From: Alphaproteobacteria bacterium
Lineage (GTDB): Bacteria > Pseudomonadota > Alphaproteobacteria > Reyranellales > Reyranellaceae
Length of the DNA stretch: 64,000 nt
Reading direction: 5' to 3'
Assembly (NCBI GenBank): GCA_016870115.1
Contig: VGCH01000003.1
Coordinates: 166,364-230,363 of the forward strand
The position numbers were made by a program, and so were the translations under genes. Below, one piece after another: positions 1 through 64,000 of this stretch. The notes below the pieces were generated by a model. That model was not told the origin of the DNA. It worked only from the letters and a program-made list of their open reading frames with translations, and made no database searches. Numbering within the stretch: position 1 is the stretch's first letter; the number at the start of each line of letters is the position of its first letter.

Positions 1-570
1 CACCCGGTCGCGCGCCTCGCGCAGGTCGAGGAGGATCGCGTCGGCGTCGATCTCGGTGCGCGCCACGACATAGCGCACCAACGGGTTCCAGGGATTGTGT
101 TCGAACACATAGAGCCGGCCACCCGGCTTCAGCACCCGCGCAAGCTCGGCGAAAACGGCTGGCCGTCCGGCGAGCGGCACGTGATGGATCACCGCGCTCA
201 CCACCGCCATGTCGAACGAGGCGTCCGGCACCGGCACGCGGGCGCCGTCCTGGACCAGCAGCTCGGGCATGGGCCCGGCGCCCGGCGGCCAGCGCTTCGG
301 CAGTTCCGACAGCATGCCGGTGGAGATATCGCAGCCGGCGAATGCCGCGCGGGCGCCGGCCAGCCGCAGCAAGCGCGGGATGGAACCGACGCCGCAGCCA
401 TAGTCGAGCAGCCGCGCCGCCGGATCGGCCAGCGCCGGTTCGTGGCGCAGCATCCATCGGGTTTTCACGGCGATGTAGGAATCGGCTCCCGCGCCCAGCA
501 TGCGCTTGACGGCGGTGTCCATGCCCCCGTCGTAGGCTGCCGCGTGCCGGTCAAAAGCGGGTTGGGTCAT
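1..570 (-). CDS. Class I SAM-dependent methyltransferase, C-terminus off the left edge
   Basis: An open frame of 190 codons runs from an ATG at 570 to the window edge without a stop, so only the N-terminal part is visible. The protein has the Rossmann glycine motif DYGCGVGS near residues 55-63 (S-adenosylmethionine binding), an acidic CDIS segment near 83, and LKPGGRLYVFEHNP near 150, which together match the Methyltransf_11 family. The substrate cannot be told. It is divergent from hisZ, with 85 bases between the two starts, so the two genes probably have separate promoters there. Family membership is firm; function is open. Confidence 0.85.
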   Translation of the reverse strand, partial: MTQPAFDRHAAAYDGGMDTAVKRMLGAGADSYIAVKTRWMLRHEPALADPAARLLDYGCGVGSIPRLLRLAGARAAFAGCDISTGMLSELPKRWPPGAGPMPELLVQDGARVPVPDASFDMAVVSAVIHHVPLAGRPAVFAELARVLKPGGRLYVFEHNPWNPLVRYVVARTEIDADAILLDLREARDRV

Positions 571-655
571 GCGCGACCTTTAGACCACTGGCGGCCCTTG
601 GCAAGGGCGCCGGCGCCCTCCCAATCCCCACGCCGATGGGCTATCAAGCGCCGAC

Positions 656-1819
656 ATGGCCATCAACGACAACGATCATCGCGGCTTGCTGCCGGCGGGG
701 CTGGGCGACCTGCTGCCGCCCGACGCGGCGCGCGAGGCGGCAGCCATCGACGCTGCCATCGAGCGCTTCGCGGCGTTCGGCTACGAGCGCGTGAAGCCGC
801 CGCTGGTGGAGTTCGAGGAGTCGCTGCTGGGAGGACCCGGCGCGGCGCTGGCGGCCCAGACCTTCCGGCTGATGGATCCGGTGTCGCAGCGCATGATGGG
901 TGTGCGACCCGACATGACGGTGCAGGTCGCGCGCATCGCAGTGACGCGGCTGAAGCACGAACCCCGCCCGCTGCGCCTCTCCTATGGCGGCAACGTGATC
1001 CGGGTCCGAGGATCGGCGCTGAAGCCCGAGCGGCAGTTCGCGCAGGTCGGCGCGGAGCTGATCGGGGTCGACAGCGCGTCGGCCGACGCCGAGGCGCTGC
1101 TGCTGGCGGTCGATGCGCTCCGCGCCACCGGCGTCGCGGCGCTCACGGTCGATCTCAATCTGCCAACCCTGGTCGCGTCGGTCTGTGCAGGCCTCGGCCT
1201 CGCCGCTGATCCAGTGCGCCGGCTGCGCCGCGCCCTCGATCGCAAGGACGAGGCGGCGGTACGCAAGGCCGCGCCGGATGCCGCGGCTGCCGACACCTTC
1301 ATCACGCTCTTGCGCGCGGCTGGCGAGGCGGGCCGCGGCATCGCCGCCTTGCGCGCGCTCGCGCTGCCAGCCACGGCGGCGGCCGAGATCGCGCGCCTCG
1401 GCGAGGTGCTCGATCTCGTAGACCGCGCCGACGCCGACCTGCCGCTCACCATCGACCCGGTGGAGTATCGCGGGCTCGAGTACCAGACCGGCGTCTCATT
1501 CTCGGTCTTCGCCGTCGCCGGCCGCCAGGAGCTGGCGCGCGGTGGCCGCTACTCGGCGGGCTATCCCGAGGACGGCGTCAGCGAACCCGCGACCGGCTTC
1601 ACGCTCTATCTCGACGCAGTGCTGGCCGCCTCGACGCCCACGACTCCGCGCCCCCGCCTGTTCATGCCGGTGGGCACCTCGTGGCGCGACGCCGCCGACT
1701 GGCAAGCCAAGGGCTATGCCACGGTGCGCGCGGTCGAGCCCGCCTCCGACCCGCGCGCGGAGGCCCGGCGCCTGCGCTGCGGACACACACTTATCGACGG
1801 CAACGCCGTGCCGCTCTGA
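656..1819 (+). CDS. hisZ: ATP phosphoribosyltransferase regulatory subunit
   Basis: The 387-residue product matches HisZ, a catalytically inactive relative of histidyl-tRNA synthetase that partners the short form of HisG in the first step of histidine synthesis. The N-terminus carries the family pattern LLPAGLGDLLPP, and the class II synthetase-like core follows, with an Arg-containing LSYGGNVIRVRG segment near residue 110 and YQTGVSFSVFA with GGRY near 275-300. Length is usual for the family. The stop is 27 bases before purA, so the two genes are probably cotranscribed, an arrangement known in alphaproteobacteria. hisG is not in the window. Confidence 0.93.
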   Translation: MAINDNDHRGLLPAGLGDLLPPDAAREAAAIDAAIERFAAFGYERVKPPLVEFEESLLGGPGAALAAQTFRLMDPVSQRMMGVRPDMTVQVARIAVTRLKHEPRPLRLSYGGNVIRVRGSALKPERQFAQVGAELIGVDSASADAEALLLAVDALRATGVAALTVDLNLPTLVASVCAGLGLAADPVRRLRRALDRKDEAAVRKAAPDAAAADTFITLLRAAGEAGRGIAALRALALPATAAAEIARLGEVLDLVDRADADLPLTIDPVEYRGLEYQTGVSFSVFAVAGRQELARGGRYSAGYPEDGVSEPATGFTLYLDAVLAASTPTTPRPRLFMPVGTSWRDAADWQAKGYATVRAVEPASDPRAEARRLRCGHTLIDGNAVPL

Positions 1820-1846
1820 CGCGGCCGGACTTCGGGGACAAGCGAC

Positions 1847-3139
1847 ATGGCGAACGTGGCAGTGGTCGGCGCCCAATGGGGCGACGAAGGCAAGGGCAAG
1901 ATCGTCGACTGGCTGAGTGAGCGCGCCGAGGTCGTCGTGCGCTTCCAGGGCGGCCACAATGCCGGCCACACGCTGGTGATCGGTAACCAGACCTACAAGC
2001 TGGCGCTGCTGCCGTCGGGCGTCGTGCGCAAGGGCAAGCTGTCGGTGATCGGCAACGGCGTCGTCGTCGATCCGTGGCATCTGCTGGACGAGATCAAGCG
2101 CGTCGAGGCGCAGGGCGTAACCGTGACACCCGCGACGCTCAAGATCGCCAACCATGCCGTGCTGATCCTGCCGCTGCATCGCGATCTCGATGGCTGGCGC
2201 GAGGACGTTCCGGGCACGATCCGCATCGGCACGACGCGGCGCGGCATCGGGCCCGCCTACGAGGACAAGGTCGGACGGCGCGCCATCCGCGTCGGCGATC
2301 TCGGCGAGCCCGACACGCTCGTCGCCAAGGTGAACACCCTCCTCGCCCACCACAACGCGTTGCGTCAGGGCCTCGGCCGCGCGCCGGTCGATGCCGGCCA
2401 GCTCACGGCCGAGCTGCTCGCACTCGCGCCGAAGATCCTGCCCTTCGCCGAGGACGTGTGGGAGCGGCTCGACGGGCTGCGCGCCGCCGGCAAGCGCATC
2501 CTGTTCGAGGGCGCACAGGCGACCATGCTCGACATCGATCATGGCACCTATCCCTATGTCACCTCGTCCAACACGGTGGCGGCGCAGGCCATGATCGGCA
2601 GCGGACTCGGCAACGGCTCGGTCGGCTACGTGCTGGGCATCGCCAAGGCCTACACCACGCGCGTCGGCGACGGTCCGTTCCCGACCGAGCTCACCGATGA
2701 GATCGGCAAGGGGCTGGGCACGCGCGGCAACGAGTTCGGCACCAACACCGGGCGGCCGCGGCGCTGCGGCTGGTTCGACGCGGTGATGGTGCGCCAGGCG
2801 GTCAAGCTGAATGGGATCGACGGCATCGCGCTCACCAAGCTCGATGTGCTGGACGGCGTCGAAGAGATCAAGGTGTGCGTGGGCTACGAGCTCGACGGCA
2901 AGCGGATCGAGCGCTTCCCCTTCACGATGTGCGCGCAGGCAAGGCTGAAGCCGATCTACGAGAGCTTCGAGGGTTGGAGCGACAGCACCCGGGGCGCGCG
3001 TTCGTTCGGCGCGTTGCCGGCGACCTGCATCAAGTACGTGCGGCGCGTTGAGGAGTTGATCGGCTGCCCGGTGTCACTGGTCAGCACATCGCCGGAGCGC
3101 GAGGACACGATCCTCATGACGGATCCGTTCCGGGACTAG
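1847..3139 (+). CDS. purA: Adenylosuccinate synthetase
   Basis: The 430-residue protein is a full-length PurA, which makes adenylosuccinate from IMP, aspartate and GTP, the first committed step to AMP. The N-terminal GTP/IMP loop QWGDEGKGK lies at residues 10-18, the [10 protein letters not shown] block near 35-44, the [14 protein letters not shown] segment near 126, and the [13 protein letters not shown] signature near 302. The ATG is preceded by only 27 bases after hisZ. No truncation or missing catalytic residue is seen. The enzyme is cytosolic and housekeeping. Confidence 0.97.
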
Positions 3140-3210
3140 AGCGCCTCCGATGCCTCGCTCGTCGGCTCTCTGACGCAGCGGATTCCATCCGGACCGCAAA
3201 GACTCCGGAG

Positions 3211-4050
3211 TCAGTCCAGCGCCGCCACCAGGGCCCACGCGCGATCGAGATAGGTCGCGGCATGGGCGGCATAGTCGGCGCCCGGCGTCGCGAGATGGCG
3301 CGCCGACACCAGCGCCCAGAGTCCTTCGCGCAAGGCGCTCGCCGCCTTCATCGCGGCATAGGCGCGACGCAACGGCCCGTCGGGCGGACCGCCGAAGTAG
3401 AGTTCGAGCAATCACAGGTCGTCGGCGGGCCCCAGCGCGCCGTTCGCCGCGACATTGGCGAGGTCGAATAGCGGCGAGCCGAACCCGGCATACTCCCAGT
3501 CGATCAGCCAGAGCCGGGCGCCATCGTCGATCAGGTTGCCCGGAAGCAGGTCGTTGTGCGCGAACACCGTCGGCATCGCGATCTGCATCGCTTCGAGTCG
3601 GTCGGCGATCGGGCCGTACTCCGCGTCGAGCCCCAGCAACCCGGCATAGTCGCGCACCACATGGAACGCCCAGAAAGCGTTGATTGGTCCGCGCACGCGA
3701 CGCCCGACATCGGCATGGCAGCGGCGCAACAGCCCTACCACTCGCACAAGATGACGTGAGAAATCGGCTTCTTCGAAGGTCCGCCCCTCGATGAAGCGAA
3801 ACACACTGAGGCCAGCCTCGCGATGGACCGGCTCCGGCGAGAGTCCGGCTTCGAACGCCGCCTGTGACGCGGCGTGCTCGCGGTCGCGAAAGACATGATG
3901 GACCGGGATGTCCTCGCCCAGCCGCACCACGAAGCGCGTGCCCGCGTCGCGCACGACGAAGGATAGATTGCTCAGCCCGCCCTTCAGCGGTTCCGGCTCG
4001 ACCGGCCCGCGCCAGAGAGAGCGCGCGAACGCGATATCAGCGGGCGTCAC
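3211..4050 (-). pseudogene. Choline/aminoglycoside kinase-like phosphotransferase with an in-frame TGA
   Basis: Read from a GTG at 4050 the frame encodes a 279-codon phosphotransferase. The kinase core is intact: a GGLSNLSFVV nucleotide-binding strand, FAHNDLLPGNL with the catalytic Asp and Asn, and the metal-binding LIDWEYAG. At 3412-3414 a TGA stops translation after GPADDL. The same frame then continues for 65 codons (LLELYFGGPPDG to the stop at 3211) with sequence that looks like the family's C-terminal helical region. The start overlaps the end of the upstream DUF962-like gene by 14 bases, so the two are coupled. It may yield a truncated but catalytically complete protein, or be a recent pseudogene or an assembly error. 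The substrate is unknown; the choline/ethanolamine kinase branch is the best guess. Confidence 0.75.
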
Positions 4051-4384
4051 GCAGCGCCCTCGCCCAGCCGCCCGACAGCAGGAAGCGCGGGAAGGTGATG
4101 AACTGCTCGACCGTGAAGCGGCTGATGAAGTCGAGCGGCCCCTCGAACGGCACCTGCGCCTCGCGCTCACGCTGATGGCCTTGCCCCTGCGCCAGCAGCG
4201 CGGCCAGCCAAAGCGCAAGGCCGGCCAGTACCGGGCCGGCGGCGCCGCGCAGCAACGCAACCACCAGCAACGCCGTGCCCGCCCAGAACAGCGGCACCGT
4301 AAGAATGTGCAGGAGCAGGTTCACGCGGTCGCGGTGTCCGCCGGGGTAGAGCGACCATTGCCAGTCCAGCAAACCCTTCCGCAT
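4037..4384 (-). CDS. Small membrane protein resembling the DUF962/Mpo1 family
   Basis: This 115-residue protein has two hydrophobic stretches near residues 26-46 and 48-66. The first is preceded by YPGGHRDRVNLLLH, whose His and Asn residues resemble the metal-binding His pattern of Mpo1-like DUF962 proteins (dioxygenases of 2-hydroxy fatty acids in yeast). The C-terminal EQFITFPRFLLSGGW also fits that family loosely. The gene is coupled to the interrupted kinase gene downstream by a 14-base overlap. Family assignment is moderate; an enzymatic role here is inference. Confidence 0.65.
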   Translation of the reverse strand: MRKGLLDWQWSLYPGGHRDRVNLLLHILTVPLFWAGTALLVVALLRGAAGPVLAGLALWLAALLAQGQGHQREREAQVPFEGPLDFISRFTVEQFITFPRFLLSGGWARALRDAR

Positions 4385-4449
4385 CGCGACGCTCCTCCCC
4401 TGCCGGCGGGCGGTTTATGCTCTAGCCTCTCGGCAGACAGGAGTGTGCC

Positions 4450-6123
4450 ATGCCCGATGCCCGCGTTGCCAACACGATCACCGGCCGCAGCGCCTTTCTC
4501 GCCGTCCTGAAGGACGAAGGCATCACCAAGATGTTCGGCAATCCCGGGACGACCGAGTTGCCGATCATGCATGCGCTCACCGAGCAGAGCGATGTCGGCT
4601 ACGTGCTGGGTTTGCAGGAAGCCATCGTGATCGCGATGGCCGACGGGTACGCTCGCGCATCAGGCAAGCTGGTGTCGTGCAACGTCCACGTGGCGCCCGG
4701 CCTCGGCAACGCCATCGGCGCGATCTACACCGCCCACGTGTCCGGAACGCCGATGATTGTGACCGCGGGCCAGCAGGAACAGGGACACGGTCTCACCGAG
4801 CCGCTGCTCTATGCCCCGCTGGTGCCGATCGCCCAGCCGGTCGTGAAATGGGCGACCGAGGTCACGCGCATCGAGGACTTGCCGCGCATCCTGCGCCGCG
4901 CCGCCAAGATCGCGATGACGGCGCCGACCGGCCCGGTGTTCATCTCGCTGCCGGGCGACATCCTGAACAACGAGGCCGCGCTCGATCTCGGCGAGGCGAC
5001 GCGCGTCGACACGGCCGTGCGCCCGAGCGATCAGGCGCTGGAAAAACTCGCGCGCCGGCTGCTTGCCGCCCGCAATCCGGTGATCCTGGCCGGCCACGAG
5101 ATCGCGACGTCCGACGCGTTCAACGAGGCAGCGGCGCTCGCGACAACGCTCGGCGCGCCGGTCTATCAGCAGACCGTGGGCTACGGCGCGCATTTCCCGT
5201 CGGAGCACCCCGCCTTCATCACCGCGCTCGGCCGCGATCAGAAGGCCGTGCGAGCGGCGCTGGCGGACTATGACTTCATGTTCTGTGTCGGATCGGACGT
5301 GCTCAAGATGTCGGTCTGGAGCGACGTCGAACCGCTGCCGCCGGGCCTCAAGGTTGGCATGCTGGGCTTGCGCGACTGGGAGATGGGCAAGAACTTCCCG
5401 GCCGAAATCGCCCTGCGCGCCGATGTGAAGGAGACCCTGGCGGCGCTGGTGCCGCTGCTCCAGCGTCTGGGCGGCGAGGCGCTGGCGACGCGGGCCAAGG
5501 CATCGCTGGCGGCGCTCGCGCCCCGCAACTGGTCGACCCGCCGGGCCAAGCGTCGCGCCGAGACCGTGCCGCGCGCGGTCGAGACGCCGCTGCCGGCCGA
5601 GTGGGTCATGATGCGGCTGAGTGAGCGCCTGCCTGCCGACGCGGTGATCGTCGATGAAGGCATCACCAGCTCGAACGCGCTCCTGAGCCATTTCGCGTTC
5701 CGCGACCGCAACGCCTTCTTTGGCAATGTGAGCGGCGGCATCGGTTGGGGCATCGCGGCGGCGGTGGGCGTGCAGGTCGCACTCCCCGAGCGGCGCGTCG
5801 TCGCGACCATCGGCGATGGCAGCGCGATGTACTCCATCCAGGCGATCTGGACGGCCGCGCACCTCAAGCTGCCGACGATCTTCCTGATCGCCAACAACGG
5901 CGGCTACCAGATCCTGAAGAATCGGCTCAAGGCCTATCACGGCAACGACCGGCCGATCGGCATGGACTTCAAGGATCCGTCGATCGACGCCAGCCAGATC
6001 GCCCGCGGCTTCGGCCTGCCCGCCGAGCGCGTCGACAGCGCCGAAGGCTTCGACGCCGCGCTGACGCGCGCGCTCGCCCGCACCGACGGCCCCAGCCTGA
6101 TCGAGGTCATGGTCCGGAGCTAG
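4450..6123 (+). CDS. ThDP-dependent enzyme, benzoylformate decarboxylase-like
   Basis: The 557-residue protein has the three-domain layout of acetolactate synthase-like enzymes. GNPGTTELP (30-38), the ThDP-activating Glu57 in LGLQEAIV, and NVHVAPGLGNA with His80 line up with the active-site blocks of benzoylformate decarboxylase. The GDGSAMYS...NN diphosphate/metal motif is near 455-480. The active-site Ser of BFD in that first block is Thr here, so the substrate may be another 2-keto acid. The flanking genes point the other way and give no clear pathway. Acetolactate synthase proper is less likely because no small subunit is present. Confidence 0.8.
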   Translation: MPDARVANTITGRSAFLAVLKDEGITKMFGNPGTTELPIMHALTEQSDVGYVLGLQEAIVIAMADGYARASGKLVSCNVHVAPGLGNAIGAIYTAHVSGTPMIVTAGQQEQGHGLTEPLLYAPLVPIAQPVVKWATEVTRIEDLPRILRRAAKIAMTAPTGPVFISLPGDILNNEAALDLGEATRVDTAVRPSDQALEKLARRLLAARNPVILAGHEIATSDAFNEAAALATTLGAPVYQQTVGYGAHFPSEHPAFITALGRDQKAVRAALADYDFMFCVGSDVLKMSVWSDVEPLPPGLKVGMLGLRDWEMGKNFPAEIALRADVKETLAALVPLLQRLGGEALATRAKASLAALAPRNWSTRRAKRRAETVPRAVETPLPAEWVMMRLSERLPADAVIVDEGITSSNALLSHFAFRDRNAFFGNVSGGIGWGIAAAVGVQVALPERRVVATIGDGSAMYSIQAIWTAAHLKLPTIFLIANNGGYQILKNRLKAYHGNDRPIGMDFKDPSIDASQIARGFGLPAERVDSAEGFDAALTRALARTDGPSLIEVMVRS

Positions 6124-6231
6124 AAGGCCCCGATGTCGATCGGTCTCAACGCGCTGGGACAGGTGGCGTGGCGGTGCGCGACGCGGACCTGCCGGCTGTC
6201 ACAGCAGACCCCGCTCTCCTGCTGACGCGCC

Positions 6232-7083
6232 TCAGTCCGCGGCCTTGTCGTGCTTCTTGATCGCGGGCATCACGCCGCCTGGGTCGACCGAGCGGCCGTG
6301 CGCCAGCCAGTTGTGGGCATGAGCGAGGTGGTGCAGCGCGAACGAGGTCTGCATGGCGCTGACGCGGCCTTGCACATCCTGGGCGCTGTTCACCGCCTGC
6401 TTCACGAGCCGGAGCGCGAACAAGGGCTTCTGGGCGATGCGCCCGGCCATGGCGAGGCCGAAACTCTCAAGCTCGGCGCGCGGCACCACATGGTTCAGCA
6501 TGCCCAGCCGATGCGCCTCGCGCGCGCCGATCCAGTCGGCGGTGAAGAGGAATTCCTTGGCCTTGCGCACCCCCATCTCCCAGGGATGGGCGAAGAACTC
6601 GGCGCCGCCGACGCCCATCGCCACCGAGTGATCGAGGAATTCGGCGTCCTCGCTCGCGATCACGATGTCGCACGGCCACATCAGCATCAGCCCGCCGATC
6701 ATCACCTTGCCGTGGACCAGCGCCATCGTGGGCTTGGGAATGTTCCGCCAGCGCTCGCTGAAGCCGAGATAGATCTCCTGCTCGCGCGCGAACTGCGCCT
6801 CCGCGCCCGGCTTGCCGAAGCCGCCCCAAGTCGACACGGTCGCGTGCTTTCGCATGTTGCCGTGCGCGTCGACCTCGCGCAGATCGTGGCCGGAGGAAAA
6901 GTGCGGCCCGTTGGCCGACAGCACGATCACCTTCACCTCGTCGTCGTGGGCGGCACGATCGAAGGCGTCGTTCAGCGCGTAGAGGAACGCCGTGTCCTGG
7001 GCGTTGCGCGTCTCGGGCCGGTTCAGGACGATGCGGGCGATGCCCGGCATCGGCGTGTCGTAGAGGATCGTCTCGTTGGTCAT
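6232..7083 (-). CDS. Enoyl-CoA hydratase/isomerase family protein
   Basis: This 283-residue crotonase-fold protein has LSANGPHFSSGHDL near residues 60-72, which forms the first half of the oxyanion hole, and VHGKVMIGGLMLMWPCDIVIAS near 125-145 for the second half. A C-terminal helical segment follows. Such enzymes act on acyl-CoA thioesters as hydratases, isomerases or hydrolases. No other beta-oxidation gene is adjacent, so the substrate is not predictable. The gene ends convergently with the ThDP-enzyme gene and lies just after rpoH on the same strand, with 46 bases between. Confidence 0.88.
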   Translation of the reverse strand: MTNETILYDTPMPGIARIVLNRPETRNAQDTAFLYALNDAFDRAAHDDEVKVIVLSANGPHFSSGHDLREVDAHGNMRKHATVSTWGGFGKPGAEAQFAREQEIYLGFSERWRNIPKPTMALVHGKVMIGGLMLMWPCDIVIASEDAEFLDHSVAMGVGGAEFFAHPWEMGVRKAKEFLFTADWIGAREAHRLGMLNHVVPRAELESFGLAMAGRIAQKPLFALRLVKQAVNSAQDVQGRVSAMQTSFALHHLAHAHNWLAHGRSVDPGGVMPAIKKHDKAAD

Positions 7084-7129
7084 CGGGGCCTCCCTGCGAC
7101 CGCCACTATAGCGGTCCAGAGCGGCGCGA

Positions 7130-8032
7130 TCACGCCGGTCGCGCGGCGGCGTCGATCACCATGTTCTTCATCGCCTTCTGCAGCTTCTCGAAGGCGCGGA
7201 CCTCGATCTGGCGCACGCGCTCGCGGCTGATGTTGTAGCGGGTGCTGAGACCCTCGAGCGTCTTGGGCTCGTCGATCAGCCGGCGCTCGACGATGATCTG
7301 GCGTTCGCGGTCGGTGAGCTGGCGCAGCGCGGCCGCAAGCATCTGCTTGCGCTGGCCCAGCTCCTCGCTCTCGGCCATGCGGGTTTCCTGGTTGTCGGAC
7401 TCATCGACCAGCCAGTCCTGCCACTCCATGTCCCCGTCGGCCTTGACCGGCGCGTTGAGCGAGGAATCCGGCCCGGAGAGCCGGCGGTTCATGCTCACGA
7501 CCTCGTCCTCGGCGACGCCCAGCCGCGTGGCGATCTGCTTCACCTGCTCGGGCGACAGATCGCCCTCCTCGATGGCCTGCATCTGGCCCTTGAGCTTGCG
7601 CAGATTGAAGAACAGCTTCTTCTGCGCCGCCGTGGTGCCCATCTTCACCAGCGACCAGCTGTGCAGGACGTATTCCTGGATCGAGGCGCGGATCCACCAC
7701 ATGGCGTAGGTCGCCAGACGAAACCCGCGATCGGGATCGAACCGCTTCACCGCCTGCATCATCCCGACATTGCCTTCGGAGATGAGTTCACCCAGCGGCA
7801 GGCCGTAGCCGCGATAGCCCATGGCGATCTTGGCGACGAGACGCAGATGGCTGGTGACGAGCTTGTGGGCCGCCGGCAGGTCGCCGCGCTCGCGCCAAGC
7901 CTTGGCGAGCATGAACTCCTCCTGCGGCTCCAGAAGCGGGAACTTCCGGATCTCCTGCAGGTAGCGCGTGAGGTTGCCCTCGGGCGAGAGGCCCGACGGC
8001 AGGGCGGGAAGATTGCCAACGGCGGCGGTCAT
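7130..8032 (-). CDS. rpoH: RNA polymerase heat-shock sigma factor (sigma-32)
   Basis: The 300-residue sigma factor directs transcription of heat-shock genes. Region 2 is plain (KLVTSHLRLVAKIA, then GLPLGELISEGNVGMMQAV, then ATYAMWWIRASIQEYVL), and the RpoH-specific box QKKLFFNLRKLK follows. The C-terminal helix-turn-helix reads LSTRYNISRERVRQIE. I chose the ATG at 8032 because AGGAG sits 6 bases upstream; a longer frame with an ATG at 8074 has no ribosome site. Placement next to rluD is typical of alphaproteobacteria. Many of these carry more than one rpoH copy, which cannot be judged here. Confidence 0.95.
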   Translation of the reverse strand: MTAAVGNLPALPSGLSPEGNLTRYLQEIRKFPLLEPQEEFMLAKAWRERGDLPAAHKLVTSHLRLVAKIAMGYRGYGLPLGELISEGNVGMMQAVKRFDPDRGFRLATYAMWWIRASIQEYVLHSWSLVKMGTTAAQKKLFFNLRKLKGQMQAIEEGDLSPEQVKQIATRLGVAEDEVVSMNRRLSGPDSSLNAPVKADGDMEWQDWLVDESDNQETRMAESEELGQRKQMLAAALRQLTDRERQIIVERRLIDEPKTLEGLSTRYNISRERVRQIEVRAFEKLQKAMKNMVIDAAARPA

Positions 8033-8094
8033 CGTAACTCCTGACGGGGTGAAGGTGCCGTTTGGCACTCCCACCTCCAGACTGCTAAGGGCGA

Positions 8095-8123
8095 GTCTAG
8101 GGGAGCGCCGCCGCCTCCGTCAA
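8095..8123 (-). promoter_or_regulatory. Predicted housekeeping-type promoter of rpoH
   Basis: On the minus strand TTGACG (8123-8118) and CTAGAC (8100-8095) are separated by exactly 17 bases and lie about 65 bases upstream of the rpoH start, in the only AT-richer stretch between rluD and rpoH. A short stem (GTGCC/GGCAC) lies between this promoter and the ribosome site. Spacing and -35 are good; the -10 is only a fair match. Confidence 0.5.
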
Positions 8124-8146
8124 GTAAAGTAGAGTAAATTACTCAG

Positions 8147-9118
8147 CTATTCGGAGGCCGCGAGGCCCGTCACTAGCTTCTTGATATCTTGAGGCAAATT
8201 TGTGGAAAAGCGCAGCGCCTTGCCGGTTCGAGGGTGATCGAAGGCCAGCACCGCGGCATGCAGCGCCTGGCGCGAGAAGCCCACCAGGTCAGCCGGGAGG
8301 CCGGCGAGTGCGCGCTTGCGGCCATAGACGGGATCGCCGACCACGGGGCAGCCGATATGCGCCAGATGGACTCGGACCTGGTGGGTGCGCCCGGTGCGGA
8401 GGCTCGCCCGAATCAGGCTCGCGAGCGGTCGCAGGGGCGGGCCAAACCGGCGCTCGACCTGCCAGTCGGTGATCGCGTTCTTGCCGCCGAGGCGCCGGAC
8501 CGCCATGCGCTGTCGATCAACGCGGTGACGGCCGAGCGCCGCCTCGATGGTTCCGCTCTGCGCGGTCGGCGCCCCCCAGACCAACGCCAGATACTCGCGG
8601 GTGATGTCGTGGGCGGCGAACAGAGCCGACAGCGCCCGGTGCGTCTCGTCGTTCTTCGCCACCACCATCACGCCGCTGGTGTCCTTGTCGAGGCGATGGA
8701 CGATCCCGGGTCGGCGAACGCCGCCGATACCCGACAGCGAGTCCCCGCAATGCGCCAGCAGCGCGTTGACCAGTGTTCGGTCGGGATTGCCCGGCGCGGG
8801 ATGGACCACCATGCCGGCGGCCTTGTTCAGCACCAGAAGATCGCGATCCTCGTGCAGCACATCGAGCGGCGCGGCCTGCGGTTCGGGCAGCGCCGGCTCG
8901 GGCGCCGGGATCGCCACCGTGAAGGTCTCGCCGCTTTTGACCTTGCGCGACGGCTCTTCTATCGTCGCGCCGTCCGCCCCGAAGACGTGGCGACCCTCGA
9001 TCAATGCCTTCACCCGGCTGCGGGTCGTGTCGGGCAAGAGGGCCGCCAGCGCGCGATCGAGGCGGTCGCCGGCGCGGTCATCGTCGATGGTAACGGTGTG
9101 TCGCTCGGGCCCGTACAT
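8147..9118 (-). CDS. rluD: Large-subunit rRNA pseudouridine synthase, RluA/RluD family
   Basis: The 323-residue protein begins with an S4 RNA-binding domain (about residues 10-75, with LDRALAALLPDTTRSRVKALIE). The RluA-type catalytic domain follows, with the signature GIVHRLDKDTSGVMVVAK around residue 145; its Asp is the catalytic residue. The RTHQVRVH block is near 245. In E. coli RluD makes pseudouridines 1911, 1915 and 1917 of 23S rRNA; RluC-like specificity cannot be excluded. The ATG lies in a CATG shared with the divergent neighbour. It reads toward rpoH with a 114-base gap. Confidence 0.9.
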   Translation of the reverse strand: MYGPERHTVTIDDDRAGDRLDRALAALLPDTTRSRVKALIEGRHVFGADGATIEEPSRKVKSGETFTVAIPAPEPALPEPQAAPLDVLHEDRDLLVLNKAAGMVVHPAPGNPDRTLVNALLAHCGDSLSGIGGVRRPGIVHRLDKDTSGVMVVAKNDETHRALSALFAAHDITREYLALVWGAPTAQSGTIEAALGRHRVDRQRMAVRRLGGKNAITDWQVERRFGPPLRPLASLIRASLRTGRTHQVRVHLAHIGCPVVGDPVYGRKRALAGLPADLVGFSRQALHAAVLAFDHPRTGKALRFSTNLPQDIKKLVTGLAASE

Positions 9119-9494
9119 GGCTTCGATTGGAGTTTCAGTGGCGCCGGCACCCGTGTCCAGGAACCAGGCTCATGCGCCACGTTGGTTGACGATCCTCGTG
9201 ATCGTGATGGGCGTGATGATCGTCGTCGGCTTCGTGATCGTGGCCGCCGAAATTGCGCGCCGCATCTCTAACCCCAACGCCGCCGGCGCGCCAGCCGCCG
9301 CCGCGGGCACCGCCTGGACCGGGACCATCGCCCTTCCGCCGGGCGGCCGCGTCGTAGCCATGCAGCCGCTCGGCGATCGCTTCCTCGTGCATGTCGAGGG
9401 CGGCGCCGCACCGCAGGCGCTGCTGGTCGATGCCCGCACCGGTGCGCTGCTCGGTACCGTATCCTTTCCGCCCGGCCCGCCGCGCGCGCCCTGA
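9117..9494 (+). CDS. Small single-pass membrane protein, DUF6476-like
   Basis: This 125-residue protein has one strong membrane segment (LTILVIVMGVMIVVGFVIVA, about residues 24-43) after a short N-terminal tail. A beta-rich periplasmic domain follows, with repeated short phrases such as GRVVAMQPLGDRFLVHVEGG. Proteins of this form beside rluD are known in alphaproteobacteria and belong to an uncharacterised family. The ATG overlaps the rluD start codon by two bases in opposite orientation. Function is unknown. Confidence 0.7.
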   Translation: MASIGVSVAPAPVSRNQAHAPRWLTILVIVMGVMIVVGFVIVAAEIARRISNPNAAGAPAAAAGTAWTGTIALPPGGRVVAMQPLGDRFLVHVEGGAAPQALLVDARTGALLGTVSFPPGPPRAP

Positions 9495-9524
9495 GCGCAG
9501 GCGGGTCCCATCCCCCAAGAGTCC

Positions 9525-10571
9525 ATGGATTTTCGTAGCGACAACGTCACCGGCGCCCATCCCGCCATTGTCGAGGCGGTATCGGCCGCCTACCGCGCCG
9601 GACCGGCCTCCTCCTATGGTGCCGACGACTGGACGCGGCGCGTCGAGCGGCGGCTGCGCGATGTTTTCGAGAAGCCCGACCTCGTGGCGTTTCCCGTGGC
9701 CACCGGCACCGCCGCCAACTCGCTCGCGATCGCCTGCTGCACACCGTCCTGGGGCGCCGTCTATTGCCATCCCGCGGCGCACATCGTGGTCGACGAGGCG
9801 AACGCGCCGGAGTTCTTCAGCGCGGGCGCCAAGCTGGTCGCCGTCGATGGACCCGCCGGCAAGCTCGACGCCACGACACTCGCCCGCGTGCTGGCGGAAC
9901 CGGTCTACGGCAACGTCCATCATCCCCAGCCCGCTGTTGTCAGCATCACCCAGGCCACCGAGTGCGGCACGACCTACGGGCCCGAGGAAGTGGCCGCCAT
10001 CGCGGCCATCGCCCACCGCCACGGTCTGAAGCTCCATGTCGATGGCGCGCGCCTCGCCAACGCGCTGATCCACGCCGGCTGCTCGCCCGCCGAGCTTGCC
10101 TGGCGCGCCGGCGTCGATGTCATGAGCTTCGGCGCCACCAAGAACGGCGCGATGGCCGCCGAGGCGGTGGTGTTCTTCGATCCCGAGCTCGCGCGCGAGT
10201 TCGAGTTCCGCCGCAAGCGCGCGGGCCATCTCTTCTCCAAGATGCGGCTCCTCTCCGCCCAGCTCGACGCCTATCTCGCGAACGGGCTGTGGATGGAGAA
10301 TGCGCGGCATGCCAACGCCGCCGCGCGCCGGCTGGTCGCCGGACTGACGCCGCTTCCCGGCGTGCGCCTGCTCTATCCGGTCGAGGCGAATGAGCTCTTC
10401 ATCGCGCTGCCAGCCGCCATCCACCAGGCGCTGCAGGGCGCCGGCGTGCTGTACCATCCCTGGCCCAGCGACCGGCCGGGCGAGCGTGCCTACCGCCTGG
10501 TGACCGCCTTCGACACCGCGAGCGCCGATCTCGATCGGTTCCTGTCCATCGCCGCTTCCGCCGCGAGGTAA
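9525..10571 (+). CDS. ltaE: Low-specificity L-threonine aldolase
   Basis: The 348-residue PLP enzyme cleaves L-threonine or allo-threonine to glycine and acetaldehyde. It opens with the family start DFRSDNVTG, carries LHVDGARLANAL near residue 170 with the PLP-ring Asp, and has the Schiff-base Lys in SFGATKNGA at about 206. The C-terminal small domain is complete. It lies 31 bases after the small membrane-protein gene and ends 4 bases before the molybdoenzyme gene, so the last two are probably cotranscribed. The symbol is by family; specificity was not tested. Confidence 0.9.
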   Translation: MDFRSDNVTGAHPAIVEAVSAAYRAGPASSYGADDWTRRVERRLRDVFEKPDLVAFPVATGTAANSLAIACCTPSWGAVYCHPAAHIVVDEANAPEFFSAGAKLVAVDGPAGKLDATTLARVLAEPVYGNVHHPQPAVVSITQATECGTTYGPEEVAAIAAIAHRHGLKLHVDGARLANALIHAGCSPAELAWRAGVDVMSFGATKNGAMAAEAVVFFDPELAREFEFRRKRAGHLFSKMRLLSAQLDAYLANGLWMENARHANAAARRLVAGLTPLPGVRLLYPVEANELFIALPAAIHQALQGAGVLYHPWPSDRPGERAYRLVTAFDTASADLDRFLSIAASAAR

Positions 10572-10575
10572 GCCC

Positions 10576-12906
10576 ATGCCGCCCGCACGCACCCTGACCA
10601 TGGCCCATTGGGGCACCTACGAGGTCGAGTATGACGACCGGGGCGCCGCCGCGAAGCTGCATCCCTTCGCGCGCGACCCCGATCCTTCGCCGATCGGCCT
10701 GCACATGCTGTCCGACGAGGTGACGCGACTGCGCGTGCGCCGGCCCTCGATCCGCCGAAGCTGGCTGGAGCACGGCCCCGGCGCCGCGCCGGAGGCGCGC
10801 GGTCACGAGGCGTTCGTCGAGGTTCCGTGGGACGAGGCCGAAGAGCTTGTCGCGCGCGAGCTGGACCGGGTGCGGACCGCACACGGCAATCGGGCGATCT
10901 TCGGCGGCTCCTACGGCTGGTCGAGCGCGGGTCGCTTCCACCACGCCCAGAGTCAGGTCCACCGGTTCCTGAACAGTCTGGGCGGCTATGTGCGCCACCA
11001 GGATTCCTATTCGCTGGGCGCCGCGCGCGTGCTGATGCCGCATATCGTGGCCTCGATGGAAGAGCTGATGGCCGCGCACACCAGTTGGGATGTGCTGGCT
11101 CGCGACTGCAAACTGTTCGTCAGCTTCGGCGGCGTGCCGCACAAGAACGCGCAGATCAACGCCGGGGGCGCCACGATTCACCACGTGAAGGCGGGACTGC
11201 GCGCGATGCACAGCGCCGGCGCGCGCTTCGTGAACGTGACGCCGACTGCCGACGATCTCGATACCGGCGGACCGGTCGAATGGCTGGCGATCCGGCCCAA
11301 CACCGACGCCGCGATGTTGCTCGCGCTCGCCCACACGCTGGTGGCGGAGGATCTCCACGACCGCGCTTTCCTAGCGCGATGCACCGTCGGCTTCGACAAG
11401 TTCCGCCCCTATCTGATGGGCGAGACCGACGGCCAGCCCAAGGATGCAGCCTGGGCCTCGGCGATCTGCGGCATCCCGGCCGCGCGCATCGTGAGCCTCG
11501 CGCGCGAGATGGCGGCAACCCGCACCATGATCACCATCGGCTGGTCGCTGCAGCGCTCGCACCATGGCGAGCAGCCCTTCTGGGCGCTGGTGACGCTCGC
11601 TTGCCTGCTTGGCCAGATCGGCCTGCCGGGTGGCGGCTTCGGCTGCGGCTATGGCCCGGTCAACCTGATGGGCAGCGGTGCGGCGCGCCATTCCGGCCCG
11701 ACCCTGCCGCAGGGCGTGAACAAGGTTGCCGACTTCATTCCGGTGGCCCGCTTCTGCGACATGCTGCTGCGACCGGGTGACGGCTTCGACTACAACGGCA
11801 AGCGCCACGCCTATCCGGACATCCGGCTGATCTACTGGGCCGGCGGCAATCCGTTCCACCACCACCAGGACCTCAATCGCCTGCGCCAGGCCTGGCGCAA
11901 GCCCGAGACAATCGTGGTGCACGAACAGTTCTGGACGCCTGCGGCGCACATGGCCGATATCGTGCTGCCCGCCACCACCACGCTTGAGCGCGACGATATC
12001 GGCTACGGCACGCGCGAGCCCTTCATGATCGCGATGAAGCGCGCGCGGCCGCCGGTCGGCGAGGCGCGCGACGACTACACGATCTTCGCCGGCATCGCGC
12101 GCCGGCTGGGCGCGGGGGACGCCTATACCGAAGGCCGCGACGCGGGCCAGTGGCTCCGCCATCTCTACGAGGAGGCACGCCAGAAGTCGGCCCGCAGCGG
12201 CGTCGCCCTGCCCGCGTTCGACGATTTCTGGCAGATCGGGCTCGCCGAGACGGCGCCGCCCGCCGAGCCGCCGGTCATGCTGGCGGCGTTCCGCGGCGAC
12301 CCAGCCGCGCATCCCCTCAAGACACCGTCGGGACGGATCGAGATCTGGTCCGAAAAGATCGCGTCCTTCGGCTACGAGGATTGCCCGCCGCATGCCTGTT
12401 GGCTGGAGCCCGCGGAGTGGCTGGGCTCACCGCAGGCGGCACGCTATCCGCTGCACATGCTGTCGGATCAGCCGGCCGACAAGCTGCACAGCCAGCTCGA
12501 CCATAGCCCGCACGCGCGCGCCACCAAGGTCCGCGGCCGTCAGCCCGCTACCATCCATCCCGACGACGCCGCCGCGCGCGGCATCGCGGACGGCGACACG
12601 ATCCGCATCCACAACGAGCGCGGCGCCTGCCTCGCCGGCGCGCGACTGAGCGACCGCATTCGTCGCGGCGTGATCCGGCTCTCGACCGGTGCCTGGTTCG
12701 ATCCCGAGCAGTCGGGCTCCAACCGGCCGCTCGAGAAGCATGGCAATCCCAACGCGCTCACGCTCGATATCGGCGCCTCGAAACTGAGCCAGGGCTGCAT
12801 CGCCCAGACCTGCCTCGTGGAGATCGAGCGCCTCGATGCGCCTGTTCCCGCCGTGACCGCGCACCGTCTCCCGGAGTTCGCCCCCCGCTCCGGCGCGGCG
12901 TCCTGA
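10576..12906 (+). CDS. bisC: Molybdopterin oxidoreductase, biotin/DMSO/TMAO sulfoxide reductase type
   Basis: The 776-residue protein is a DMSO reductase-family enzyme. The molybdenum-ligand Ser lies in GGSYGWSSAGRFHHAQ near residues 110-125, the block typical of BisC, TorA and DorA. NPTADDL-like and GWSLQRSHHGEQPFW segments follow, and the C-terminal MPT-binding domain includes LSDQPADKLHSQLD. There is no N-terminal Fe-S Cys cluster and no twin-arginine signal, so it is likely cytosolic like BisC, which reduces biotin sulfoxide and methionine sulfoxide. No membrane c-type cytochrome or TorD-like chaperone gene is adjacent. TorA/DorA function is less likely without export. Confidence 0.85.
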   Translation: MPPARTLTMAHWGTYEVEYDDRGAAAKLHPFARDPDPSPIGLHMLSDEVTRLRVRRPSIRRSWLEHGPGAAPEARGHEAFVEVPWDEAEELVARELDRVRTAHGNRAIFGGSYGWSSAGRFHHAQSQVHRFLNSLGGYVRHQDSYSLGAARVLMPHIVASMEELMAAHTSWDVLARDCKLFVSFGGVPHKNAQINAGGATIHHVKAGLRAMHSAGARFVNVTPTADDLDTGGPVEWLAIRPNTDAAMLLALAHTLVAEDLHDRAFLARCTVGFDKFRPYLMGETDGQPKDAAWASAICGIPAARIVSLAREMAATRTMITIGWSLQRSHHGEQPFWALVTLACLLGQIGLPGGGFGCGYGPVNLMGSGAARHSGPTLPQGVNKVADFIPVARFCDMLLRPGDGFDYNGKRHAYPDIRLIYWAGGNPFHHHQDLNRLRQAWRKPETIVVHEQFWTPAAHMADIVLPATTTLERDDIGYGTREPFMIAMKRARPPVGEARDDYTIFAGIARRLGAGDAYTEGRDAGQWLRHLYEEARQKSARSGVALPAFDDFWQIGLAETAPPAEPPVMLAAFRGDPAAHPLKTPSGRIEIWSEKIASFGYEDCPPHACWLEPAEWLGSPQAARYPLHMLSDQPADKLHSQLDHSPHARATKVRGRQPATIHPDDAAARGIADGDTIRIHNERGACLAGARLSDRIRRGVIRLSTGAWFDPEQSGSNRPLEKHGNPNALTLDIGASKLSQGCIAQTCLVEIERLDAPVPAVTAHRLPEFAPRSGAAS

Positions 12907-12941
12907 ATCGGGGCCACGGCTCGTCCCGCGCGACCTCGCCG

Positions 12942-12962
12942 CCGCCCCAACGACGGGGGCGG
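12942..12962. terminator. Hairpin between convergent genes
   Basis: CCGCCCC (12942-12948) and GGGGCGG (12956-12962) form a 7-base-pair stem with a 7-base loop, placed between the converging ends of the molybdoenzyme and RTX genes. Neither side has a T-run, so a classical terminator is not shown; the right arm touches the RTX stop region. Confidence 0.3.
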
Positions 12963-12963
12963 A

Positions 12964-15900
12964 TCAGACGAAGTCCACGCCGCTCCACAAATGGAAGTTG
13001 GACGCGACGATGGTCGAGCCATCGCTCAGGACGGCGATGCTGGTACCTGACCCGCTCGCCAAGGTGATGCCGCCCTGCAGGTCGACGACGTCGGTCCCGC
13101 CCACGAAGTCGGTGATCGTGTCCGTACCATCGCCGCCCGCATAGACGAACGTGTCCGCCCCGGTCCCGCCTTCTAGGGTGTCGTCGCCCGCACCGCCGTA
13201 CAGCGTCTCGTCGCCGGTCGTGCCGATCAGCGTGTCGCCCTGGGCCGATCCGATCGCGATCTCGAAACCCGCGATGCTGTCGACGTCGCCGCCCGCCATG
13301 ACGGTGCCCGCGACCAGGTCGACAATGACCGCGTCGGAGCTCGCCGAATAGTCCAGCGCGTCGAGATCGGCGCCGCCATCAAGCGAATCGTTGCCGGCGC
13401 CGCCCCGCAGGAGGTCAGCGCCCAAGCCGCCGATCAGCGTCTCCTCGAGCACGCTGCCCGACAGCGTGTCGCCCGCGTCGGAGCCCAGCACCACCTCGAA
13501 GTCCGAGATCTGGTCGATATCGGTGGGGCTCGTGGCCGCCGTCCCGTCCGCGAGCGCGACCGTCACGCCCGTGAACCCGACATAGGAAAGCGTGTCGATA
13601 CCAACGCCGCCGGCCAGCGAATTGTTGCCAGCGCCGCCGGCGACCGTGTCATCGCCATCGCCCGCGAGCAGGGTCTCGTCCGCCGACGCGCCCTGGAGAA
13701 CATCGTTGAAGCCGCTACCGACCACAACCTCGAAGCCTGAGATCGTGTCCTGGTCGGCGCCCGTTTGGATTGTCGCCATACCGGCGACAAGGTCGACGGT
13801 CACGCCGCCCGTCGCCGAGGCATAGTCGACCGTATCTTGGCCGACGCCACCATCCACCGGGTCGTTGCATGTGCCGCCCCACAGCACGTCGTCGCCGTTG
13901 CCACCCAGGATCGTGTCGTCACCCATCGCGCCATAGAGCGTGTCGGCGACGGACGAGCCCGAGAGCGTGTCGCTTTCGGTTCCGCCGATGGCGATCTCGA
14001 CGCTGGCGAGCGCCACGGTTCCGCCGGACCACATCGCCGTGCCGGCACCCAGATCGGCCGTCACCGGCGCGCCCATGGCGCCGAAATCGATGGCATCGGC
14101 GCCGCTGCCGCCGCCGAAGCTGTTCAGCCCGCCTGATGCCACGTAGCTGTCGTCGCCACCGGCCCCGAAGAATGTCTCGGCCGCGGCGCCGCCCAGAAGC
14201 GTGTCGTTCTGGTCGGTGCCGATCACCACCTCGATGCTGATCAGCGTGTCGATCTCGCCGCCGGAGAACACCGCGCTTGACGGCAGGTCGATGGTGGAGG
14301 GGCCGGTGTGCGTCGAATAGTCGACGGTGTCGACGTTGAGGCCGCCATCCAGGGTATCGTTGCCCGCGCCGCCCACCAGCACGTCCATGCCGTCACCGGC
14401 CTCGATGCGATCATCGCCGCCGCCGCCCACCAGCGTGTCCCCGGTGATCGAGCCCGACAGGGTATCCGCGCCGTTCGAGCCCAGCACGACCTCGAAGCCT
14501 CCCAGGTCGTCAATGTCGGTCGCCGACACCGTCGCGCGGCCGGCGAGAAGATCCACCGTGACCACGCCGCCGCCCGAATAGTCGAGCGTGTCGATGCCGC
14601 CGTCGCCTTCAAGCTGGTCGTTGCCGCCGCCGCCGGCGATGCGGTCGTTGCCGGTGCCACCGAAGACGCGGTCGTCGCCGAAGCTGCCATCCAGCGTATC
14701 GTTGCCGGTGCCGCCGAAGAGGCTGTCGTTGCCGGTCTCGCCGAAGCCGATGTCGTTGTCGGAGCCGCCGTAGAGCGTGTCGTCCTCGGTGCCGCCGGCC
14801 ATCAAGTCGTCGCCGGCATCGCCGAACAGCCGGTCGTTCTCCGCGCCGCCGCCCAGGATGTCGTTGTCGGCGTCGCCATAGAGCGTGTCAGTCCCGCCCT
14901 CGCCGTTCAGCTGGTCGGTGCCGTCGCCGCCGAGCATGGTGTCGGCATCGGTCGTCACCAGCCCCGAACCGCCATAGGCGATGTCGTTGCCGGCCAGCAG
15001 CATGAACGTGTCGGAGGTATCGCCGCCCCAAGCCGTGTCATCGAGCGTTGTGCCGGTGATGTTGCCCGTCGGGGGGAGACCCACGAAGTCGGTGGCGTCG
15101 ATGTCGGTGAGACTGACTCCATTCAGTACCAGGGTGGTCTCACCGCCACCCATCACGAGGGTCGTCGTCGCGCCGACTCCGGTGATCGAGATGTCGCTGA
15201 AGCGGGTCGCGAAGCCGTCCAGCGCGATCTTGTCGGTGCCGTTCTGGAAGTCGGTCACCGTGTCGGTGCCGCCGTAGGCCGAGGCCACGAACGTGTCGGT
15301 GCCGCCATCGCCTGTAAGCGTGTCGTTGCCGGCCGCGCCCCTCAGCGTGTCGTTGCCGTTCCCGCCCGACAGCGTGTCATTGCCGGCATCGCCCCACAGC
15401 GTATCCTGGCCGCTGTCGCCCGAGACCGTATCGTCCTCGGTGCCTCCGGCAATCAGGTCGTTATCGGCGCCGCCGGACAGCACGTCGTTGTTGGCACCGC
15501 CGCCCAGGATGTCGTCACCGGCATCGCCGTTCAGCACATCGTTGCCGCCCTCGCCGCTCAGCCGGTCGTTGCCCGAGCCGCCGTTGGCGGCATCGGCGTC
15601 GGCGGCGTTGTTGCTTGGCCCACCGCGGTAGAAGTCGTTGCCCGCGCCTCCGTTCAAAGTGTCGCTCGCCGCACCGCCGTACACCGCGTCGTCAAACGCG
15701 CTGCCGGTGATCACCTCGATGTCGTTGCCGATCACGTCGACACCGTTGCCCGCCGCCGTACCCGCCACGCGGTCGATGACCACCCCGGAGCTCGAGTCGG
15801 CGTAGCTCAACTCGTCGGTGCCGCTTCCCCCCAGGAACGTGTCGTCGCCGTTGCCGTCGAGCAGCAGGTCGTTGCCGAAGTCGCCGAACAGCGTGTTCGA

Positions 15901-16185
15901 GCCCGACCCGCCAGCCAGCGTGTCGTTGTCGCTGCCTCCCGTGAGCGAGTCGTTGCCCAAACCGCCGAAGACGGTGTCGTCGCCGTTTTCGCCGTGGAGT
16001 TGGTCGCCACCCTCGTCGCCGTAGATAAGGTCGGATTCGGTGCCGCCGGCGACCACATCGTTGCTGAGGCCGCCATAGACGGTATCATTCCCGCCCTGAC
16101 CTTCGATGTAGTCGAACTGGTCGAGAGAGTTCTGGTCGCCAAAAAGTGTGTTGGCGAGCGCGTCTCCCAGGATGGTGTGCGTCAT
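12964..16185 (-). CDS. RTX-type calcium-binding repeat protein, probably type I secreted
   Basis: The 1073-residue acidic protein is built almost entirely of nonapeptide repeats GGxGxDxLx (for example [10 protein letters not shown]), which form Ca2+-binding beta-rolls. From about residue 560 on, repeats alternate with modules of the type LDYS[23 protein letters not shown], seen at least five times. The C-terminus ends in a short hydrophobic tail WSGVDFV, as expected for an uncleaved type I secretion signal. I chose the ATG at 16185, which gives [16 protein letters not shown]; a longer in-frame start at 16371 adds a basic segment unlike the family. No enzyme domain and no ABC/MFP exporter genes are in the window. 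One repeat is degenerate ([11 protein letters not shown], near 13860) and holds a Cys, rare in such proteins. Confidence 0.88.
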
Positions 16186-16406
16186 GTGGGCCGCGGAGCG
16201 CGCGCCCCGTCCCCAATGATCGCGCAGCCCCAAAATGCGTCGGGCTGGCGTGTTACCGTCCTCAATTGGCTCTATCGTAACCCGATTGCCGTGGGCGCGA
16301 AACGTTGAACGCGCGAGCGACAGCAAACGACGCAGCCTGAGTACAGGGACTGTCGACGCTCGCTTTGACACATCACCTCAATGGATTGACGGGAGAAGCT
16401 CATCCA

Positions 16407-17411
16407 ATGTCTGAGAAGACACCCCTGACAACCACCCGCCTGCAGAAGATTGCGCTCGCCTATTGGGAGAGTGCCGCGCTGATGGCGGCGGTCGAGCTCG
16501 ACATCTTCACCGCCATCGCGCGGGGTCACGACACGGTGCCGAGCCTCGCCGCCGCGGTGGGCATTTCGGCGCGCAACGCCGAACGGCTCTCGACCGTGTT
16601 GGTCGCGCAGACTCTGCTGGAGCGCGACGGCGAGCGGCTGCGCAACGCGCCCGATGTCGCGCGCTTTCTCGTGAAGGACAGCGAGCGCTTCGCCGGCCCC
16701 TGGATCCTCTTCACCAAGCCGCGCTGGAATGCCTATGGCGAGCTCGGCGAGCGTCTGCGGCGACACGAGGAGAACCGGCTTGGCGCCTACGAGAGTTTCA
16801 CCGTCGAGGATGCGCGTCGCTACCACGCCGCGACCTATTCGATCGGCCGGGGCGCCGCGCGTCTCTTCAGCCGCTCCGTCGATCTCGCCGGCCGGCGCAA
16901 GCTCCTCGATCTCGGCGGCGGCTCGGGCGCCTATAGCATCGTGGCGACCGAGACCTTTCCCGGTCTCAAAGCCGTGGTGCTCGACCTGCCGCCGGTCGCC
17001 GAGGTGGCGCGTGAGTACATCGCCGCCAACGGCGCGACCGACCGCGTGGCGACGCTGCCCGGCGACTTCACCCGCACGCCCTTCCCCAACGACGTTGATG
17101 TCGTGGTGATGGCGAGCAACCTGCCGCAGTATGAGCCGCCGCTGATCCGCCTCGTGGTGAGCAAGGCCTTCGCCGCCCTCCTGCCCGGCGGCGAGATGCA
17201 TCTGATCGGCGAGACGCTGGATGACGACCGACAAGGCCCGCTCTCCGCCGCCCTGTGGGGCCTCAACGAGGCGGTGTATGGCAGCACCGGCGTCGCCCAC
17301 ACCGAAAGCGAGGTGCGCGGCTACCTTGAGGGGGCCGGCTTCATCGATGTGGCGATCCATCCCTTCGTTCCGGGCGTATTGACCAGAGTGAGCGGTCGCA
17401 AACCGGGATAG
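16407..17411 (+). CDS. O-methyltransferase with dimerisation domain (acetylserotonin OMT-like)
   Basis: The 334-residue protein has an N-terminal winged-helix dimerisation domain (about 15-95, with LDIFTAIARG and LAAAVGISARNAERL), then a SAM-binding domain with LLDLGGGSGAYS near residue 166 and VLDLPPVAEVA near 193. This layout is that of plant-type and bacterial antibiotic O-methyltransferases acting on small hydroxylated molecules. The ATG at 16407 follows GGGAGA at a workable distance; an upstream TTG at 16365 is less likely. It is followed after 13 bases by an alpha/beta hydrolase gene, probably in the same transcript. Confidence 0.85.
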   Translation: MSEKTPLTTTRLQKIALAYWESAALMAAVELDIFTAIARGHDTVPSLAAAVGISARNAERLSTVLVAQTLLERDGERLRNAPDVARFLVKDSERFAGPWILFTKPRWNAYGELGERLRRHEENRLGAYESFTVEDARRYHAATYSIGRGAARLFSRSVDLAGRRKLLDLGGGSGAYSIVATETFPGLKAVVLDLPPVAEVAREYIAANGATDRVATLPGDFTRTPFPNDVDVVVMASNLPQYEPPLIRLVVSKAFAALLPGGEMHLIGETLDDDRQGPLSAALWGLNEAVYGSTGVAHTESEVRGYLEGAGFIDVAIHPFVPGVLTRVSGRKPG

Positions 17412-17424
17412 GCGGGAGGTGTCG

Positions 17425-18318
17425 ATGCGCGAGGATGTGGCATTCCGGACCGAGGACGGCACGACCTTGCGCGGCTAGCTCTATCGCCCCGCGGGCACGC
17501 GGCCCGCACCGTTGGTCTCGCTGGCCCACGGCTTCTCGGCTGTGAAGGAGATGCACCTCGACCGCTTCGCCGAGGTTTTCCAGGCGGCGGGACTGGCCGC
17601 TTTGGTCCACGACCATCGCGGCTTCGGCGCCAGCGACGGCGCGATCCGGCAGGAGGTCGATCCCGAGCAGCAGATCCGCGATTGGCGCGACGCGCTCACC
17701 TTTGCCGAGAGCCTGTCCGGGATCGACGCAGCGCGGCTGGGCGTCTGGGGGTCGAGCTACGCGGGCGGCCATGTCCTGGCGTTGGCCGCCCGCGACCGAC
17801 GCATCAAGTGCGCGGTTTCGCAGGTACCAATGGCGAGCGGCGCCGAAAACGCCCGGCGGCTGATCCGCTCCGATATGCTCGGACCGACGCTCGCGCTGGT
17901 CGACCAGGACCGCCGCGCGCGGCTCGCGGGCACCGCGCCGGGGATGCTGCCGGTGGTGTCGGCTGACCCGACCGCGCCGGCGGCGCTGCCAACCGCCGAC
18001 TCGCATCACTGGTTCACCGCGACCGTCGCCGAGCGCGCGCCGACGTGGCGCAATGAGGTGACGCTGCGCTCGCTCGATCTCTTCGCGGGCTATGAGCCAG
18101 CCGCCCAGATTCGCTGGATCAGTCCCACGCCCCTTCTGATGATCGTGGGCCTCGCCGACCATCTGACGCCTTCCGACCTCGCGCTCGCCGCCTATGCCCG
18201 CGCGCTGGAGCCCAAGCGGCTGGTCACGCTGGCCGGCGGGCACTTCGACGCCTACGGTCGCGACTTTGGCGTCGCGAGCGGCGCCGCGGCGGCCTGGTTC
18301 CGCGAACATCTGATGTAG
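17425..18318 (+). pseudogene. Alpha/beta hydrolase with an in-frame TAG
   Basis: From the ATG at 17425, preceded by GGGAGG, the frame encodes a 297-codon serine hydrolase: nucleophile motif GSSYAGG near 108, Asp in GLADHLTP near 242, His in GGHFDAY near 271. Codon 18 (17476-17478) is TAG, between TTLRG and LYRP. Related hydrolases commonly have LRGWLY here, so a TGG-to-TAG change is the simplest reading. Downstream the frame is fully open, and reinitiation at TTG 17512 would lose about 29 residues including the first strand. The gene lies 13 bases after the O-methyltransferase gene. It is either a fresh nonsense mutation or a sequence error. Confidence 0.8.
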
Positions 18319-18375
18319 CACGCTGCGGGGTTGCGCCGGCGCGCGGCATCGACTATTCCAGCGCCATCCGGCCTC

Positions 18376-18451
18376 GCCCCGTTCGTCTAGAGGCCCAGGA
18401 CGCGGCCCTCTCACGGCTGAAACAGGGGTTCGACTCCCCTACGGGGCGCCA
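18376..18451 (+). tRNA. tRNA-Glu, anticodon CTC
   Basis: The acceptor arms GCCCCGT (18376-18382) and ACGGGGC (18441-18447) pair fully, the T arm AGGGG-TTCGACT-CCCCT is perfect, and the anticodon stem CGGCC/GGCTG (one G-U pair) holds a CTCTCAC loop with anticodon CTC. The D-arm GTCTAGAGGCCCAGGAC is the typical tRNA-Glu form. The discriminator G and an encoded CCA (18449-18451) close the gene. Confidence 0.97.
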
Positions 18452-18489
18452 ACCGGGCTCGAACAGCCCCGGTTGTCGGGCATCAGACA

Positions 18490-20151
18490 ATGCGCTTCAT
18501 TCCCGCTCCGCCGATCGGCCCCGCCCTTCCCGCCGCCGCGCTGGTGGCCCTCGTCGCCTGGGTATGTCTCGCCGCACTGATGGGCTGGCTGGACAACGCC
18601 CAAGGCGGGGTCACCGGCAACGGCATCATGAAGGCGATCCAGCTGAAACCCTGGATCGACGATCCGGCCTCGGCCGGTCTCGACGCCTCGAACTATCTCC
18701 TCTTCCCCGTCTATGGCACGCTCTGCCGGATTCTCGACGCGATGGGCGTGATGGCCGGCGACCCGCGTCGCCAGATCGCCTTCCTGAACACGATCTGCGG
18801 CGGCCTCGCGGCCGCGACCGTCTACCTGCTCGCGATCGCGCTTGGCGCCGCGCGCGCGACGGCCGCCGCCGCCACGCTGTTCCACCTCGCTTGCCACTAT
18901 GTGCTGGTCCTGGCGATCGTGAACGAGGACGCGATGCCCGCCTACCTGCCGGTGCTGGCGGCGATGGCTCTCGCGGCGGTGCGCTTCGATCGTCCGACGC
19001 CCGCGATCGTTGCCGCCGTCTCCGCACTGTTCGCGCTGGGCTGGCTGGTCGAATGGCGGCTGATGTTCCCCACCCTGCCCGCGTTCGCGCTGGCGCTGTG
19101 GCTGGGCGGCACGTCGATGCGCCAGCGCGCGATCGCGATCGCGACCTTTGCCGCGACCCAGATCGTCGTCGTCGCGGCCGTCGCCCTCTATTGGCGCGGC
19201 CATCCCGGCGCGGCCGACGTCCCGACCCTCTTCTTCACTGGCAAGGGGGTCGAGAGCGCCTGGGCGGGGTTCACCTGGCTCAAGCTGCGCTACCTCGCCG
19301 AGGGCATGTCGGGATATCTCTGGGGCCTCGCGCTGCCCACGCTGAACCCGACCGCCGGATGGGATCTCTGGCGCTATGGCGGGCTCGCGATGCTGGTCGT
19401 ACTGGGCTGGACCGGCTGGCGCGCGGCACATCGACACTTGCCCCCGGCCCGGGCGCGAAGCGTCCTGGCGATCTTCGGCGGAACCGCGCTCGCAGGTGCG
19501 GTGTTCAACCTCTATTCCCAGCCGCAGGACCCGCAGATGCAGCTGAATGTCATGCCGTGGGTCGGCGTGGCGTGGCTCGCGCTCCTGCTCGACGCCGCAC
19601 CAGCGCGTCGCCGCGCGCTTGTGGCGGCCTCCGTCCTGCTGCTCGCCTACAACATCGCGAGCCTGCTGCCGTATCGCGGCGAGGATAGCCGTTGGCGCGC
19701 GGCGCTCGCACGGCTGGAGGCCGCTGCCGACCCCGCCCGCACCGTTTTCGTGGTGCACGAGTTCGACTGGGCCAAACCCTACATGGAGGCGCAATGGGGC
19801 TCGACGCGATCGGGCATCGAGACCCTGCCGCGGGCGCCCGCCGAGCAGCCGAAGCTGAAATGGATCGGCTTCCTGGGCCGGGCCATTCCGGAGCATCGCC
19901 GATCCGACGCGGAGCTCGCCGATTTCCTGCGTCGCGACATCGAGGCCGCGCGGGCGCTCGGCTACGACATCGTCGTGGGTCCGATCTGGTCAATCGACTT
20001 CGCCCAGCTGCTCATTCGTAGCGGGATGGTCGCCTCGTCCGCGCGGCTCCAGGCACTGCGCGCCGCGCTGCACGACAATTTCGACGCCGCGCCGCTGTTC
20101 GACGATCCCACCTCCGGCGCCTGGTATCGCCTCACGCCGAAGCGGCGGTGA
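18490..20151 (+). CDS. Polytopic membrane protein of unknown function, glycosyltransferase-39-like topology
   Basis: The 553-residue protein has about nine to eleven hydrophobic segments from residue 10 to about 395, then a hydrophilic C-terminal domain of about 150 residues. An acidic loop after the first segment (LKPWIDDPASAGLDASNYL) and the alternation of helices resemble membrane glycosyltransferases that use polyprenyl-linked sugars, but I see no firm catalytic signature. The start lies 38 bases after tRNA-Glu. No polysaccharide genes are next to it. Treat the enzymatic idea as weak. Confidence 0.75.
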   Translation: MRFIPAPPIGPALPAAALVALVAWVCLAALMGWLDNAQGGVTGNGIMKAIQLKPWIDDPASAGLDASNYLLFPVYGTLCRILDAMGVMAGDPRRQIAFLNTICGGLAAATVYLLAIALGAARATAAAATLFHLACHYVLVLAIVNEDAMPAYLPVLAAMALAAVRFDRPTPAIVAAVSALFALGWLVEWRLMFPTLPAFALALWLGGTSMRQRAIAIATFAATQIVVVAAVALYWRGHPGAADVPTLFFTGKGVESAWAGFTWLKLRYLAEGMSGYLWGLALPTLNPTAGWDLWRYGGLAMLVVLGWTGWRAAHRHLPPARARSVLAIFGGTALAGAVFNLYSQPQDPQMQLNVMPWVGVAWLALLLDAAPARRRALVAASVLLLAYNIASLLPYRGEDSRWRAALARLEAAADPARTVFVVHEFDWAKPYMEAQWGSTRSGIETLPRAPAEQPKLKWIGFLGRAIPEHRRSDAELADFLRRDIEAARALGYDIVVGPIWSIDFAQLLIRSGMVASSARLQALRAALHDNFDAAPLFDDPTSGAWYRLTPKRR

Positions 20152-20243
20152 TGCTCTGGAGTGTGTCCGATCCGGCAACTATTGGGCGGATCGAAGAGCC
20201 GACGAACGACGGATCGCGACCGGCTGACTTCGGTCCAAGCGCT

Positions 20244-21347
20244 CTAGCGCCGCGCCGCGCGCTGGATCTCGGCCTCGTCGACTCCGACGCTGCGCGCGGT
20301 CGCCACGATCGCGGCCCAGGTGTCTTCCGGCAGCGGCACGCCCTCCGCGCGGCGCTTCTTGCGCGTGCGGGTCTCGACCTCGCCCGGCAGCAGCACCTCG
20401 CCGCCCGCCGCGGCCGGCTTCGTTCCCTTCACGAACCCGGCGTAGCGCGCCACATCGGCCGGGAAGAAGCCCTCCGGATCGAGCACCGCAGGATCGACGA
20501 AGAACGACAGAATGCCGTTGGCGAAGCGGCCCCGCGCCGGATCGGTGGCGCCGGTGCCTGAGAGCGAACCGCCCAGCACTTCGCACATGAAGGCGAGGCC
20601 CGAGCCCTTGTGGTCGCCGAAGGCGCGGATCGCGCCGGTCCCCTTGGCGTGGTCGCGCGGCCCGGTAGGCGTGTACTCGCCATAGAGAAGATGCGGATCG
20701 CCGGACGCGGCGCCCTCGGGACCGATCAACGCGTCCGCCGGAACCTTCTTGCCACCCTGGCTCGCCACCAGCACCTTGCCCTCGGCCACGATCGAGGTCG
20801 CGAAGTCGAGCACCAGTGGCTCCTCACCCGGTCGTGGTACGCCGACGCAATAGGGCGCCGTCGAAAAGCGGCGCTCGACGCCACCATACGGCGCCACCAG
20901 CACGCTGCCCGAGGCGTTGACGAAGTGGATCGAGACGAGACCGGCCTCGGCGGCCATCTCGGCCCAGTCGCCGACCCGTCCGACATGGCCGGCGTTGCGC
21001 AGCGCGATGGCCGCAAGCCCGTTGCGGCGCGCCTTGTCGATGCCGATCCGCATCGCCTGCGGCGTCACGGTCTGGCCGAAGCCGTACTTGCCGTCGACCA
21101 CCGCCAGCACCGGTGTCTCGCGCAGGATATCGACCTCGACATCGGCGATCACGGTGCCGCGCCGGTGCTGTTCGACATAGCGCGGCACGCGCACCACGCC
21201 GTGGCTGTCATGGCCGGTGAGGTTGGCGCTCACCAGATAGCGGCCGATGCGCTCGCCTTCCGATGCGGAGCAGCCGGCGGCACGGAAAATCCCCGCGACG
21301 AAGCGCTCCAGCGCTTCGGCGGCGACGACGACCTCGCGGGCGCTCAC
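20244..21347 (-). CDS. Ldh family NAD(P)-dependent malate/lactate-type dehydrogenase
   Basis: The 367-residue protein belongs to the Ldh2/YlbC/AllD-type family, which is unrelated to classical lactate dehydrogenases and oxidises 2-hydroxy acids such as malate, ureidoglycolate or sulfolactate. Marks are ANLTGHDSHGVVRVPRYV near residue 45, GKYGFGQ near 90, LRNAGHVGRVGDWAE with the catalytic His near 120, and GDHKGSGLAFMCE near 230. The GTG start at 21347 overlaps the stop of the SDR gene (GTGA), so the pair is translationally coupled. It is the last gene of the ABC operon, suggesting it acts on the imported compound. Confidence 0.88.
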   Translation of the reverse strand: MSAREVVVAAEALERFVAGIFRAAGCSASEGERIGRYLVSANLTGHDSHGVVRVPRYVEQHRRGTVIADVEVDILRETPVLAVVDGKYGFGQTVTPQAMRIGIDKARRNGLAAIALRNAGHVGRVGDWAEMAAEAGLVSIHFVNASGSVLVAPYGGVERRFSTAPYCVGVPRPGEEPLVLDFATSIVAEGKVLVASQGGKKVPADALIGPEGAASGDPHLLYGEYTPTGPRDHAKGTGAIRAFGDHKGSGLAFMCEVLGGSLSGTGATDPARGRFANGILSFFVDPAVLDPEGFFPADVARYAGFVKGTKPAAAGGEVLLPGEVETRTRKKRRAEGVPLPEDTWAAIVATARSVGVDEAEIQRAARR

Positions 21348-22108
21348 GATTTGCCGCGGGCCTGGTTGGCGATGTAGCCGCGGTTCCAGGTCGGATTGAT
21401 CATGACCTCGTTGATCACGATGTGCGGCGGCAGGCAGGCGATGTAGCGGATCAGGTCGCCGACATCCTCCGACTGCGCCATGCGCGCGCGTTCCTCTTTC
21501 GTGATGGGGATCGGACGCTTGTCGAGGATCGGCGTCGCGACCTCGCCCGGGCACACCACGCAGGAACGGATGCCGTTGGCGCATTCCTCCATGTTGAGCG
21601 TGTGACTCATCGCGACCACGCCGTGCTTGGCCGCCGAGTAGGCCGCACCGCTCAGGGCGCTGGGCTGCCGTCCCGCCACCGAGGAAGTATGGATCATCGT
21701 GCCATCCTTGCGGCGGCGCATGATCGGCAACGCGGCGGCGGTGACATAGAAGGCGCTGTTGAGGTTGCCGCGCACCACCTCGTCGATGCCGGCGGGCGAC
21801 AGCTGGCTCCACTTGCGCTCGAGGATGTTGAGGCCGGCATTGTTCACGAGCACATCGAGCCGCCCGAAGCGCTTGTCGATGTCGGCGGCGATGCGGTTCA
21901 CCACCGTGGCCTTCATCATGTCGCCGGCCTTCACGATCGCCTTGCCACCCGCCGCCTTGATCGCGGCCGCCGTGCCCTCCAGCGGCTCCTTGCGCCGCCC
22001 GGTGACCACGACAGTGGCGCCCTCGCGCGCGAGCGCGATCGCCGCCGCCTGGCCGATGCCCGAGCCTGCCCCGGTCACCCAGGCGACCTTACCCTTCAAC
22101 GCTGCCAT
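21344..22108 (-). CDS. Short-chain dehydrogenase/reductase
   Basis: A 254-residue classical SDR: cofactor motif TGAGSGIGQ at residues 12-20, NNAG near 88-91, and catalytic Ser with YSAAK near 156-160. An Arg-rich TGRRKE after the second strand would suit NADP(H) binding, though that is inference. It lies 24 bases after the ABC ATPase gene and is coupled to the Ldh-type dehydrogenase, so the two oxidoreductases probably act in sequence on the transporter's substrate. A sugar, polyol or hydroxy acid is likely. Confidence 0.9.
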   Translation of the reverse strand: MAALKGKVAWVTGAGSGIGQAAAIALAREGATVVVTGRRKEPLEGTAAAIKAAGGKAIVKAGDMMKATVVNRIAADIDKRFGRLDVLVNNAGLNILERKWSQLSPAGIDEVVRGNLNSAFYVTAAALPIMRRRKDGTMIHTSSVAGRQPSALSGAAYSAAKHGVVAMSHTLNMEECANGIRSCVVCPGEVATPILDKRPIPITKEERARMAQSEDVGDLIRYIACLPPHIVINEVMINPTWNRGYIANQARGKS

Positions 22109-22132
22109 GTTCGCTCTCTCCTCGCGACGACC

Positions 22133-23233
22133 CTACAGAACCTTGCCGGTCGCGTCGTCGATCAGGTGCATGTTGTTGAGATCGGCGAGAAGCTTCATCG
22201 ACGTCGCTTCCGCCGCCCCGGCGTTCGGGTTGACGCGCCCGCAGAGCTCGACGCCGCCGACGCTGAAATAGACCAGCGTTTCCATGCCCATCGGCTCGAC
22301 GACATCGATCTTCATGTCGAAATCGTGCTGGTTGGGCTCGGTGTGGCGGCGCGTCTCGGTGATGTGCTCGGGCCGCAGGCCGAGAAGCAGGTTCGCCTTG
22401 CCGACATGGGGCGTGTAGCGCTGCGTGCGATCCGCCGGCACCGGGAACGAGAGCGTGTCGGAGACGCGGACGCGCAGCGCGCCGGCTGCCTGCTCCAGGC
22501 TGCACTTCAGGAAGTTCATCGCCGGCGAGCCGATGAAGCCCGCCACGAACTTGGTGGCCGGCGTGTGGTAGAGCTCGTTGGGCGTGCCGACCTGCTCGAT
22601 CAGGCCGGCATTCATCACCACCACGCGATCGGCGAGCGTCATCGCCTCGACCTGGTCGTGGGTCACGTACACGGTCGTGGTGCGGACCTTCTGGTGCACC
22701 TTCTTGATCTCGGTCCGCATCTGCACGCGCAGCTTGGCGTCGAGGTTCGACAGCGGCTCATCGAACAGGAAGACCTTGGGGTCGCGCACGATCGCGCGGC
22801 CCATCGCGACGCGCTGCCGCTGGCCGCCCGAAAGCTGCTTGGGCTTGCGATCCAGAAGCTCGGTGATGTCGAGAATCTGCGCCGCCTGCTTCACACGGCC
22901 GTCGATCACGTCCTTCGGGGTGCGCTTCAGCTTCAGGCCGAACGACATGTTTTCGTAGACGTTCATGTGCGGATAGAGCGCGTAGTTCTGGAACACCATC
23001 GCGATGTCCCGGTCCTTGGGCGGCACGTCGTTCACGATGTGACCGCCGATGGCGATGTCGCCGCTGTTGATCTCCTCGAGCCCCGCGATCATGCGCAGCG
23101 TCGTGCTCTTGCCGCAGCCCGAGGGGCCGACCAGGACGATGAACTCCTTGTCGGCGATATCGAGGTCGATGCCGCGGACGGCCTGGACCTCGTCGTACAT
23201 CTTGACCAGCTTGCGAAGCGTTACCTGAGCCAT
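22133..23233 (-). CDS. ABC transporter ATP-binding protein, UgpC/MalK type
   Basis: A 366-residue CUT1-type ATPase: Walker [10 protein letters not shown] at 36-44, Q-loop in [10 protein letters not shown] near 80, signature [14 protein letters not shown] near 134, Walker [14 protein letters not shown] near 155, and the switch His in VYVTHDQ near 188. A C-terminal OB/TOBE region follows (about 235-366). The ATG at 23233 starts [14 protein letters not shown], the family's normal N-terminus. It energises uptake by the two permeases encoded just upstream (gap 4 bases). Such ATPases may serve more than one transporter. Confidence 0.95.
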
Positions 23234-23237
23234 CTGT

Positions 23238-24143
23238 CTAACCCTTGGTCGCGCCGGCCGTGAGGCCCGCGATGTAGTAGTCCATGAGGAAGGCGTAGAT
23301 GATGAGCGGCGGCGCGGCACCGAGCAGCGCACCGGCCATGATCTGGCCCCAGTTGAAGACGTCGCCCTTGATCAGCGTCGTGACGATGCCGACCGGCAAC
23401 ACCAGCTCGCTGGTCGAGGTCGTGAAGGCCAGCGGATAGAGGAACTGCGCCCACGAGACGGTGAAGGCGAAGATGGTCGCGGCGATGATGCCGGGCAGCG
23501 CCACCGGGATGAAGATCTTGGTGAGCGTCTGGGTCCAGGTCGCGCCATCGATCAGCGCCGCCTCGTCCAGTTCCTTGGGGATCGAGGCGAAGTACCCGAT
23601 CATGATCCAGGTGCAGAACGGCACCGTCAGGGTCGGGTAGAGGATGATCATCGTCCACCAGTTGTTCATCAACTGGATGCCGAGCGTCTCGTTCACCCAG
23701 GCGAACATCTTGAACAGCGGGATGAACAGCAGCGTCTCGGGGATAAGGTAGGTGAGGAACACGCCGGTCGCGAGCGTCGCCGAGCCCCAGAATTTCATCC
23801 GGGCGAGCGCAAACGCCGCCACCACGCTGATCGCCATGGTGATGGTCACGACCAGGATCGAGACGATCGCGGAGTTGCGGAAAAAGCGCAGGAACGTGTC
23901 CTGGGTCAGCAACTCGATGTAGTTGCCCAGCGTGGGATTGAAGACCCACCAGGGATTGATCTCCGCCGAAATCTCCGCGCTGGTCTTCAGCGACGTGATG
24001 AACATGTAGATCGGCGGCGTCAGGAAGAAGATCGCGAACAGCACGAGGAAGAAGTACGACCAGCGCAACGCCCAGCGCCGGTCGCGACTCATGCTGCCGT
24101 ACTTGGGCCCGGCGGCGCCGGCCCGGATGGCGGTGTCGGTCAT
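23238..24143 (-). CDS. Carbohydrate ABC transporter permease, MalG/UgpE type
   Basis: The 301-residue inner-membrane protein has six predicted membrane segments, the first at about residues 30-50. The EAA loop that docks on the ATPase reads [26 protein letters not shown] near 195-220. Its N-terminal tail is hydrophilic and cytoplasmic, as in the CUT1 family. Its ATG overlaps the stop of the upstream permease by one base (TGATG), so the two subunits are made together. It pairs with that permease to form the channel. Confidence 0.93.
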
Positions 24144-25072
24144 CAGACTTCGCTCCCCCGCTTGGTGATGTCGCGCAGGATGAACACCGCCGCGACCGCC
24201 AGGATCGGCACCATGAACAGCGAGACCGTGGCGCCGAGCGGAATGTCGTTACCCTCGATGCCGATGCGGAACGCCCAGGTGGCGAAAACGTGCGTGGTGT
24301 TGAGCGGATCGCCCTTGGTCAGCACGCGCACGATGTCGAAGTTCGCAAACGTCACGATGGTCGAGAACAGGGCCGTGATCGCGATGATATTGCGCATCAT
24401 CGGCAGCGTCACGAACCAGATGCGCTGCCACCAGGTGGCGCCATCGATCGCGGCGGCCTCGTAGAGCTGTTCGGGCACCGACTTCAGCGCCGCGAGATAC
24501 ATGATCATGAAGAACGGCGCCCCGATCCAGACATTGACCAGAATCACCGAGAAACGCGCCCAGCCGGTTTCGCCGATCCACGGGATCGGCCCGATCCCGA
24601 GCGGCTGCAGCAGCCAGTTGAAGGCGCTGTAGGACGGATCGAACAGCCACAGCCAGGACAGCGTGCTCATGGCCGGCGGGATGACCCAGGGCACCAGCAG
24701 CATGCCGCGCCACTTGCGCTGGCCCTTGCTCGGGATGTTGTGAACGAAGTGCGCGACGATGAAGCCGATGATCGCCTTGAACATCACCGCGGTGATGGCG
24801 AAGAGGCAGGACTGCCACACCACCATCCAGAAGGTCTCGCGCGAGAACAGGAAGGTGAAGTTGGCGAAGCCGACGAAGCGCGTCATACCCTTGTTCAGCA
24901 TCGCGAGATAGACCGCGTAGCCGGCCGGGTAGGCAACCAGGCTGAAGATCAGCACCAAGAGCGGCAGCGCCATCAGGAACGCGATGGTCGACTTGCGCTG
25001 CATGAACTTCGTCAGGCCGCTGCGGTTGTCCCCCGCGACATCCCGCACCGTGCCGGCTGCGATATTGGCCAT
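24143..25072 (-). CDS. Carbohydrate ABC transporter permease, MalF/UgpA type
   Basis: The 309-residue permease has six membrane segments, the first at about residues 28-52 (IAFLMALPLLVLIFSLVAYP). The EAA loop is YEAAAIDGATWWQRIWFVTLP near 200-220. It is the first permease of the operon and lies after the binding-protein gene, with a 69-base gap containing a strong stem-loop. Length and topology are typical of the UgpA branch. Substrate is not evident from sequence. Confidence 0.93.
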   Translation of the reverse strand: MANIAAGTVRDVAGDNRSGLTKFMQRKSTIAFLMALPLLVLIFSLVAYPAGYAVYLAMLNKGMTRFVGFANFTFLFSRETFWMVVWQSCLFAITAVMFKAIIGFIVAHFVHNIPSKGQRKWRGMLLVPWVIPPAMSTLSWLWLFDPSYSAFNWLLQPLGIGPIPWIGETGWARFSVILVNVWIGAPFFMIMYLAALKSVPEQLYEAAAIDGATWWQRIWFVTLPMMRNIIAITALFSTIVTFANFDIVRVLTKGDPLNTTHVFATWAFRIGIEGNDIPLGATVSLFMVPILAVAAVFILRDITKRGSEV

Positions 25073-25097
25073 GGCCGCTCCTCCCCTGCGACAGACG

Positions 25098-25123
25098 ACG
25101 GGGGCACCTTGCGGTGCCCCCGT
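25098..25123 (-). promoter_or_regulatory. Intercistronic 11-bp stem-loop after the binding-protein gene
   Basis: Arms 25098-25108 and 25113-25123 are perfectly complementary around a 4-base loop (ACGGGGGCACC on the plus strand). No T-run follows on the minus strand. Such hairpins between a binding-protein gene and its permease genes are known to stabilise the upstream message or cut readthrough, giving an excess of binding protein; that role is inferred here. Confidence 0.7.
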
Positions 25124-25141
25124 TCCGATCCGACCCGAAGG

Positions 25142-26485
25142 TCAGTTGCGCATGAAGCCTTCGATCTCGGTCGAGGCCCAGCCGAGGACGCGGTCGATCG
25201 GCTCGTTGCGCACGGCGTAGCGCACCACCATCTGGGTCTGCACACCCTGGGTGTAGATCTGCTGGGCGATCTTGTGCGGCGCGGGCGCCGCGGCGATCGA
25301 GAGCGTCTGGTGGTTGTGCGGGTTGGGGTAGTGGTAGAGCGTGCCCTTCGGCGGCGCCTCGTCGGCCCAGACCTTGAGCGTGGTGAGGTTGGAGAAGGAC
25401 GGGATGTCGTACCCGCCGCTCGCCTTAACCAGCTTCTCGACCGCGGCCGGTTGCGACAGGAACGTGGCGAGGCTCTTGGCGGCCGCCTGGTTCCGGCTGA
25501 ACCGCCACACCCCCCAGAAGAACGGCAGGAACGGTCCGAACCGGCCCTTCGGGCCCGACGGGAAGCCGTGATGCCACGTCTGGTCGGCGATCTGCGGCGC
25601 ATCGCGCTTCGCCACGGCCCAGGCGCTCGGCGGATTCATGATCATCGCGCTCTTGCCCGACACGAACGCCTTGTTGTTCGAGGCGTCGTCCCAGGAGGGC
25701 GAGTCCGGCGGCAGGAACCTGACCAGCTGCTTCCAGTACTCGAGCGCCTGACGCACGCCGTCGCTGCGGACCGTGATCTCGCCCTTATCGTTGACCAGCT
25801 GGGCGCCGAAGCTGTGGAAGATGGCGCCGCAGGTGTCGACCGAGTCCGACGTCGTGCCGAGACCGATGCCGAACGGCACGCCGGCCTTGTGGCAGCCTTC
25901 GGCGGCCTTGAGGAACGTCTGGAGGTTCCAGTTGTCGGCCTTCGGCGCGGCACCGATCGGGTACATTTCCTGGATGTCGATCCCGGCGTGCTGCTTCAAG
26001 AGGTCGATTCGCGAGCACGGGCCCTTCATCTGACTGCCGATCGTCGCCGGCACCGCGAGCCACTGGCCCTTGACCTTGCCGAGATACTCGACCGTCGCGT
26101 TGACGGCGCCGCTCTGCTTGATGAGCGGCTCCACGACGTCGTTCATCGGCACCAGCTGTTCGGCATAGGCCGCCGGCAGCCAGGTCGAGAAGGACAGGAT
26201 GTCGTGGCCGGACCGCGCCTGCGCCTCGGCGGCGATCGTCAGCAGCAGCTTGTTGCCCTGCGAGGTGATGTAGTCGATCGTGACATCGACCTTCTCGCGG
26301 GCCGCCCATTCGCGGATCAGCTCCTCACTGCCCTTGTTGGCGCCGGGAACCCAGTGGTCCCAGAAGCCGATCGAGAGCTTGCCGGCAGCGTAGGCGCCGC
26401 GCACGAAGGGCGCGGCCACCAGCGCGGTCGAGGCGACCGCCGTCCCTGCCGCGAAACGACGACGAGAAATCTTCCGTGACGTCAT
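25142..26485 (-). CDS. Extracellular solute-binding protein, family 1, Tat-exported
   Basis: The 447-residue periplasmic protein starts with a twin-arginine signal (SRRRFAAG at residues 7-14, then a hydrophobic stretch to about 33, ending in GAYA). Mature sequence opens with GKLSIGFWDHWVPG, typical of family 1 binding proteins for sugars and related polar compounds. It delivers ligand to the two permeases. Folded export through Tat is unusual among sugar-binding proteins but common in alphaproteobacteria. It is the first gene of the transporter set and has a good GGAGG ribosome site; a 7-bp hairpin at 26507-26523 lies just upstream of it. Confidence 0.92.
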   Translation of the reverse strand: MTSRKISRRRFAAGTAVASTALVAAPFVRGAYAAGKLSIGFWDHWVPGANKGSEELIREWAAREKVDVTIDYITSQGNKLLLTIAAEAQARSGHDILSFSTWLPAAYAEQLVPMNDVVEPLIKQSGAVNATVEYLGKVKGQWLAVPATIGSQMKGPCSRIDLLKQHAGIDIQEMYPIGAAPKADNWNLQTFLKAAEGCHKAGVPFGIGLGTTSDSVDTCGAIFHSFGAQLVNDKGEITVRSDGVRQALEYWKQLVRFLPPDSPSWDDASNNKAFVSGKSAMIMNPPSAWAVAKRDAPQIADQTWHHGFPSGPKGRFGPFLPFFWGVWRFSRNQAAAKSLATFLSQPAAVEKLVKASGGYDIPSFSNLTTLKVWADEAPPKGTLYHYPNPHNHQTLSIAAAPAPHKIAQQIYTQGVQTQMVVRYAVRNEPIDRVLGWASTEIEGFMRN

Positions 26486-26620
26486 GCCAGTTCCTCCGGT
26501 TGGCGGCGCTCCGTTCCGGAGCGTCGCGGGATGGCACCCGCGAGGCGAGTGCCTCGGCTTCTTTGGCCGTTGGGTGAATGCTACGGGGATTTTCGCGCCA
26601 AGCGCAACGGCTTTCAGCGC

Positions 26621-27610
26621 TCAGCCCCGGCGTCCCCGCAACGTCTGCTGCCACCATTCCGCATAGTCCCTTGCACTTTCCGCAAGGAAGAACGTCGGCG
26701 TGAACCCGACCGCCCCCGTGAGGCGATGCACCGCGACGGCCGCGCGGTCGCGGTCGCCATGAAGGTTGACGTTCCCCGCCTCGCCCGGCCGCGCCAGCCG
26801 CCAGCGCAGACCGGGCAGCGCCCGCGCGGCCTCGGCGCACCACTCCTCGACCGCCCAGACACGGCCGGGACCGACATTCACGATGGCCGGCTCGGCGTCG
26901 CGTCGGTCGAGCAGCGCCAGCACGGCCCCGGCGACATCGCGGCTATAGACGAAGTCGCGCGCGCAGCGTCGCGGCAGCACCGCCTCCTCGCCGCGCTCGG
27001 CCAGCGACAGGATCTGCCACATGGGTGCCAGCGTCTCGCGCACGCCGGTCTCGCGCTCCCACGGCCCAAACACCTGCCCCAGCCGCGCGGCCACGATATT
27101 CAGCCCGGCGATCTCGCGGAACCGCAGCGCCGTCTTCTCGCCCGCGTACTTGGTGATGGCATAGATCGTCTGCGGCTGAGGCACGGTGGTTTCTTCATCG
27201 AGCAGGCCGCCCGAGAAGGCGTTGGTCCCGTAGACCGCGACCGAACTCGGATAGACCACGCGCTCCACGCCCACGCGCGCCGCCGCGTCGAGCACGATGG
27301 CCGTGCCGGCGATGTTCACCTGCAGCGTCCGCGCCGCGCGCTCGCGCTCCTGCAGCGGACCGGGGGTGAGCGCCGCGCCATGGAACAGGGTCTGCGGGCG
27401 ATGCCGTTCGAACAGCCCGCGCACGGCGGCGGCATCGACAACGTCGAGCGTCTCGACACGGAGCCGGCCCGGCAGGCGGGCGAACGCGGCAAGCGCCTCC
27501 GCCGGCAACGGGGTGTCCGCCGCCGCGACGACCTCCTCGCCGCGCGCCAGCGCCGCTTCCACGACATTCAGTCCGACAAACCCGGAAGCTCCGGTGACAA
27601 TGATGCGCAT
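26621..27610 (-). CDS. NAD-dependent epimerase/dehydratase family protein
   Basis: The 329-residue extended SDR begins IIVTGASGFVG (NAD-binding, residues 3-13) and has YPSSVAVYG near 115-123 and the catalytic YAITK near 145-149. Relatives act on nucleotide sugars or free aldonic acids. It lies 135 bases upstream of the binding-protein gene on the same strand, so it could belong to the same catabolic unit. A nucleotide-sugar epimerase role is less supported because no envelope-sugar genes are near. Substrate is unknown. Confidence 0.87.
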   Translation of the reverse strand: MRIIVTGASGFVGLNVVEAALARGEEVVAAADTPLPAEALAAFARLPGRLRVETLDVVDAAAVRGLFERHRPQTLFHGAALTPGPLQERERAARTLQVNIAGTAIVLDAAARVGVERVVYPSSVAVYGTNAFSGGLLDEETTVPQPQTIYAITKYAGEKTALRFREIAGLNIVAARLGQVFGPWERETGVRETLAPMWQILSLAERGEEAVLPRRCARDFVYSRDVAGAVLALLDRRDAEPAIVNVGPGRVWAVEEWCAEAARALPGLRWRLARPGEAGNVNLHGDRDRAAVAVHRLTGAVGFTPTFFLAESARDYAEWWQQTLRGRRG

Positions 27611-27679
27611 GGCGGGATGTTAGCCCGCCTTCTCCGGAAGAACACGCGTCCGCGAAGCCCCCGAACGAGGGCGCGTCTG

Positions 27680-28918
27680 CTACCGGACCGCCATCACCAT
27701 CGAGAATCCGATGTAACGCCAGATGGCTTCCGCCTCGACAAAGCCCGCCTGGTGAAGGTGCCGCACGTGTGTGGCCGCCGCGTGGTAGATGCTGGGCGTC
27801 GTCCGCGCGGGCAGCTCGCTCGCCTTGGCCGCCGCGATCGGTGGCAGGGACTCAAAGCGCGCCCGGTAGGTCCTGAACTCGTCCGTCACGCGGTGACGCC
27901 GATACTCATCGGCAAGGCCGCGGAAGCCCGGCTCCAGGGCATCCATGAAGTCGACATTGAACAGCACGCCGCCCGGACGGAGAACCCGGGCGAGGTTTCC
28001 GTAGAGACGCGGCAGGGAGCCTGGCGGCACCTCGTGGGTGACCCAGCCGATGAACGCCGCATCTATCGACCCCGGCGGGAGCTTGGCCGCCCAGTCGTCC
28101 GTGGTGATATCGGCCTGCACGAAGCTCACGCGCGGGTCCGTTCCGATCACGTGCCGGGCGATCAGCAGGCTGGTGGCGGACCCGTCGATCGCCGTGACGT
28201 GCCGTTGCGGCCCATCGATCCCGAGTTGGCGGGCCGTGAAGGCGCCGGTGCCGCAGCCGATATCCAGCACGCGGAGCGACTCACCCTGAAGCCTCTGGCG
28301 CATCAGCTCTTCGGCCAGTTCGAAGCACGACGCGCGCCCGCCGCAATACTGAGTCATGTAGGCATCCCAGCGTCGCGCATAGCCCTTGGCGGCGCCGGCG
28401 ATGTCCGCGGGGCGGTTCAGCCGCACGAAGGTCCAGTAATCGTCGGGAAATCGCGCCGCGAAGCGGCCTTCGGACTTCATGTCCTCTTTGTTCGGGTCCT
28501 TTGTGAAGCCAAGCCTCTGCAGGACCCGGAGCGAGCCGACATTGCTCACCTTCAGGAAATGGGCGTGCATATAGTCGACCAACAGCTCGTCGAACGCGTA
28601 AGCGACGGCGAGCTGCGCGCCCCCGAACGCATAGCCCTTGCGGTGATATTCAGTCCCGACCCAGTAGGAGAGCTCGGCGGAGTTGTCGCCGGCGTCCAGC
28701 CTCTTCAGCGTCACGGTGCCAACGACGAGCGCGCCGTCCAGGATCGCGAAGGTCCGCACCACGCGCGGCCCGGCGGCGTTGTGGGCGAGCAGCTGGTCGA
28801 TGTCGGCATCACGCGCCGGCGTTGGCGCCGCGGTGTGACTGAGCGTCTCGTCCGACGCGAGGGCGCGGACGGCGGCGCGGTGCGACTCGTTCAACAGCTC
28901 AATTCGAATACTTGTCAC
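27680..28918 (-). CDS. GNAT acetyltransferase fused to a class I methyltransferase
   Basis: The 412-residue protein has two domains. Residues about 5-165 match GNAT acetyltransferases of the RimJ/RimL type (LSYWVGTEYHRKGYAFGGAQLAV, then VSNVGSLRVLQRLGF). Residues about 175-412 are a SAM methyltransferase with LRVLDIGCGTGAF near 217 and ARVLRPGGVLFNVDF near 300. I chose the GTG at 28918 because AAGGGG lies about 6 bases before it; a longer frame to 29071 has no such site. The fusion suggests two modifications of one target, which I cannot name. It is divergent from the lipoprotein leader gene. Confidence 0.85.
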   Translation of the reverse strand: MTSIRIELLNESHRAAVRALASDETLSHTAAPTPARDADIDQLLAHNAAGPRVVRTFAILDGALVVGTVTLKRLDAGDNSAELSYWVGTEYHRKGYAFGGAQLAVAYAFDELLVDYMHAHFLKVSNVGSLRVLQRLGFTKDPNKEDMKSEGRFAARFPDDYWTFVRLNRPADIAGAAKGYARRWDAYMTQYCGGRASCFELAEELMRQRLQGESLRVLDIGCGTGAFTARQLGIDGPQRHVTAIDGSATSLLIARHVIGTDPRVSFVQADITTDDWAAKLPPGSIDAAFIGWVTHEVPPGSLPRLYGNLARVLRPGGVLFNVDFMDALEPGFRGLADEYRRHRVTDEFRTYRARFESLPPIAAAKASELPARTTPSIYHAAATHVRHLHQAGFVEAEAIWRYIGFSMVMAVR

Positions 28919-29091
28919 GCGCACCCCTTCACTTTCCGGTTTCGCTCGACGATAGCGCAGAAGCTCTGAAGTGCGAACCGGCATTGCCGCTGTGACGCGC
29001 GATCGCGCCAGCGCAAACACACCGCCGCGCGTCGCGCCCGCGTTTCGACATGTCTCGCTCGCCACCATCATGTGATGTAAGCTCGCCGATC

Positions 29092-29316
29092 ATGCACACC
29101 ACGGTCGCGACGCTCTGTCAGCACGCCCGCGAGTTCCAGGAGTTCAGTCGGTTGACGGGGCGACTCTCCCGATTGGCGTTGCGCGGACTCTGCGCGCTGG
29201 GCGGTCTGGGACTTCTCGCCGGCTGCAGCGCGGACTTCACGGCCGCCGATACCGCCTATTTTCAGCCGCCCATCACCACCACCAGCGCGCCGGCTCGGCC
29301 GCTGCGCGAGAGCTGA
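29092..29316 (+). CDS. Short lipoprotein-like leader ORF, possibly the broken N-terminus of the next gene
   Basis: This 74-residue frame has a basic N-terminal part, a hydrophobic core (LALRGLCALGGLGLL) and a lipobox LLAGC near residues 46-50, then a short Pro/Thr-rich tail. It ends at a TGA (29314-29316). The hydrolase gene that follows is in the same frame, and the 13 codons between are GC3-rich and open. The pair may once have been one secreted lipoprotein hydrolase. Alternatively it is an independent small lipoprotein. The function of the short protein alone is unknown. Confidence 0.5.
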   Translation: MHTTVATLCQHAREFQEFSRLTGRLSRLALRGLCALGGLGLLAGCSADFTAADTAYFQPPITTTSAPARPLRES

Positions 29317-29355
29317 TCACTGCACAACAACACCCGCCGCGTCGGACTTGCCGAC

Positions 29356-30120
29356 ATGCGCCCGATGATTCCGGCTTACAACCGCCAGGGCGACTTGCTG
29401 GCCTCCTGGAATCCGCATCCGGGTGGCGTCGCCGGTCGCCCGACCTTCATCGTGACGCATGGTGGTCATGGGTTGGTGCCCACCAACTTCGCCACCGCGC
29501 TTTGGCTGCGCGAGGAGTTCGCGGCCAACGTCCTGGTGCTGGACAGCTACTGGAGCCGGGGCCGGGAAGAAAACTGGGCCACAGGCACGCGCTATGGCGT
29601 GAACATGCGCGTTCTGGATGTCATCGCCGCCGCGCGCTGGCTGCGCGACAGCGCGGGCGTCGATCCCCGCAAGAGCTTTCTTCTGGGCGACAGCCAGGGC
29701 GGCTGGACCGTGCTGCGCAGCTTCACCACTGAGCCGTTCTTCCAGCGCGAGCTCTCGGGCCTGTTGCGGGCCGGGATCGCGCTCTATCCCAATTGCCGCG
29801 TCGATGGCACGACGCACTACCCGCGTCTCGGTCCCTATGCCGGCCCGGTGCTGATCTTCACCGGCGGGCGGGATTCCGCGACCCCCGTCGCCGACTGCGC
29901 GCCGGCGACCCTGACCGCAGCCGCGGACTGGATACATTTTCCGGACGCGACCCATGGCTGGGATGTCGCCAATCGCGGCGCCCATACCCCGGCGGTGGAT
30001 GGTGAATGTGGACGGGCGATGAATGTCTATAATCGCTTTGCCGTCTGCCGCAGCGATGCCGCCACCGCGGCGATGCGCGCGCGCATCAGGAGCTTCGTTC
30101 AGGAACTGGTCGCGCGGTAG
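29356..30120 (+). CDS. Alpha/beta hydrolase, dienelactone hydrolase-like
   Basis: From the ATG at 29356 the 254-residue product shows a full serine-hydrolase triad: Ser in LLGDSQGGW near 113, Asp in FTGGRDSATP near 175, and His in DATHGWD near 200. FIVTHGGHG near 32 forms the oxyanion region. No strong ribosome site precedes this ATG, and the frame is continuous with the lipoprotein leader upstream except for one TGA. It may therefore be the catalytic part of an interrupted exported enzyme. Substrate is unknown. Confidence 0.8.
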   Translation: MRPMIPAYNRQGDLLASWNPHPGGVAGRPTFIVTHGGHGLVPTNFATALWLREEFAANVLVLDSYWSRGREENWATGTRYGVNMRVLDVIAAARWLRDSAGVDPRKSFLLGDSQGGWTVLRSFTTEPFFQRELSGLLRAGIALYPNCRVDGTTHYPRLGPYAGPVLIFTGGRDSATPVADCAPATLTAAADWIHFPDATHGWDVANRGAHTPAVDGECGRAMNVYNRFAVCRSDAATAAMRARIRSFVQELVAR

Positions 30121-30193
30121 CGCAGGTCCGCTGACCTGCACCGGCCGATTCTGGCGCCCAGACTGCGAAAGCAGCCACCGCCCCTGCGCGTCT

Positions 30194-30769
30194 TCAGTCG
30201 CCCGCCCCCGATCGCCTGCCGTCCGCCGATGCCAAGATCTCATCAACGCGGGTGATGGTGGCGTATTCCCCCGCGAGCAATGCGAGCGTGAGTTGGTGCA
30301 CGTCCCCGGCCGGCCATAGCCGACCGGTGAGGTCGATCTTGTCGCACGACCAGCAAGCGTCGGCGGGCAACCTCACCGCGAAGCCGAGATTGGCCGCGAC
30401 CCGCACCGTGGCCTCGACCGAGTTGGCCAGCAAAACACCGCAGATCACCAGCGGCGGCCGTCCCATTTTCTCCAGACGCGCGGTGAGGTCGGTGCCGATG
30501 AAGGCGCTATGGACCCTCTTCGCCACCACCGTCTCGCCCGGCAGCGGCGCGGTGAGCGGCAGGAAGTCGTTGCCCTCCTGCCCCGGCGCGAACGGCGAGT
30601 CCGGGCTGGTCGAATCGTGCTTCACGTGGACGATCGGCTCGCCGCGGCGACGCCAGTCGTCGAGTAGCCGCGCGATGTTGGCTTCCGCGTCGGGATTGTT
30701 GCGCGGGCCCCACTTGGGATGCCGCATCGCCTTCTGCTGGTCGATCACGATCAAGACGTCGTCAGCCAT
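30194..30769 (-). CDS. Isochorismatase-family protein lacking the catalytic Cys
   Basis: The 191-residue protein has the cysteine-hydrolase fold: Asp10 in VLIVIDQQ and Lys84 in AKRVHSAFIGTDL match the first two members of the Asp-Lys-Cys triad. The third position, normally Cys in a GVxTxxCV pattern, is Ser117 in GVLLANSVEATVR. It may therefore be inactive or use another chemistry. The ATG at 30769 begins MADDVLIVID, the normal family start; a longer frame upstream is unlike the family. It is convergent with the hydrolase gene and divergent from the unknown gene at 31005, across 235 bases. Confidence 0.82.
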   Translation of the reverse strand: MADDVLIVIDQQKAMRHPKWGPRNNPDAEANIARLLDDWRRRGEPIVHVKHDSTSPDSPFAPGQEGNDFLPLTAPLPGETVVAKRVHSAFIGTDLTARLEKMGRPPLVICGVLLANSVEATVRVAANLGFAVRLPADACWSCDKIDLTGRLWPAGDVHQLTLALLAGEYATITRVDEILASADGRRSGAGD

Positions 30770-31004
30770 GCATCCCCTCGCTTGCGCCCGCCCCGATGGC
30801 GTGGAGTTCCCGGCCATCCACCCGACATGGCGTGGATGAGTCCCTGGACCAGTGCAGCCTCCGACAGTCTGGCCGGTTCCCTGCGGCGACGCCAAGGGCG
30901 GCGCGCGGCTTCCCCTGCCCGAACCAGACAACTAGGGTCCGCATCGTCCCAGCCGTTGTCCTGGGAGGTTGTCGGAGCCGGGTCTGCGCAGTTGGAGAGA
31001 GAGC

Positions 31005-31586
31005 ATGGCAGTTAGAGATCAGAATCAGTTCACGGGCACCGTCCACTCGGTCACCATCTCCGGGTCCAATGAAGAGTCGAGCCATCACTGCGATTTCAAC
31101 ATCGCCCGCGTCGGGAGCACGGAAACAACGCCCTTTCGGCTCGATCCTTTCCAGCCACAGCCGAAACAGTATCAGGCACTCTTGAGTGTCCTGGTCGGTG
31201 CCTATCTCAAGAAGGTAGAGATCGAGGTGAAGTGGGACAGCCCGCAACCACCCTTCGTACACAGCATCACCACCATCACGACGGGCAGCGGGCCTTCAAC
31301 GCAGCCCGACGAGCCTCCAAGACCGGAGTATTGGACCATGGACGGCGAGGTGGTCGCCTTGAAGGGCGGCACCTCGACGGAGAGCAGCAGCTTCACACTT
31401 CGGAGCGGCGGACACCCTGAAGAGTTTGGACTCGACTCAGTGAAGTATCCCAAGCGCGCTGCCGCCATGCTGCAAGTGGTCGCCGCGGCTTTTGTTGCCC
31501 AGCAGAAAATCTGGATCAGGGGGTTCAAAACTCGCGACGACAAGAAGGGGCCGTTGCAAGGGATCCGGATGGGCGTGCCATTCTAG
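31005..31586 (+). CDS. Unknown protein with an apparent internal duplication
   Basis: I do not recognise this 193-residue protein. The ATG follows GGAGAGAG at a good distance. Two halves look alike: residues about 9-90 (FTGTVHSVTISG, then FRLDPF, then ALLSVLVGAYLKKVEIEVKW) and about 112-190 (MDGEVVALKGG, then FGLDSV, then MLQVVAAAFVAQQKIWIRGF), each reading as a beta-rich start followed by one helix and a closing strand. There is no signal peptide or membrane segment. GC content and codon choice (AGA, GTT, AAT) are lower than in neighbouring genes, suggesting transfer. It stands alone, next to a gene-poor stretch. Confidence 0.65.
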   Translation: MAVRDQNQFTGTVHSVTISGSNEESSHHCDFNIARVGSTETTPFRLDPFQPQPKQYQALLSVLVGAYLKKVEIEVKWDSPQPPFVHSITTITTGSGPSTQPDEPPRPEYWTMDGEVVALKGGTSTESSSFTLRSGGHPEEFGLDSVKYPKRAAAMLQVVAAAFVAQQKIWIRGFKTRDDKKGPLQGIRMGVPF

Positions 31587-31949
31587 ACGCCCTCCCAGAA
31601 GATCTAGGCGTCGGATCAACCATCGTTCACTACGTCGCAACGCGCGGCAGCAACTCGAGGCACCCGGCAACGTCACGGGGACCAGCGGCGGATCGGTGCC
31701 CCTCAGGCGAGGGGAGTAGAGAGCACGGTGCGAGCTGAGTAGAGGACTCGAGCCCGCAAAAGGGTTGTCGGCCTGTTTCTGGTGAGGCGCCCGAACGCCC
31801 CCTTCCCCCGGTAGGCGGGGCACCTAGCCCCTCCTCCACACGCCGCTGAAACCCAGCAAGCCCGGCTTTGGCCCCTGCCACGGTCTGGCCTATGCGGGCG
31901 TGGACCGAACGACGCGACGGATCACGAGCTCCGCCGTGACACCCACCTC

Positions 31950-31979
31950 TTGACGATAGGCATTATAAGACGGTATATG
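31950..31979 (+). promoter_or_regulatory. Predicted promoter of the aminotransferase operon
   Basis: TTGACG (31950-31955) and TATATG (31974-31979) are spaced by 18 bases within an AT-rich island that stands out from the GC-rich surroundings. Transcription from here would give a leader of roughly 260 bases before the aminotransferase ATG, including the 9-base repeats. Confidence 0.5.
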
Positions 31980-32138
31980 CTTATCCTGCGTCCGATCCAC
32001 CACCAAACCCTCCGCGCCGCGCCCCTCGCGGAACCACGCGTGCCCGTCTCTTTCAACACCGGCACGGCGCGGATTTTCGACGGAATCGACGACAGCCGAA
32101 TCGGAAAAACGCCGCTGTCGTCAGGCTCGCCCGGTGTC

Positions 32139-32174
32139 CTCGACACTCTCGACAGACTCGACAAACTCGACACT
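32139..32174. repeat. Four tandem 9-base repeats, core CTCGACA
   Basis: CTCGACA occurs at 32139, 32148, 32157 and 32166, each followed by two variable bases, giving an exact 9-base period. The array lies in the leader about 70 bases before the aminotransferase start. It could bind a regulator, or be a simple slippage product. Confidence 0.85.
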
Positions 32175-32243
32175 CCCGCTGCACCGCAAAAGACAGGGCC
32201 GGCCGCCATCGCGACGGGGCGGGCAATTCGCTATGAAAGGCCC

Positions 32244-33422
32244 ATGCAGGACATGCCGACCGCCAATCCCTGGCTCGCCGCCGTCGATCCCTCGCCCATT
32301 GGCGAAACGCGCCGCTGGGTGCTGGGGCGTTCCTTTCCCGACGACAAGCCTCTGATCGATCTCGCGCAGGCCGTTCCCGGATTTCCGCCGGCGCTGGAGC
32401 TGCGCCGCCATCTCGGCGAACGGCTGCTCGATCCGGCCGCGCATGGCTACACGCCCATTCTCGGCCTCGCCGAGCTGCGCGAGGCCTACGCCGCGCACCT
32501 CTCGGGCTTCTATCGCGCGCCGATTTCGGCGAGCGAGGTCGGCATCACCTCGGGCTGCAACCAGGCCTTCTGCCTCGCCGTCATGAGCCTCGCCCAGGCG
32601 GGCGATCAGGTGATCCTGCCGCGGCCGCACTATTTCAATCACGACATGTGGATGCGCATGCAGGGCATCGAGCCGGTGCCGCTCGATTTCCGCCCCGGGT
32701 CCGGTGCCGTGCCCTCGCCCGAGGACGCGGCGCGACTGATCGGCCCGCGCACGCGCGCGATCGTGCTGGTGACGCCCAACAATCCGACCGGCGCGGTCTA
32801 TCCCGCGGCCACGCTCCGCGCCTTCCACGATCTCGCGCGGGCCCGCGGCATCGCGCTGATCCTCGATGAGACCTACAAGGACTTCCTGCCCGAGGGCGAG
32901 CGGCCGCACGATCTGTTCGACGATCCCGACTGGCGGCGCACGGTGATCCATCTCTACAGCTTCTCCAAGGTGTTCGCGCTCACCGGCTATCGCGTCGGCG
33001 CGGTGACGGCGGGCACCGCGATGATGACGGAGATCGAGAAGGCGATGGACTGCGTCTCGATCTGTCCGCCGCGCATCGGCCAGGAAGCGGCACTCTATGG
33101 GCTCGCCCATCTGATGCCCTGGGCGCGCGGCAACACGCGGGCTCTGGGCGCCCGCGCGGATGCCTTGCAGGCGGGCCTCGCGCGCTCCAACCGCTGGCGG
33201 CTGGTCAGCATCGGCGCCTACTTCGCCTACGTCGAGCATCCCTTCGACGGGCGCAGCTCGATCGAGGTCTCCAGGGCGCTGGCCGACCGCAAGAACCTGC
33301 TCACCATTCCCGGCGAGATGTTCGGCAAGGGCCAGGACCGCTTCGTGCGGCTCGCCTTCGCCAACGTCGCCGACGATCGCATCGCGCCGGTGCTCGACCG
33401 GCTGGAACGCTTCACGCTCTGA
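32244..33422 (+). CDS. Class I/II PLP-dependent aminotransferase
   Basis: A 392-residue fold-type I aminotransferase: VTPNNPTGAVYP near 177-188, LILDETYKDFL near 210, and the PLP Lys in SFSKVFALTGYRVG near 243. The N-terminus (LIDLAQAVPGFPP) fits aspartate-type aminotransferases. AAAGG lies 4 bases before the ATG at 32244. It is first in a run with an alpha/beta hydrolase and a bicupin dioxygenase, which hints at degradation of an aromatic or amino compound. Substrate is unknown. Confidence 0.9.
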   Translation: MQDMPTANPWLAAVDPSPIGETRRWVLGRSFPDDKPLIDLAQAVPGFPPALELRRHLGERLLDPAAHGYTPILGLAELREAYAAHLSGFYRAPISASEVGITSGCNQAFCLAVMSLAQAGDQVILPRPHYFNHDMWMRMQGIEPVPLDFRPGSGAVPSPEDAARLIGPRTRAIVLVTPNNPTGAVYPAATLRAFHDLARARGIALILDETYKDFLPEGERPHDLFDDPDWRRTVIHLYSFSKVFALTGYRVGAVTAGTAMMTEIEKAMDCVSICPPRIGQEAALYGLAHLMPWARGNTRALGARADALQAGLARSNRWRLVSIGAYFAYVEHPFDGRSSIEVSRALADRKNLLTIPGEMFGKGQDRFVRLAFANVADDRIAPVLDRLERFTL

Positions 33423-33438
33423 CACTCGGGAGACGACG

Positions 33439-34290
33439 ATGCCCCAGGCGACAACACCGGATGGCGTGAAGCTTCACTATGAGGAGGTGGGCTCCGGCTC
33501 GCCGATCCTTTTCGTGCACGAGTATGGCGGCGATTTCCGCAGCTGGGAGCCGCAGATGCGCTTCTTCGCGCGCCGGCACCGCTGCATCACCTATTCGTTC
33601 CGCGGCTACCCGGGCTCGGACGTACCCGACGACGCCTCGAAGTACGGCCAGCAGCACGCCGTCGGCGATGTGCGCAACATGCTGGACCATCTGCGGATCG
33701 CCAAGGCGCATGTCGTCGGCCTGTCGCAGGGCGCCTTCGCGACCGCGCATTTCGGACTCCAGTACTCCGACCGCGCGCTGTCGCTCACGCTCGCGGGCGT
33801 CGGCTCGGGTGCCGAGCGGCACATGCACGAGACCTTCAAGTCCGAGTCGACGGCCCATGCGCGGCGCATCCGCGCCGAGGGCGCCAGGTCCTATGCCGAG
33901 GGGCTGAAGACCAATCCCGCACGCTCGCGGTTCCGGCTGAAGGATCCGCGCGGCTTCGAGGAGTTCCTGACGAACCTCGCCGAGCATCCCGCGATCGGCG
34001 CCGCGCACACCATGGCGGAGTACCAGGGCAAGCGGCCCTCGCTCTACGATTTCGAGGCTGAGTTCAGGCGGCTCGACGTGCCGACGCTGATCGTGAGCGG
34101 CGACGAGGACGGGCCGTGCCTGCAGCCGAGCCTGTGGCTGAAGCAGATCATGCCCAACGCGGGTCTTGCGATGTTTCCCAAGACCGGCCACACGGTGAAC
34201 ATCGAGGAACCCGACGCTTTCAATCGCGCGGTGTGGGACTTCATCGCGCTGGTCGAGGCGGGCAAATGGCTGCCCGCTGCCAAGGGCTGA
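33439..34290 (+). CDS. Alpha/beta hydrolase
   Basis: The 283-residue protein has the full triad: Ser in VGLSQGAFA near 96, Asp in IVSGDEDGP near 220, His in KTGHTVNIEEP near 250. The oxyanion region VHEYGGDFRSW is near 27. Its closest look is to ring-cleavage product hydrolases and 3-oxoadipate enol-lactonases. It lies 16 bases after the aminotransferase gene and 14 bases before the bicupin gene, so all three should be cotranscribed. Confidence 0.9.
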   Translation: MPQATTPDGVKLHYEEVGSGSPILFVHEYGGDFRSWEPQMRFFARRHRCITYSFRGYPGSDVPDDASKYGQQHAVGDVRNMLDHLRIAKAHVVGLSQGAFATAHFGLQYSDRALSLTLAGVGSGAERHMHETFKSESTAHARRIRAEGARSYAEGLKTNPARSRFRLKDPRGFEEFLTNLAEHPAIGAAHTMAEYQGKRPSLYDFEAEFRRLDVPTLIVSGDEDGPCLQPSLWLKQIMPNAGLAMFPKTGHTVNIEEPDAFNRAVWDFIALVEAGKWLPAAKG

Positions 34291-34304
34291 GGAGGAACGC
34301 CGCC

Positions 34305-35396
34305 ATGCGCGAGAACATCGCCGGCCGGGCCAATGTGGCCGACACGCCGGAGTTGGAGCGCTACTACGCCGACCTCGCCAAGCTGGAGGCCGGCGCGCTC
34401 TGGACGGTCGCCAACAATATCGAGCCCTGGCAGCCCAAGCCGTCATCGGTGCCGATGCTCTGGCGCTATGCCGATCTCAAGCCCTACGTGCAGCGCGCCT
34501 CGGCGCTGGTGACGCCCGAGGATGCCGGCCGTCGCGTCGTCATGCTGGTCAATCCCGGGCGGCGCGAGATTAGCGCGGCCTGCGGGCTTCTCTATACCGG
34601 CATCCAGATCATGGAACCGGGCGAGTGCGCCTCCTCGCACCGCCATATGGCGAGTGCGCTCCGCTTCATCATGGAGGGCAGCGGCGCCTATACCGTGGTC
34701 GATGGCGAGCGCATCGAGCTTGGCGCGCGCGATTTCGTGCTCACGCCCAACGGCACCTGGCACGAACACGGCGTCGATGCGGCCGGCACGCAATGCATCT
34801 GGCAGGACGGGCTCGATATCCCGCTCGTGAACGCGCTCGATACCAACTTGTTCCAGGTCCACAAGGACTTGCGCCAGACCGTCTCCAAGCCGGCCGACAG
34901 TGCGCACGGCACCTATGGCGGCGGCTTTCTGTTGCCGACGGACGCGCGCAAGAACTGGACGCATCCCTACTCGCCGCTGCTCAAGTATCCGTTCGACGCC
35001 ACCTACGAGGCGCTGCGGCGGGCCGACAAGGCGGGCGTGAACTCGCCGTTCGACGGCGTGCTGCTGGAGTACGTCAACCCGCTCACCGGCGGACCGGTGA
35101 TGCCGACCATCGGCGCCGCGATGCAGATGCTGCGTCCCGGCGAGGCGACCAAGGCGCATCGGCACACCGGCAGCATCGTCTATCAATGCGCCAAGGGCTC
35201 GGGTCACTCGATGATCGACGGCGTGCGCTACGACTGGACAGAGCGCGACATTTTCGTGGTGCCGTCCTGGTCGGTTCATTCGCACGCCAACGGGTCGGAC
35301 CGCGACGATGCCTGCCTGTTCCAGTTCAACGACCTGCCGGCGATCCGCGCGCTCGGCCTCTACGCCGAGCAGGGCGTGCCGGTGGCTACCGGCTGA
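34305..35396 (+). CDS. Bicupin dioxygenase, gentisate 1,2-dioxygenase-like
   Basis: The 363-residue protein has two cupin barrels. The first carries SSHRHMASALRFIMEG near 111-126 with WHEHG near 150, the iron-ligand pattern of gentisate 1,2-dioxygenases. The second carries KAHRHTGSIVYQ near 284 and WSVHSHAN near 325, so both halves keep His ligands. Such enzymes open the ring of gentisate, hydroxynaphthoate or salicylate with O2. GGAGGAA precedes the ATG. The 3' end overlaps thiD, which runs toward it, by 11 bases. Exact substrate is not determined. Confidence 0.85.
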   Translation: MRENIAGRANVADTPELERYYADLAKLEAGALWTVANNIEPWQPKPSSVPMLWRYADLKPYVQRASALVTPEDAGRRVVMLVNPGRREISAACGLLYTGIQIMEPGECASSHRHMASALRFIMEGSGAYTVVDGERIELGARDFVLTPNGTWHEHGVDAAGTQCIWQDGLDIPLVNALDTNLFQVHKDLRQTVSKPADSAHGTYGGGFLLPTDARKNWTHPYSPLLKYPFDATYEALRRADKAGVNSPFDGVLLEYVNPLTGGPVMPTIGAAMQMLRPGEATKAHRHTGSIVYQCAKGSGHSMIDGVRYDWTERDIFVVPSWSVHSHANGSDRDDACLFQFNDLPAIRALGLYAEQGVPVATG

Positions 35397-36180
35397 GCGT
35401 GACGGCGTGATTGAGCGGGCCGTGGCCGGCACCGAAGCCGGGCGCGGTCTCGATGGCCCGCCGCACATAGTCCCGCGCGCGCGCGACGGCATCGACGAGG
35501 CCGATCCCCTGGGCGATGCCGGCGGCCGTCGCCGAGGCGAGCGTGCAGCCGGTGCCGTGGGTATGGCGGCTCGCGACGCGCGCGCTCTCGAAGCGTTCGA
35601 CGCGGCCGTCGGCGAAGACGAGATCGACCACGCGATCGCCCTCGAGGTGACCGCCCTTCATCAGCACGCCGCGGGCGCCGAGCGCCATCAGTCGCTCCGC
35701 CGCGCGGCGCATGCCCGCCTCGTCGCGCACCGCGAAGCCCGCCAGCACTTCGGCTTCGGGCAGGTTGGGGGTGACGAGGGCCGCCATCGGCAACAGCACG
35801 TCGCGCACCGCGGCTTCGGCCTCGCCGAGCAGCAGCCGGTGGCCGCCCTTGGCGACCATCACCGGATCGATCACCACCGGCACGCCGGCCGCGCCAAGCC
35901 GCAACGTCGCCGCGACGGTCTCGACTACTTCGGCGCTGTGCAGCATGCCGGTCTTGATCGCATCGGCGCCGATGTCGGACAGCACGACCTCGATCTGGCG
36001 CGCGATGAAGTCCGGTGCAACCGGCACGACGCCGTGGACCCCGAGCGTGTTCTGGGCGGTGAGCGCGGTGATCGCGGTGGCCGCGAATCCGTCCATCGCC
36101 GTCACCGCCTTGATGTCGGCCTGGATGCCCGCGCCGCCGCCCGAGTCCGAGCCGGCCACGATCAGAACGCGACCCTTCAC
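35386..36180 (-). CDS. thiD: Hydroxymethylpyrimidine/phosphomethylpyrimidine kinase
   Basis: The 264-residue ThiD phosphorylates HMP and HMP-P for thiamine synthesis. The N-terminal [20 protein letters not shown] and the C-terminal [17 protein letters not shown] (anion hole and catalytic Asp region) are both present. The GTG start at 36180 overlaps the glmM stop (GTGA), making thiD the last gene of the long minus-strand operon. Length is normal. thiE is elsewhere in the window (58430). Confidence 0.94.
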
Positions 36181-37523
36181 GCCGTCCCCGGAACCGCCGC
36201 GACGATGTCGTCGACGACACGCTCGACCAGCGCGGCATCGTCGCCCTCGGCCATCACCCGCACCAGTGGTTCGGTGCCTGAGCCGCGCACCAGCACGCGC
36301 CCGCCGCGGCCGAGCTTCTTATCGGCTGCCGCGATCGCGCGCGCGACGGCATCGGCGGCGAGCGCCGCCGCGGGGTTCTGTACCCGGACATTCTTCAGAA
36401 GCTGCGGCACCGGCTGGAACGCGCGGAAGGTCTCGCTCGCCCGCTTGCCGCCGCACACCAGCGCACCCAACGCCTGCAGTGCGGCCATCAGCCCGTCTCC
36501 GGTCGTGGCGTGGTCGGTCATGATGATGTGGCCCGACTGCTCGCCACCCAGATTGAACCCATCGGCCCGCATGCGCTCCAGCACATAGCGATCGCCCACC
36601 TGCGTGCGCTGCAGACCGAGGCCGCGCGCTTCGAGAAAGCGTTCAAGACCGAGGTTGGACATCACAGTGGCAACAACACCGCCGCCGCGCAGCCGTCCGT
36701 CGCGGTGCCACTCGTCAGCCACCGTGGCCATCAGCTGGTCGCCATCGATGGTCGAGCCGCGCTCGCACACCAGCACCACCCGATCGGCGTCGCCATCGAG
36801 CGCGATGCCGAGATCGGCGCCATGGGTCACGACTCGCTCCGCCAGCAGCTCGGGGTGCGTCGAGCCGCACGCGTCGTTGATATTGAAGCCATCGGGCGCG
36901 ACGCCGATCGGCACGACCTCGGCGCCGAGTTCCCACAACACCGTGGGCGCGACCTTGTAGGCGGCGCCATGGGCGCAATCGACCACGATCTTGAGCCCGT
37001 TGAGGCTGAGGCCCCGCGCCGCCGACGCCTTCACCGCCTCGATGTAGCGCCCCTCGGAATCCGACAGCCGCCGCGCCCGGCCGATCGCGCGCGAGCCCGC
37101 CAGCCCGTCCGCCGCCGGCGCCTGCATCAACGCCTCGATCTCGGCCTCGACCTCGTCGGAGAGCTTGAAGCCATCGGGACCGAACAGCTTGATGCCGTTG
37201 TCATGGAAGGGATTGTGCGAGGCCGAGACCATCACCCCGAGATCGGCGCGCATCGCGCGCGTCAGGAACCCGACCGCCGGCGTCGGCAGCGGGCCGAGCA
37301 GCAGCACATCCATGCCCACCGACAGAAACCCGGCGGTCAGCGCCTGCTCCAGCATGTAGCCCGACAGCCGCGTATCCTTGCCCAAGACGACGCGATGGCG
37401 ATGGCCCCCACGACTGAAGACGCGGCCGGCGGCCCTGCCGACGCGCATCGCCATCTCGGCAGTCATCGGATCGGCGTTGGCCCGACCGCGAATGCCGTCG
37501 GTGCCGAAGAGCTTGCGACTCAT
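36177..37523 (-). CDS. glmM: Phosphoglucosamine mutase
   Basis: A 448-residue GlmM, converting glucosamine-6-phosphate to glucosamine-1-phosphate for peptidoglycan and LPS precursors. [11 protein letters not shown] is at residues 6-16, the phosphoserine loop [14 protein letters not shown] near 98-111, the metal loop LDGDADRVV near 240, and the sugar-binding GGEQSGHI near 327. The ATG at 37523 gives the usual N-terminus [13 protein letters not shown]. It lies 46 bases after ftsH and is coupled to thiD. Confidence 0.96.
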
Positions 37524-37569
37524 GGGCAGCTTCTCGCGAATGGCGCCGGGTTTCGCGACTCCCGGCGGA

Positions 37570-39504
37570 TCAGACGCCGGGTTGCGGTTCCGGATTGGGG
37601 CCGGGCTGCGTGCCGCTCGAGCTGGTCGGCACCGACGACCGCTTGCGGCGGTCCGGCGCGGGGCCCGCGCCGCCGGTCTCGTCGCGGACGATCTTCTCGC
37701 CGCGCAACGTCGCCACGATCTCATCGCCGCTCACGGTCTCCCACTCCAGCAGGACCTTGGCGATCTTGTGCAGGTCCTCGATGCGGTCGGTCAGGATCTG
37801 GCGTGCCTTGCCCTCGGCCTCTTCGATCAGGCGGCGAACCTCCTGGTCGATCAGCTGAGCCGTTGCTTCCGAGACGTTCTGGGTCTGGGTGACGGCGTGA
37901 CCGAGGAATACCTCCTGCTCGTTCGCTTGGTAGCGGACTCGACCGAGCTTCTCGGACATGCCGTATGCGGTGACCATGGCGCGGGCCGTCTGCGTCGCCA
38001 CCTGGATATCGCTCGCGGCGCCGGTGGTCACATTGTCGTCGCCGAAGATGATCTGTTCGGCGGTGCGCCCGCCGAACAGGATCGCAAGCCGCGACTCCAT
38101 CTCGATCTTGCTCATGCCGTACTTGTCGCGTTCCGGTAGCTGCATGGTGACGCCAAGTGCGCGTCCGCGCGGAATGATCGTCACCTTGTGCAGGGGATCG
38201 GTCTTGGGCACGGCGAGCGCGATCAGCGCGTGGCCCGCCTCGTGGTACGCCGTCAACTTCTTCTCGTCGTCGGTCATCGCCATCGAGCGGCGCTCGGTGC
38301 CCATCAGCACCTTGTCCTTGGCGAACTCGAAGTCCGACATGGTGACGAGGCGTTTGCCCACGCGCGCGGCGCGCAGCGCCGCCTCGTTCACGAGGTTGGC
38401 GAGATCGGCGCCGGAGAAACCGGGTGTGCCGCGCGCAACGGTCCGCGGCTCGACGTCGGGGGCCAGCGGGACCTTGCGCATGTGGACCTTGAGGATCTTC
38501 TCGCGCCCACCGACATCGGGATTCGGCACGGTCACCTGCCGGTCGAAGCGGCCCGGCCGCAGCAGCGCAGGGTCGAGCACATCGGGCCGGTTGGTGGCCG
38601 CGATCAGGATCACGCCCTCGTTCGACTCGAAGCCATCCATCTCGACCAGCAGCTGGTTCAGCGTCTGTTCGCGCTCGTCATTGCCGCCGCCCAGGCCCGC
38701 ACCGCGATGACGGCCGACCGCGTCGATTTCGTCGATGAACACGATGCAGGGCGCGTTCTTCTTGGCCTGCTCGAACATGTCGCGCACGCGGCTGGCGCCG
38801 ACGCCCACGAACATCTCGACGAAGTCGGAGCCCGAGATGGTGAAGAACGGCACGTTCGCCTCACCCGCGATCGCGCGCGCGAGCAGCGTCTTGCCGGTGC
38901 CGGGCGGGCCGACCAGCAAGCAGCCCTTCGGGATCTTGCCGCCCAGCCGGGTGAATTTCTGCGGGTCCTTGAGGAAGTCGACGATTTCCTCCAGCTCGGC
39001 CTTGGCCTCATCGATGCCGGCGACATCGTCGAAGGTCACGCGACCGTGCTTCTCCGTCAGGAGCTTGGCGCGCGACTTGCCGAAGCCCATGGCGCGGCCG
39101 GTCCCGTTCTGCATCTGGCGCAGGAAGAAGATGTAGACACCGACCAGCACCAGGACGGGCAGCCAGCTCACGAACAGGCTGCCGAGATTGACGCCCTCGT
39201 CGGCCGGGCCCGCGTCGATGCGATCGACCTTGTCGATCAGACGCGCCATCAGCGTGTCGTCGGCCGGGGCGTAGGTTCCGAATCGGGAGATGCCGTTGCG
39301 CGGCTCGCGGAAGGTGCCGGTGATCGTGTTGCCCTGGATGCGCACGTCCTGGACCTGGCGCGCGTCGACTGCGCGCACGAAGTCCGAATAGGAGATCGCG
39401 TTGCTGGCCGACCGGGTCGAGCCGCCCTGGAACACGCTGTAGAGGAGCGCCAGCAGCAGCACGATCACGATCCAGAGGGCGGCGTTGCGATTGAAAGGAT
39501 TCAC
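37570..39504 (-). CDS. ftsH: ATP-dependent zinc metalloprotease FtsH
   Basis: The 644-residue inner-membrane protease degrades misfolded membrane proteins and, in E. coli, RpoH and LpxC. Two membrane segments flank a periplasmic domain (about 10-28 and 105-125). Then come Walker [12 protein letters not shown] near 198, Walker [12 protein letters not shown] near 255, SRH with [18 protein letters not shown], and zinc site HEAGH near 418. I chose the GTG at 39504, not the ATG at 39531: AAGGA lies 9 bases before the GTG, and the GTG overlaps the tilS stop (GTGA). rpoH, a likely substrate gene, is also in the window. Confidence 0.96.
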
Positions 39505-40541
39505 GATGTCCGGTCCTTGGTTTCCAAACATTCTAGATGGGATGGCGCGGCCCCGCCGCAAGCAAAATATGGCGCTGGAACCAGCGGATGGGCCCGATTC
39601 CTGCCTTTTTCCGGCAGGATGGCCCAGCTGGTCCGCCCCGCAGAGCCGCGCGGCTGGATGCGGCAGCCCGCCAGGGTGAAACCCGATGTGCCCGCCAGCT
39701 TCGCGACCGCGGACTGCAGCCGATCCCGTCGGGGCGGATATGCGTTGCCGCCAACCGACCAGGCGGCGCGCGAGAGAACCGCGGTCCGCCGGTGGAGCGG
39801 CAGCGCAAGCAGCACCCGACGGTCGAGGCGCAGCCCGTCGCCGGAAATCGCAACCGCGACCATATCGCTGGCGCACTCGCGCTCCTGGGTGTGCCGACGC
39901 GATGCGGCGGTCGGGTGCGTCGCCGGCGGCACCTCGGCGCGAACGCGGGTCCGCTCGAAGCGGGGGTCGGCGTTGGACGGGTCTTCCAGCCAGTCGATCC
40001 CTACGCGTCGGCAATAGTCGGTGATCGCCACGCGCGGCACGGTGAGCAACGGTCTCAAAACCCGCACGTCGCATTCTTCCGCAAGTGCCGCCATCCCCGC
40101 TAGGCCCGCCGGTCCGCTGGCGCGAGCCGATCGCATCGCCACGGTCTCCGCCTGATCGTCAGCGTGGTGGGCAAGCAAGAGGTGCAGGATGCCGCGCTGC
40201 CGGCAGGCCTCGACCAGCAGACGCCGGCGTGCGGCGCGCGCGTGCTCCTGGATACCGGACGCGGGCTTGGCGCCTTCCCAGCGCAGCAGCGTGGCCTCTC
40301 GCCCGCGAGCCCGCAGCGTCTCGACGGTGCGAAGCGACTCGCTCGCGGACTCCGCGCGCAGCCCATGATCCACGACCAACGCCAGCGCCGACCCGCCCCG
40401 CGCGCGCGCCCAATCCTCAGTCAACTCGGCCAGCGCCATCGAGTCGCGGCCGCCGGAAACGCCGACGGCGACGACCGGGCTCGCCTCGAACGGCTCGAAC
40501 GGCCGCATCAATTGCTGAAAGAGGTCGGCCGTCAGCCGCAC
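39501..40541 (-). CDS. tilS: tRNA(Ile)-lysidine synthetase
   Basis: The 346-residue protein modifies C34 of tRNA-Ile(CAU) to lysidine so that it reads AUA. The PP-loop SGGRDSMAL is at residues 29-37, and [13 protein letters not shown] near 122 is the second N-type ATPase block. It begins with GTG and overlaps the cpoB end by 10 bases; its stop overlaps ftsH. It is on the short side, as in other alphaproteobacteria, with a reduced C-terminal tRNA-binding part. Confidence 0.92.
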
Positions 40542-41257
40542 TGGTTCTTCTGGCGCTCCTGATCGACGCGCCGTTTCTGGAGGTCCGTGGCGCGCGGGTA
40601 GTCCTGATTGAAGCGCGCGAACATGGCGCAGGAATCCTGCTTGCGGCCCATCGCCGAGAGCGTGATGCCAAGCTTCAGGAGATTGTCCGGCCCCTTGGGG
40701 CTCGCGCGGTACGTCTTGTAGCCCTCGGCGAAGGCGTTGAGCGCGTTCTGGAAATCACGCCGCGCGTAGAACGTCTCGCCCAGCCAATACTGCGCGTTGC
40801 CCGCCAGCACATGCTGCGGATTGCGCTGCACGAAGGTACGAAATCCACGCTCCGCACCGGCGTAGTCGCCGTCCTGCAGGAGCTTGAACGCGTCGTGATA
40901 GACCTGCTCGGCAGCTGCGCCGCCAGGTGCGGCTGCAGGAGGCGCGGCCGCGACGCCGGGCTGCGGCGGCGGGGCGGCCGGTCGCGCCGTGGGAGCTGCG
41001 CCCGGCGCGGGCCCACCCGGTCGCGCGCCGCCCTTCTCGAGCTGTTCGAGCCGGAATTCGTAGTCGGTCTGCATCTTGTCGAGCCGTTGCTGCAGCTGCT
41101 GATTGCGGAACTGAAGCTGCTCGATCTGCCCCGTCAGCAGAGTGATCGCCTGCTGCAGTTGCTGGAAGCGATCCTCGACTTGCACGGGGTCCAGGCGTTG
41201 GGCGTGCGCCGGCGCGACGGCGATCAGGAACGCAAAGAGGGAAGCAAGTAGCCGCAT
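40532..41257 (-). CDS. cpoB: Tol-Pal system coordinator CpoB (YbgF)
   Basis: The 241-residue periplasmic protein has a Sec signal (cleavage after about residue 19, APAHA-Q), an N-terminal coiled coil for trimerisation (about 25-75, Gln/Leu-rich), an Ala/Pro-rich linker, and C-terminal TPR repeats (about 120-235; YHDAFKLLQDGDYAGAERGF). It links Tol-Pal with peptidoglycan synthesis at the septum. It is separated from pal by 98 bases that contain a strong hairpin, so its level may be lower than that of pal. Confidence 0.93.
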   Translation of the reverse strand: MRLLASLFAFLIAVAPAHAQRLDPVQVEDRFQQLQQAITLLTGQIEQLQFRNQQLQQRLDKMQTDYEFRLEQLEKGGARPGGPAPGAAPTARPAAPPPQPGVAAAPPAAAPGGAAAEQVYHDAFKLLQDGDYAGAERGFRTFVQRNPQHVLAGNAQYWLGETFYARRDFQNALNAFAEGYKTYRASPKGPDNLLKLGITLSAMGRKQDSCAMFARFNQDYPRATDLQKRRVDQERQKNQCG

Positions 41258-41298
41258 GGGAAGGTCGTTTGTCAGGCAATCGGGGCGAATTTCAGACC

Positions 41299-41332
41299 AA
41301 AGAAAACGCCGGTCGGAAGCCGACCGGCGTTT
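41299..41332 (-). terminator. Hairpin with T-rich tail between pal and cpoB
   Basis: A perfect 13-bp stem (41304-41316 with 41320-41332) with a 3-base loop is followed on the minus strand by TCTTT. This is the form of an intrinsic terminator. As cpoB, tilS and ftsH follow without an obvious new promoter, it may act as a partial terminator or as a 3' stabiliser for the abundant pal message. Confidence 0.7.
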
Positions 41333-41355
41333 CCGTCAACTCGTGGTGCGATCCC

Positions 41356-41814
41356 TTACTGCAGGGCGCTGACGCCGCGGCGATTGCGCGACCAGCTACC
41401 GTCGTCGGAGCCGACGACTTCCGGGCGTTCCTTGCCGTAGCTGATGGTCTTCAGGCGCGCTGCCGGAACACCCTGGGCGACCAGAAACTGGCGAACGGCA
41501 GTGGCGCGGCGATCGCCGAGCGCCAGGTTGTACTCGCGGGTGCCGCGCTCGTCGGCGTGGCCTTCCACGGTGATCTGGTAGTTGCCGTAGCGCTTCAGCC
41601 ACTCGGCCTGGCGGGTCAGCGTGGTCCGGGCATCCGGGCGCAGCGACGACTGGTCGGTGTCGAAGAACACGCGATCACCGACATTCTGGCGGAAGTCGGC
41701 AATCGAGCCCGGCGCCACCGCGGTGGCACCACCGGCGGGAACGGCGGCCTGATCGGCGCACGCCGACAGCATGAACATCGCAGCAACTGCCGCCAACATC
41801 TTGAACTTAAACAT
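41356..41814 (-). CDS. pal: Peptidoglycan-associated lipoprotein Pal
   Basis: The 152-residue outer-membrane lipoprotein has a signal with lipobox MLSAC near residues 15-19 and an OmpA-like domain (about 50-150) with DRVFFDTDQSSLRPDA and the peptidoglycan-binding VEGHADERGTREYNLALGDRRA. The ATG at 41814 has GAAGGA upstream; a longer frame to 41904 would bury the signal. It works with TolB and the TolQRA motor to pull the outer membrane in at division. Confidence 0.96.
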   Translation of the reverse strand: MFKFKMLAAVAAMFMLSACADQAAVPAGGATAVAPGSIADFRQNVGDRVFFDTDQSSLRPDARTTLTRQAEWLKRYGNYQITVEGHADERGTREYNLALGDRRATAVRQFLVAQGVPAARLKTISYGKERPEVVGSDDGSWSRNRRGVSALQ

Positions 41815-41932
41815 CTTTATGTCCTTCCGCGTGCCGTTTGTGCGGCCGCTCATCTGTGGAATTCCACCGCTCAACGCAACCCAGGCAGCAGCATGCCGGC
41901 CCAAACGCGAAGGCGCCAGATCATAGACTTAG

Positions 41933-43264
41933 CTACTGTGGAATCAAGGGCGACCACGCGGGATCCGACGCATCGGTGGGGGTAGGTACCTGCCGCTCGA
42001 ACCGCCCGGTGATGTCAATCGCGTGGAGGCTCACCGCCCCGGCCCGTCCCGCCGCGTTGGGCTGCTGGCGGAAGAACATGAGCACGCGCCCGTTGGGCGC
42101 CCAGGTCGGGCCCTCGACCAGGAACCCGCTCGCCAGCATCCGCTCGCCGCTCCCGTCGGGCCGCATCACGCCGATCCCAAACTGCCCGCCCGCGATCTTT
42201 GTGAAGGCGATGAAGTCGCCGCGGGGAGACCAGACCGGCGTGGCGTAGCGACCATCACCGAAGCTGATGCGCTTCTCGCCGCCCCCACCAGAGCCCATCA
42301 CGTAAAGCTGTTGCGTGCCGCCGCGGTCCGAATTGAACACGATCTGCGTACCGTCGGCGGAGTAGCTGGGCGAAGTGTCGATGCCCGGCGAATTCGTCAG
42401 TCGTCGCTGGCTGCGACCGCGAACGTTCATCTCGTAGAGGCTGCTGTTGCCGTCCTGCGAGAGACTCATCGCGACCTTCGTGCCATCCGGCGAAAAGCGC
42501 GGCGCGAAGCTCATGCCGGGGAAGTTGCCCAGCAGTTCGCGGCGGTTGCTCTCGACGTTCTGCAGGTAGACGCGTGGCGGCCCCTCGGCATAGCCCATGT
42601 AGACGATCTCCTGCAGCGTCGGCGAGAAGCGCGGCGTCAGCGCCAGCCCCGCGCCATCGGTCAGGTAGCGGTTGTTGGCACCGTCCTGATCCATCAGCGC
42701 GATGCGTTTGACCCGGCGGTTGAGCGGTCCGGTCTCGGAGACATAGGCCACCCGAGTGTCGAAATAGCCCTCCTCGCCCGTCACGCGCTTGTAGATCGCA
42801 TCCGAGAAGATATGGGCCACCCGACGCCACTGCGCGGACTGGGTATTGAGCGACAGGCCCGTGGCCTGCTGGCCCACAACGACATCCCACAGCCGGAAGT
42901 CGACCTTGATGCCACCGGGAGTCGCGGTCACCTGCCCGACCACCAGGCCCGACGCCCCGATCCCGCGCCAGTCGGCGTGGCGGGGCACAGCGTTCGCGTT
43001 GACGTTCTTTTCAATGACGGCGGCCGGCGGGATGACCCGAAAGAGTCCCGAGTTCTGGAGATTGTTGCGGATGATCTGGGCAATCTCGGCGCCGACCCGA
43101 TCCGAGCCGGCAAAATCGGCAATGGCGATCGGCACTGGCTCGAAGTTCGGTCGTGTCATGTCGATCGTGAGTTGGGCCCGCGCCGGCGCGATCCCGAACA
43201 CGGAAGTGGCCGCCACGGCGCAAGCCGCGACCAGGAAACGGAACCGGGAGGTCGGACGGGGCAT
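41933..43264 (-). CDS. tolB: Tol-Pal system periplasmic protein TolB
   Basis: A 443-residue protein with a Sec signal (about 1-30, ending ARA-Q), an N-terminal alpha/beta domain (about 35-165) and a six-bladed beta-propeller with repeated [11 protein letters not shown]-, [16 protein letters not shown]- and [10 protein letters not shown]-type blades. It binds Pal and TolA. The ATG overlaps the tolA stop (TGATG). The N-terminal TolA-box region is typical for alphaproteobacteria. The gap to pal is 118 bases. Confidence 0.96.
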
Positions 43265-44232
43265 CAGTAATCCCTCGGATCGAAGTTGAAAGTGATCGTA
43301 CGCCAGTTGTCGTATTTTGCATCTGGCAAAGGCCAGGGCTGGCAGCGCGGATTCATGATCGCGCGATGGGCGGCGTCAGCCGCCGCACGATAGCCCGCGT
43401 CATTGTTGTAGCGGCCAGTATCGCGCACCTTGGCGCTGCGCGGCGTGCCGTCGCGGTTCATCTGCACCAGCAGCGTCACCACCAGCGCATTCTGGTCCTT
43501 GATCCCCGCCGGGAAGTTCCAGCATGGCCGAATCTTCTGGCGCACACCCTCGACTTCGCTCGCGGTGACGACGGCAGCGAGGTTGGGCGCGGCCGTCGGC
43601 GCGCGGGTCGCCTGCTGCGGGTTCGGCCGGGGCTGCGGCTGCGGCGCCGGCGTGCGTTGCTGCGATTGCTGGTTCTTGAGGATATCGTCCAGAATCGTAT
43701 CGGCGGTGCGCGGACGCGGCGGCGCGGGCGGCGGCGGTGGCGGCGGCTTCGGCGGATCGGGCTTCTTGACCTCGGGTTCAGGCTTGGGCGGGTCCGGCTT
43801 CTTCTCCTCAACCTTGGGCGGCTCCGGCTCCTTGGGCTTCAGCGCGATGAGCTCCTCGGCAGTGGGCGCGGGCGCCGGCTGCGGCTGGGGAATCGGTGGC
43901 GGTGGCGGAGGTTGGACGACCCGGGGCTCGGGCGGCTTGGGCGGCGGAGGGGCCGGCGGCGGTTCGGCCGTCTTGGGCGGCGGTGCGGCCGTGGCTTCCT
44001 CCGCCACCGGGACCTCCTTGGGCGCGGGTGGCGGGTTGCCGACGCGGGGTGCCGCCGCTTTCTTGTCGATCGCCTCGAACTCGATCATCACCGGCTCAGG
44101 TTCCGGCGGCAAAGGTCGGGTGAACCACTCCAGCGGTCCGAGAAATACCGCTGCCAGGACCGACGCGTGCATGACCGCCGACGCCACGGCGGGCGTCTTC
44201 ATGGTCTCGCTGGCGATGGTCTCGCGTTGCAT
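43264..44232 (-). CDS. tolA: Tol-Pal system protein TolA
   Basis: The 322-residue protein has one N-terminal membrane segment (about 15-35), a long Pro/Glu/Lys-rich middle (about 45-205, with repeated KPDPPKP and PPPPP runs) in place of the Ala-rich helix of E. coli TolA, and a C-terminal globular domain (about 215-322; [15 protein letters not shown], then [11 protein letters not shown]). The two Cys likely form a disulfide. It spans the periplasm, coupling TolQR to TolB/Pal. The start could also be an in-frame ATG 10 codons in. Confidence 0.92.
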
Positions 44233-44250
44233 GGCGCGGCGGCCTCGCGG

Positions 44251-44784
44251 TCAGTTGCGACGCGGCACGGGTTGCGGCTGGCCGGAAGCGGCGCGCGGCG
44301 CCGGCGTGGCGGTCGGTGGCGGGCCGCCCGGCCGGCCAAGTTGTTGCGCCTGCTCGCCCAACAGGCCGAGTTGGCGGAAGCCGGAGTCGATCACGACGCC
44401 CATGACTTCCATCATCTTTCCGTAGTCGACGGTCTTGTCGCCGCGCATGAAAACGCGTTGATCCGGCTTCTCGGTATGGACGGCCTTCAGCTTCTCACCG
44501 AGTTCCTTCAGCTCATAGCGGGTCTCGCCCAGATAAATCTCGCCCTTGGAGTCGACGCTCACCACCAGCGGCTCGTCCTTGCCGCCAACCTGTTGCGCGC
44601 TGGTCTTGGGAAGGTCGACCGGCACGCCCACCTGCATCAACGGCGCCGTGACCATGAAGATCACCAGAAGCACGAGCATCACATCGACCAGCGGCGTGAC
44701 GTTGATGTCGGCCATCGGCACCCAGAGCCGCCGGCGAAACCGGCCCCTGGTGCCCGACGCCGAGGGAACGATCCCGCCAGCCAT
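44251..44784 (-). CDS. tolR: Tol-Pal system protein TolR
   Basis: A 177-residue ExbD-family protein: one membrane segment (about 27-47) in ADINVTPLVDVMLVLLVIFMVTAP, with the motor Asp in PLVDVML. The periplasmic domain follows (LPKTSAQQV, then VFMRGDKTVDYGKMMEVM). The ATG at 44784 overlaps the tolQ stop (TGATG); a GTG one codon earlier is possible. The Pro-rich C-terminal tail is longer than in E. coli. Confidence 0.95.
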   Translation of the reverse strand: MAGGIVPSASGTRGRFRRRLWVPMADINVTPLVDVMLVLLVIFMVTAPLMQVGVPVDLPKTSAQQVGGKDEPLVVSVDSKGEIYLGETRYELKELGEKLKAVHTEKPDQRVFMRGDKTVDYGKMMEVMGVVIDSGFRQLGLLGEQAQQLGRPGGPPPTATPAPRAASGQPQPVPRRN

Positions 44785-45515
44785 CACACCTGCTCCTCGA
44801 GCTGGCGCGACAGGATGGTGATGAACTCACCGGCGAACGATTCGAGCTGCTGGCCGTAGCGCTGCACCTGGCCGGACAGGATGTTGTAGGCGCCGGCCGC
44901 GGGGATCGCGGCAACGAGACCGATCGCGGTGGCGAACAGGGCCTCCGAAATGCCGGGCGCGACGACCGCCAGCGACGTGTTCTTGGACTGCGCGATGTGG
45001 GCGAAGCTGTTCATGATGCCCCACACCGTGCCGAACAGGCCGACAAAGGTGGCATTGGCGCCGACTGTCGCCAGAAAGCCCAGGCGCTTCTCGATCGCGT
45101 CCATCTCGCGCTGAATGGTGACACTCATCACCTGCTCGATCCGCTGACGCAGCGCGCCGCGCGCGCCGGCACTTGCAGCGAGTCCTTTGGAGACCGAGCG
45201 CCGCCACTCGCGCATCGCGGCCGCGAAGACATTCGACATCGGGTCATCGGGCTTCGCGCCGACCCGGTCGTACAGGTCCTCCAGCGACACGCCGGACCAG
45301 AAGGTGTCCTCGAAGGCCTGGCCGCGGCGCTTGAGCGAGCGCAGCTTCATCGCCTTCTCGAAGATGATCGCCCAGGACCAGAATGACGCCAGCAACAGCG
45401 CGATCATCACGGCCTTGACCACCCAGTCGGCCTGCATGAACAGGCCCAAGACCGACAGGTCCATTGTTCCGGTGCCGCCCAGGGGGCCGGCCGCGGCTTG
45501 AGCAAGCGCTTCCAT
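44784..45515 (-). CDS. tolQ: Tol-Pal system proton channel TolQ
   Basis: The 243-residue ExbB-family protein has three membrane segments (about 27-48, 138-160, 172-195) with GFLATVGANATFVGLFGTVWGIM and APGISEALFATAIGLVAAIPA, the channel helices. GGAGAA lies 8 bases before the ATG at 45515; longer frames upstream lack a site. It forms the motor with TolR, energised by the proton gradient. Confidence 0.96.
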   Translation of the reverse strand: MEALAQAAAGPLGGTGTMDLSVLGLFMQADWVVKAVMIALLLASFWSWAIIFEKAMKLRSLKRRGQAFEDTFWSGVSLEDLYDRVGAKPDDPMSNVFAAAMREWRRSVSKGLAASAGARGALRQRIEQVMSVTIQREMDAIEKRLGFLATVGANATFVGLFGTVWGIMNSFAHIAQSKNTSLAVVAPGISEALFATAIGLVAAIPAAGAYNILSGQVQRYGQQLESFAGEFITILSRQLEEQV

Positions 45516-45543
45516 TGTTGGTTCTCCGATGAGGGGGGCAGCC

Positions 45544-46005
45544 TTATAGCGGAATATGGCGTGAGCGGGGCGTCGAGGCGACCCGCGACATCGCCGCCCG
45601 CGCTTCGGCCGGCAGCCGAACCGGCCGGCCGGCCACATCGACGCAGGCGATGGCGAGCTCGGCCCGAACGAGCGTGTCCGGTCCGCGTTGCGCTTCCTGC
45701 AGCATGTCGAGCGACGCGCCGCGCACTTCACCGATCCGCGTTATGATCTCGACCCACTCGTCGAGACGCGCGGGCTTCAGGTACTCAATGGCACAGCGGC
45801 GCACGACCCAGTTCAGGCCGGACGCGGCGCGCAGCCCCGCATGATCGTGGCCGAGCGAGCGCAGCAACTCGGTCCGTCCACGCTCCAGGAATCGCAGCCA
45901 GTTCGCGTAGTAGACGATCCCCGCCGCGTCGGTGTCCTCGTAGTAGACGCGGACGGCCAGCCGGTGGGCGCCCTCGGCGATGGCACCGGTTGAGGGCGCG
46001 CTCAC
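45544..46005 (-). CDS. ybgC: Tol-Pal-associated acyl-CoA thioesterase
   Basis: A 153-residue hotdog-fold thioesterase with the 4-hydroxybenzoyl-CoA thioesterase-type active site [21 protein letters not shown] (catalytic Asp near residue 25). It hydrolyses short-chain or malonyl acyl-CoA and is nearly always first in the tol operon, where its link to Tol is still unclear. The GTG start overlaps the ruvB stop (GTGA). Confidence 0.94.
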
Positions 46006-47054
46006 GGCTCCTCCGAAGAAGAGACCCCGCGCAGCAGATCAAGTTGCTGGCGTTGCGCCGTCGGGACCGCAAGTCCGCTATGCCGGTAGCCGCCTTCCGA
46101 CAGCAGCCGGCCGCGCGGTGTCCGTATCAGCAAGCCGAGCTGCATCAGGTATGGCTCGATCACATCCTCAAGCACGTCGCGCTGTTCGGACAAGGCCGCG
46201 GCGATCGTCTCGACCCCGACCGGCCCACCGCCATAGTTCTCCGCGATGCAGGCAAGGTACCGGCGATCCATAGCGTCGAGCCCCTGCCCGTCCACCTCAA
46301 GACGCTGCAAGGCGGCATCGGCCACTCGCGCGTCGACCCGCGCAGCGCCGGCAACCGAGGCGAAGTCCCGCACCCGGCGGAGGAGGCGATTGGCGACGCG
46401 CGGCGTGCCCCGCGAGCGGCGCGCGATCTCGGCGGCGCCGTCGGGTGCCAGTTCCATCGCCAGAACGCGCGCGGCGCGTCGCACGATGGTCTCGAGTTCG
46501 TCAGGTTCGTAGAACACCAGCCTGAGCGGGATCCCGAAGCGCTCGCGCAGCGGCCGCGTCATCAGGCCGGAACGCGTCGTGGCACCGACCAGAGTGAAAG
46601 GCGGCAATTCGATCCGCACCGAACGCGCTGCCGGTCCCTCGCCGATCATCAGGTCGAGCTGGAAATCCTCCATCGCCGGATAGAGCACTTCCTCGATCGC
46701 CGGGTTCAGGCGATGGATCTCGTCGATAAACAGCACATCGCGCGGCTGCAGATTGGTGAGCTGGGCCGCGAGATCGCCCGCCTTCTGAATCACGGGCCCC
46801 GAGGTGGCGCGGAAGCCGACGCCCATCTCGCGCGCCACGATCTGCGCCAAGGTCGTCTTGCCCAGCCCCGGCGGACCATGGAACAGCGTGTGATCCAGCG
46901 CCTCCTGGCGCCCGCGCGCGGCGGCGATGAAGATCTTCAGGTTCTCACGGACCTGCCTTTGGCCGACGAAATCATCCAGCGTCTGCGGACGCAGCGCGAG
47001 CTCGGCGGCGTCTTCCTCGCTGCGGGCGCCCGCGACAATCCTTTCGCCGCTCAT
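46002..47054 (-). CDS. ruvB: Holliday junction branch migration ATPase RuvB
   Basis: The 350-residue AAA+ motor has Walker [13 protein letters not shown] near 62-73, Walker [18 protein letters not shown] near 110, sensor [18 protein letters not shown] near 150, and a C-terminal winged-helix domain ending [15 protein letters not shown]. It drives branch migration with RuvA. Overlaps with ruvA (ATGA) and ybgC keep the operon translationally tight. Confidence 0.97.
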
Positions 47055-47662
47055 CGCGCCAGCTCCTGCAGCGCACCGCGGATCAACGCGTCGAGCGAGG
47101 CACTCTCGCCCAGCCGCTGCGCCGTCCGCGCGACCGCGCCAAACGCCTCAACACGCTTGTAGCCAAGATTGACCAGCGCGGAGACAGCATCCTCGGTGAC
47201 GCCGCCGGTGCCGGCGGGTGCGTTGGGTGCGGCTGCGACGGCGGCGGCAGGCACGACACCCAGCGCGGCCGCCTTGTCCTTCAGCTCGGTCGCAAGCCGT
47301 GCCGCGAGCTTCGGTCCGACGCCTGAGGGTCGGCTGAGCGTCGCGCGATCCTGCGCCGCGATCGCCCGGCCAATCTCGTCCGGCGCGAGCGTAGACAGGG
47401 TAGAAAGCGCTACCCGCGCGCCCACTCCTTGAACCGTGGTGAGCAGGCGGAACCAGTCGCGCTCGGCGCGGTCGGCGAACCCGAACAGGGAGATCGCGTC
47501 CTCGCGCACCAGCGTCTCGACCAGCAGCGTCGCGGTCTGGCCAACCGCCAGCTCGCGCATGGTTCGGGCCGAGGCCGACACGACGTAGCCGACACCGCCC
47601 ACGTCGATGACGGCCTGGTCGAGATCCACGCTGTCGACGATGCCGCGCAGCTTGCCGATCAT
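47051..47662 (-). CDS. ruvA: Holliday junction DNA-binding protein RuvA
   Basis: The 203-residue protein has an N-terminal OB-fold (1-63, [12 protein letters not shown]), two helix-hairpin-helix motifs ([13 protein letters not shown] near 78 and [16 protein letters not shown] near 113), an Ala-rich linker and a small C-terminal domain that contacts RuvB. It binds four-way junctions. Start and stop both overlap neighbours (ruvC and ruvB) as ATGA. Confidence 0.96.
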
Positions 47663-48150
47663 GCGCGGGCTCCGACAGCGCGCGCGCTGGCGCGATGATG
47701 GGCGTGGCAGATCGCGACGGCCAGGGCGTCGGCCGCGTCCGCGGTGGCGGCCACGCCGGGCAGCAAATGGCCGACCATGGCGGCGATCTGGCGCTTGTCG
47801 GCGTGGCCCGCGCCGGTGACGGATTTCTTCACCAGGTTGGCGGCGTATTCGAACACCGGCACGCCGAGCCGGGCCGGCGCCAGCATCACCACGCCGCGCG
47901 CCTGGCCCAGTTTCAGCGTCGAGGCCGGATTGACGTTCACGAAAGTCTCCTCGACGGCGGCTTCGTCGGGCCGATGCAGACGCACCGTGTCGCTCACACC
48001 TTCGAACAGCGCGTTCAGCCGGCTCGCGAGGTCGCCATCGACGGCCACGCGCACGACGCCATGCGCCACGTGCCGAAGGCGATTGCCCGCCATCTCGATC
48101 ACGCCCCAGCCGGTGTTGCGCAAGCCGGGATCGAGACCGAGCAGGCGCAC
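47659..48150 (-). CDS. ruvC: Holliday junction resolvase RuvC
   Basis: A 163-residue nuclease with catalytic acidic residues in [13 protein letters not shown] (Asp7), EETFVNVNP (Glu near 66) and the C-terminal [13 protein letters not shown] (two Asp near 140). It cuts junctions moved by RuvAB. The GTG at 48150 is chosen because the protein then begins VRLLGLDPG as in the family. It lies 10 bases after yebC. Confidence 0.96.
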
Positions 48151-48160
48151 CGGCGGCCCC

Positions 48161-48919
48161 TCACGCGGCGAACTTGGCGAGGGTCTCGTCGGACATCTCG
48201 AAGTTGGCGTAGACGTTCTGCACGTCGTCGTTGTCCTCAAGCGCCGCGATCATGTCGAGCATGGTCTCAGCGATCTCACCCTCGACCGGTGCGCCGGTTC
48301 GGGCCCGCCAAACCAGCTTGGCGCTCGCGGGCTGGCCGAGCGATTTCTCCAGCGCCTCGCGCACCGTGTTGAACTCGCCCTGGGCGCAGACGATCTCGTG
48401 GATGCCATCGGCGCCGTCGCCGCTTGCGACATCGTCCGCGCCGGCATCGATCGCCTTCTCCAGCACCTGGTCGGCGCTGCCGACCGACAGCGGAAAGCGG
48501 AACTCGCCCAGCCGGTCGAACATGAACGAGACGCTGTTGCTCTCGCCGAGGTTCCCGCCGTGCTTGGTGAAGATCGAGCGGACTTCGCCGGCCGTCCGGT
48601 TGCGGTTGTTGGTGAGCGCCTCGACGATCACCGCGACGCCGCCCGGTCCGTAGCCCTCGTAGCGCACCTCGTCGTAGTTGGCGTCGGCCTCGGCCGAGGA
48701 GCCGCGCTTGATCGCCCGATCGATCGTGTCGCGCGTCATGTTGGCGTCGCGCGCCGCGATGGTCGCCGCGCGCAGGCGCGGGTTCGACCCCGGATCGGCC
48801 GATCCCAGCCGCGCTGCTGTGGTGATCTCGCGGATCAGCTTGGTGAAGATCTTGGCTCGCTGGGCATCCTGCTTGCCCTTGCGATGCATGATGTTCTTGA
48901 ATTGGGAATGGCCAGCCAT
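48161..48919 (-). CDS. yebC: YebC/PmpR family protein
   Basis: The 252-residue protein has the hallmark start [22 protein letters not shown] and [19 protein letters not shown]-like block near 88-103 (here ending ALTNNRN). It was described as a transcriptional regulator; recent work ties members to relief of ribosome stalling at proline runs. The present genome also has efp and epmA in the window, a parallel system. It is the first gene of the long minus-strand operon ending with thiD. Confidence 0.95.
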
Positions 48920-49014
48920 CGCCCCGCAACCACATTCAGTGACGTTCCGGCCGGCCTATACCACTTCTCGTGGGGTTTGGGAGCGCGCCGGTCGGGCGCG
49001 GCGGGGGACGGCAC

Positions 49015-49042
49015 AAAAAAAGGCGGGGGCCGAAGCCCCCGC
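49015..49042 (-). terminator. Second of two tandem intrinsic terminators
   Basis: Stem GCGGGGGC/GCCCCCGC (49023-49030 with 49035-49042) around a 4-base loop is followed on the minus strand, after two C's, by seven T's (49021-49015). It ends transcription coming from the phosphodiesterase gene before yebC. Confidence 0.88.
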
Positions 49043-49043
49043 T

Positions 49044-49071
49044 AAAAAACGTCGGAACCTAGATTCCGACG
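49044..49071 (-). terminator. First of two tandem intrinsic terminators
   Basis: Stem CGTCGGAA/TTCCGACG (49050-49057 with 49064-49071), 6-base loop, followed on the minus strand by six T's (49049-49044). It immediately precedes a second terminator in the same direction. Confidence 0.88.
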
Positions 49072-49222
49072 CCCCCCTCTAACCATGAAGACAGTTCGCC
49101 AAAGCGGCGAAAAACCGTTTAACATCAACAGGATGCCGATTTTTCCCCAGGCCGTCAACTGACTTCGAACCTCACCTCTAATAGCTATCGCAATCGGGTG
49201 TGGGACACAAGATACGGGATGA

Positions 49223-50026
49223 TCACGTCGGTGCGAGCCGACCGCCAATCCGCAGCGGCTGGATCGACCGCGCCAGCCCTGTCCGATCGTCAGTCTCGAT
49301 GATGGCCCCGCACAGCGTCGCGTCGCCCTCGGCCGCCGCCAGACGCTCGCCGGGCATCTTTTTCAGGAACCGCGGCAGCGCCAGCTCCTTCTTCATGCCG
49401 ATGACCGAGTCGTAGTCGCCGCACATGCCGGCGTCGGTCTGGTAGGCGGTGCCACCCGGCAGCACCCAGGCGTCCGCGGTCGGGATATGGCTGTGGGTGC
49501 CGATGACGGCGCTGACCCGGCCGTCGCAATAGTGGCCCATCGACTGTTTCTCGCTCGACGCCTCGCCATGCATGTCGACCACGATGGCCTGAACCGAGCG
49601 ACCCAGCACATGCTTGCCGAGCTCGGCATCGATCGCGCGGAACGGATCGTCCAGCGCGTCCATGAACAGCCGCAGCATCACGTTCACGACCAAAATCTTC
49701 TGCCCGCGGGGCGTCTCGAAGACGTTCGCCCCCCAGCCGGGTGTTCCGGGAGGGAAGTTGATCGGGCGCAACAGGCGTTTGTCCTGCGCGATATAGGGAA
49801 TGATCTCGCGCTGGTCCCAGACATGGTTGCCGGTGGTGATGCAGGCGACGCCCGCCTCATGCAGTTCAGCACAAATCTTGGCGGTGATGCCGAAGCCGGC
49901 CGCCGCGTTCTCGCCATTCACGATCGCGAAGTCGAGGCCGAGCTCACGCTTCAGGCGCGGCACCTCGCGCAACACCGCTTCTCGACCGGAGCGGCCCACG
50001 ATGTCGCCGCAAAACAGGATTTTCAT
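49223..50026 (-). CDS. YmdB/TIGR00282-type metallophosphoesterase
   Basis: The 267-residue protein matches the family of B. subtilis YmdB, a di-metal phosphodiesterase acting on 2',3'-cyclic nucleotides. Metal ligands are seen in ILFCGDIVGRSGREAV (Asp8), VNGENAAAGFG (Asn/Glu near 40), TTGNHVWDQ near 67, VDMHGEASSEK near 153 and IGTHSHIPTAD near 178. It lies 3 bases after the 5-formyl-THF cyclo-ligase gene. In alphaproteobacteria this pairing with zapA and 6S RNA is common. Confidence 0.93.
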   Translation of the reverse strand: MKILFCGDIVGRSGREAVLREVPRLKRELGLDFAIVNGENAAAGFGITAKICAELHEAGVACITTGNHVWDQREIIPYIAQDKRLLRPINFPPGTPGWGANVFETPRGQKILVVNVMLRLFMDALDDPFRAIDAELGKHVLGRSVQAIVVDMHGEASSEKQSMGHYCDGRVSAVIGTHSHIPTADAWVLPGGTAYQTDAGMCGDYDSVIGMKKELALPRFLKKMPGERLAAAEGDATLCGAIIETDDRTGLARSIQPLRIGGRLAPT

Positions 50027-50029
50027 GCG

Positions 50030-50611
50030 TCAGACAAAGGCGTAACAGCCGGCCTCGGTCAACAGCCAATCCAGTCGCTGGTCCTCGGCGCTATGCGGTA
50101 GCTCGGGTACCAGCTGCGCTTCGAACCCGACGCCGACCGCGACGACGGCGCGCCGCGCGCGCAGGTTCTGGAGCGTGCGATCGTAGTAGCCGCCGCCAAA
50201 CCCCAAACGCCACCCGGCCTCATCGCAGGCCAGCAGCGGAACCAACAGCGCGTCGGGTTCCACCGGCTCGCGGCGGGTCGCCGGATGGAGCGTGCCGAAG
50301 ACCCCGCGCTCCAGCGGATCGCCCGGTCGCCACGGCCGGAACGCGAGCGCCGTTCCTCGGCCCTGCACGACCGGCAACGCAAGTTGGCGTCCCTCATTGG
50401 CTAGTTCGATCATCAGCGGCCGCAGATCGATCTCGTCGCGCATCGGCCAGAAACCGGAGACGACGGCCGCGTCTCCGAGCGGACGGTCGCGGCGATAGCG
50501 CTCGACCAGCTCATGCGCCGCGCGCGCGCGTTCCTCAGGCTCAAGGCCCGCCCGCCACGCCAGCATGGTGGCGCGCCAGGTTGCTTTTTCATCGGGGGAT
50601 CGGCTCGTCAC
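50030..50611 (-). CDS. fau: 5-formyltetrahydrofolate cyclo-ligase
   Basis: The 193-residue protein converts 5-formyl-THF to 5,10-methenyl-THF with ATP. The C-terminal signature GWRLGFGGGYYDRTL is near residues 135-149. The start is taken as GTG 50611, giving the basic N-terminus expected of the family; the open frame upstream runs into the 6S RNA and is not protein. Also known as ygfA, it sits downstream of 6S RNA as in E. coli and many proteobacteria. Confidence 0.9.
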   Translation of the reverse strand: MTSRSPDEKATWRATMLAWRAGLEPEERARAAHELVERYRRDRPLGDAAVVSGFWPMRDEIDLRPLMIELANEGRQLALPVVQGRGTALAFRPWRPGDPLERGVFGTLHPATRREPVEPDALLVPLLACDEAGWRLGFGGGYYDRTLQNLRARRAVVAVGVGFEAQLVPELPHSAEDQRLDWLLTEAGCYAFV

Positions 50612-50639
50612 CGGCGGGGACGCGCCGACGCGAGCAAAG

Positions 50640-50815
50640 AAGTGGGGCGGCACCACGATAAGCCGCGGCCGAATAAACCTCCAAGGCCTGCAGATGCAGG
50701 TGGGCACCGTGTAACCAAGGCCACAGCCCTGGTCAGGAACAGTTCCCAGGAAGTCGTCATTGGCCCCGGGGTGTATGTGCGAACCGCGAACCGCGCAGAA
50801 ATCCGCCCCACCCCA
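50640..50815 (-). ncRNA. ssrS: 6S RNA
   Basis: The region between zapA and the cyclo-ligase gene is the canonical 6S RNA site. A perfect 9-bp closing stem (50803-50811 with 50642-50650) brackets about 150 bases holding the expected imperfect long hairpin; the 5' part has TTTCTGCGCGG and the middle CCTGGGAACTGTTCC. 6S RNA mimics an open promoter and holds the housekeeping polymerase in stationary phase. Ends are approximate. Confidence 0.78.
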
Positions 50816-50858
50816 ATGTAAGCCCGCTTGCGCCCGGCCGCAATGACGGCCGGTTCGC

Positions 50859-51191
50859 TCAGGCCGCGCCCTTGACCTTGGCGGACAGCTTGTCGACCCG
50901 CGCCGTGACCAGCTCTTCAAGCGTCTGGGCCAGCGTCTCGGCACTGTCAGTGGCGTTCCGACCCTCCGCCGCGGCCTGTTGGGCAGCGGTTCGGGCCTCG
51001 CGCACCTCGTCGGCGAGCATGAGTGCCGCGAAAACCATGAGCTTGATCTCGGGAAGCCCGGGAAGCTGCCGGCGGAGGATCTCCACCTTCTCGTCGACGT
51101 AGGCGCCCAGCTCCTGGACGCGAGACTCCTCGCCTTCGCCGCACGCGAGTTCGTAGGTGCGGTTGGCGATACGGACCGATACCTGCGGCAT
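50859..51191 (-). CDS. zapA: Cell division protein ZapA
   Basis: The 110-residue protein has the ZapA N-terminal globular part (VSVRIANRTYELACGEGEE, then LGAYVDEKVE) and a C-terminal coiled coil (about 60-105). It bundles FtsZ filaments at mid-cell. The ATG follows AGGAGAA. The 6S RNA gene lies 44 bases downstream on the same strand, so part of the 6S pool could come from readthrough. Confidence 0.92.
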   Translation of the reverse strand: MPQVSVRIANRTYELACGEGEESRVQELGAYVDEKVEILRRQLPGLPEIKLMVFAALMLADEVREARTAAQQAAAEGRNATDSAETLAQTLEELVTARVDKLSAKVKGAA

Positions 51192-51271
51192 GGTCGTTCT
51201 CCTGTTTTCTTGCGCCTTGCGGCGTCGAGGGAGAACGGAGTGTAGCGGGCGCCGGCGCGCCCGCGAAGCGC

Positions 51272-51556
51272 TTAGCGCTGATCGGCTGTGAGCAAAGAGC
51301 GGATGTATTCCATCGCCCGCTCGAGACGCCCTTCCACCTCGGTCGCGACGCGGCGCAGATCCTCGTGTTGGCGCTCGAGCATGGCGAGCCGTGCGGCCAG
51401 CTCTTCGGCCCGTTCGGTCTCGACCCGCAGGCGCTCATCGAGCATGGATTCAAGGCGGCTTAGCGCGTCATCGACCCGGCCGGTCGCCCGGGCCGCCTTC
51501 GACAGGGCCCCGGAGCTGGTCCCTCGCGAACCTGAATCGGAGAGCAAATTCGCCAT
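51272..51556 (-). CDS. Small coiled-coil protein upstream of zapA (DUF4164-like)
   Basis: This 94-residue protein is mostly a charged coiled coil (residues about 22-85, with LESMLDERLRVETERAEELAA and LERQHEDLRRVATEVE). Short coiled-coil proteins of the DUF4164 type are commonly found just before zapA in alphaproteobacteria, suggesting a division-related role, but none is proven. The ATG at 51556 gives a normal length; an ATG at 51595 in frame would add 13 residues. Confidence 0.7.
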   Translation of the reverse strand: MANLLSDSGSRGTSSGALSKAARATGRVDDALSRLESMLDERLRVETERAEELAARLAMLERQHEDLRRVATEVEGRLERAMEYIRSLLTADQR

Positions 51557-51727
51557 CCGACTTAGGATAAATCCTCCGACTCCACGGGTCAACATCTAGG
51601 CGCGGTCCCGCCCAAACAGCCGCAACATCTTGGTGAAACGCCGGGGTTTTGCGCATTGACGCGATAGACCCCCATCGGCATGTTGCGCGCCTCTTCGATT
51701 CCCCCCTTTCGGCAGGCCGCGCATCGA

Positions 51728-53716
51728 ATGACTGCTCCCACCGCCGCTCACCGCGACATGGCCAACGCCATTCGTGCGCTCGCCATGGATGCCGTGCAGC
51801 AGGCGGATTCCGGGCATCCCGGCATGCCGATGGGCATGGCGGACGTCGCGACCGTCCTGTTCTCGCGCTTCCTGAAGTTCGACCCGACCGATCCGACCTG
51901 GCCCGACCGCGACCGATTCATCCTGTCGGCCGGACACGGTTCGATGCTGCTCTATGCGCTGCTGCATCTCACCGGCTATCCCGACATGACGCTGGAAGAG
52001 CTGAAGCGCTTCCGCCAGCTCGGCGCGCGAACGGCCGGCCATCCCGAGTACGGCCACGCGGCCGGCATCGAGACGACCACCGGGCCGCTTGGGCAGGGCC
52101 TGGGCAATTCGGTCGGCTTCGCATTGGCTGAGCGTTTGCTGGCTCAGCGTTTCGGCGGCGATGTCGTCGAGCATTTCACCTATGTGATCGCGGGCGACGG
52201 CTGCCTGATGGAGGGCGTCGGGCAAGAAGCGATCACGCTGGCCGGCCATCTGGGCCTTGGCCGTCTGATCGTGCTGTTCGACGACAACGGCATTTCGATC
52301 GATGGCCCGACCTCGCTCAGCACGTCCGAGAACCATCAGAAGCGCTTCGCCGCCGCCGGCTGGCATGTGCAGCAGATCGACGGTCACGATCCCGAGGCGA
52401 TCGCCCGCGCGATCCGCAAGGCGCGCAACGCCAAGGACAAGCCCTCGCTCATCGCCTGCAAGACGGTGATCGGCTACGGCGCGCCGACCAAAGCCGGCAC
52501 CGCCGCCACCCACGGCTCGCCGCTCGGCAAGGACGAAGTCGCCGGCGCCCGCGTCAAGCTCGGCTGGTCGCACGCACCGTTCGAGGTTCCGGCGCCCGTG
52601 CTGGACGCCTGGCGCGCGGTCGGTCGCAAAGGCGCCTCGGCGCGCAAGCGCTGGGCCCGCCGCCTGAAGACGCTCGCGGCCGAAGACCGCGCCGAGTTCG
52701 ATCGACGGATCGCCGGCACGCTCCCGCCATCGCTTGACGCCGCCGTTGCGGGCTTCAAGGCCAAGGTCGCAGCCGACAAGCCGGCTTGGGCGACCCGCAA
52801 GGCGAGCCAAGAGGCGCTTGAAGTCATCAATCCGGCGTTGCCCGAGACGCTGGGCGGCTCGGCCGACCTCACCGGCTCCAACAACACGCGCACCGCCACG
52901 CTGAAGCCCGCGACCGCGGCCGACGCGTCGGGTCGCTATGTCTTCTACGGTATTCGCGAGCACGCGATGGCCGCCGCAATGAACGGCGCGGCGCTGCATG
53001 GCGGTGTGATCCCCTACGGCGGCACCTTCATGGTGTTCACCGACTATTGCCGTCCCTCGATCCGCCTCTCGGCGTTGATGGGCGTGCGCGCGATCTACGT
53101 GATGACCCACGATTCGATCGGGCTGGGCGAGGATGGCCCGACGCATCAGCCGGTCGAGCATCTGGCGGCACTGCGCGCGATTCCCAACCTGCAGGTGCTG
53201 CGTCCCGCCGATGCGATCGAAACCGCCGAGTGCTGGCAGATCGCGCTGGCCTCGCGCACATCGCCGAGCGTCATCTCGCTCACCCGCCAGAACGTGCCGA
53301 CGGTGCGCGGTGCGGGCGACGCCAACCTGTCGGCTCGCGGCGCCTACATCATCGCGGGCCAAGCCTCATCCCGCATCCGCCTGATCGCCTCGGGTTCGGA
53401 GGTACACCTCGCCCTGGCCGCCCGTGAGCAGCTCGCCCGCGACGGATTGGACGCGGCCGTGGTCTCGATGCCCTCGTGGGAATTGTTCGCGGCCCAGGAC
53501 GCGGCCTATCGCGCTGAAGTAATGGGCCCCGACGGCACCGTGCGCGTGGCCTGCGAGGCGGCCACCGGCTTCGGCTGGGAGCGCTGGCTCGGCGGGCGCG
53601 GCGCGTTCATCGGCATGACAGGCTTCGGCGCCTCGGCGCCGGCCAAGGATCTCTACAAGCATTTCGGAATCACCGCCGAGGCGATCGCGGGTACCGCGCG
53701 CCGGCTGGCGGCCTGA
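51728..53716 (+). CDS. tkt: Transketolase
   Basis: The 662-residue ThDP enzyme transfers two-carbon units in the pentose phosphate (or Calvin) pathway. [11 protein letters not shown] near 27, [12 protein letters not shown] near 115, the ThDP motif [13 protein letters not shown] near 156-168, and the transketolase signature with [17 protein letters not shown] near 413 are present. The ATG at 51728 gives the normal N-terminus. It is 11 bases from gap; the pair starts the sugar-phosphate cluster. Confidence 0.96.
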
Positions 53717-53727
53717 CGGAGGGGAAT

Positions 53728-54735
53728 ATGACGGTCAAGGTTGCCATCAACGGCTTCGGACGCATCGGCCGCAACGTACTGCGCGCGATCATGGAGTCGG
53801 GCCGCAAGGACATCGAGGTGGTCGCGGTGAACGATCTCGGCCCGGTCGAGACCAATGCCCATCTGTTCCGCTTCGACTCCGTGCATGGCCGCTTCCAGGG
53901 CGAGGTGAAGGTTTCGGGCGACACGATCGATGTTGGCCGCGGGCCCATCAAGGTCACCGCCGAGCGCGATCCCGCGAAGCTGCCGCACAAGGCCATGGGC
54001 GTCGATATCGCGCTGGAGTGCACCGGCATCTTCACCTCGAAGGACAAGGCCGCCGCCCACATTGCCGCCGGCGCCCGGCGCGTTCTGGTCTCGGCCCCGG
54101 CCGACAACGCCGACCTCACGGTGGTCTATGGCGTGAACCACGAAAAGCTCGGCAAGGAGCACCTCGTGGTGTCGAACGCGTCCTGCACGACGAACTGTCT
54201 CGCGCCCGTCGCGAAGGTGCTGAACGACACGGTCGGGATCGAGAAGGGTTTCATGACCACGATCCACGCCTATACCGGCGACCAGCCGACGCTCGACACC
54301 ATGCACAAGGATCTCTATCGCGGTCGCGCGGCGGCGCTGTCGATGATCCCGACTTCGACCGGTGCAGCGAAGGCGGTCGGCCTGGTGTTGCCGGAGCTGA
54401 ACGGAAAGCTCGACGGCGTGGCGATCCGCGTGCCCACTCCCAACGTGTCGGTGGTCGACTTCAAGTTCGTCGCCAAGCGCAAGACCGACGCCAAGGAAAT
54501 CAACGAGGCGATCAAGCGCGCCGCCGCCAACCAGTTGAAGGGCATCCTCGGTTGGACCGACGCGCCGAACGTCTCCATCGATTTCAATCACGACCCGCAC
54601 TCGTCCACGTTCCACATGGACCAGACCAAGGTGATGGACGGCACGCTCGTGCGCGTCATGAGCTGGTACGACAACGAGTGGGGCTTCTCCAACCGTATGG
54701 CGGATACCGCCGTGGCGATGGGCAAGCTGGGCTGA
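53728..54735 (+). CDS. gap: Glyceraldehyde-3-phosphate dehydrogenase, type I
   Basis: A 335-residue [16 protein letters not shown] at residues 6-16 binds the dinucleotide, the catalytic Cys lies in [13 protein letters not shown] near 153, and His in HAYTGDQ near 180. [13 protein letters not shown] closes the protein. GGAGGG precedes the ATG. No pgk follows, unlike the common tkt-gap-pgk-fba order. Confidence 0.97.
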
Positions 54736-54745
54736 TCCGACCGCG

Positions 54746-55093
54746 ATGCGCGAGCCGCCGCCGGTCGCGATCGTGCAGGACTGGCGGCAGCTTGAGACGG
54801 CGCTACGCGCCGCGCGCGACACCGGCGCACCCGCCCGCCTCGCGACCGGGCCGGACGCGGCCTCGATCTGGGGCGCCGGCTATCTCGGCGCCCTTGAGGC
54901 ACGGGCCCGTCGCGAGTTTCCCGACGTCGTCTTCGAACTGATCGTCGATTGCGGCGACGCGCCCGGCTACGCTCTGGCCTGCCTGCGCGCGGGGGTCAGC
55001 CGGATCTCGTTCTCCGGCTCGCCCGAGGTGCGGGCGAAACTGGCCGACATCGCCCATCAGATGGGCGCCGCTGTGGTGGAGAGCGCGACATGA
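54746..55093 (+). CDS. Conserved-looking small protein of unknown function
   Basis: The 115-residue protein has an alternating alpha/beta pattern without signal or membrane segments; AGYLGALEARAR and FELIVDCGDAPGYALACLRAGVSRISFSG stand out, the latter like the strand-loop-helix of a TIM-barrel or Rossmann unit. I do not recognise the family. It starts 10 bases after gap and overlaps the deacetylase start (ATGA), so it is cotranscribed with both. Confidence 0.7.
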   Translation: MREPPPVAIVQDWRQLETALRAARDTGAPARLATGPDAASIWGAGYLGALEARARREFPDVVFELIVDCGDAPGYALACLRAGVSRISFSGSPEVRAKLADIAHQMGAAVVESAT

Positions 55094-56013
55094 GTTGGGA
55101 GCCGACGCGCGATTTCCTGGGTTATGGCTCGAACCCGCCGGATCCCAAGTGGCCCGGCGGCGCCCGCGTCGCGATCAACTTCGTCATGAACTACGAGGAA
55201 GGCTCGGAGCCTTCCATGCAGGACGGCGAAGGCTACACCGAGACCGGCCTCACCGAATCCAGCACGTCGGCCGTCGGCCTGAAGGGCCGCGATCTCGCCG
55301 GCGAGAGCATGTTCGAGTTCGGCAGCAGGGTGGGCTTCTGGCGCATCATGCGCGCGTTCCAGGAACGCGGGCTGCCGCTTACGGTGTTCGGCTGCGCGCT
55401 GGCGCTGGAACGCAACCGGTTGGCGGCGGAGGCAATCCGGAAAGCGGACTTCGACGTGTGCTGCCACGGCTGGCGATGGGTGCGTCATTTCCAGCTGAGC
55501 GAGGCCGAGGAGTGCGAGCACATCCAGAAGGCCATCGCGTCGCTGACGCAGACGGTAGGTGCCCGTCCGGCCGGCTGGTATTGCCGCTACGGACCAAGCG
55601 TAAACACGCGCCGCCTGCTGGTCGAAGAAGGCGGCTTCACCTACGACTCTGACTACTACGGTGAGGAACTGCCGTTCTGGCAGACGGTCGAGGGCAAGCC
55701 GCACCTGATCGTGCCCTACTCGCTTACCAACAACGACGGCAAGTATGCCGCCGGCATGGTCCACGCCGACCAGTGGTTCGGTCTCGTCCGCGATGCGTTC
55801 GACGTTCTCTACAAGGAAGGCGCCACCGCGCCCAAGATGATGTCGGTCGGTCTGCACATGCGCCTGATCGGCCATCCCGGTCGTATGGCGGGTCTCTGGC
55901 GTTTGCTGGACCACGTACAGAAGCATCAAGGCGTGTGGGTGACCCGCCGCATCGATCTCGCCAACCACTGGAAATCGACGCATCCCTATCCGGGCAAGGG
56001 CCTGAACGAGTAG
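55090..56013 (+). CDS. Polysaccharide deacetylase family protein, PuuE/allantoinase-like
   Basis: The 307-residue protein resembles PuuE, a metal-independent allantoinase of the polysaccharide deacetylase superfamily. It has the NYEEGSEPS block near residue 32, FGSRVGFWRIMRAFQERGLPLTVFGCALAL near 75-105, CCHGWRWV near 122, and DSDYYGEELPFW near 180. The first metal-binding Asp pair of classical deacetylases is replaced by Asn-Tyr-Glu-Glu, as in PuuE. The next gene, on the other strand, is an MFS transporter. Purine or hydantoin breakdown is possible; no other such genes are near. Confidence 0.82.
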   Translation: MSWEPTRDFLGYGSNPPDPKWPGGARVAINFVMNYEEGSEPSMQDGEGYTETGLTESSTSAVGLKGRDLAGESMFEFGSRVGFWRIMRAFQERGLPLTVFGCALALERNRLAAEAIRKADFDVCCHGWRWVRHFQLSEAEECEHIQKAIASLTQTVGARPAGWYCRYGPSVNTRRLLVEEGGFTYDSDYYGEELPFWQTVEGKPHLIVPYSLTNNDGKYAAGMVHADQWFGLVRDAFDVLYKEGATAPKMMSVGLHMRLIGHPGRMAGLWRLLDHVQKHQGVWVTRRIDLANHWKSTHPYPGKGLNE

Positions 56014-56015
56014 CC

Positions 56016-57326
56016 TCAGGTCTTGGCGCGTCCCGCCACCATTCGCACCTTGCCGGGGGCCGCGAACCAGATCGAGATCGCGCCCAGGAGACTGGCGCCC
56101 AGCGCCACGGCAAATGCCGTGTCGTAGCTGCCTTCGATGTCGTGCAGCACGCCGGTGACCCACGGTCCCATCGCGCCACCCGCCAGTAGCGTCACCATGA
56201 TCAGGCTGAAGATCGACGCGAAGTGCGGCCCCTCGAAGATCTCGGCCACCACGGGCCCCATCAGGCTGGTGAAGGAGTATCCCAGCACGCCCTGCGACAG
56301 GACCATCAGATAGAGGAGCGGTTGCGAAGGTCCGGCGGCGAGCGCCAGAAGCGCGGCGTAACAAATGACGAAGCCCGCCGAGCCGATGGTCCAGACGATC
56401 TCGCGGCCGATGCGATCGGAGAGCGCGCCGAGCACGATCTGACCCGGAATACCCACCATCGCGACCAGACCGAGCGACCAGGCGGCCTGCATCGGGCTGA
56501 AACCGATCTCGACCAGATACTTCGTCTGGTGGACCTGCACCGCGTACCAGGCATAGCCACCGCAGAAGAAACCGATGCACAGCCACCAGAAGCGGTGCGT
56601 CCGGACCGCCCTCCCCACCGTCCACTCGATCGCAGCCCAGCGCGCATCGACGATGGAGGCGGCCTGCCGCGCCGCCGCGACGCTCGTTTCCCGCGCGCCA
56701 TCGGGCAGTAGACCCACGTCCTGCGGCCGCTTGGTCACGATCAGGTTGATCGGCAGCAGCACGAGCAGCGTCATGAGCCCGAGCGCCCAGCACGCGGCGC
56801 GCCAGCCCTCCGTCAGGATGATCGTCTGCAGCCATGGCAAAATCAGGATCGCGCCGACACCCACGCCGGAAAACGCCACGGCGATCGCCAGCGCGCGATG
56901 GCGAACGAACCAGTTGGGCAGATACTGCGACTGGACCGAGAAGCTCATGCAGTTCGCCCCGGCGCCGACCAGGACACCCAGCGTCGCGTAGAGCTGCCAC
57001 GGCGCGTCGATCATCGTGGCGCCGAGCAGGCCCGCGGTCGTCAGCACGACGCCGATCTGGATCACGAAGCGCGGCCCGCGCATGTCCATGAGACGGCCGA
57101 CAACCGGGCTGATCGCGGCCGAGACCAGGAAGCCGAACGAAAAGGCGCCGGCCGCCAGCCCACGGTCCCAGCCGAACTCGTCTACGATGGGCGGGAACAT
57201 CAGCGAGAAGGCCGTACGGGTCGTCACGCTCACCGCCACGGTCAGGAAGGCGATCGCGATGATCGCCCAACCGAAGAAGAACGGCAGGCGCCCCGCGATC
57301 GACATCAGCAACGACGGAGGCTGCAT
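56016..57326 (-). CDS. MFS transporter
   Basis: The 436-residue protein has twelve predicted membrane segments. Loop 2-3 reads GRLMDMRGPRF, a variant of the MFS GxxxDRxGRR motif, and loop 8-9 has GALSDRIGRE. Its look is that of oxalate/formate or monocarboxylate antiporters. The ATG at 57326 has AAGG upstream. It converges on the deacetylase gene with 2 bases between stops and may carry that enzyme's substrate, which is inference only. Confidence 0.88.
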   Translation of the reverse strand: MQPPSLLMSIAGRLPFFFGWAIIAIAFLTVAVSVTTRTAFSLMFPPIVDEFGWDRGLAAGAFSFGFLVSAAISPVVGRLMDMRGPRFVIQIGVVLTTAGLLGATMIDAPWQLYATLGVLVGAGANCMSFSVQSQYLPNWFVRHRALAIAVAFSGVGVGAILILPWLQTIILTEGWRAACWALGLMTLLVLLPINLIVTKRPQDVGLLPDGARETSVAAARQAASIVDARWAAIEWTVGRAVRTHRFWWLCIGFFCGGYAWYAVQVHQTKYLVEIGFSPMQAAWSLGLVAMVGIPGQIVLGALSDRIGREIVWTIGSAGFVICYAALLALAAGPSQPLLYLMVLSQGVLGYSFTSLMGPVVAEIFEGPHFASIFSLIMVTLLAGGAMGPWVTGVLHDIEGSYDTAFAVALGASLLGAISIWFAAPGKVRMVAGRAKT

Positions 57327-57512
57327 CGACGTTCCCTTCTTCTGTTTCGCCTGCCGCATGGTCGCGTCACGGAGCGGCAGGAACCTGTCCACACCTCCGC
57401 TCCGGGGTCAATGACGCGCGAGACAGTCGGGCCTTCCGGGGCTTGAACCGGCCTTCCGGCACCGCTATCACCGCGCCGATCAGGTCAGAATCGACCAACC
57501 AGGAGCCCGGAC

Positions 57513-58433
57513 GTGAAGATCACCCGCGCCGTCAAGAAGATCCTCGACAACTACGAGAGCGATTGCCCCGGCACAAAGGCCAACCTCGCCCGCATCCTGA
57601 TGCATGGGCGGCTGGGCGGCACCGGCAAGATGGTGATCCTTCCCGTCGACCAAGGCTTCGAGCACGGCCCGGCCCGCTCCTTCGCGCCCAACCCCGACGC
57701 CTACGATCCGCACTACCACTACCAGCTCGCGGTCGATGCCGGTCTCAACGCCTACGCCGCGCCGCTCGGCCCGCTTGAGGCGGGTGCCGACTCCTTCGCC
57801 GGCGCGATCCCGACCATCCTGAAGCTCAATTCGGCCAACTCGCTCTCGACCAACAAGGACCAGGCGGTCACCGCGTCGGTGAACGACGCATTGCGGCTGG
57901 GCTGTTCGGCGATCGGCTTCACCATCTATCCGGGCTCGGAAGACCAGTTCGAGATGATGGAAGAGATCAAGGAGCTCTCCGAGGAGGCCAAGGCCGTCGG
58001 CCTCGCCGTCGTGATGTGGTCCTATCCGCGCGGCGGCAAGCTCGACAAGGCGGGCGAGACCGCGCTCGATGTCTGCGCCTACGCCGCCCACATGGCGGCG
58101 CTGCTGGGCGCGCACATCATCAAGGTGAAGCCGCCGACCAACGTGCTGTGGCAGCCCGAGGCGAAGGCCGCCTACGAGAAGGCCAAGGTCGACACCTCGA
58201 CGCTGGCCAAGCGCATCGAGCACGTGATGCAGGCGAGCTTCAACGGCCGACGCATTGTCGTGTTCTCCGGTGGCGAGGCGAAGGACCTCGAAGGTCTCTT
58301 CACCGAGATCCGCGGGCTGCGCGATGGCGGCGCCAACGGCTCGATCATCGGCCGCAACACCTTCCAGCGGCCGCGCGCCGATGCGCTCGACATGCTCGAC
58401 AAGATCATCTCGATCTACCAGGGCAAGATGTGA
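57513..58433 (+). CDS. fba: Fructose-bisphosphate aldolase, class I (DhnA type)
   Basis: The 306-residue protein is an archaeal/DhnA-type class I aldolase: [13 protein letters not shown] near 42-54, [17 protein letters not shown] near 89, and the Schiff-base Lys region [11 protein letters not shown] near 203. FSGGEAKD and GIIGRN-like [11 protein letters not shown] bind phosphate. It starts with GTG and lies 186 bases from the divergent MFS gene. It is coupled to thiE (GTGA). Many alphaproteobacteria use this type next to tkt-gap-pgk. Confidence 0.94.
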
Positions 58434-59074
58434 GCGACGGCACCGCGCCGCGCTGCCGCCTCTACCTGATCTCGCCGGAACGCATCGAGCATCCGGCGAT
58501 CTTCGCCGAGGCGCTGCGGGCGGCGCTGGAATGCGGCGACGTCGCGGCCTTCCAGCTGCGTCTGAAGGACGCCTCCGACGACGCCATCGGCCGCGCGGCC
58601 GACACGCTGCGCCCCGTGTGCCAGCAGCGCGGCGTCGCGTTCTTCATGAACGACCGGCCCGATCTCGCGAAGAGATACGACTGTGACGGCGTCCATGTCG
58701 GCCAGGACGACATGCCCTACGCCGACGCGCGCCGGATCGTGGGCGAGTCCCGCCAGATCGGCGTCACCTGCAAGGACTCCCGCCATCTGGCGATGGAAGC
58801 CGCCGAAGCCGGCGCCGACTACGTCGCATTCGGGGCGTTCTTCCCGTCCACCACCAAGACCGTCACGACCCCCGCCCCGCTCGATATCCTGCGCTGGTGG
58901 AGCGAGCTCATGGAGGTGCCGTGCGTCGCGATCGGCGGCATCACCGTCGGCAATTGCCGGCCGCTGGTCGAAGCCGGCGCCGACTTCCTCGCGGTCGCGG
59001 GCGGCGTCTGGAACCACCCCGACGGCCCCGAGGCGGCGGTGCGGGCGTTCAACGCGATACTCACGGGCAGCTGA
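58430..59074 (+). CDS. thiE: Thiamine phosphate synthase
   Basis: The 214-residue TIM-barrel enzyme joins HMP-PP and thiazole phosphate. AFQLRLKDA near 38, [23 protein letters not shown] near 72-94, [14 protein letters not shown] near 129 and [12 protein letters not shown] near 159 match the family. The usual CK-rich substrate loop is present as GVTCKDS. It starts at GTG 58430, overlapping the fba stop. Confidence 0.93.
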
Positions 59075-59127
59075 AGACCGACGCTCTCGGACGGACCCGG
59101 CGACGTTTCGACGGGCCGCAGCCCGAC

Positions 59128-60057
59128 TTAGGGCATCGGTGGAACCTGCGCGCCCGTCAAAAACCCCTGCAGATAGAGTTTACCGCGATTGTGCGGCGAG
59201 AGTGCTGCGCCGGCCGGTACGGTCAGGCTGCTGTCCGCCGCCAAGCGCGGCTGCGTAGCCGCAGCGCTGAGCAATACGCCGGCGTAGTAGAGTCGATTGA
59301 GCGCCCGTGCCTGCGCCAAACGCGCGCGGAGCGCCGTGTCCGGTTCGCGACCAAGCCAGCTCCTTAGGAGGAGCTCACCGAGTTCCGGCGCAGATGCCAA
59401 ATTGTCCAGTTGGATCGCGATATCGATGAGGGGGTCGCCGGGATAGGCCGACTCCCAGTCGATCAGCCAGAGCCGCCGGCCGTCGAAGAGGAGGTTGGAT
59501 GGCAACGAGTCGTTGTGACAGGCACGGGCGCCATCCGGGAAGACCTCGTAGTTTGCGCGCAGCCACTGCAGGCGTTCGGCATGTCGGTCGAGAACGCCCG
59601 CCGCGAATAGACCGCTGCGCCGGACATGAGCGAACAAGCGATCGACGATGTCGATGTAGGGAACGAATGCCGGCGGAACCGGACCATCGTGGAGGCGGCG
59701 CAACAGGACTGAAACGGCGAGCACCAAAGCCGCGCGCCCCCCGGGATAGAGTTCGAGCGGTCGGGCCTCGATGAAGTCGGTGATCAACACCCCCGCCGTG
59801 TCATCGAGGTGGTACACGTGCGGCGCCAGCCCCGCCTCAGCCGCAAGCCGCAGCGCCTCTTACTGCCCTGGATACCGAAGCGGACTACGCGGTCCCTCGC
59901 CGCGCAGTAGGTATCGTCGGCCACCCGTTGTTACCCGCAGCACCAGTCCCGCCGACGCACCGCGCGGTATCGGCGCGATCTCGTCTATGCGTGCGCGGCC
60001 AAAGCAGGTTGCGAGTGCCGCCCGCGCAACCTCACCGAGCGGTTGGGTTGCCGCCAT
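59128..60057 (-). pseudogene. Choline kinase-like phosphotransferase with an in-frame TAA
   Basis: From the ATG at 60057, which overlaps the epmA stop (TGATG), the frame encodes a 309-codon phosphotransferase: GASAGLVLRVTTGGRRYLLRG as nucleotide-binding strands, then RACHNDSLPSNLLFD with the catalytic Asp and Asn, then WLIDWESAYPGDPL. Codon 66 (59860-59862) is TAA between LRYPGQ and EALRLAAEAG. No frameshift is seen, and the sequence on both sides fits the family. Translation ending there would give a useless 65-residue piece; internal starts downstream keep the catalytic motifs but lose the N-lobe. Confidence 0.78.
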
Positions 60058-61052
60058 CACCGCACCGGTAGCCACAGCACGTCGTCGATCGAGGCGGCGC
60101 CGCTGGCCAGCGCACACAGACGATCGAACCCGAGTGCGATGCCGGCGCAGTCCGGCAGTCCATGCTCCAGCGCAGCGATGAAGTCGCGATCGATCGGCCA
60201 ACGGGTGCCGTAGAGCCTCTCCTTCTCCGCCATGTCAGCTTCGAGCCGTGCGCGCTGGAGCACGGGATCGGTGAGCTCGCCGAAAGCATTGGCGAGCTCG
60301 ACGCCGCAGCAATAGAGCTCGAAGCGCTCGGCCACGCTGGGATCGTCCGGCTTGGCTCGCGCGAGCGCCGCCATCGAGATCGGGTACTCGCAAAGGATCG
60401 TGGCGCGACCGACGCCGAGCGCGGGTTCGATGCGCTCGCCCATGACGCGGAAGAAGACATCGTCCCAGCTGTCGCCGTCGTGACGACTGACGCGCGCTGC
60501 GCGGGCAAGCGCGGGAGCGTCGCCCAGTGTCGCGAAGAGGTCGCACGCCGCATGGCGTCGGAACGCCTCGGCGACAGTCAGGCGTTCAGGCTCAAGTGCC
60601 GGATCGCAGCTATTGTCCGCCCAGCGCAGCCGCGGGACGCCCAGGCCGCGCAGGATAGCGGCGCAATCCTCCATGATCGCGGCGTAACCCGCGCCGGCGC
60701 GATACCATTCGAGCATGGTGAACTCGGGATGGTGCAGCTCCGCCCGCTCGCCGTTGCGGAAGACGCGCGCGAACTGGAAGCAACGCTCGATGCCGCCCGC
60801 CAGAAGTTTCTTCATCGCGAACTCGGGCGAGGTGTGAAGCCAGCGTTCATGGCGCGCGCCATCGGGCAGCTCCCACTGCGTGGCGAAGCCGCGCAGATGG
60901 ACCTCCGCCCCGGGCGCCGCTTGCAGGATCGGGGTTTCGACCTCGACGAAGTCCTGCGCCGCGAACCAGGCGCGGAGCGTCGCCTGCAGGCGTGAACGTT
61001 CGCGCAGGTGCGGCAGGCGGCGGGCAAGTCGGTCGGGGCGCCAGTCGGTCAC
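60057..61052 (-). CDS. epmA: EF-P--(R)-beta-lysine ligase EpmA
   Basis: The 331-residue protein is a lysyl-tRNA synthetase-like enzyme without the anticodon domain that attaches beta-lysine to EF-P. Class II motif 1/2 regions are clear: FVEVETPILQAAPGAEVHL near 37, FARVFRNGERAELHHPEFTMLEWYRAG near 102, and the C-terminal GIALGFDRLCALA near 308. I chose GTG 61052 (VTDWRPDRLARRLPHL) as N-terminus. The efp gene lies close by; epmB does not. Confidence 0.9.
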   Translation of the reverse strand: MTDWRPDRLARRLPHLRERSRLQATLRAWFAAQDFVEVETPILQAAPGAEVHLRGFATQWELPDGARHERWLHTSPEFAMKKLLAGGIERCFQFARVFRNGERAELHHPEFTMLEWYRAGAGYAAIMEDCAAILRGLGVPRLRWADNSCDPALEPERLTVAEAFRRHAACDLFATLGDAPALARAARVSRHDGDSWDDVFFRVMGERIEPALGVGRATILCEYPISMAALARAKPDDPSVAERFELYCCGVELANAFGELTDPVLQRARLEADMAEKERLYGTRWPIDRDFIAALEHGLPDCAGIALGFDRLCALASGAASIDDVLWLPVR

Positions 61053-61095
61053 GACCCAACTTCGCACGGGCAGGCGCGAGGGTGTAGGGTGGGCC

Positions 61096-61446
61096 GTGAC
61101 GCCCAAACGCATCCACGCCGCCTGCATGGCGCTCAAGGCCACGACCCATGTGGTGCAGTGGGAGGGCGTGAGCGTCTACAAGGTCGGGGGCAAGATGTTC
61201 TGCCTGATGGCGCCGGACGGCCACTCGGTCGCGCGGCTGTCCTTCAAGTGCCCGCCCGAGCACTACGCCGTACTGAGCCAGGCGCCGGGCTTCCGGCCGG
61301 CTCCTTACCTCGCCCGGGCGACGTGGGTGGCGCTGGACGATCCCGGCGCGCTCGCGCCGGCCGAGCTCAAGGCCTACATCGCCCGCGCCCACGCCACAAT
61401 CGCGGCGGCCCTGCCCCGCCGGCTCCGGACCGAACTCGGGCTCTGA
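61096..61446 (+). CDS. MmcQ/YjbR family protein
   Basis: The 116-residue protein matches the MmcQ/YjbR (CyaY-like fold) family: VVQWEGVSVYKVGGKMFCLMAP near 19-40, LSFKCPPEHYAVLSQAPGF near 48 and WVALDD near 77. It has a GTG start. The role is unknown, though a DNA-binding or metal-related function has been suggested for relatives. It is divergent from epmA with 43 bases between starts, and 101 bases before efp. Confidence 0.85.
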   Translation: MTPKRIHAACMALKATTHVVQWEGVSVYKVGGKMFCLMAPDGHSVARLSFKCPPEHYAVLSQAPGFRPAPYLARATWVALDDPGALAPAELKAYIARAHATIAAALPRRLRTELGL

Positions 61447-61547
61447 GGCCCGGTTGCCCCCGGGAACGGGCTTTGATAGAAGCCGCGCGCCGGCCGTGAC
61501 GCCCCTCGCGCACGGCCGCTTCCAATTCCCGACACCGCGGTAGCGCC

Positions 61548-62120
61548 ATGAAAGTCTCGGTCAACACCATCCGCCCCGGCAACGTCATCGAATACAACGG
61601 CAAGCTCTGGGTCACCTCCAAGGTCCAGCACGTCTCGCCGGGCAAGGGCGGCGCGTTCGTCAACCTCGAGGCCAAGGCGCTGCGCGAGGGCAACAAGCTG
61701 ATGGAGAAGTTCCGGTCCGGCGTGATGATCGAGCGGGTCATCATCGAGGAGCGGGAGGCGACGTTCCTCTTCAAGGACCCGACCACCGGCTACACCTTCA
61801 TGGACAAGGAAAACTACGAGCAGGTGGCGCTCGGTCCCGACCTGCTGGACGAGGATCAGGCGCGCTGGCTTGCCGACGGCATGGAAGTCACGCTGTCGCT
61901 GTACGAGGGAGCGCCGGTCGGCATCGATCTGCCGCAGACCGTGACGCTCGCCGTCATCGAGGCCGACGCCGTGGTTCGCGGGCAGACCGCCTCTTCGTCC
62001 TACAAGCCCGCCATCGTTGAGGGCGGGATCCGCGTGATGGTGCCGCCGCATATCGGCGTCGGCACGCGCCTGGTGATCAACACCGAGGACGGCAGCTACC
62101 TCGAGCGCGCGAAGGACTGA
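61548..62120 (+). CDS. efp: Translation elongation factor P
   Basis: The 190-residue EF-P relieves ribosome stalling at proline runs. Domain I tip has HVSPGKGGAF with Lys33, equivalent to the E. coli beta-lysylated Lys34, so it should be an EpmA substrate. OB domains II and III follow, the last with GTRLVINTEDGSYLERAKD. The window's own TolA and OmpA-like proteins have long proline runs that would need it. Confidence 0.97.
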   Translation: MKVSVNTIRPGNVIEYNGKLWVTSKVQHVSPGKGGAFVNLEAKALREGNKLMEKFRSGVMIERVIIEEREATFLFKDPTTGYTFMDKENYEQVALGPDLLDEDQARWLADGMEVTLSLYEGAPVGIDLPQTVTLAVIEADAVVRGQTASSSYKPAIVEGGIRVMVPPHIGVGTRLVINTEDGSYLERAKD

Positions 62121-62125
62121 GCGCG

Positions 62126-63022
62126 TTGGCCCAGCCTCCCGAGCGCCCGGTCGCCCGCGTCGGTCGCGCGCCTCTCGTGATGGGGCGCGAGCGCTCCGGC
62201 CCGCCCGAACGGCGCTCGCTGGCGCCACGCTCGGCGAACATCACCGTGATGATCCGGGCCGCCTTCGCGGCCGCCAAGGCGCTGAAGCGCGACTTCGGCG
62301 AAGTGGAGCATCTGCAGGTTTCCGAAAAGGGGCCCGCCGATTTCGTCACCCGCGCCGACAAGCGTGCGGAGCAGACGCTGCGCGAGGCGCTGATGCAGGC
62401 GCGGCCCGATTTCGGCTTCCTCGGCGAGGAAGGCACCGACATCAAGGGCGATGGCCGCAGCCGCTGGATCGTCGATCCGCTCGATGGCACCAACAACTTC
62501 ATCCACGGCGTGCCGCATTTCGCGATCTCGATCGGACTCGAACGCGAAGGCGAGATGGTCGCGGGCGTGGTCTACCAGCCGATCTCCGACGAACTGTTCT
62601 GGGCCGAGAAGGGCAACGGCGCCTTTGTCGACACGCCGCACGCGCGCTCGCGGCGGCTACGCGTGTCCGGCCGCAAGGATCCCGCACGCGCTCTGATCGC
62701 GACCGGCATCCCGCACATGGGCAAGGGCGATCACCCCGCCTACCTGCGCGTGCTGGAGCGCGCGATGGCCCGTTGCGCCGGGGTCCGGCGGTGGGGGGCG
62801 GCGGCGCTCGATCTCGCGTTTGTCGCCGCTGGCCGCTACGACTCGTACTTCGAATATGGCCTCCAGCCCTGGGACGTCGCGGCCGGGATCCTGCTTGTGC
62901 GCGAGGCCGGCGGCTATGTCAGCGACGTGGCGGGCGCGGCCCATACGCTTGCCAGCGACTCGATCGTGGCCAGCAGTGCCGCCCTGCATGCCACCGCGCT
63001 CGACATCTTGAACGGGCGCTAG
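62126..63022 (+). CDS. suhB: Inositol monophosphatase family protein
   Basis: The 298-residue phosphatase has the Mg2+ site residues in FGFLGEEGTD near 95, WIVDPLDGTNNFIHG near 112-126, and the closing Asp in LQPWDVAAGILLVREAGG near 250. A TTG at 62126 is taken as start because AAGGA lies 9 bases before it; an in-frame ATG at 62180 would drop 18 residues not shared by the family. It follows efp by 5 bases. Related SuhB proteins also act in rRNA antitermination. Confidence 0.88.
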   Translation: MAQPPERPVARVGRAPLVMGRERSGPPERRSLAPRSANITVMIRAAFAAAKALKRDFGEVEHLQVSEKGPADFVTRADKRAEQTLREALMQARPDFGFLGEEGTDIKGDGRSRWIVDPLDGTNNFIHGVPHFAISIGLEREGEMVAGVVYQPISDELFWAEKGNGAFVDTPHARSRRLRVSGRKDPARALIATGIPHMGKGDHPAYLRVLERAMARCAGVRRWGAAALDLAFVAAGRYDSYFEYGLQPWDVAAGILLVREAGGYVSDVAGAAHTLASDSIVASSAALHATALDILNGR

Positions 63023-63175
63023 GCGCCATCCCGGGGCCGCCCCCGACCCGCCACACGGGGCGGCGCGCGGTCAACACCAGGGACCAGCCCGCCGGTTGAG
63101 CCGGAGGCCCGGTTTGGCTATGGTGCGCCACCATCCGGCACCCCGGCCCGCCCGTCCCCTCGGCCCGGGAAATCC

Positions 63176-64000
63176 ATGGAAAGGCAATCGGTTATGTCCC
63201 ACTCTTCGGTCGCCTGGTACCGTTCGGTCCTGACCCTGAGCGGCGTGCTGATCGCGGGAACCTCGCTCGCCCAGACACCGCCGGCCGCCAACGTGACGGC
63301 CTTCAATCCCTATTCCGGCGCCGGCCTCGCCGCTGGCGCACCGCGGCCTGAGCCCGCGATCCCCGATCGTGGCCAGCCTCGCCCCTACCCGGTCAACCTG
63401 CCTGCGGCGGGCGGTGCGGGCGAAGTCGCGGCGTTCAACCCGTGGCGCGCCAATGTTCGCGCGCCCGCGGCCATCTCGCCGAACGGTCCCTATGTCGAGC
63501 CGGAACCTTCGGCCGATCTACCGGCGCCGCCGCCGGGCCCGATCCGCAGCCGTGTGCTCGCGATCCCGCAGCGCGGCGACGGCCCGCCTCCGCGGGCCTC
63601 TTCGGTCGCCCCGCCGGCGCCAACGCCGGCCCCGGCAGCTGCGGCCCCCCCGGCACCCGCTCCGCAGCGAGTCGCCGCCGCGCCGGTCCCGGCGGCGCCG
63701 GCAATGAGTGCCCAGCGGGTCTCCGCTCCGGCTGCCGTCGCCAGCGCTCCCCCGGCCGCTCCCGCACCGGCGGTTGCGCCACGCGCGACTCTCAGCTTCA
63801 CGGCGCAGTCGGCAGAGCTCTCGGCCGAGGCGCGCACCGCACTCGACCAGATCGCCCAGAGCGTGGGCGGCGACCGGAGCCGTCGGATCGAGGTCCGCGC
63901 CTATGCCGGCGCGGCCCATCCCGAAGGCCGCAAGGTATCGCTCGCGCGCGCGCTCGCGGTGCGCAGCTACCTGATCGACCGCGGCGTCCGCTCGCAGATC
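63176..64000 (+). CDS. Secreted OmpA-like protein, C-terminus off the right edge
   Basis: An open frame of 275 codons runs from an ATG at 63176 to the window edge; a second ATG at 63194 may be the true start. It has a signal peptide (hydrophobic core LTLSGVLIAGTSLAQT), two AFNP-type motifs (TAFNPYSG near 42, AAFNPWRA near 88), and a Pro/Ala-rich linker of about 90 residues. An OmpA-like peptidoglycan-binding domain then begins: LSFTAQSAELSAEARTALDQI, followed by EVRAYAG and ARALAVRSYLIDRGV. It probably tethers the envelope to the wall; the role of the N-part is unknown. Confidence 0.82.
   Translation, partial: MERQSVMSHSSVAWYRSVLTLSGVLIAGTSLAQTPPAANVTAFNPYSGAGLAAGAPRPEPAIPDRGQPRPYPVNLPAAGGAGEVAAFNPWRANVRAPAAISPNGPYVEPEPSADLPAPPPGPIRSRVLAIPQRGDGPPPRASSVAPPAPTPAPAAAAPPAPAPQRVAAAPVPAAPAMSAQRVSAPAAVASAPPAAPAPAVAPRATLSFTAQSAELSAEARTALDQIAQSVGGDRSRRIEVRAYAGAAHPEGRKVSLARALAVRSYLIDRGVRSQI

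Follow-up and report, generated by a model that had tools for sequence, protein, structure and literature searches.

An In-Frame TGA Between Export Signal and Enzyme in the Gene of a Secreted, Mostly Lipid-Anchored α/β Hydrolase

Introduction

Dienelactone hydrolases and S9 peptidases belong to the α/β hydrolases (PDB 3f67, 9n2w, 1din; PF00326), and the gene described here encodes a protein that shares their fold, their GxSxG motif and the order of the Asp and His residues. It lies on the plus strand of the analyzed window, a stretch of 64,000 nucleotides from an alphaproteobacterium of the family Reyranellaceae. In contrast to these enzymes, to which it is 12–22% identical among the best 50 structural matches and with whose Pfam family it scores below the cut-off, the window gene adds an N-terminal linker and a lipobox. 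Moreover, its reading frame is interrupted by an in-frame TGA, which invites comparison with two further systems. With a nonsense-interrupted bacterial pseudogene it has in common an ancestral continuous frame, a private in-frame stop and relatives that are whole at this position, but it displays neither a second lesion nor relaxed selection, and its loss of function is inferred. In Escherichia coli K-12, UGA is reportedly read through in nudL and pheL, which has been ascribed to near-cognate Cys and Trp tRNAs (PMC5373646). These genes resemble the window gene in the UGA and in the open frame beyond it; however, their read-through is attributed mostly to the weak RF2 of K-12 (PMC5373646), whereas RF2 looks efficient in our case, and the part downstream of the stop is here the enzyme itself. 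Literature searches on premature stops with reinitiation or with signal peptides yielded nothing on this gene, and a search for work on in-frame stops in metagenome-assembled genomes returned no paper.

Results and Discussion

An Interrupted Frame

The initial annotation had described a leader ORF with a lipobox, a TGA, 13 further codons and a hydrolase in one frame, and its coordinates and lengths were all correct: A 74-codon ORF that encodes the lipobox LLAGC extends from ATG 29092 to the TGA at 29314–29316, 13 sense codons follow at 29317–29355 in the frame common to leader and hydrolase, and the 254-codon hydrolase ORF runs from ATG 29356 to its native stop, TAG 30118–30120. The annotated leader stands as a lipobox ORF in frame, but its start at ATG 29092 gives way to a more likely one: The leader probably comprises 54 codons from TTG 29152 (29152–29313) rather than 74, because this TTG has an AGGAG upstream and matches the start of the relative L036 within one codon. 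The AGGAG, a putative Shine–Dalgarno sequence at 29138–29142 that was read directly from the sequence, precedes the TTG by nine bases. Starting from TTG 29152, a signal of 24 residues is positioned ahead of the lipid-carrying Cys (29224–29226), which we count as residue 1 of the mature lipoprotein, and the remainder of the leader forms a linker up to the TGA at mature position 31. With its signal peptide and the lipobox LLAG/C, the window copy is classified as a bacterial lipoprotein. The 13 codons SLHNNTRRVGLAD beyond the stop are conserved and form an N-terminal extension of the mature protein in front of the α/β-hydrolase core (29356–30117). Upstream of ATG 29356, bases resembling a ribosome-binding site are no longer than the three-base GGA at 29344–29346, and the corresponding position is internal to the protein in the relatives, where it is mostly Met and otherwise Leu, Val or Phe.

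These relatives comprise 29 loci from a scan of the genome_contigs set and one locus (L083) from the viral_contigs set, 30 in all, with identities to the window gene of about 45–86%. L083 was the only relative in the viral set, and a plasmid search with the window gene returned no match. Contig ends truncate two loci (L053, L057), which have no upstream DNA and were left out of the leader counts. In 28 of the 28 relatives with upstream DNA the frame is open for at least 63 codons 5′ of the hydrolase (75 codons inspected). The claims that the shared frame exceeds chance, and that leader, linker and hydrolase were once one exported lipoprotein which the TGA split, are thereby borne out: All 28 homologs span both sides of 29314–29316 with uninterrupted signal, linker and hydrolase, and 0/28 are leaderless proteins beginning at the site of ATG 29356, the finding that the initial annotation had named as speaking against it. 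As judged from these comparisons, the two separate ORFs are one broken gene.

The proposed lipoprotein nature holds for the window copy and most relatives rather than for the entire family. A strict lipobox pattern is present in 18/28 relatives, and five (L047, L048, L049, L064, L083) have a Cys nearby that falls outside the pattern or position range used; by contrast, L044 and L060–L063 have no lipobox Cys and, when read by eye, apparently carry ordinary cleavable signal peptides. The column of the TGA is aromatic in each of the 23 aligned nearer relatives (6 Trp, 13 Tyr, 4 Phe). The more distant L060–L064 are absent from this alignment; of these, L060, L061 and L063 have Trp in the column, as does L062 by eye, and L064 has Arg. 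At window 29383–29385 (mature residue 54) the window copy has Arg, and all 23 aligned relatives have Gly. The paralog L022 was dismissed as a third case of an internal stop, since the flagged TGA is its native gene end, which the alignment had overrun.

Fold and Active Site of the Hydrolase

An AlphaFold2 model built from 24 of the 31 sequences (pLDDT 89.0, pTM 0.92) has its first core strand at residues 46–50, directly after Met45 (ATG 29356). The best Foldseek match is 3f67 (E 1.2e-10; TM 0.61 by query, 0.74 by target), and dienelactone hydrolases, S9 peptidases and esterases make up the leading matches. Ser157 (codon 29692), Asp217 (29872) and His244 (29953; mature numbering) are invariant in the 24-sequence alignment, and from their motif positions we infer that they constitute the catalytic triad. 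Cys191, Cys225, Cys262 and Cys275 are likewise invariant among the 24 aligned sequences, and the window copy retains both the triad and the four core Cys residues intact. Fold and Ser-Asp-His order, as seen in model and alignment, fit a dienelactone-hydrolase-like α/β hydrolase. PF00326 is matched at E ≤ 0.01 by 21/24 aligned members, and the window protein scores below the curated Pfam cut-off (20.6 vs 22.6 bits); a sequence search of solved structures gave weak matches (best E 0.0013), and the sole NCBIfam row, a ribosomal protein match at chance level, was discarded. The predicted fold suggests an exported hydrolase of the esterase, lactonase or peptidase type.

Selection on Both Sides of the Stop

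A comparison of the window copy with L036 gives dN/dS values of about 0.11 for the hydrolase and 0.29 for the leader; the value of about 0.07 for the 13 codons is noisy. Simple three-way parsimony, with regions summed, assigns missense and synonymous changes in ratios of 30:56 to the window branch, 22:40 to the L036 branch and 34:47 to that of L037, compared with a neutral expectation of about 2.2 to 1; under the same expectation, for which we chose to weight transitions 4 to 1, about 4 nonsense changes would fall on the window branch, where 1 is observed. Relaxed constraint after the stop was not found, the ratio on the window branch being no higher than on the branch of the whole copy L037, and no second lesion beyond the TGA was seen in the window copy. 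Otherwise invariant positions are changed once in the window copy (the Gly to Arg exchange), twice in L036 besides its stop, and 0 to 5 times in other copies. By these measures, selection has maintained leader, 13 codons and hydrolase alike. Because constraint is not relaxed on either side, the TGA would be one of three things: recent, an assembly-level variant or artifact, or tolerated. With no missense excess and no second lesion, error, polymorphism and tolerance are equally compatible with the sequence.

Sparse Distribution and a Second Break

At E ≤ 1e-40 or stricter, and with the query genome or center included in each count, the gene is present in 3/75 genomes of the family of the window genome, in 2/385 genomes sampled across the class, in 1/3 genomes of the family of G231 and in 2/397 genomes of a sample taken from the family to which L037's genome belongs. 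Paralogs within the window genome are 28–33% identical. The two nearest relatives are L037 and L036, the latter located in G231 (same sequence as L068), which belongs to a different family of the same class. When 11 neighboring ORFs of the window were compared with the 30 loci, which are of unequal length, the sole match at E ≤ 1e-8 was a 30% identical aminotransferase in L038. Because the gene is sparse, one of its two nearest relatives resides in another family and no neighbors except this aminotransferase are conserved, horizontal transfer among bacteria of mostly freshwater origin is the probable route of its spread. Within 29152–30117, changes on the window branch are mostly toward G+C (T>C 23, A>G 17) and those on the L036 branch toward A+T (C>T 21, G>A 14), opposite drifts as for a transferred gene that may be adapting to different hosts.

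L036 carries an in-frame TGA of its own at a different site (L036:5604–5606), in the column of an otherwise invariant Trp two residues past the putative catalytic His; L037 is whole. Internal stops thus occur in 2/31 copies (window, 29 genome loci and L083, with L053 and L057 partly visible). Given that the starting gene had been chosen as broken, another break among 30 relatives is only mildly surprising, but its occurrence in so close a relative, one of the nearest two, suggests that this clade can dispense with the gene. Both stops could also be assembly errors. In the window genome and G231 together, 0/122 short-chain dehydrogenase (SDR) matches contain an internal stop within the matched stretches, and there is none among the ABC matches listed (187 matches in all).

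Reading of UGA in the Window Genome

UGA is a working stop in the window genome: Of 12 ORFs in the vicinity of the hydrolase gene that were treated as genes, 7 end in it. In the window genome (G000), two prfB copies encoding RF2 exceed the family cut-off, and a third release-factor match is read as prfA. Both prfB copies are complete (G000:C49:732–1748 and G000:C5:32352–33392) and have an in-frame stop upstream at the usual place of the frameshift. Programmed frameshifting at such a stop is typical of prfB, and the in-frame TGA of the C5 copy, located there, was rejected as a parallel case. The copy on C49 may be foreign. Both RF2 copies read RASGAGGQ, the Ala of which we take to be position 246. 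At position 246, Ala or Ser is canonical and Thr is the weak form of K-12 (PMC5373646); RF2 of the window genome looks to be of the efficient type. The tRNA-Trp(CCA) has an anticodon stem of 5 bp, and a stem of 4 bp has been linked to UGA read-through (PMC13092985). A general model detected 39 tRNAs, a list that is incomplete in that it omits tRNA-Ile and tRNA-Tyr and missed tRNA-Sec; among them, tRNA-Trp occurs with CCA and not with UCA. A genome-wide code with UGA as Trp was dismissed on the presence of RF2, the use of UGA as a terminator in 7 of the 12 ORFs checked, the lack of internal stops in the SDR matches and the ABC matches listed, the lack of a UCA tRNA-Trp among the 39 tRNAs detected, and the 5-bp rather than 4-bp stem. 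A 6S RNA candidate is located on the minus strand of the window at 50646–50804 (46.6 bits vs a gathering score of 46.4).

Origin and Consequence of the TGA

With a probability of roughly 0.62, we favor a recent nonsense mutation at the aromatic linker position 31, by which the anchored hydrolase was lost. This reading builds on four findings that the comparative analysis demonstrates: a frame common to all parts, relatives with no break at this point, a conserved column at the TGA and selection on both sides of it. If the break is real, it would be recent, because the ratio of 30:56 on the window branch compares with 34:47 on that of the whole copy L037 and with about 2.2 to 1 under neutrality. 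The ribosome would start at TTG 29152 and translation would end at the TGA, yielding a preprotein of 54 residues, or 30 after removal of the signal, which would remain as a short lipoprotein stub. The hydrolase core would be made little or not at all because it is without a clear ribosome-binding site of its own, and the anchored enzyme would be lost.

That the TGA is instead an artifact of sequencing, consensus building or strain mixture, with the gene whole in the living population, is unlikely. In its favor, selection appears intact on both sides of the TGA, the family search included a single genome of the genus, and the second complete prfB on C49 could represent a foreign contig within the assembly. 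On the other hand, internal stops are otherwise rare, as the counts given above for SDR matches (matched stretches) and for the listed ABC matches indicate. Following the precedent of nudL and pheL in E. coli K-12 (PMC5373646), a near-cognate tRNA-Trp might also read the UGA at a few per cent, so that a low dose of anchored enzyme is tolerated or used. The aromatic residues of the relatives at this column, the conservation of the 13 codons beyond the stop and the second in-frame TGA of L036 at a Trp position would agree with such leakiness, which we nevertheless consider quite improbable. The stop is directly followed by U, an efficient context for termination, and a UCA tRNA-Trp is lacking among the 39 tRNAs of the incomplete list; moreover, both RF2 copies have the canonical Ala and not the weak Thr of K-12 (PMC5373646), and the tRNA-Trp stem is not of the 4-bp read-through form (PMC13092985). 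The wider idea that leaky in-frame UGA codons at aromatic positions are tolerated or used by this hydrolase, giving a small anchored dose and, here, a stub as well, arises because two lineages carry one each at different sites and the whole protein has stayed under selection; we regard it as highly doubtful.

Scarcely more probable is reinitiation at ATG 29356, 39 bases past the stop, which would produce a leaderless cytosolic hydrolase and thus re-address the enzyme. Short distances after a stop favor reinitiation, and in the model the core is complete from Met45 on, so that the product would keep the core while lacking both export signal and N-terminal extension. However, ATG 29356 is preceded by no more than the GGA, the four invariant Cys residues may point to an oxidizing compartment, and conservation of 13 untranslated codons is not expected unless the event is recent. 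Decoding of the TGA as selenocysteine, finally, has next to no probability, even though the genome is equipped for it: The SelB match reaches 443.8 bits (cut-off 242.25), and the minus strand of locus L126 (G000:C19:1–20000) harbors, at 1472–1567, 2852–5239, 5513–6901 and 12785–12843, a tRNA-Sec, SelB, an ORF beside selB that we read by eye as SelA, and a SECIS_3 element. At the hydrolase TGA, by contrast, no SECIS was matched at the gathering score or at E up to 10, and none of the aligned relatives has Cys in this column. A 5-bp hairpin does occur 3′ of the TGA at a fitting distance, but it was rejected as a SECIS because it is ordinary, with z-values of −0.93, −0.26 and +1.13 for three stretches and hairpins by the same rule at 79% of 3,398 codon positions in the 11 neighboring ORFs.

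Conclusion

A single gene encodes a secreted, mostly lipid-anchored α/β hydrolase whose fold is akin to dienelactone hydrolases and S9 peptidases, and its split is an event of an ordinary type in a sparsely distributed branch of the family. On the preferred reading of a recent nonsense mutation, the gene would be seen here shortly after a stop had arisen between export signal and enzyme, at a point where its relatives are whole. If the stops of the window copy and L036 are both true, the family would offer a small test of simple loss against leaky expression and re-addressing; otherwise the result is a point of annotation, in that the pair of ORFs belongs to one interrupted gene.
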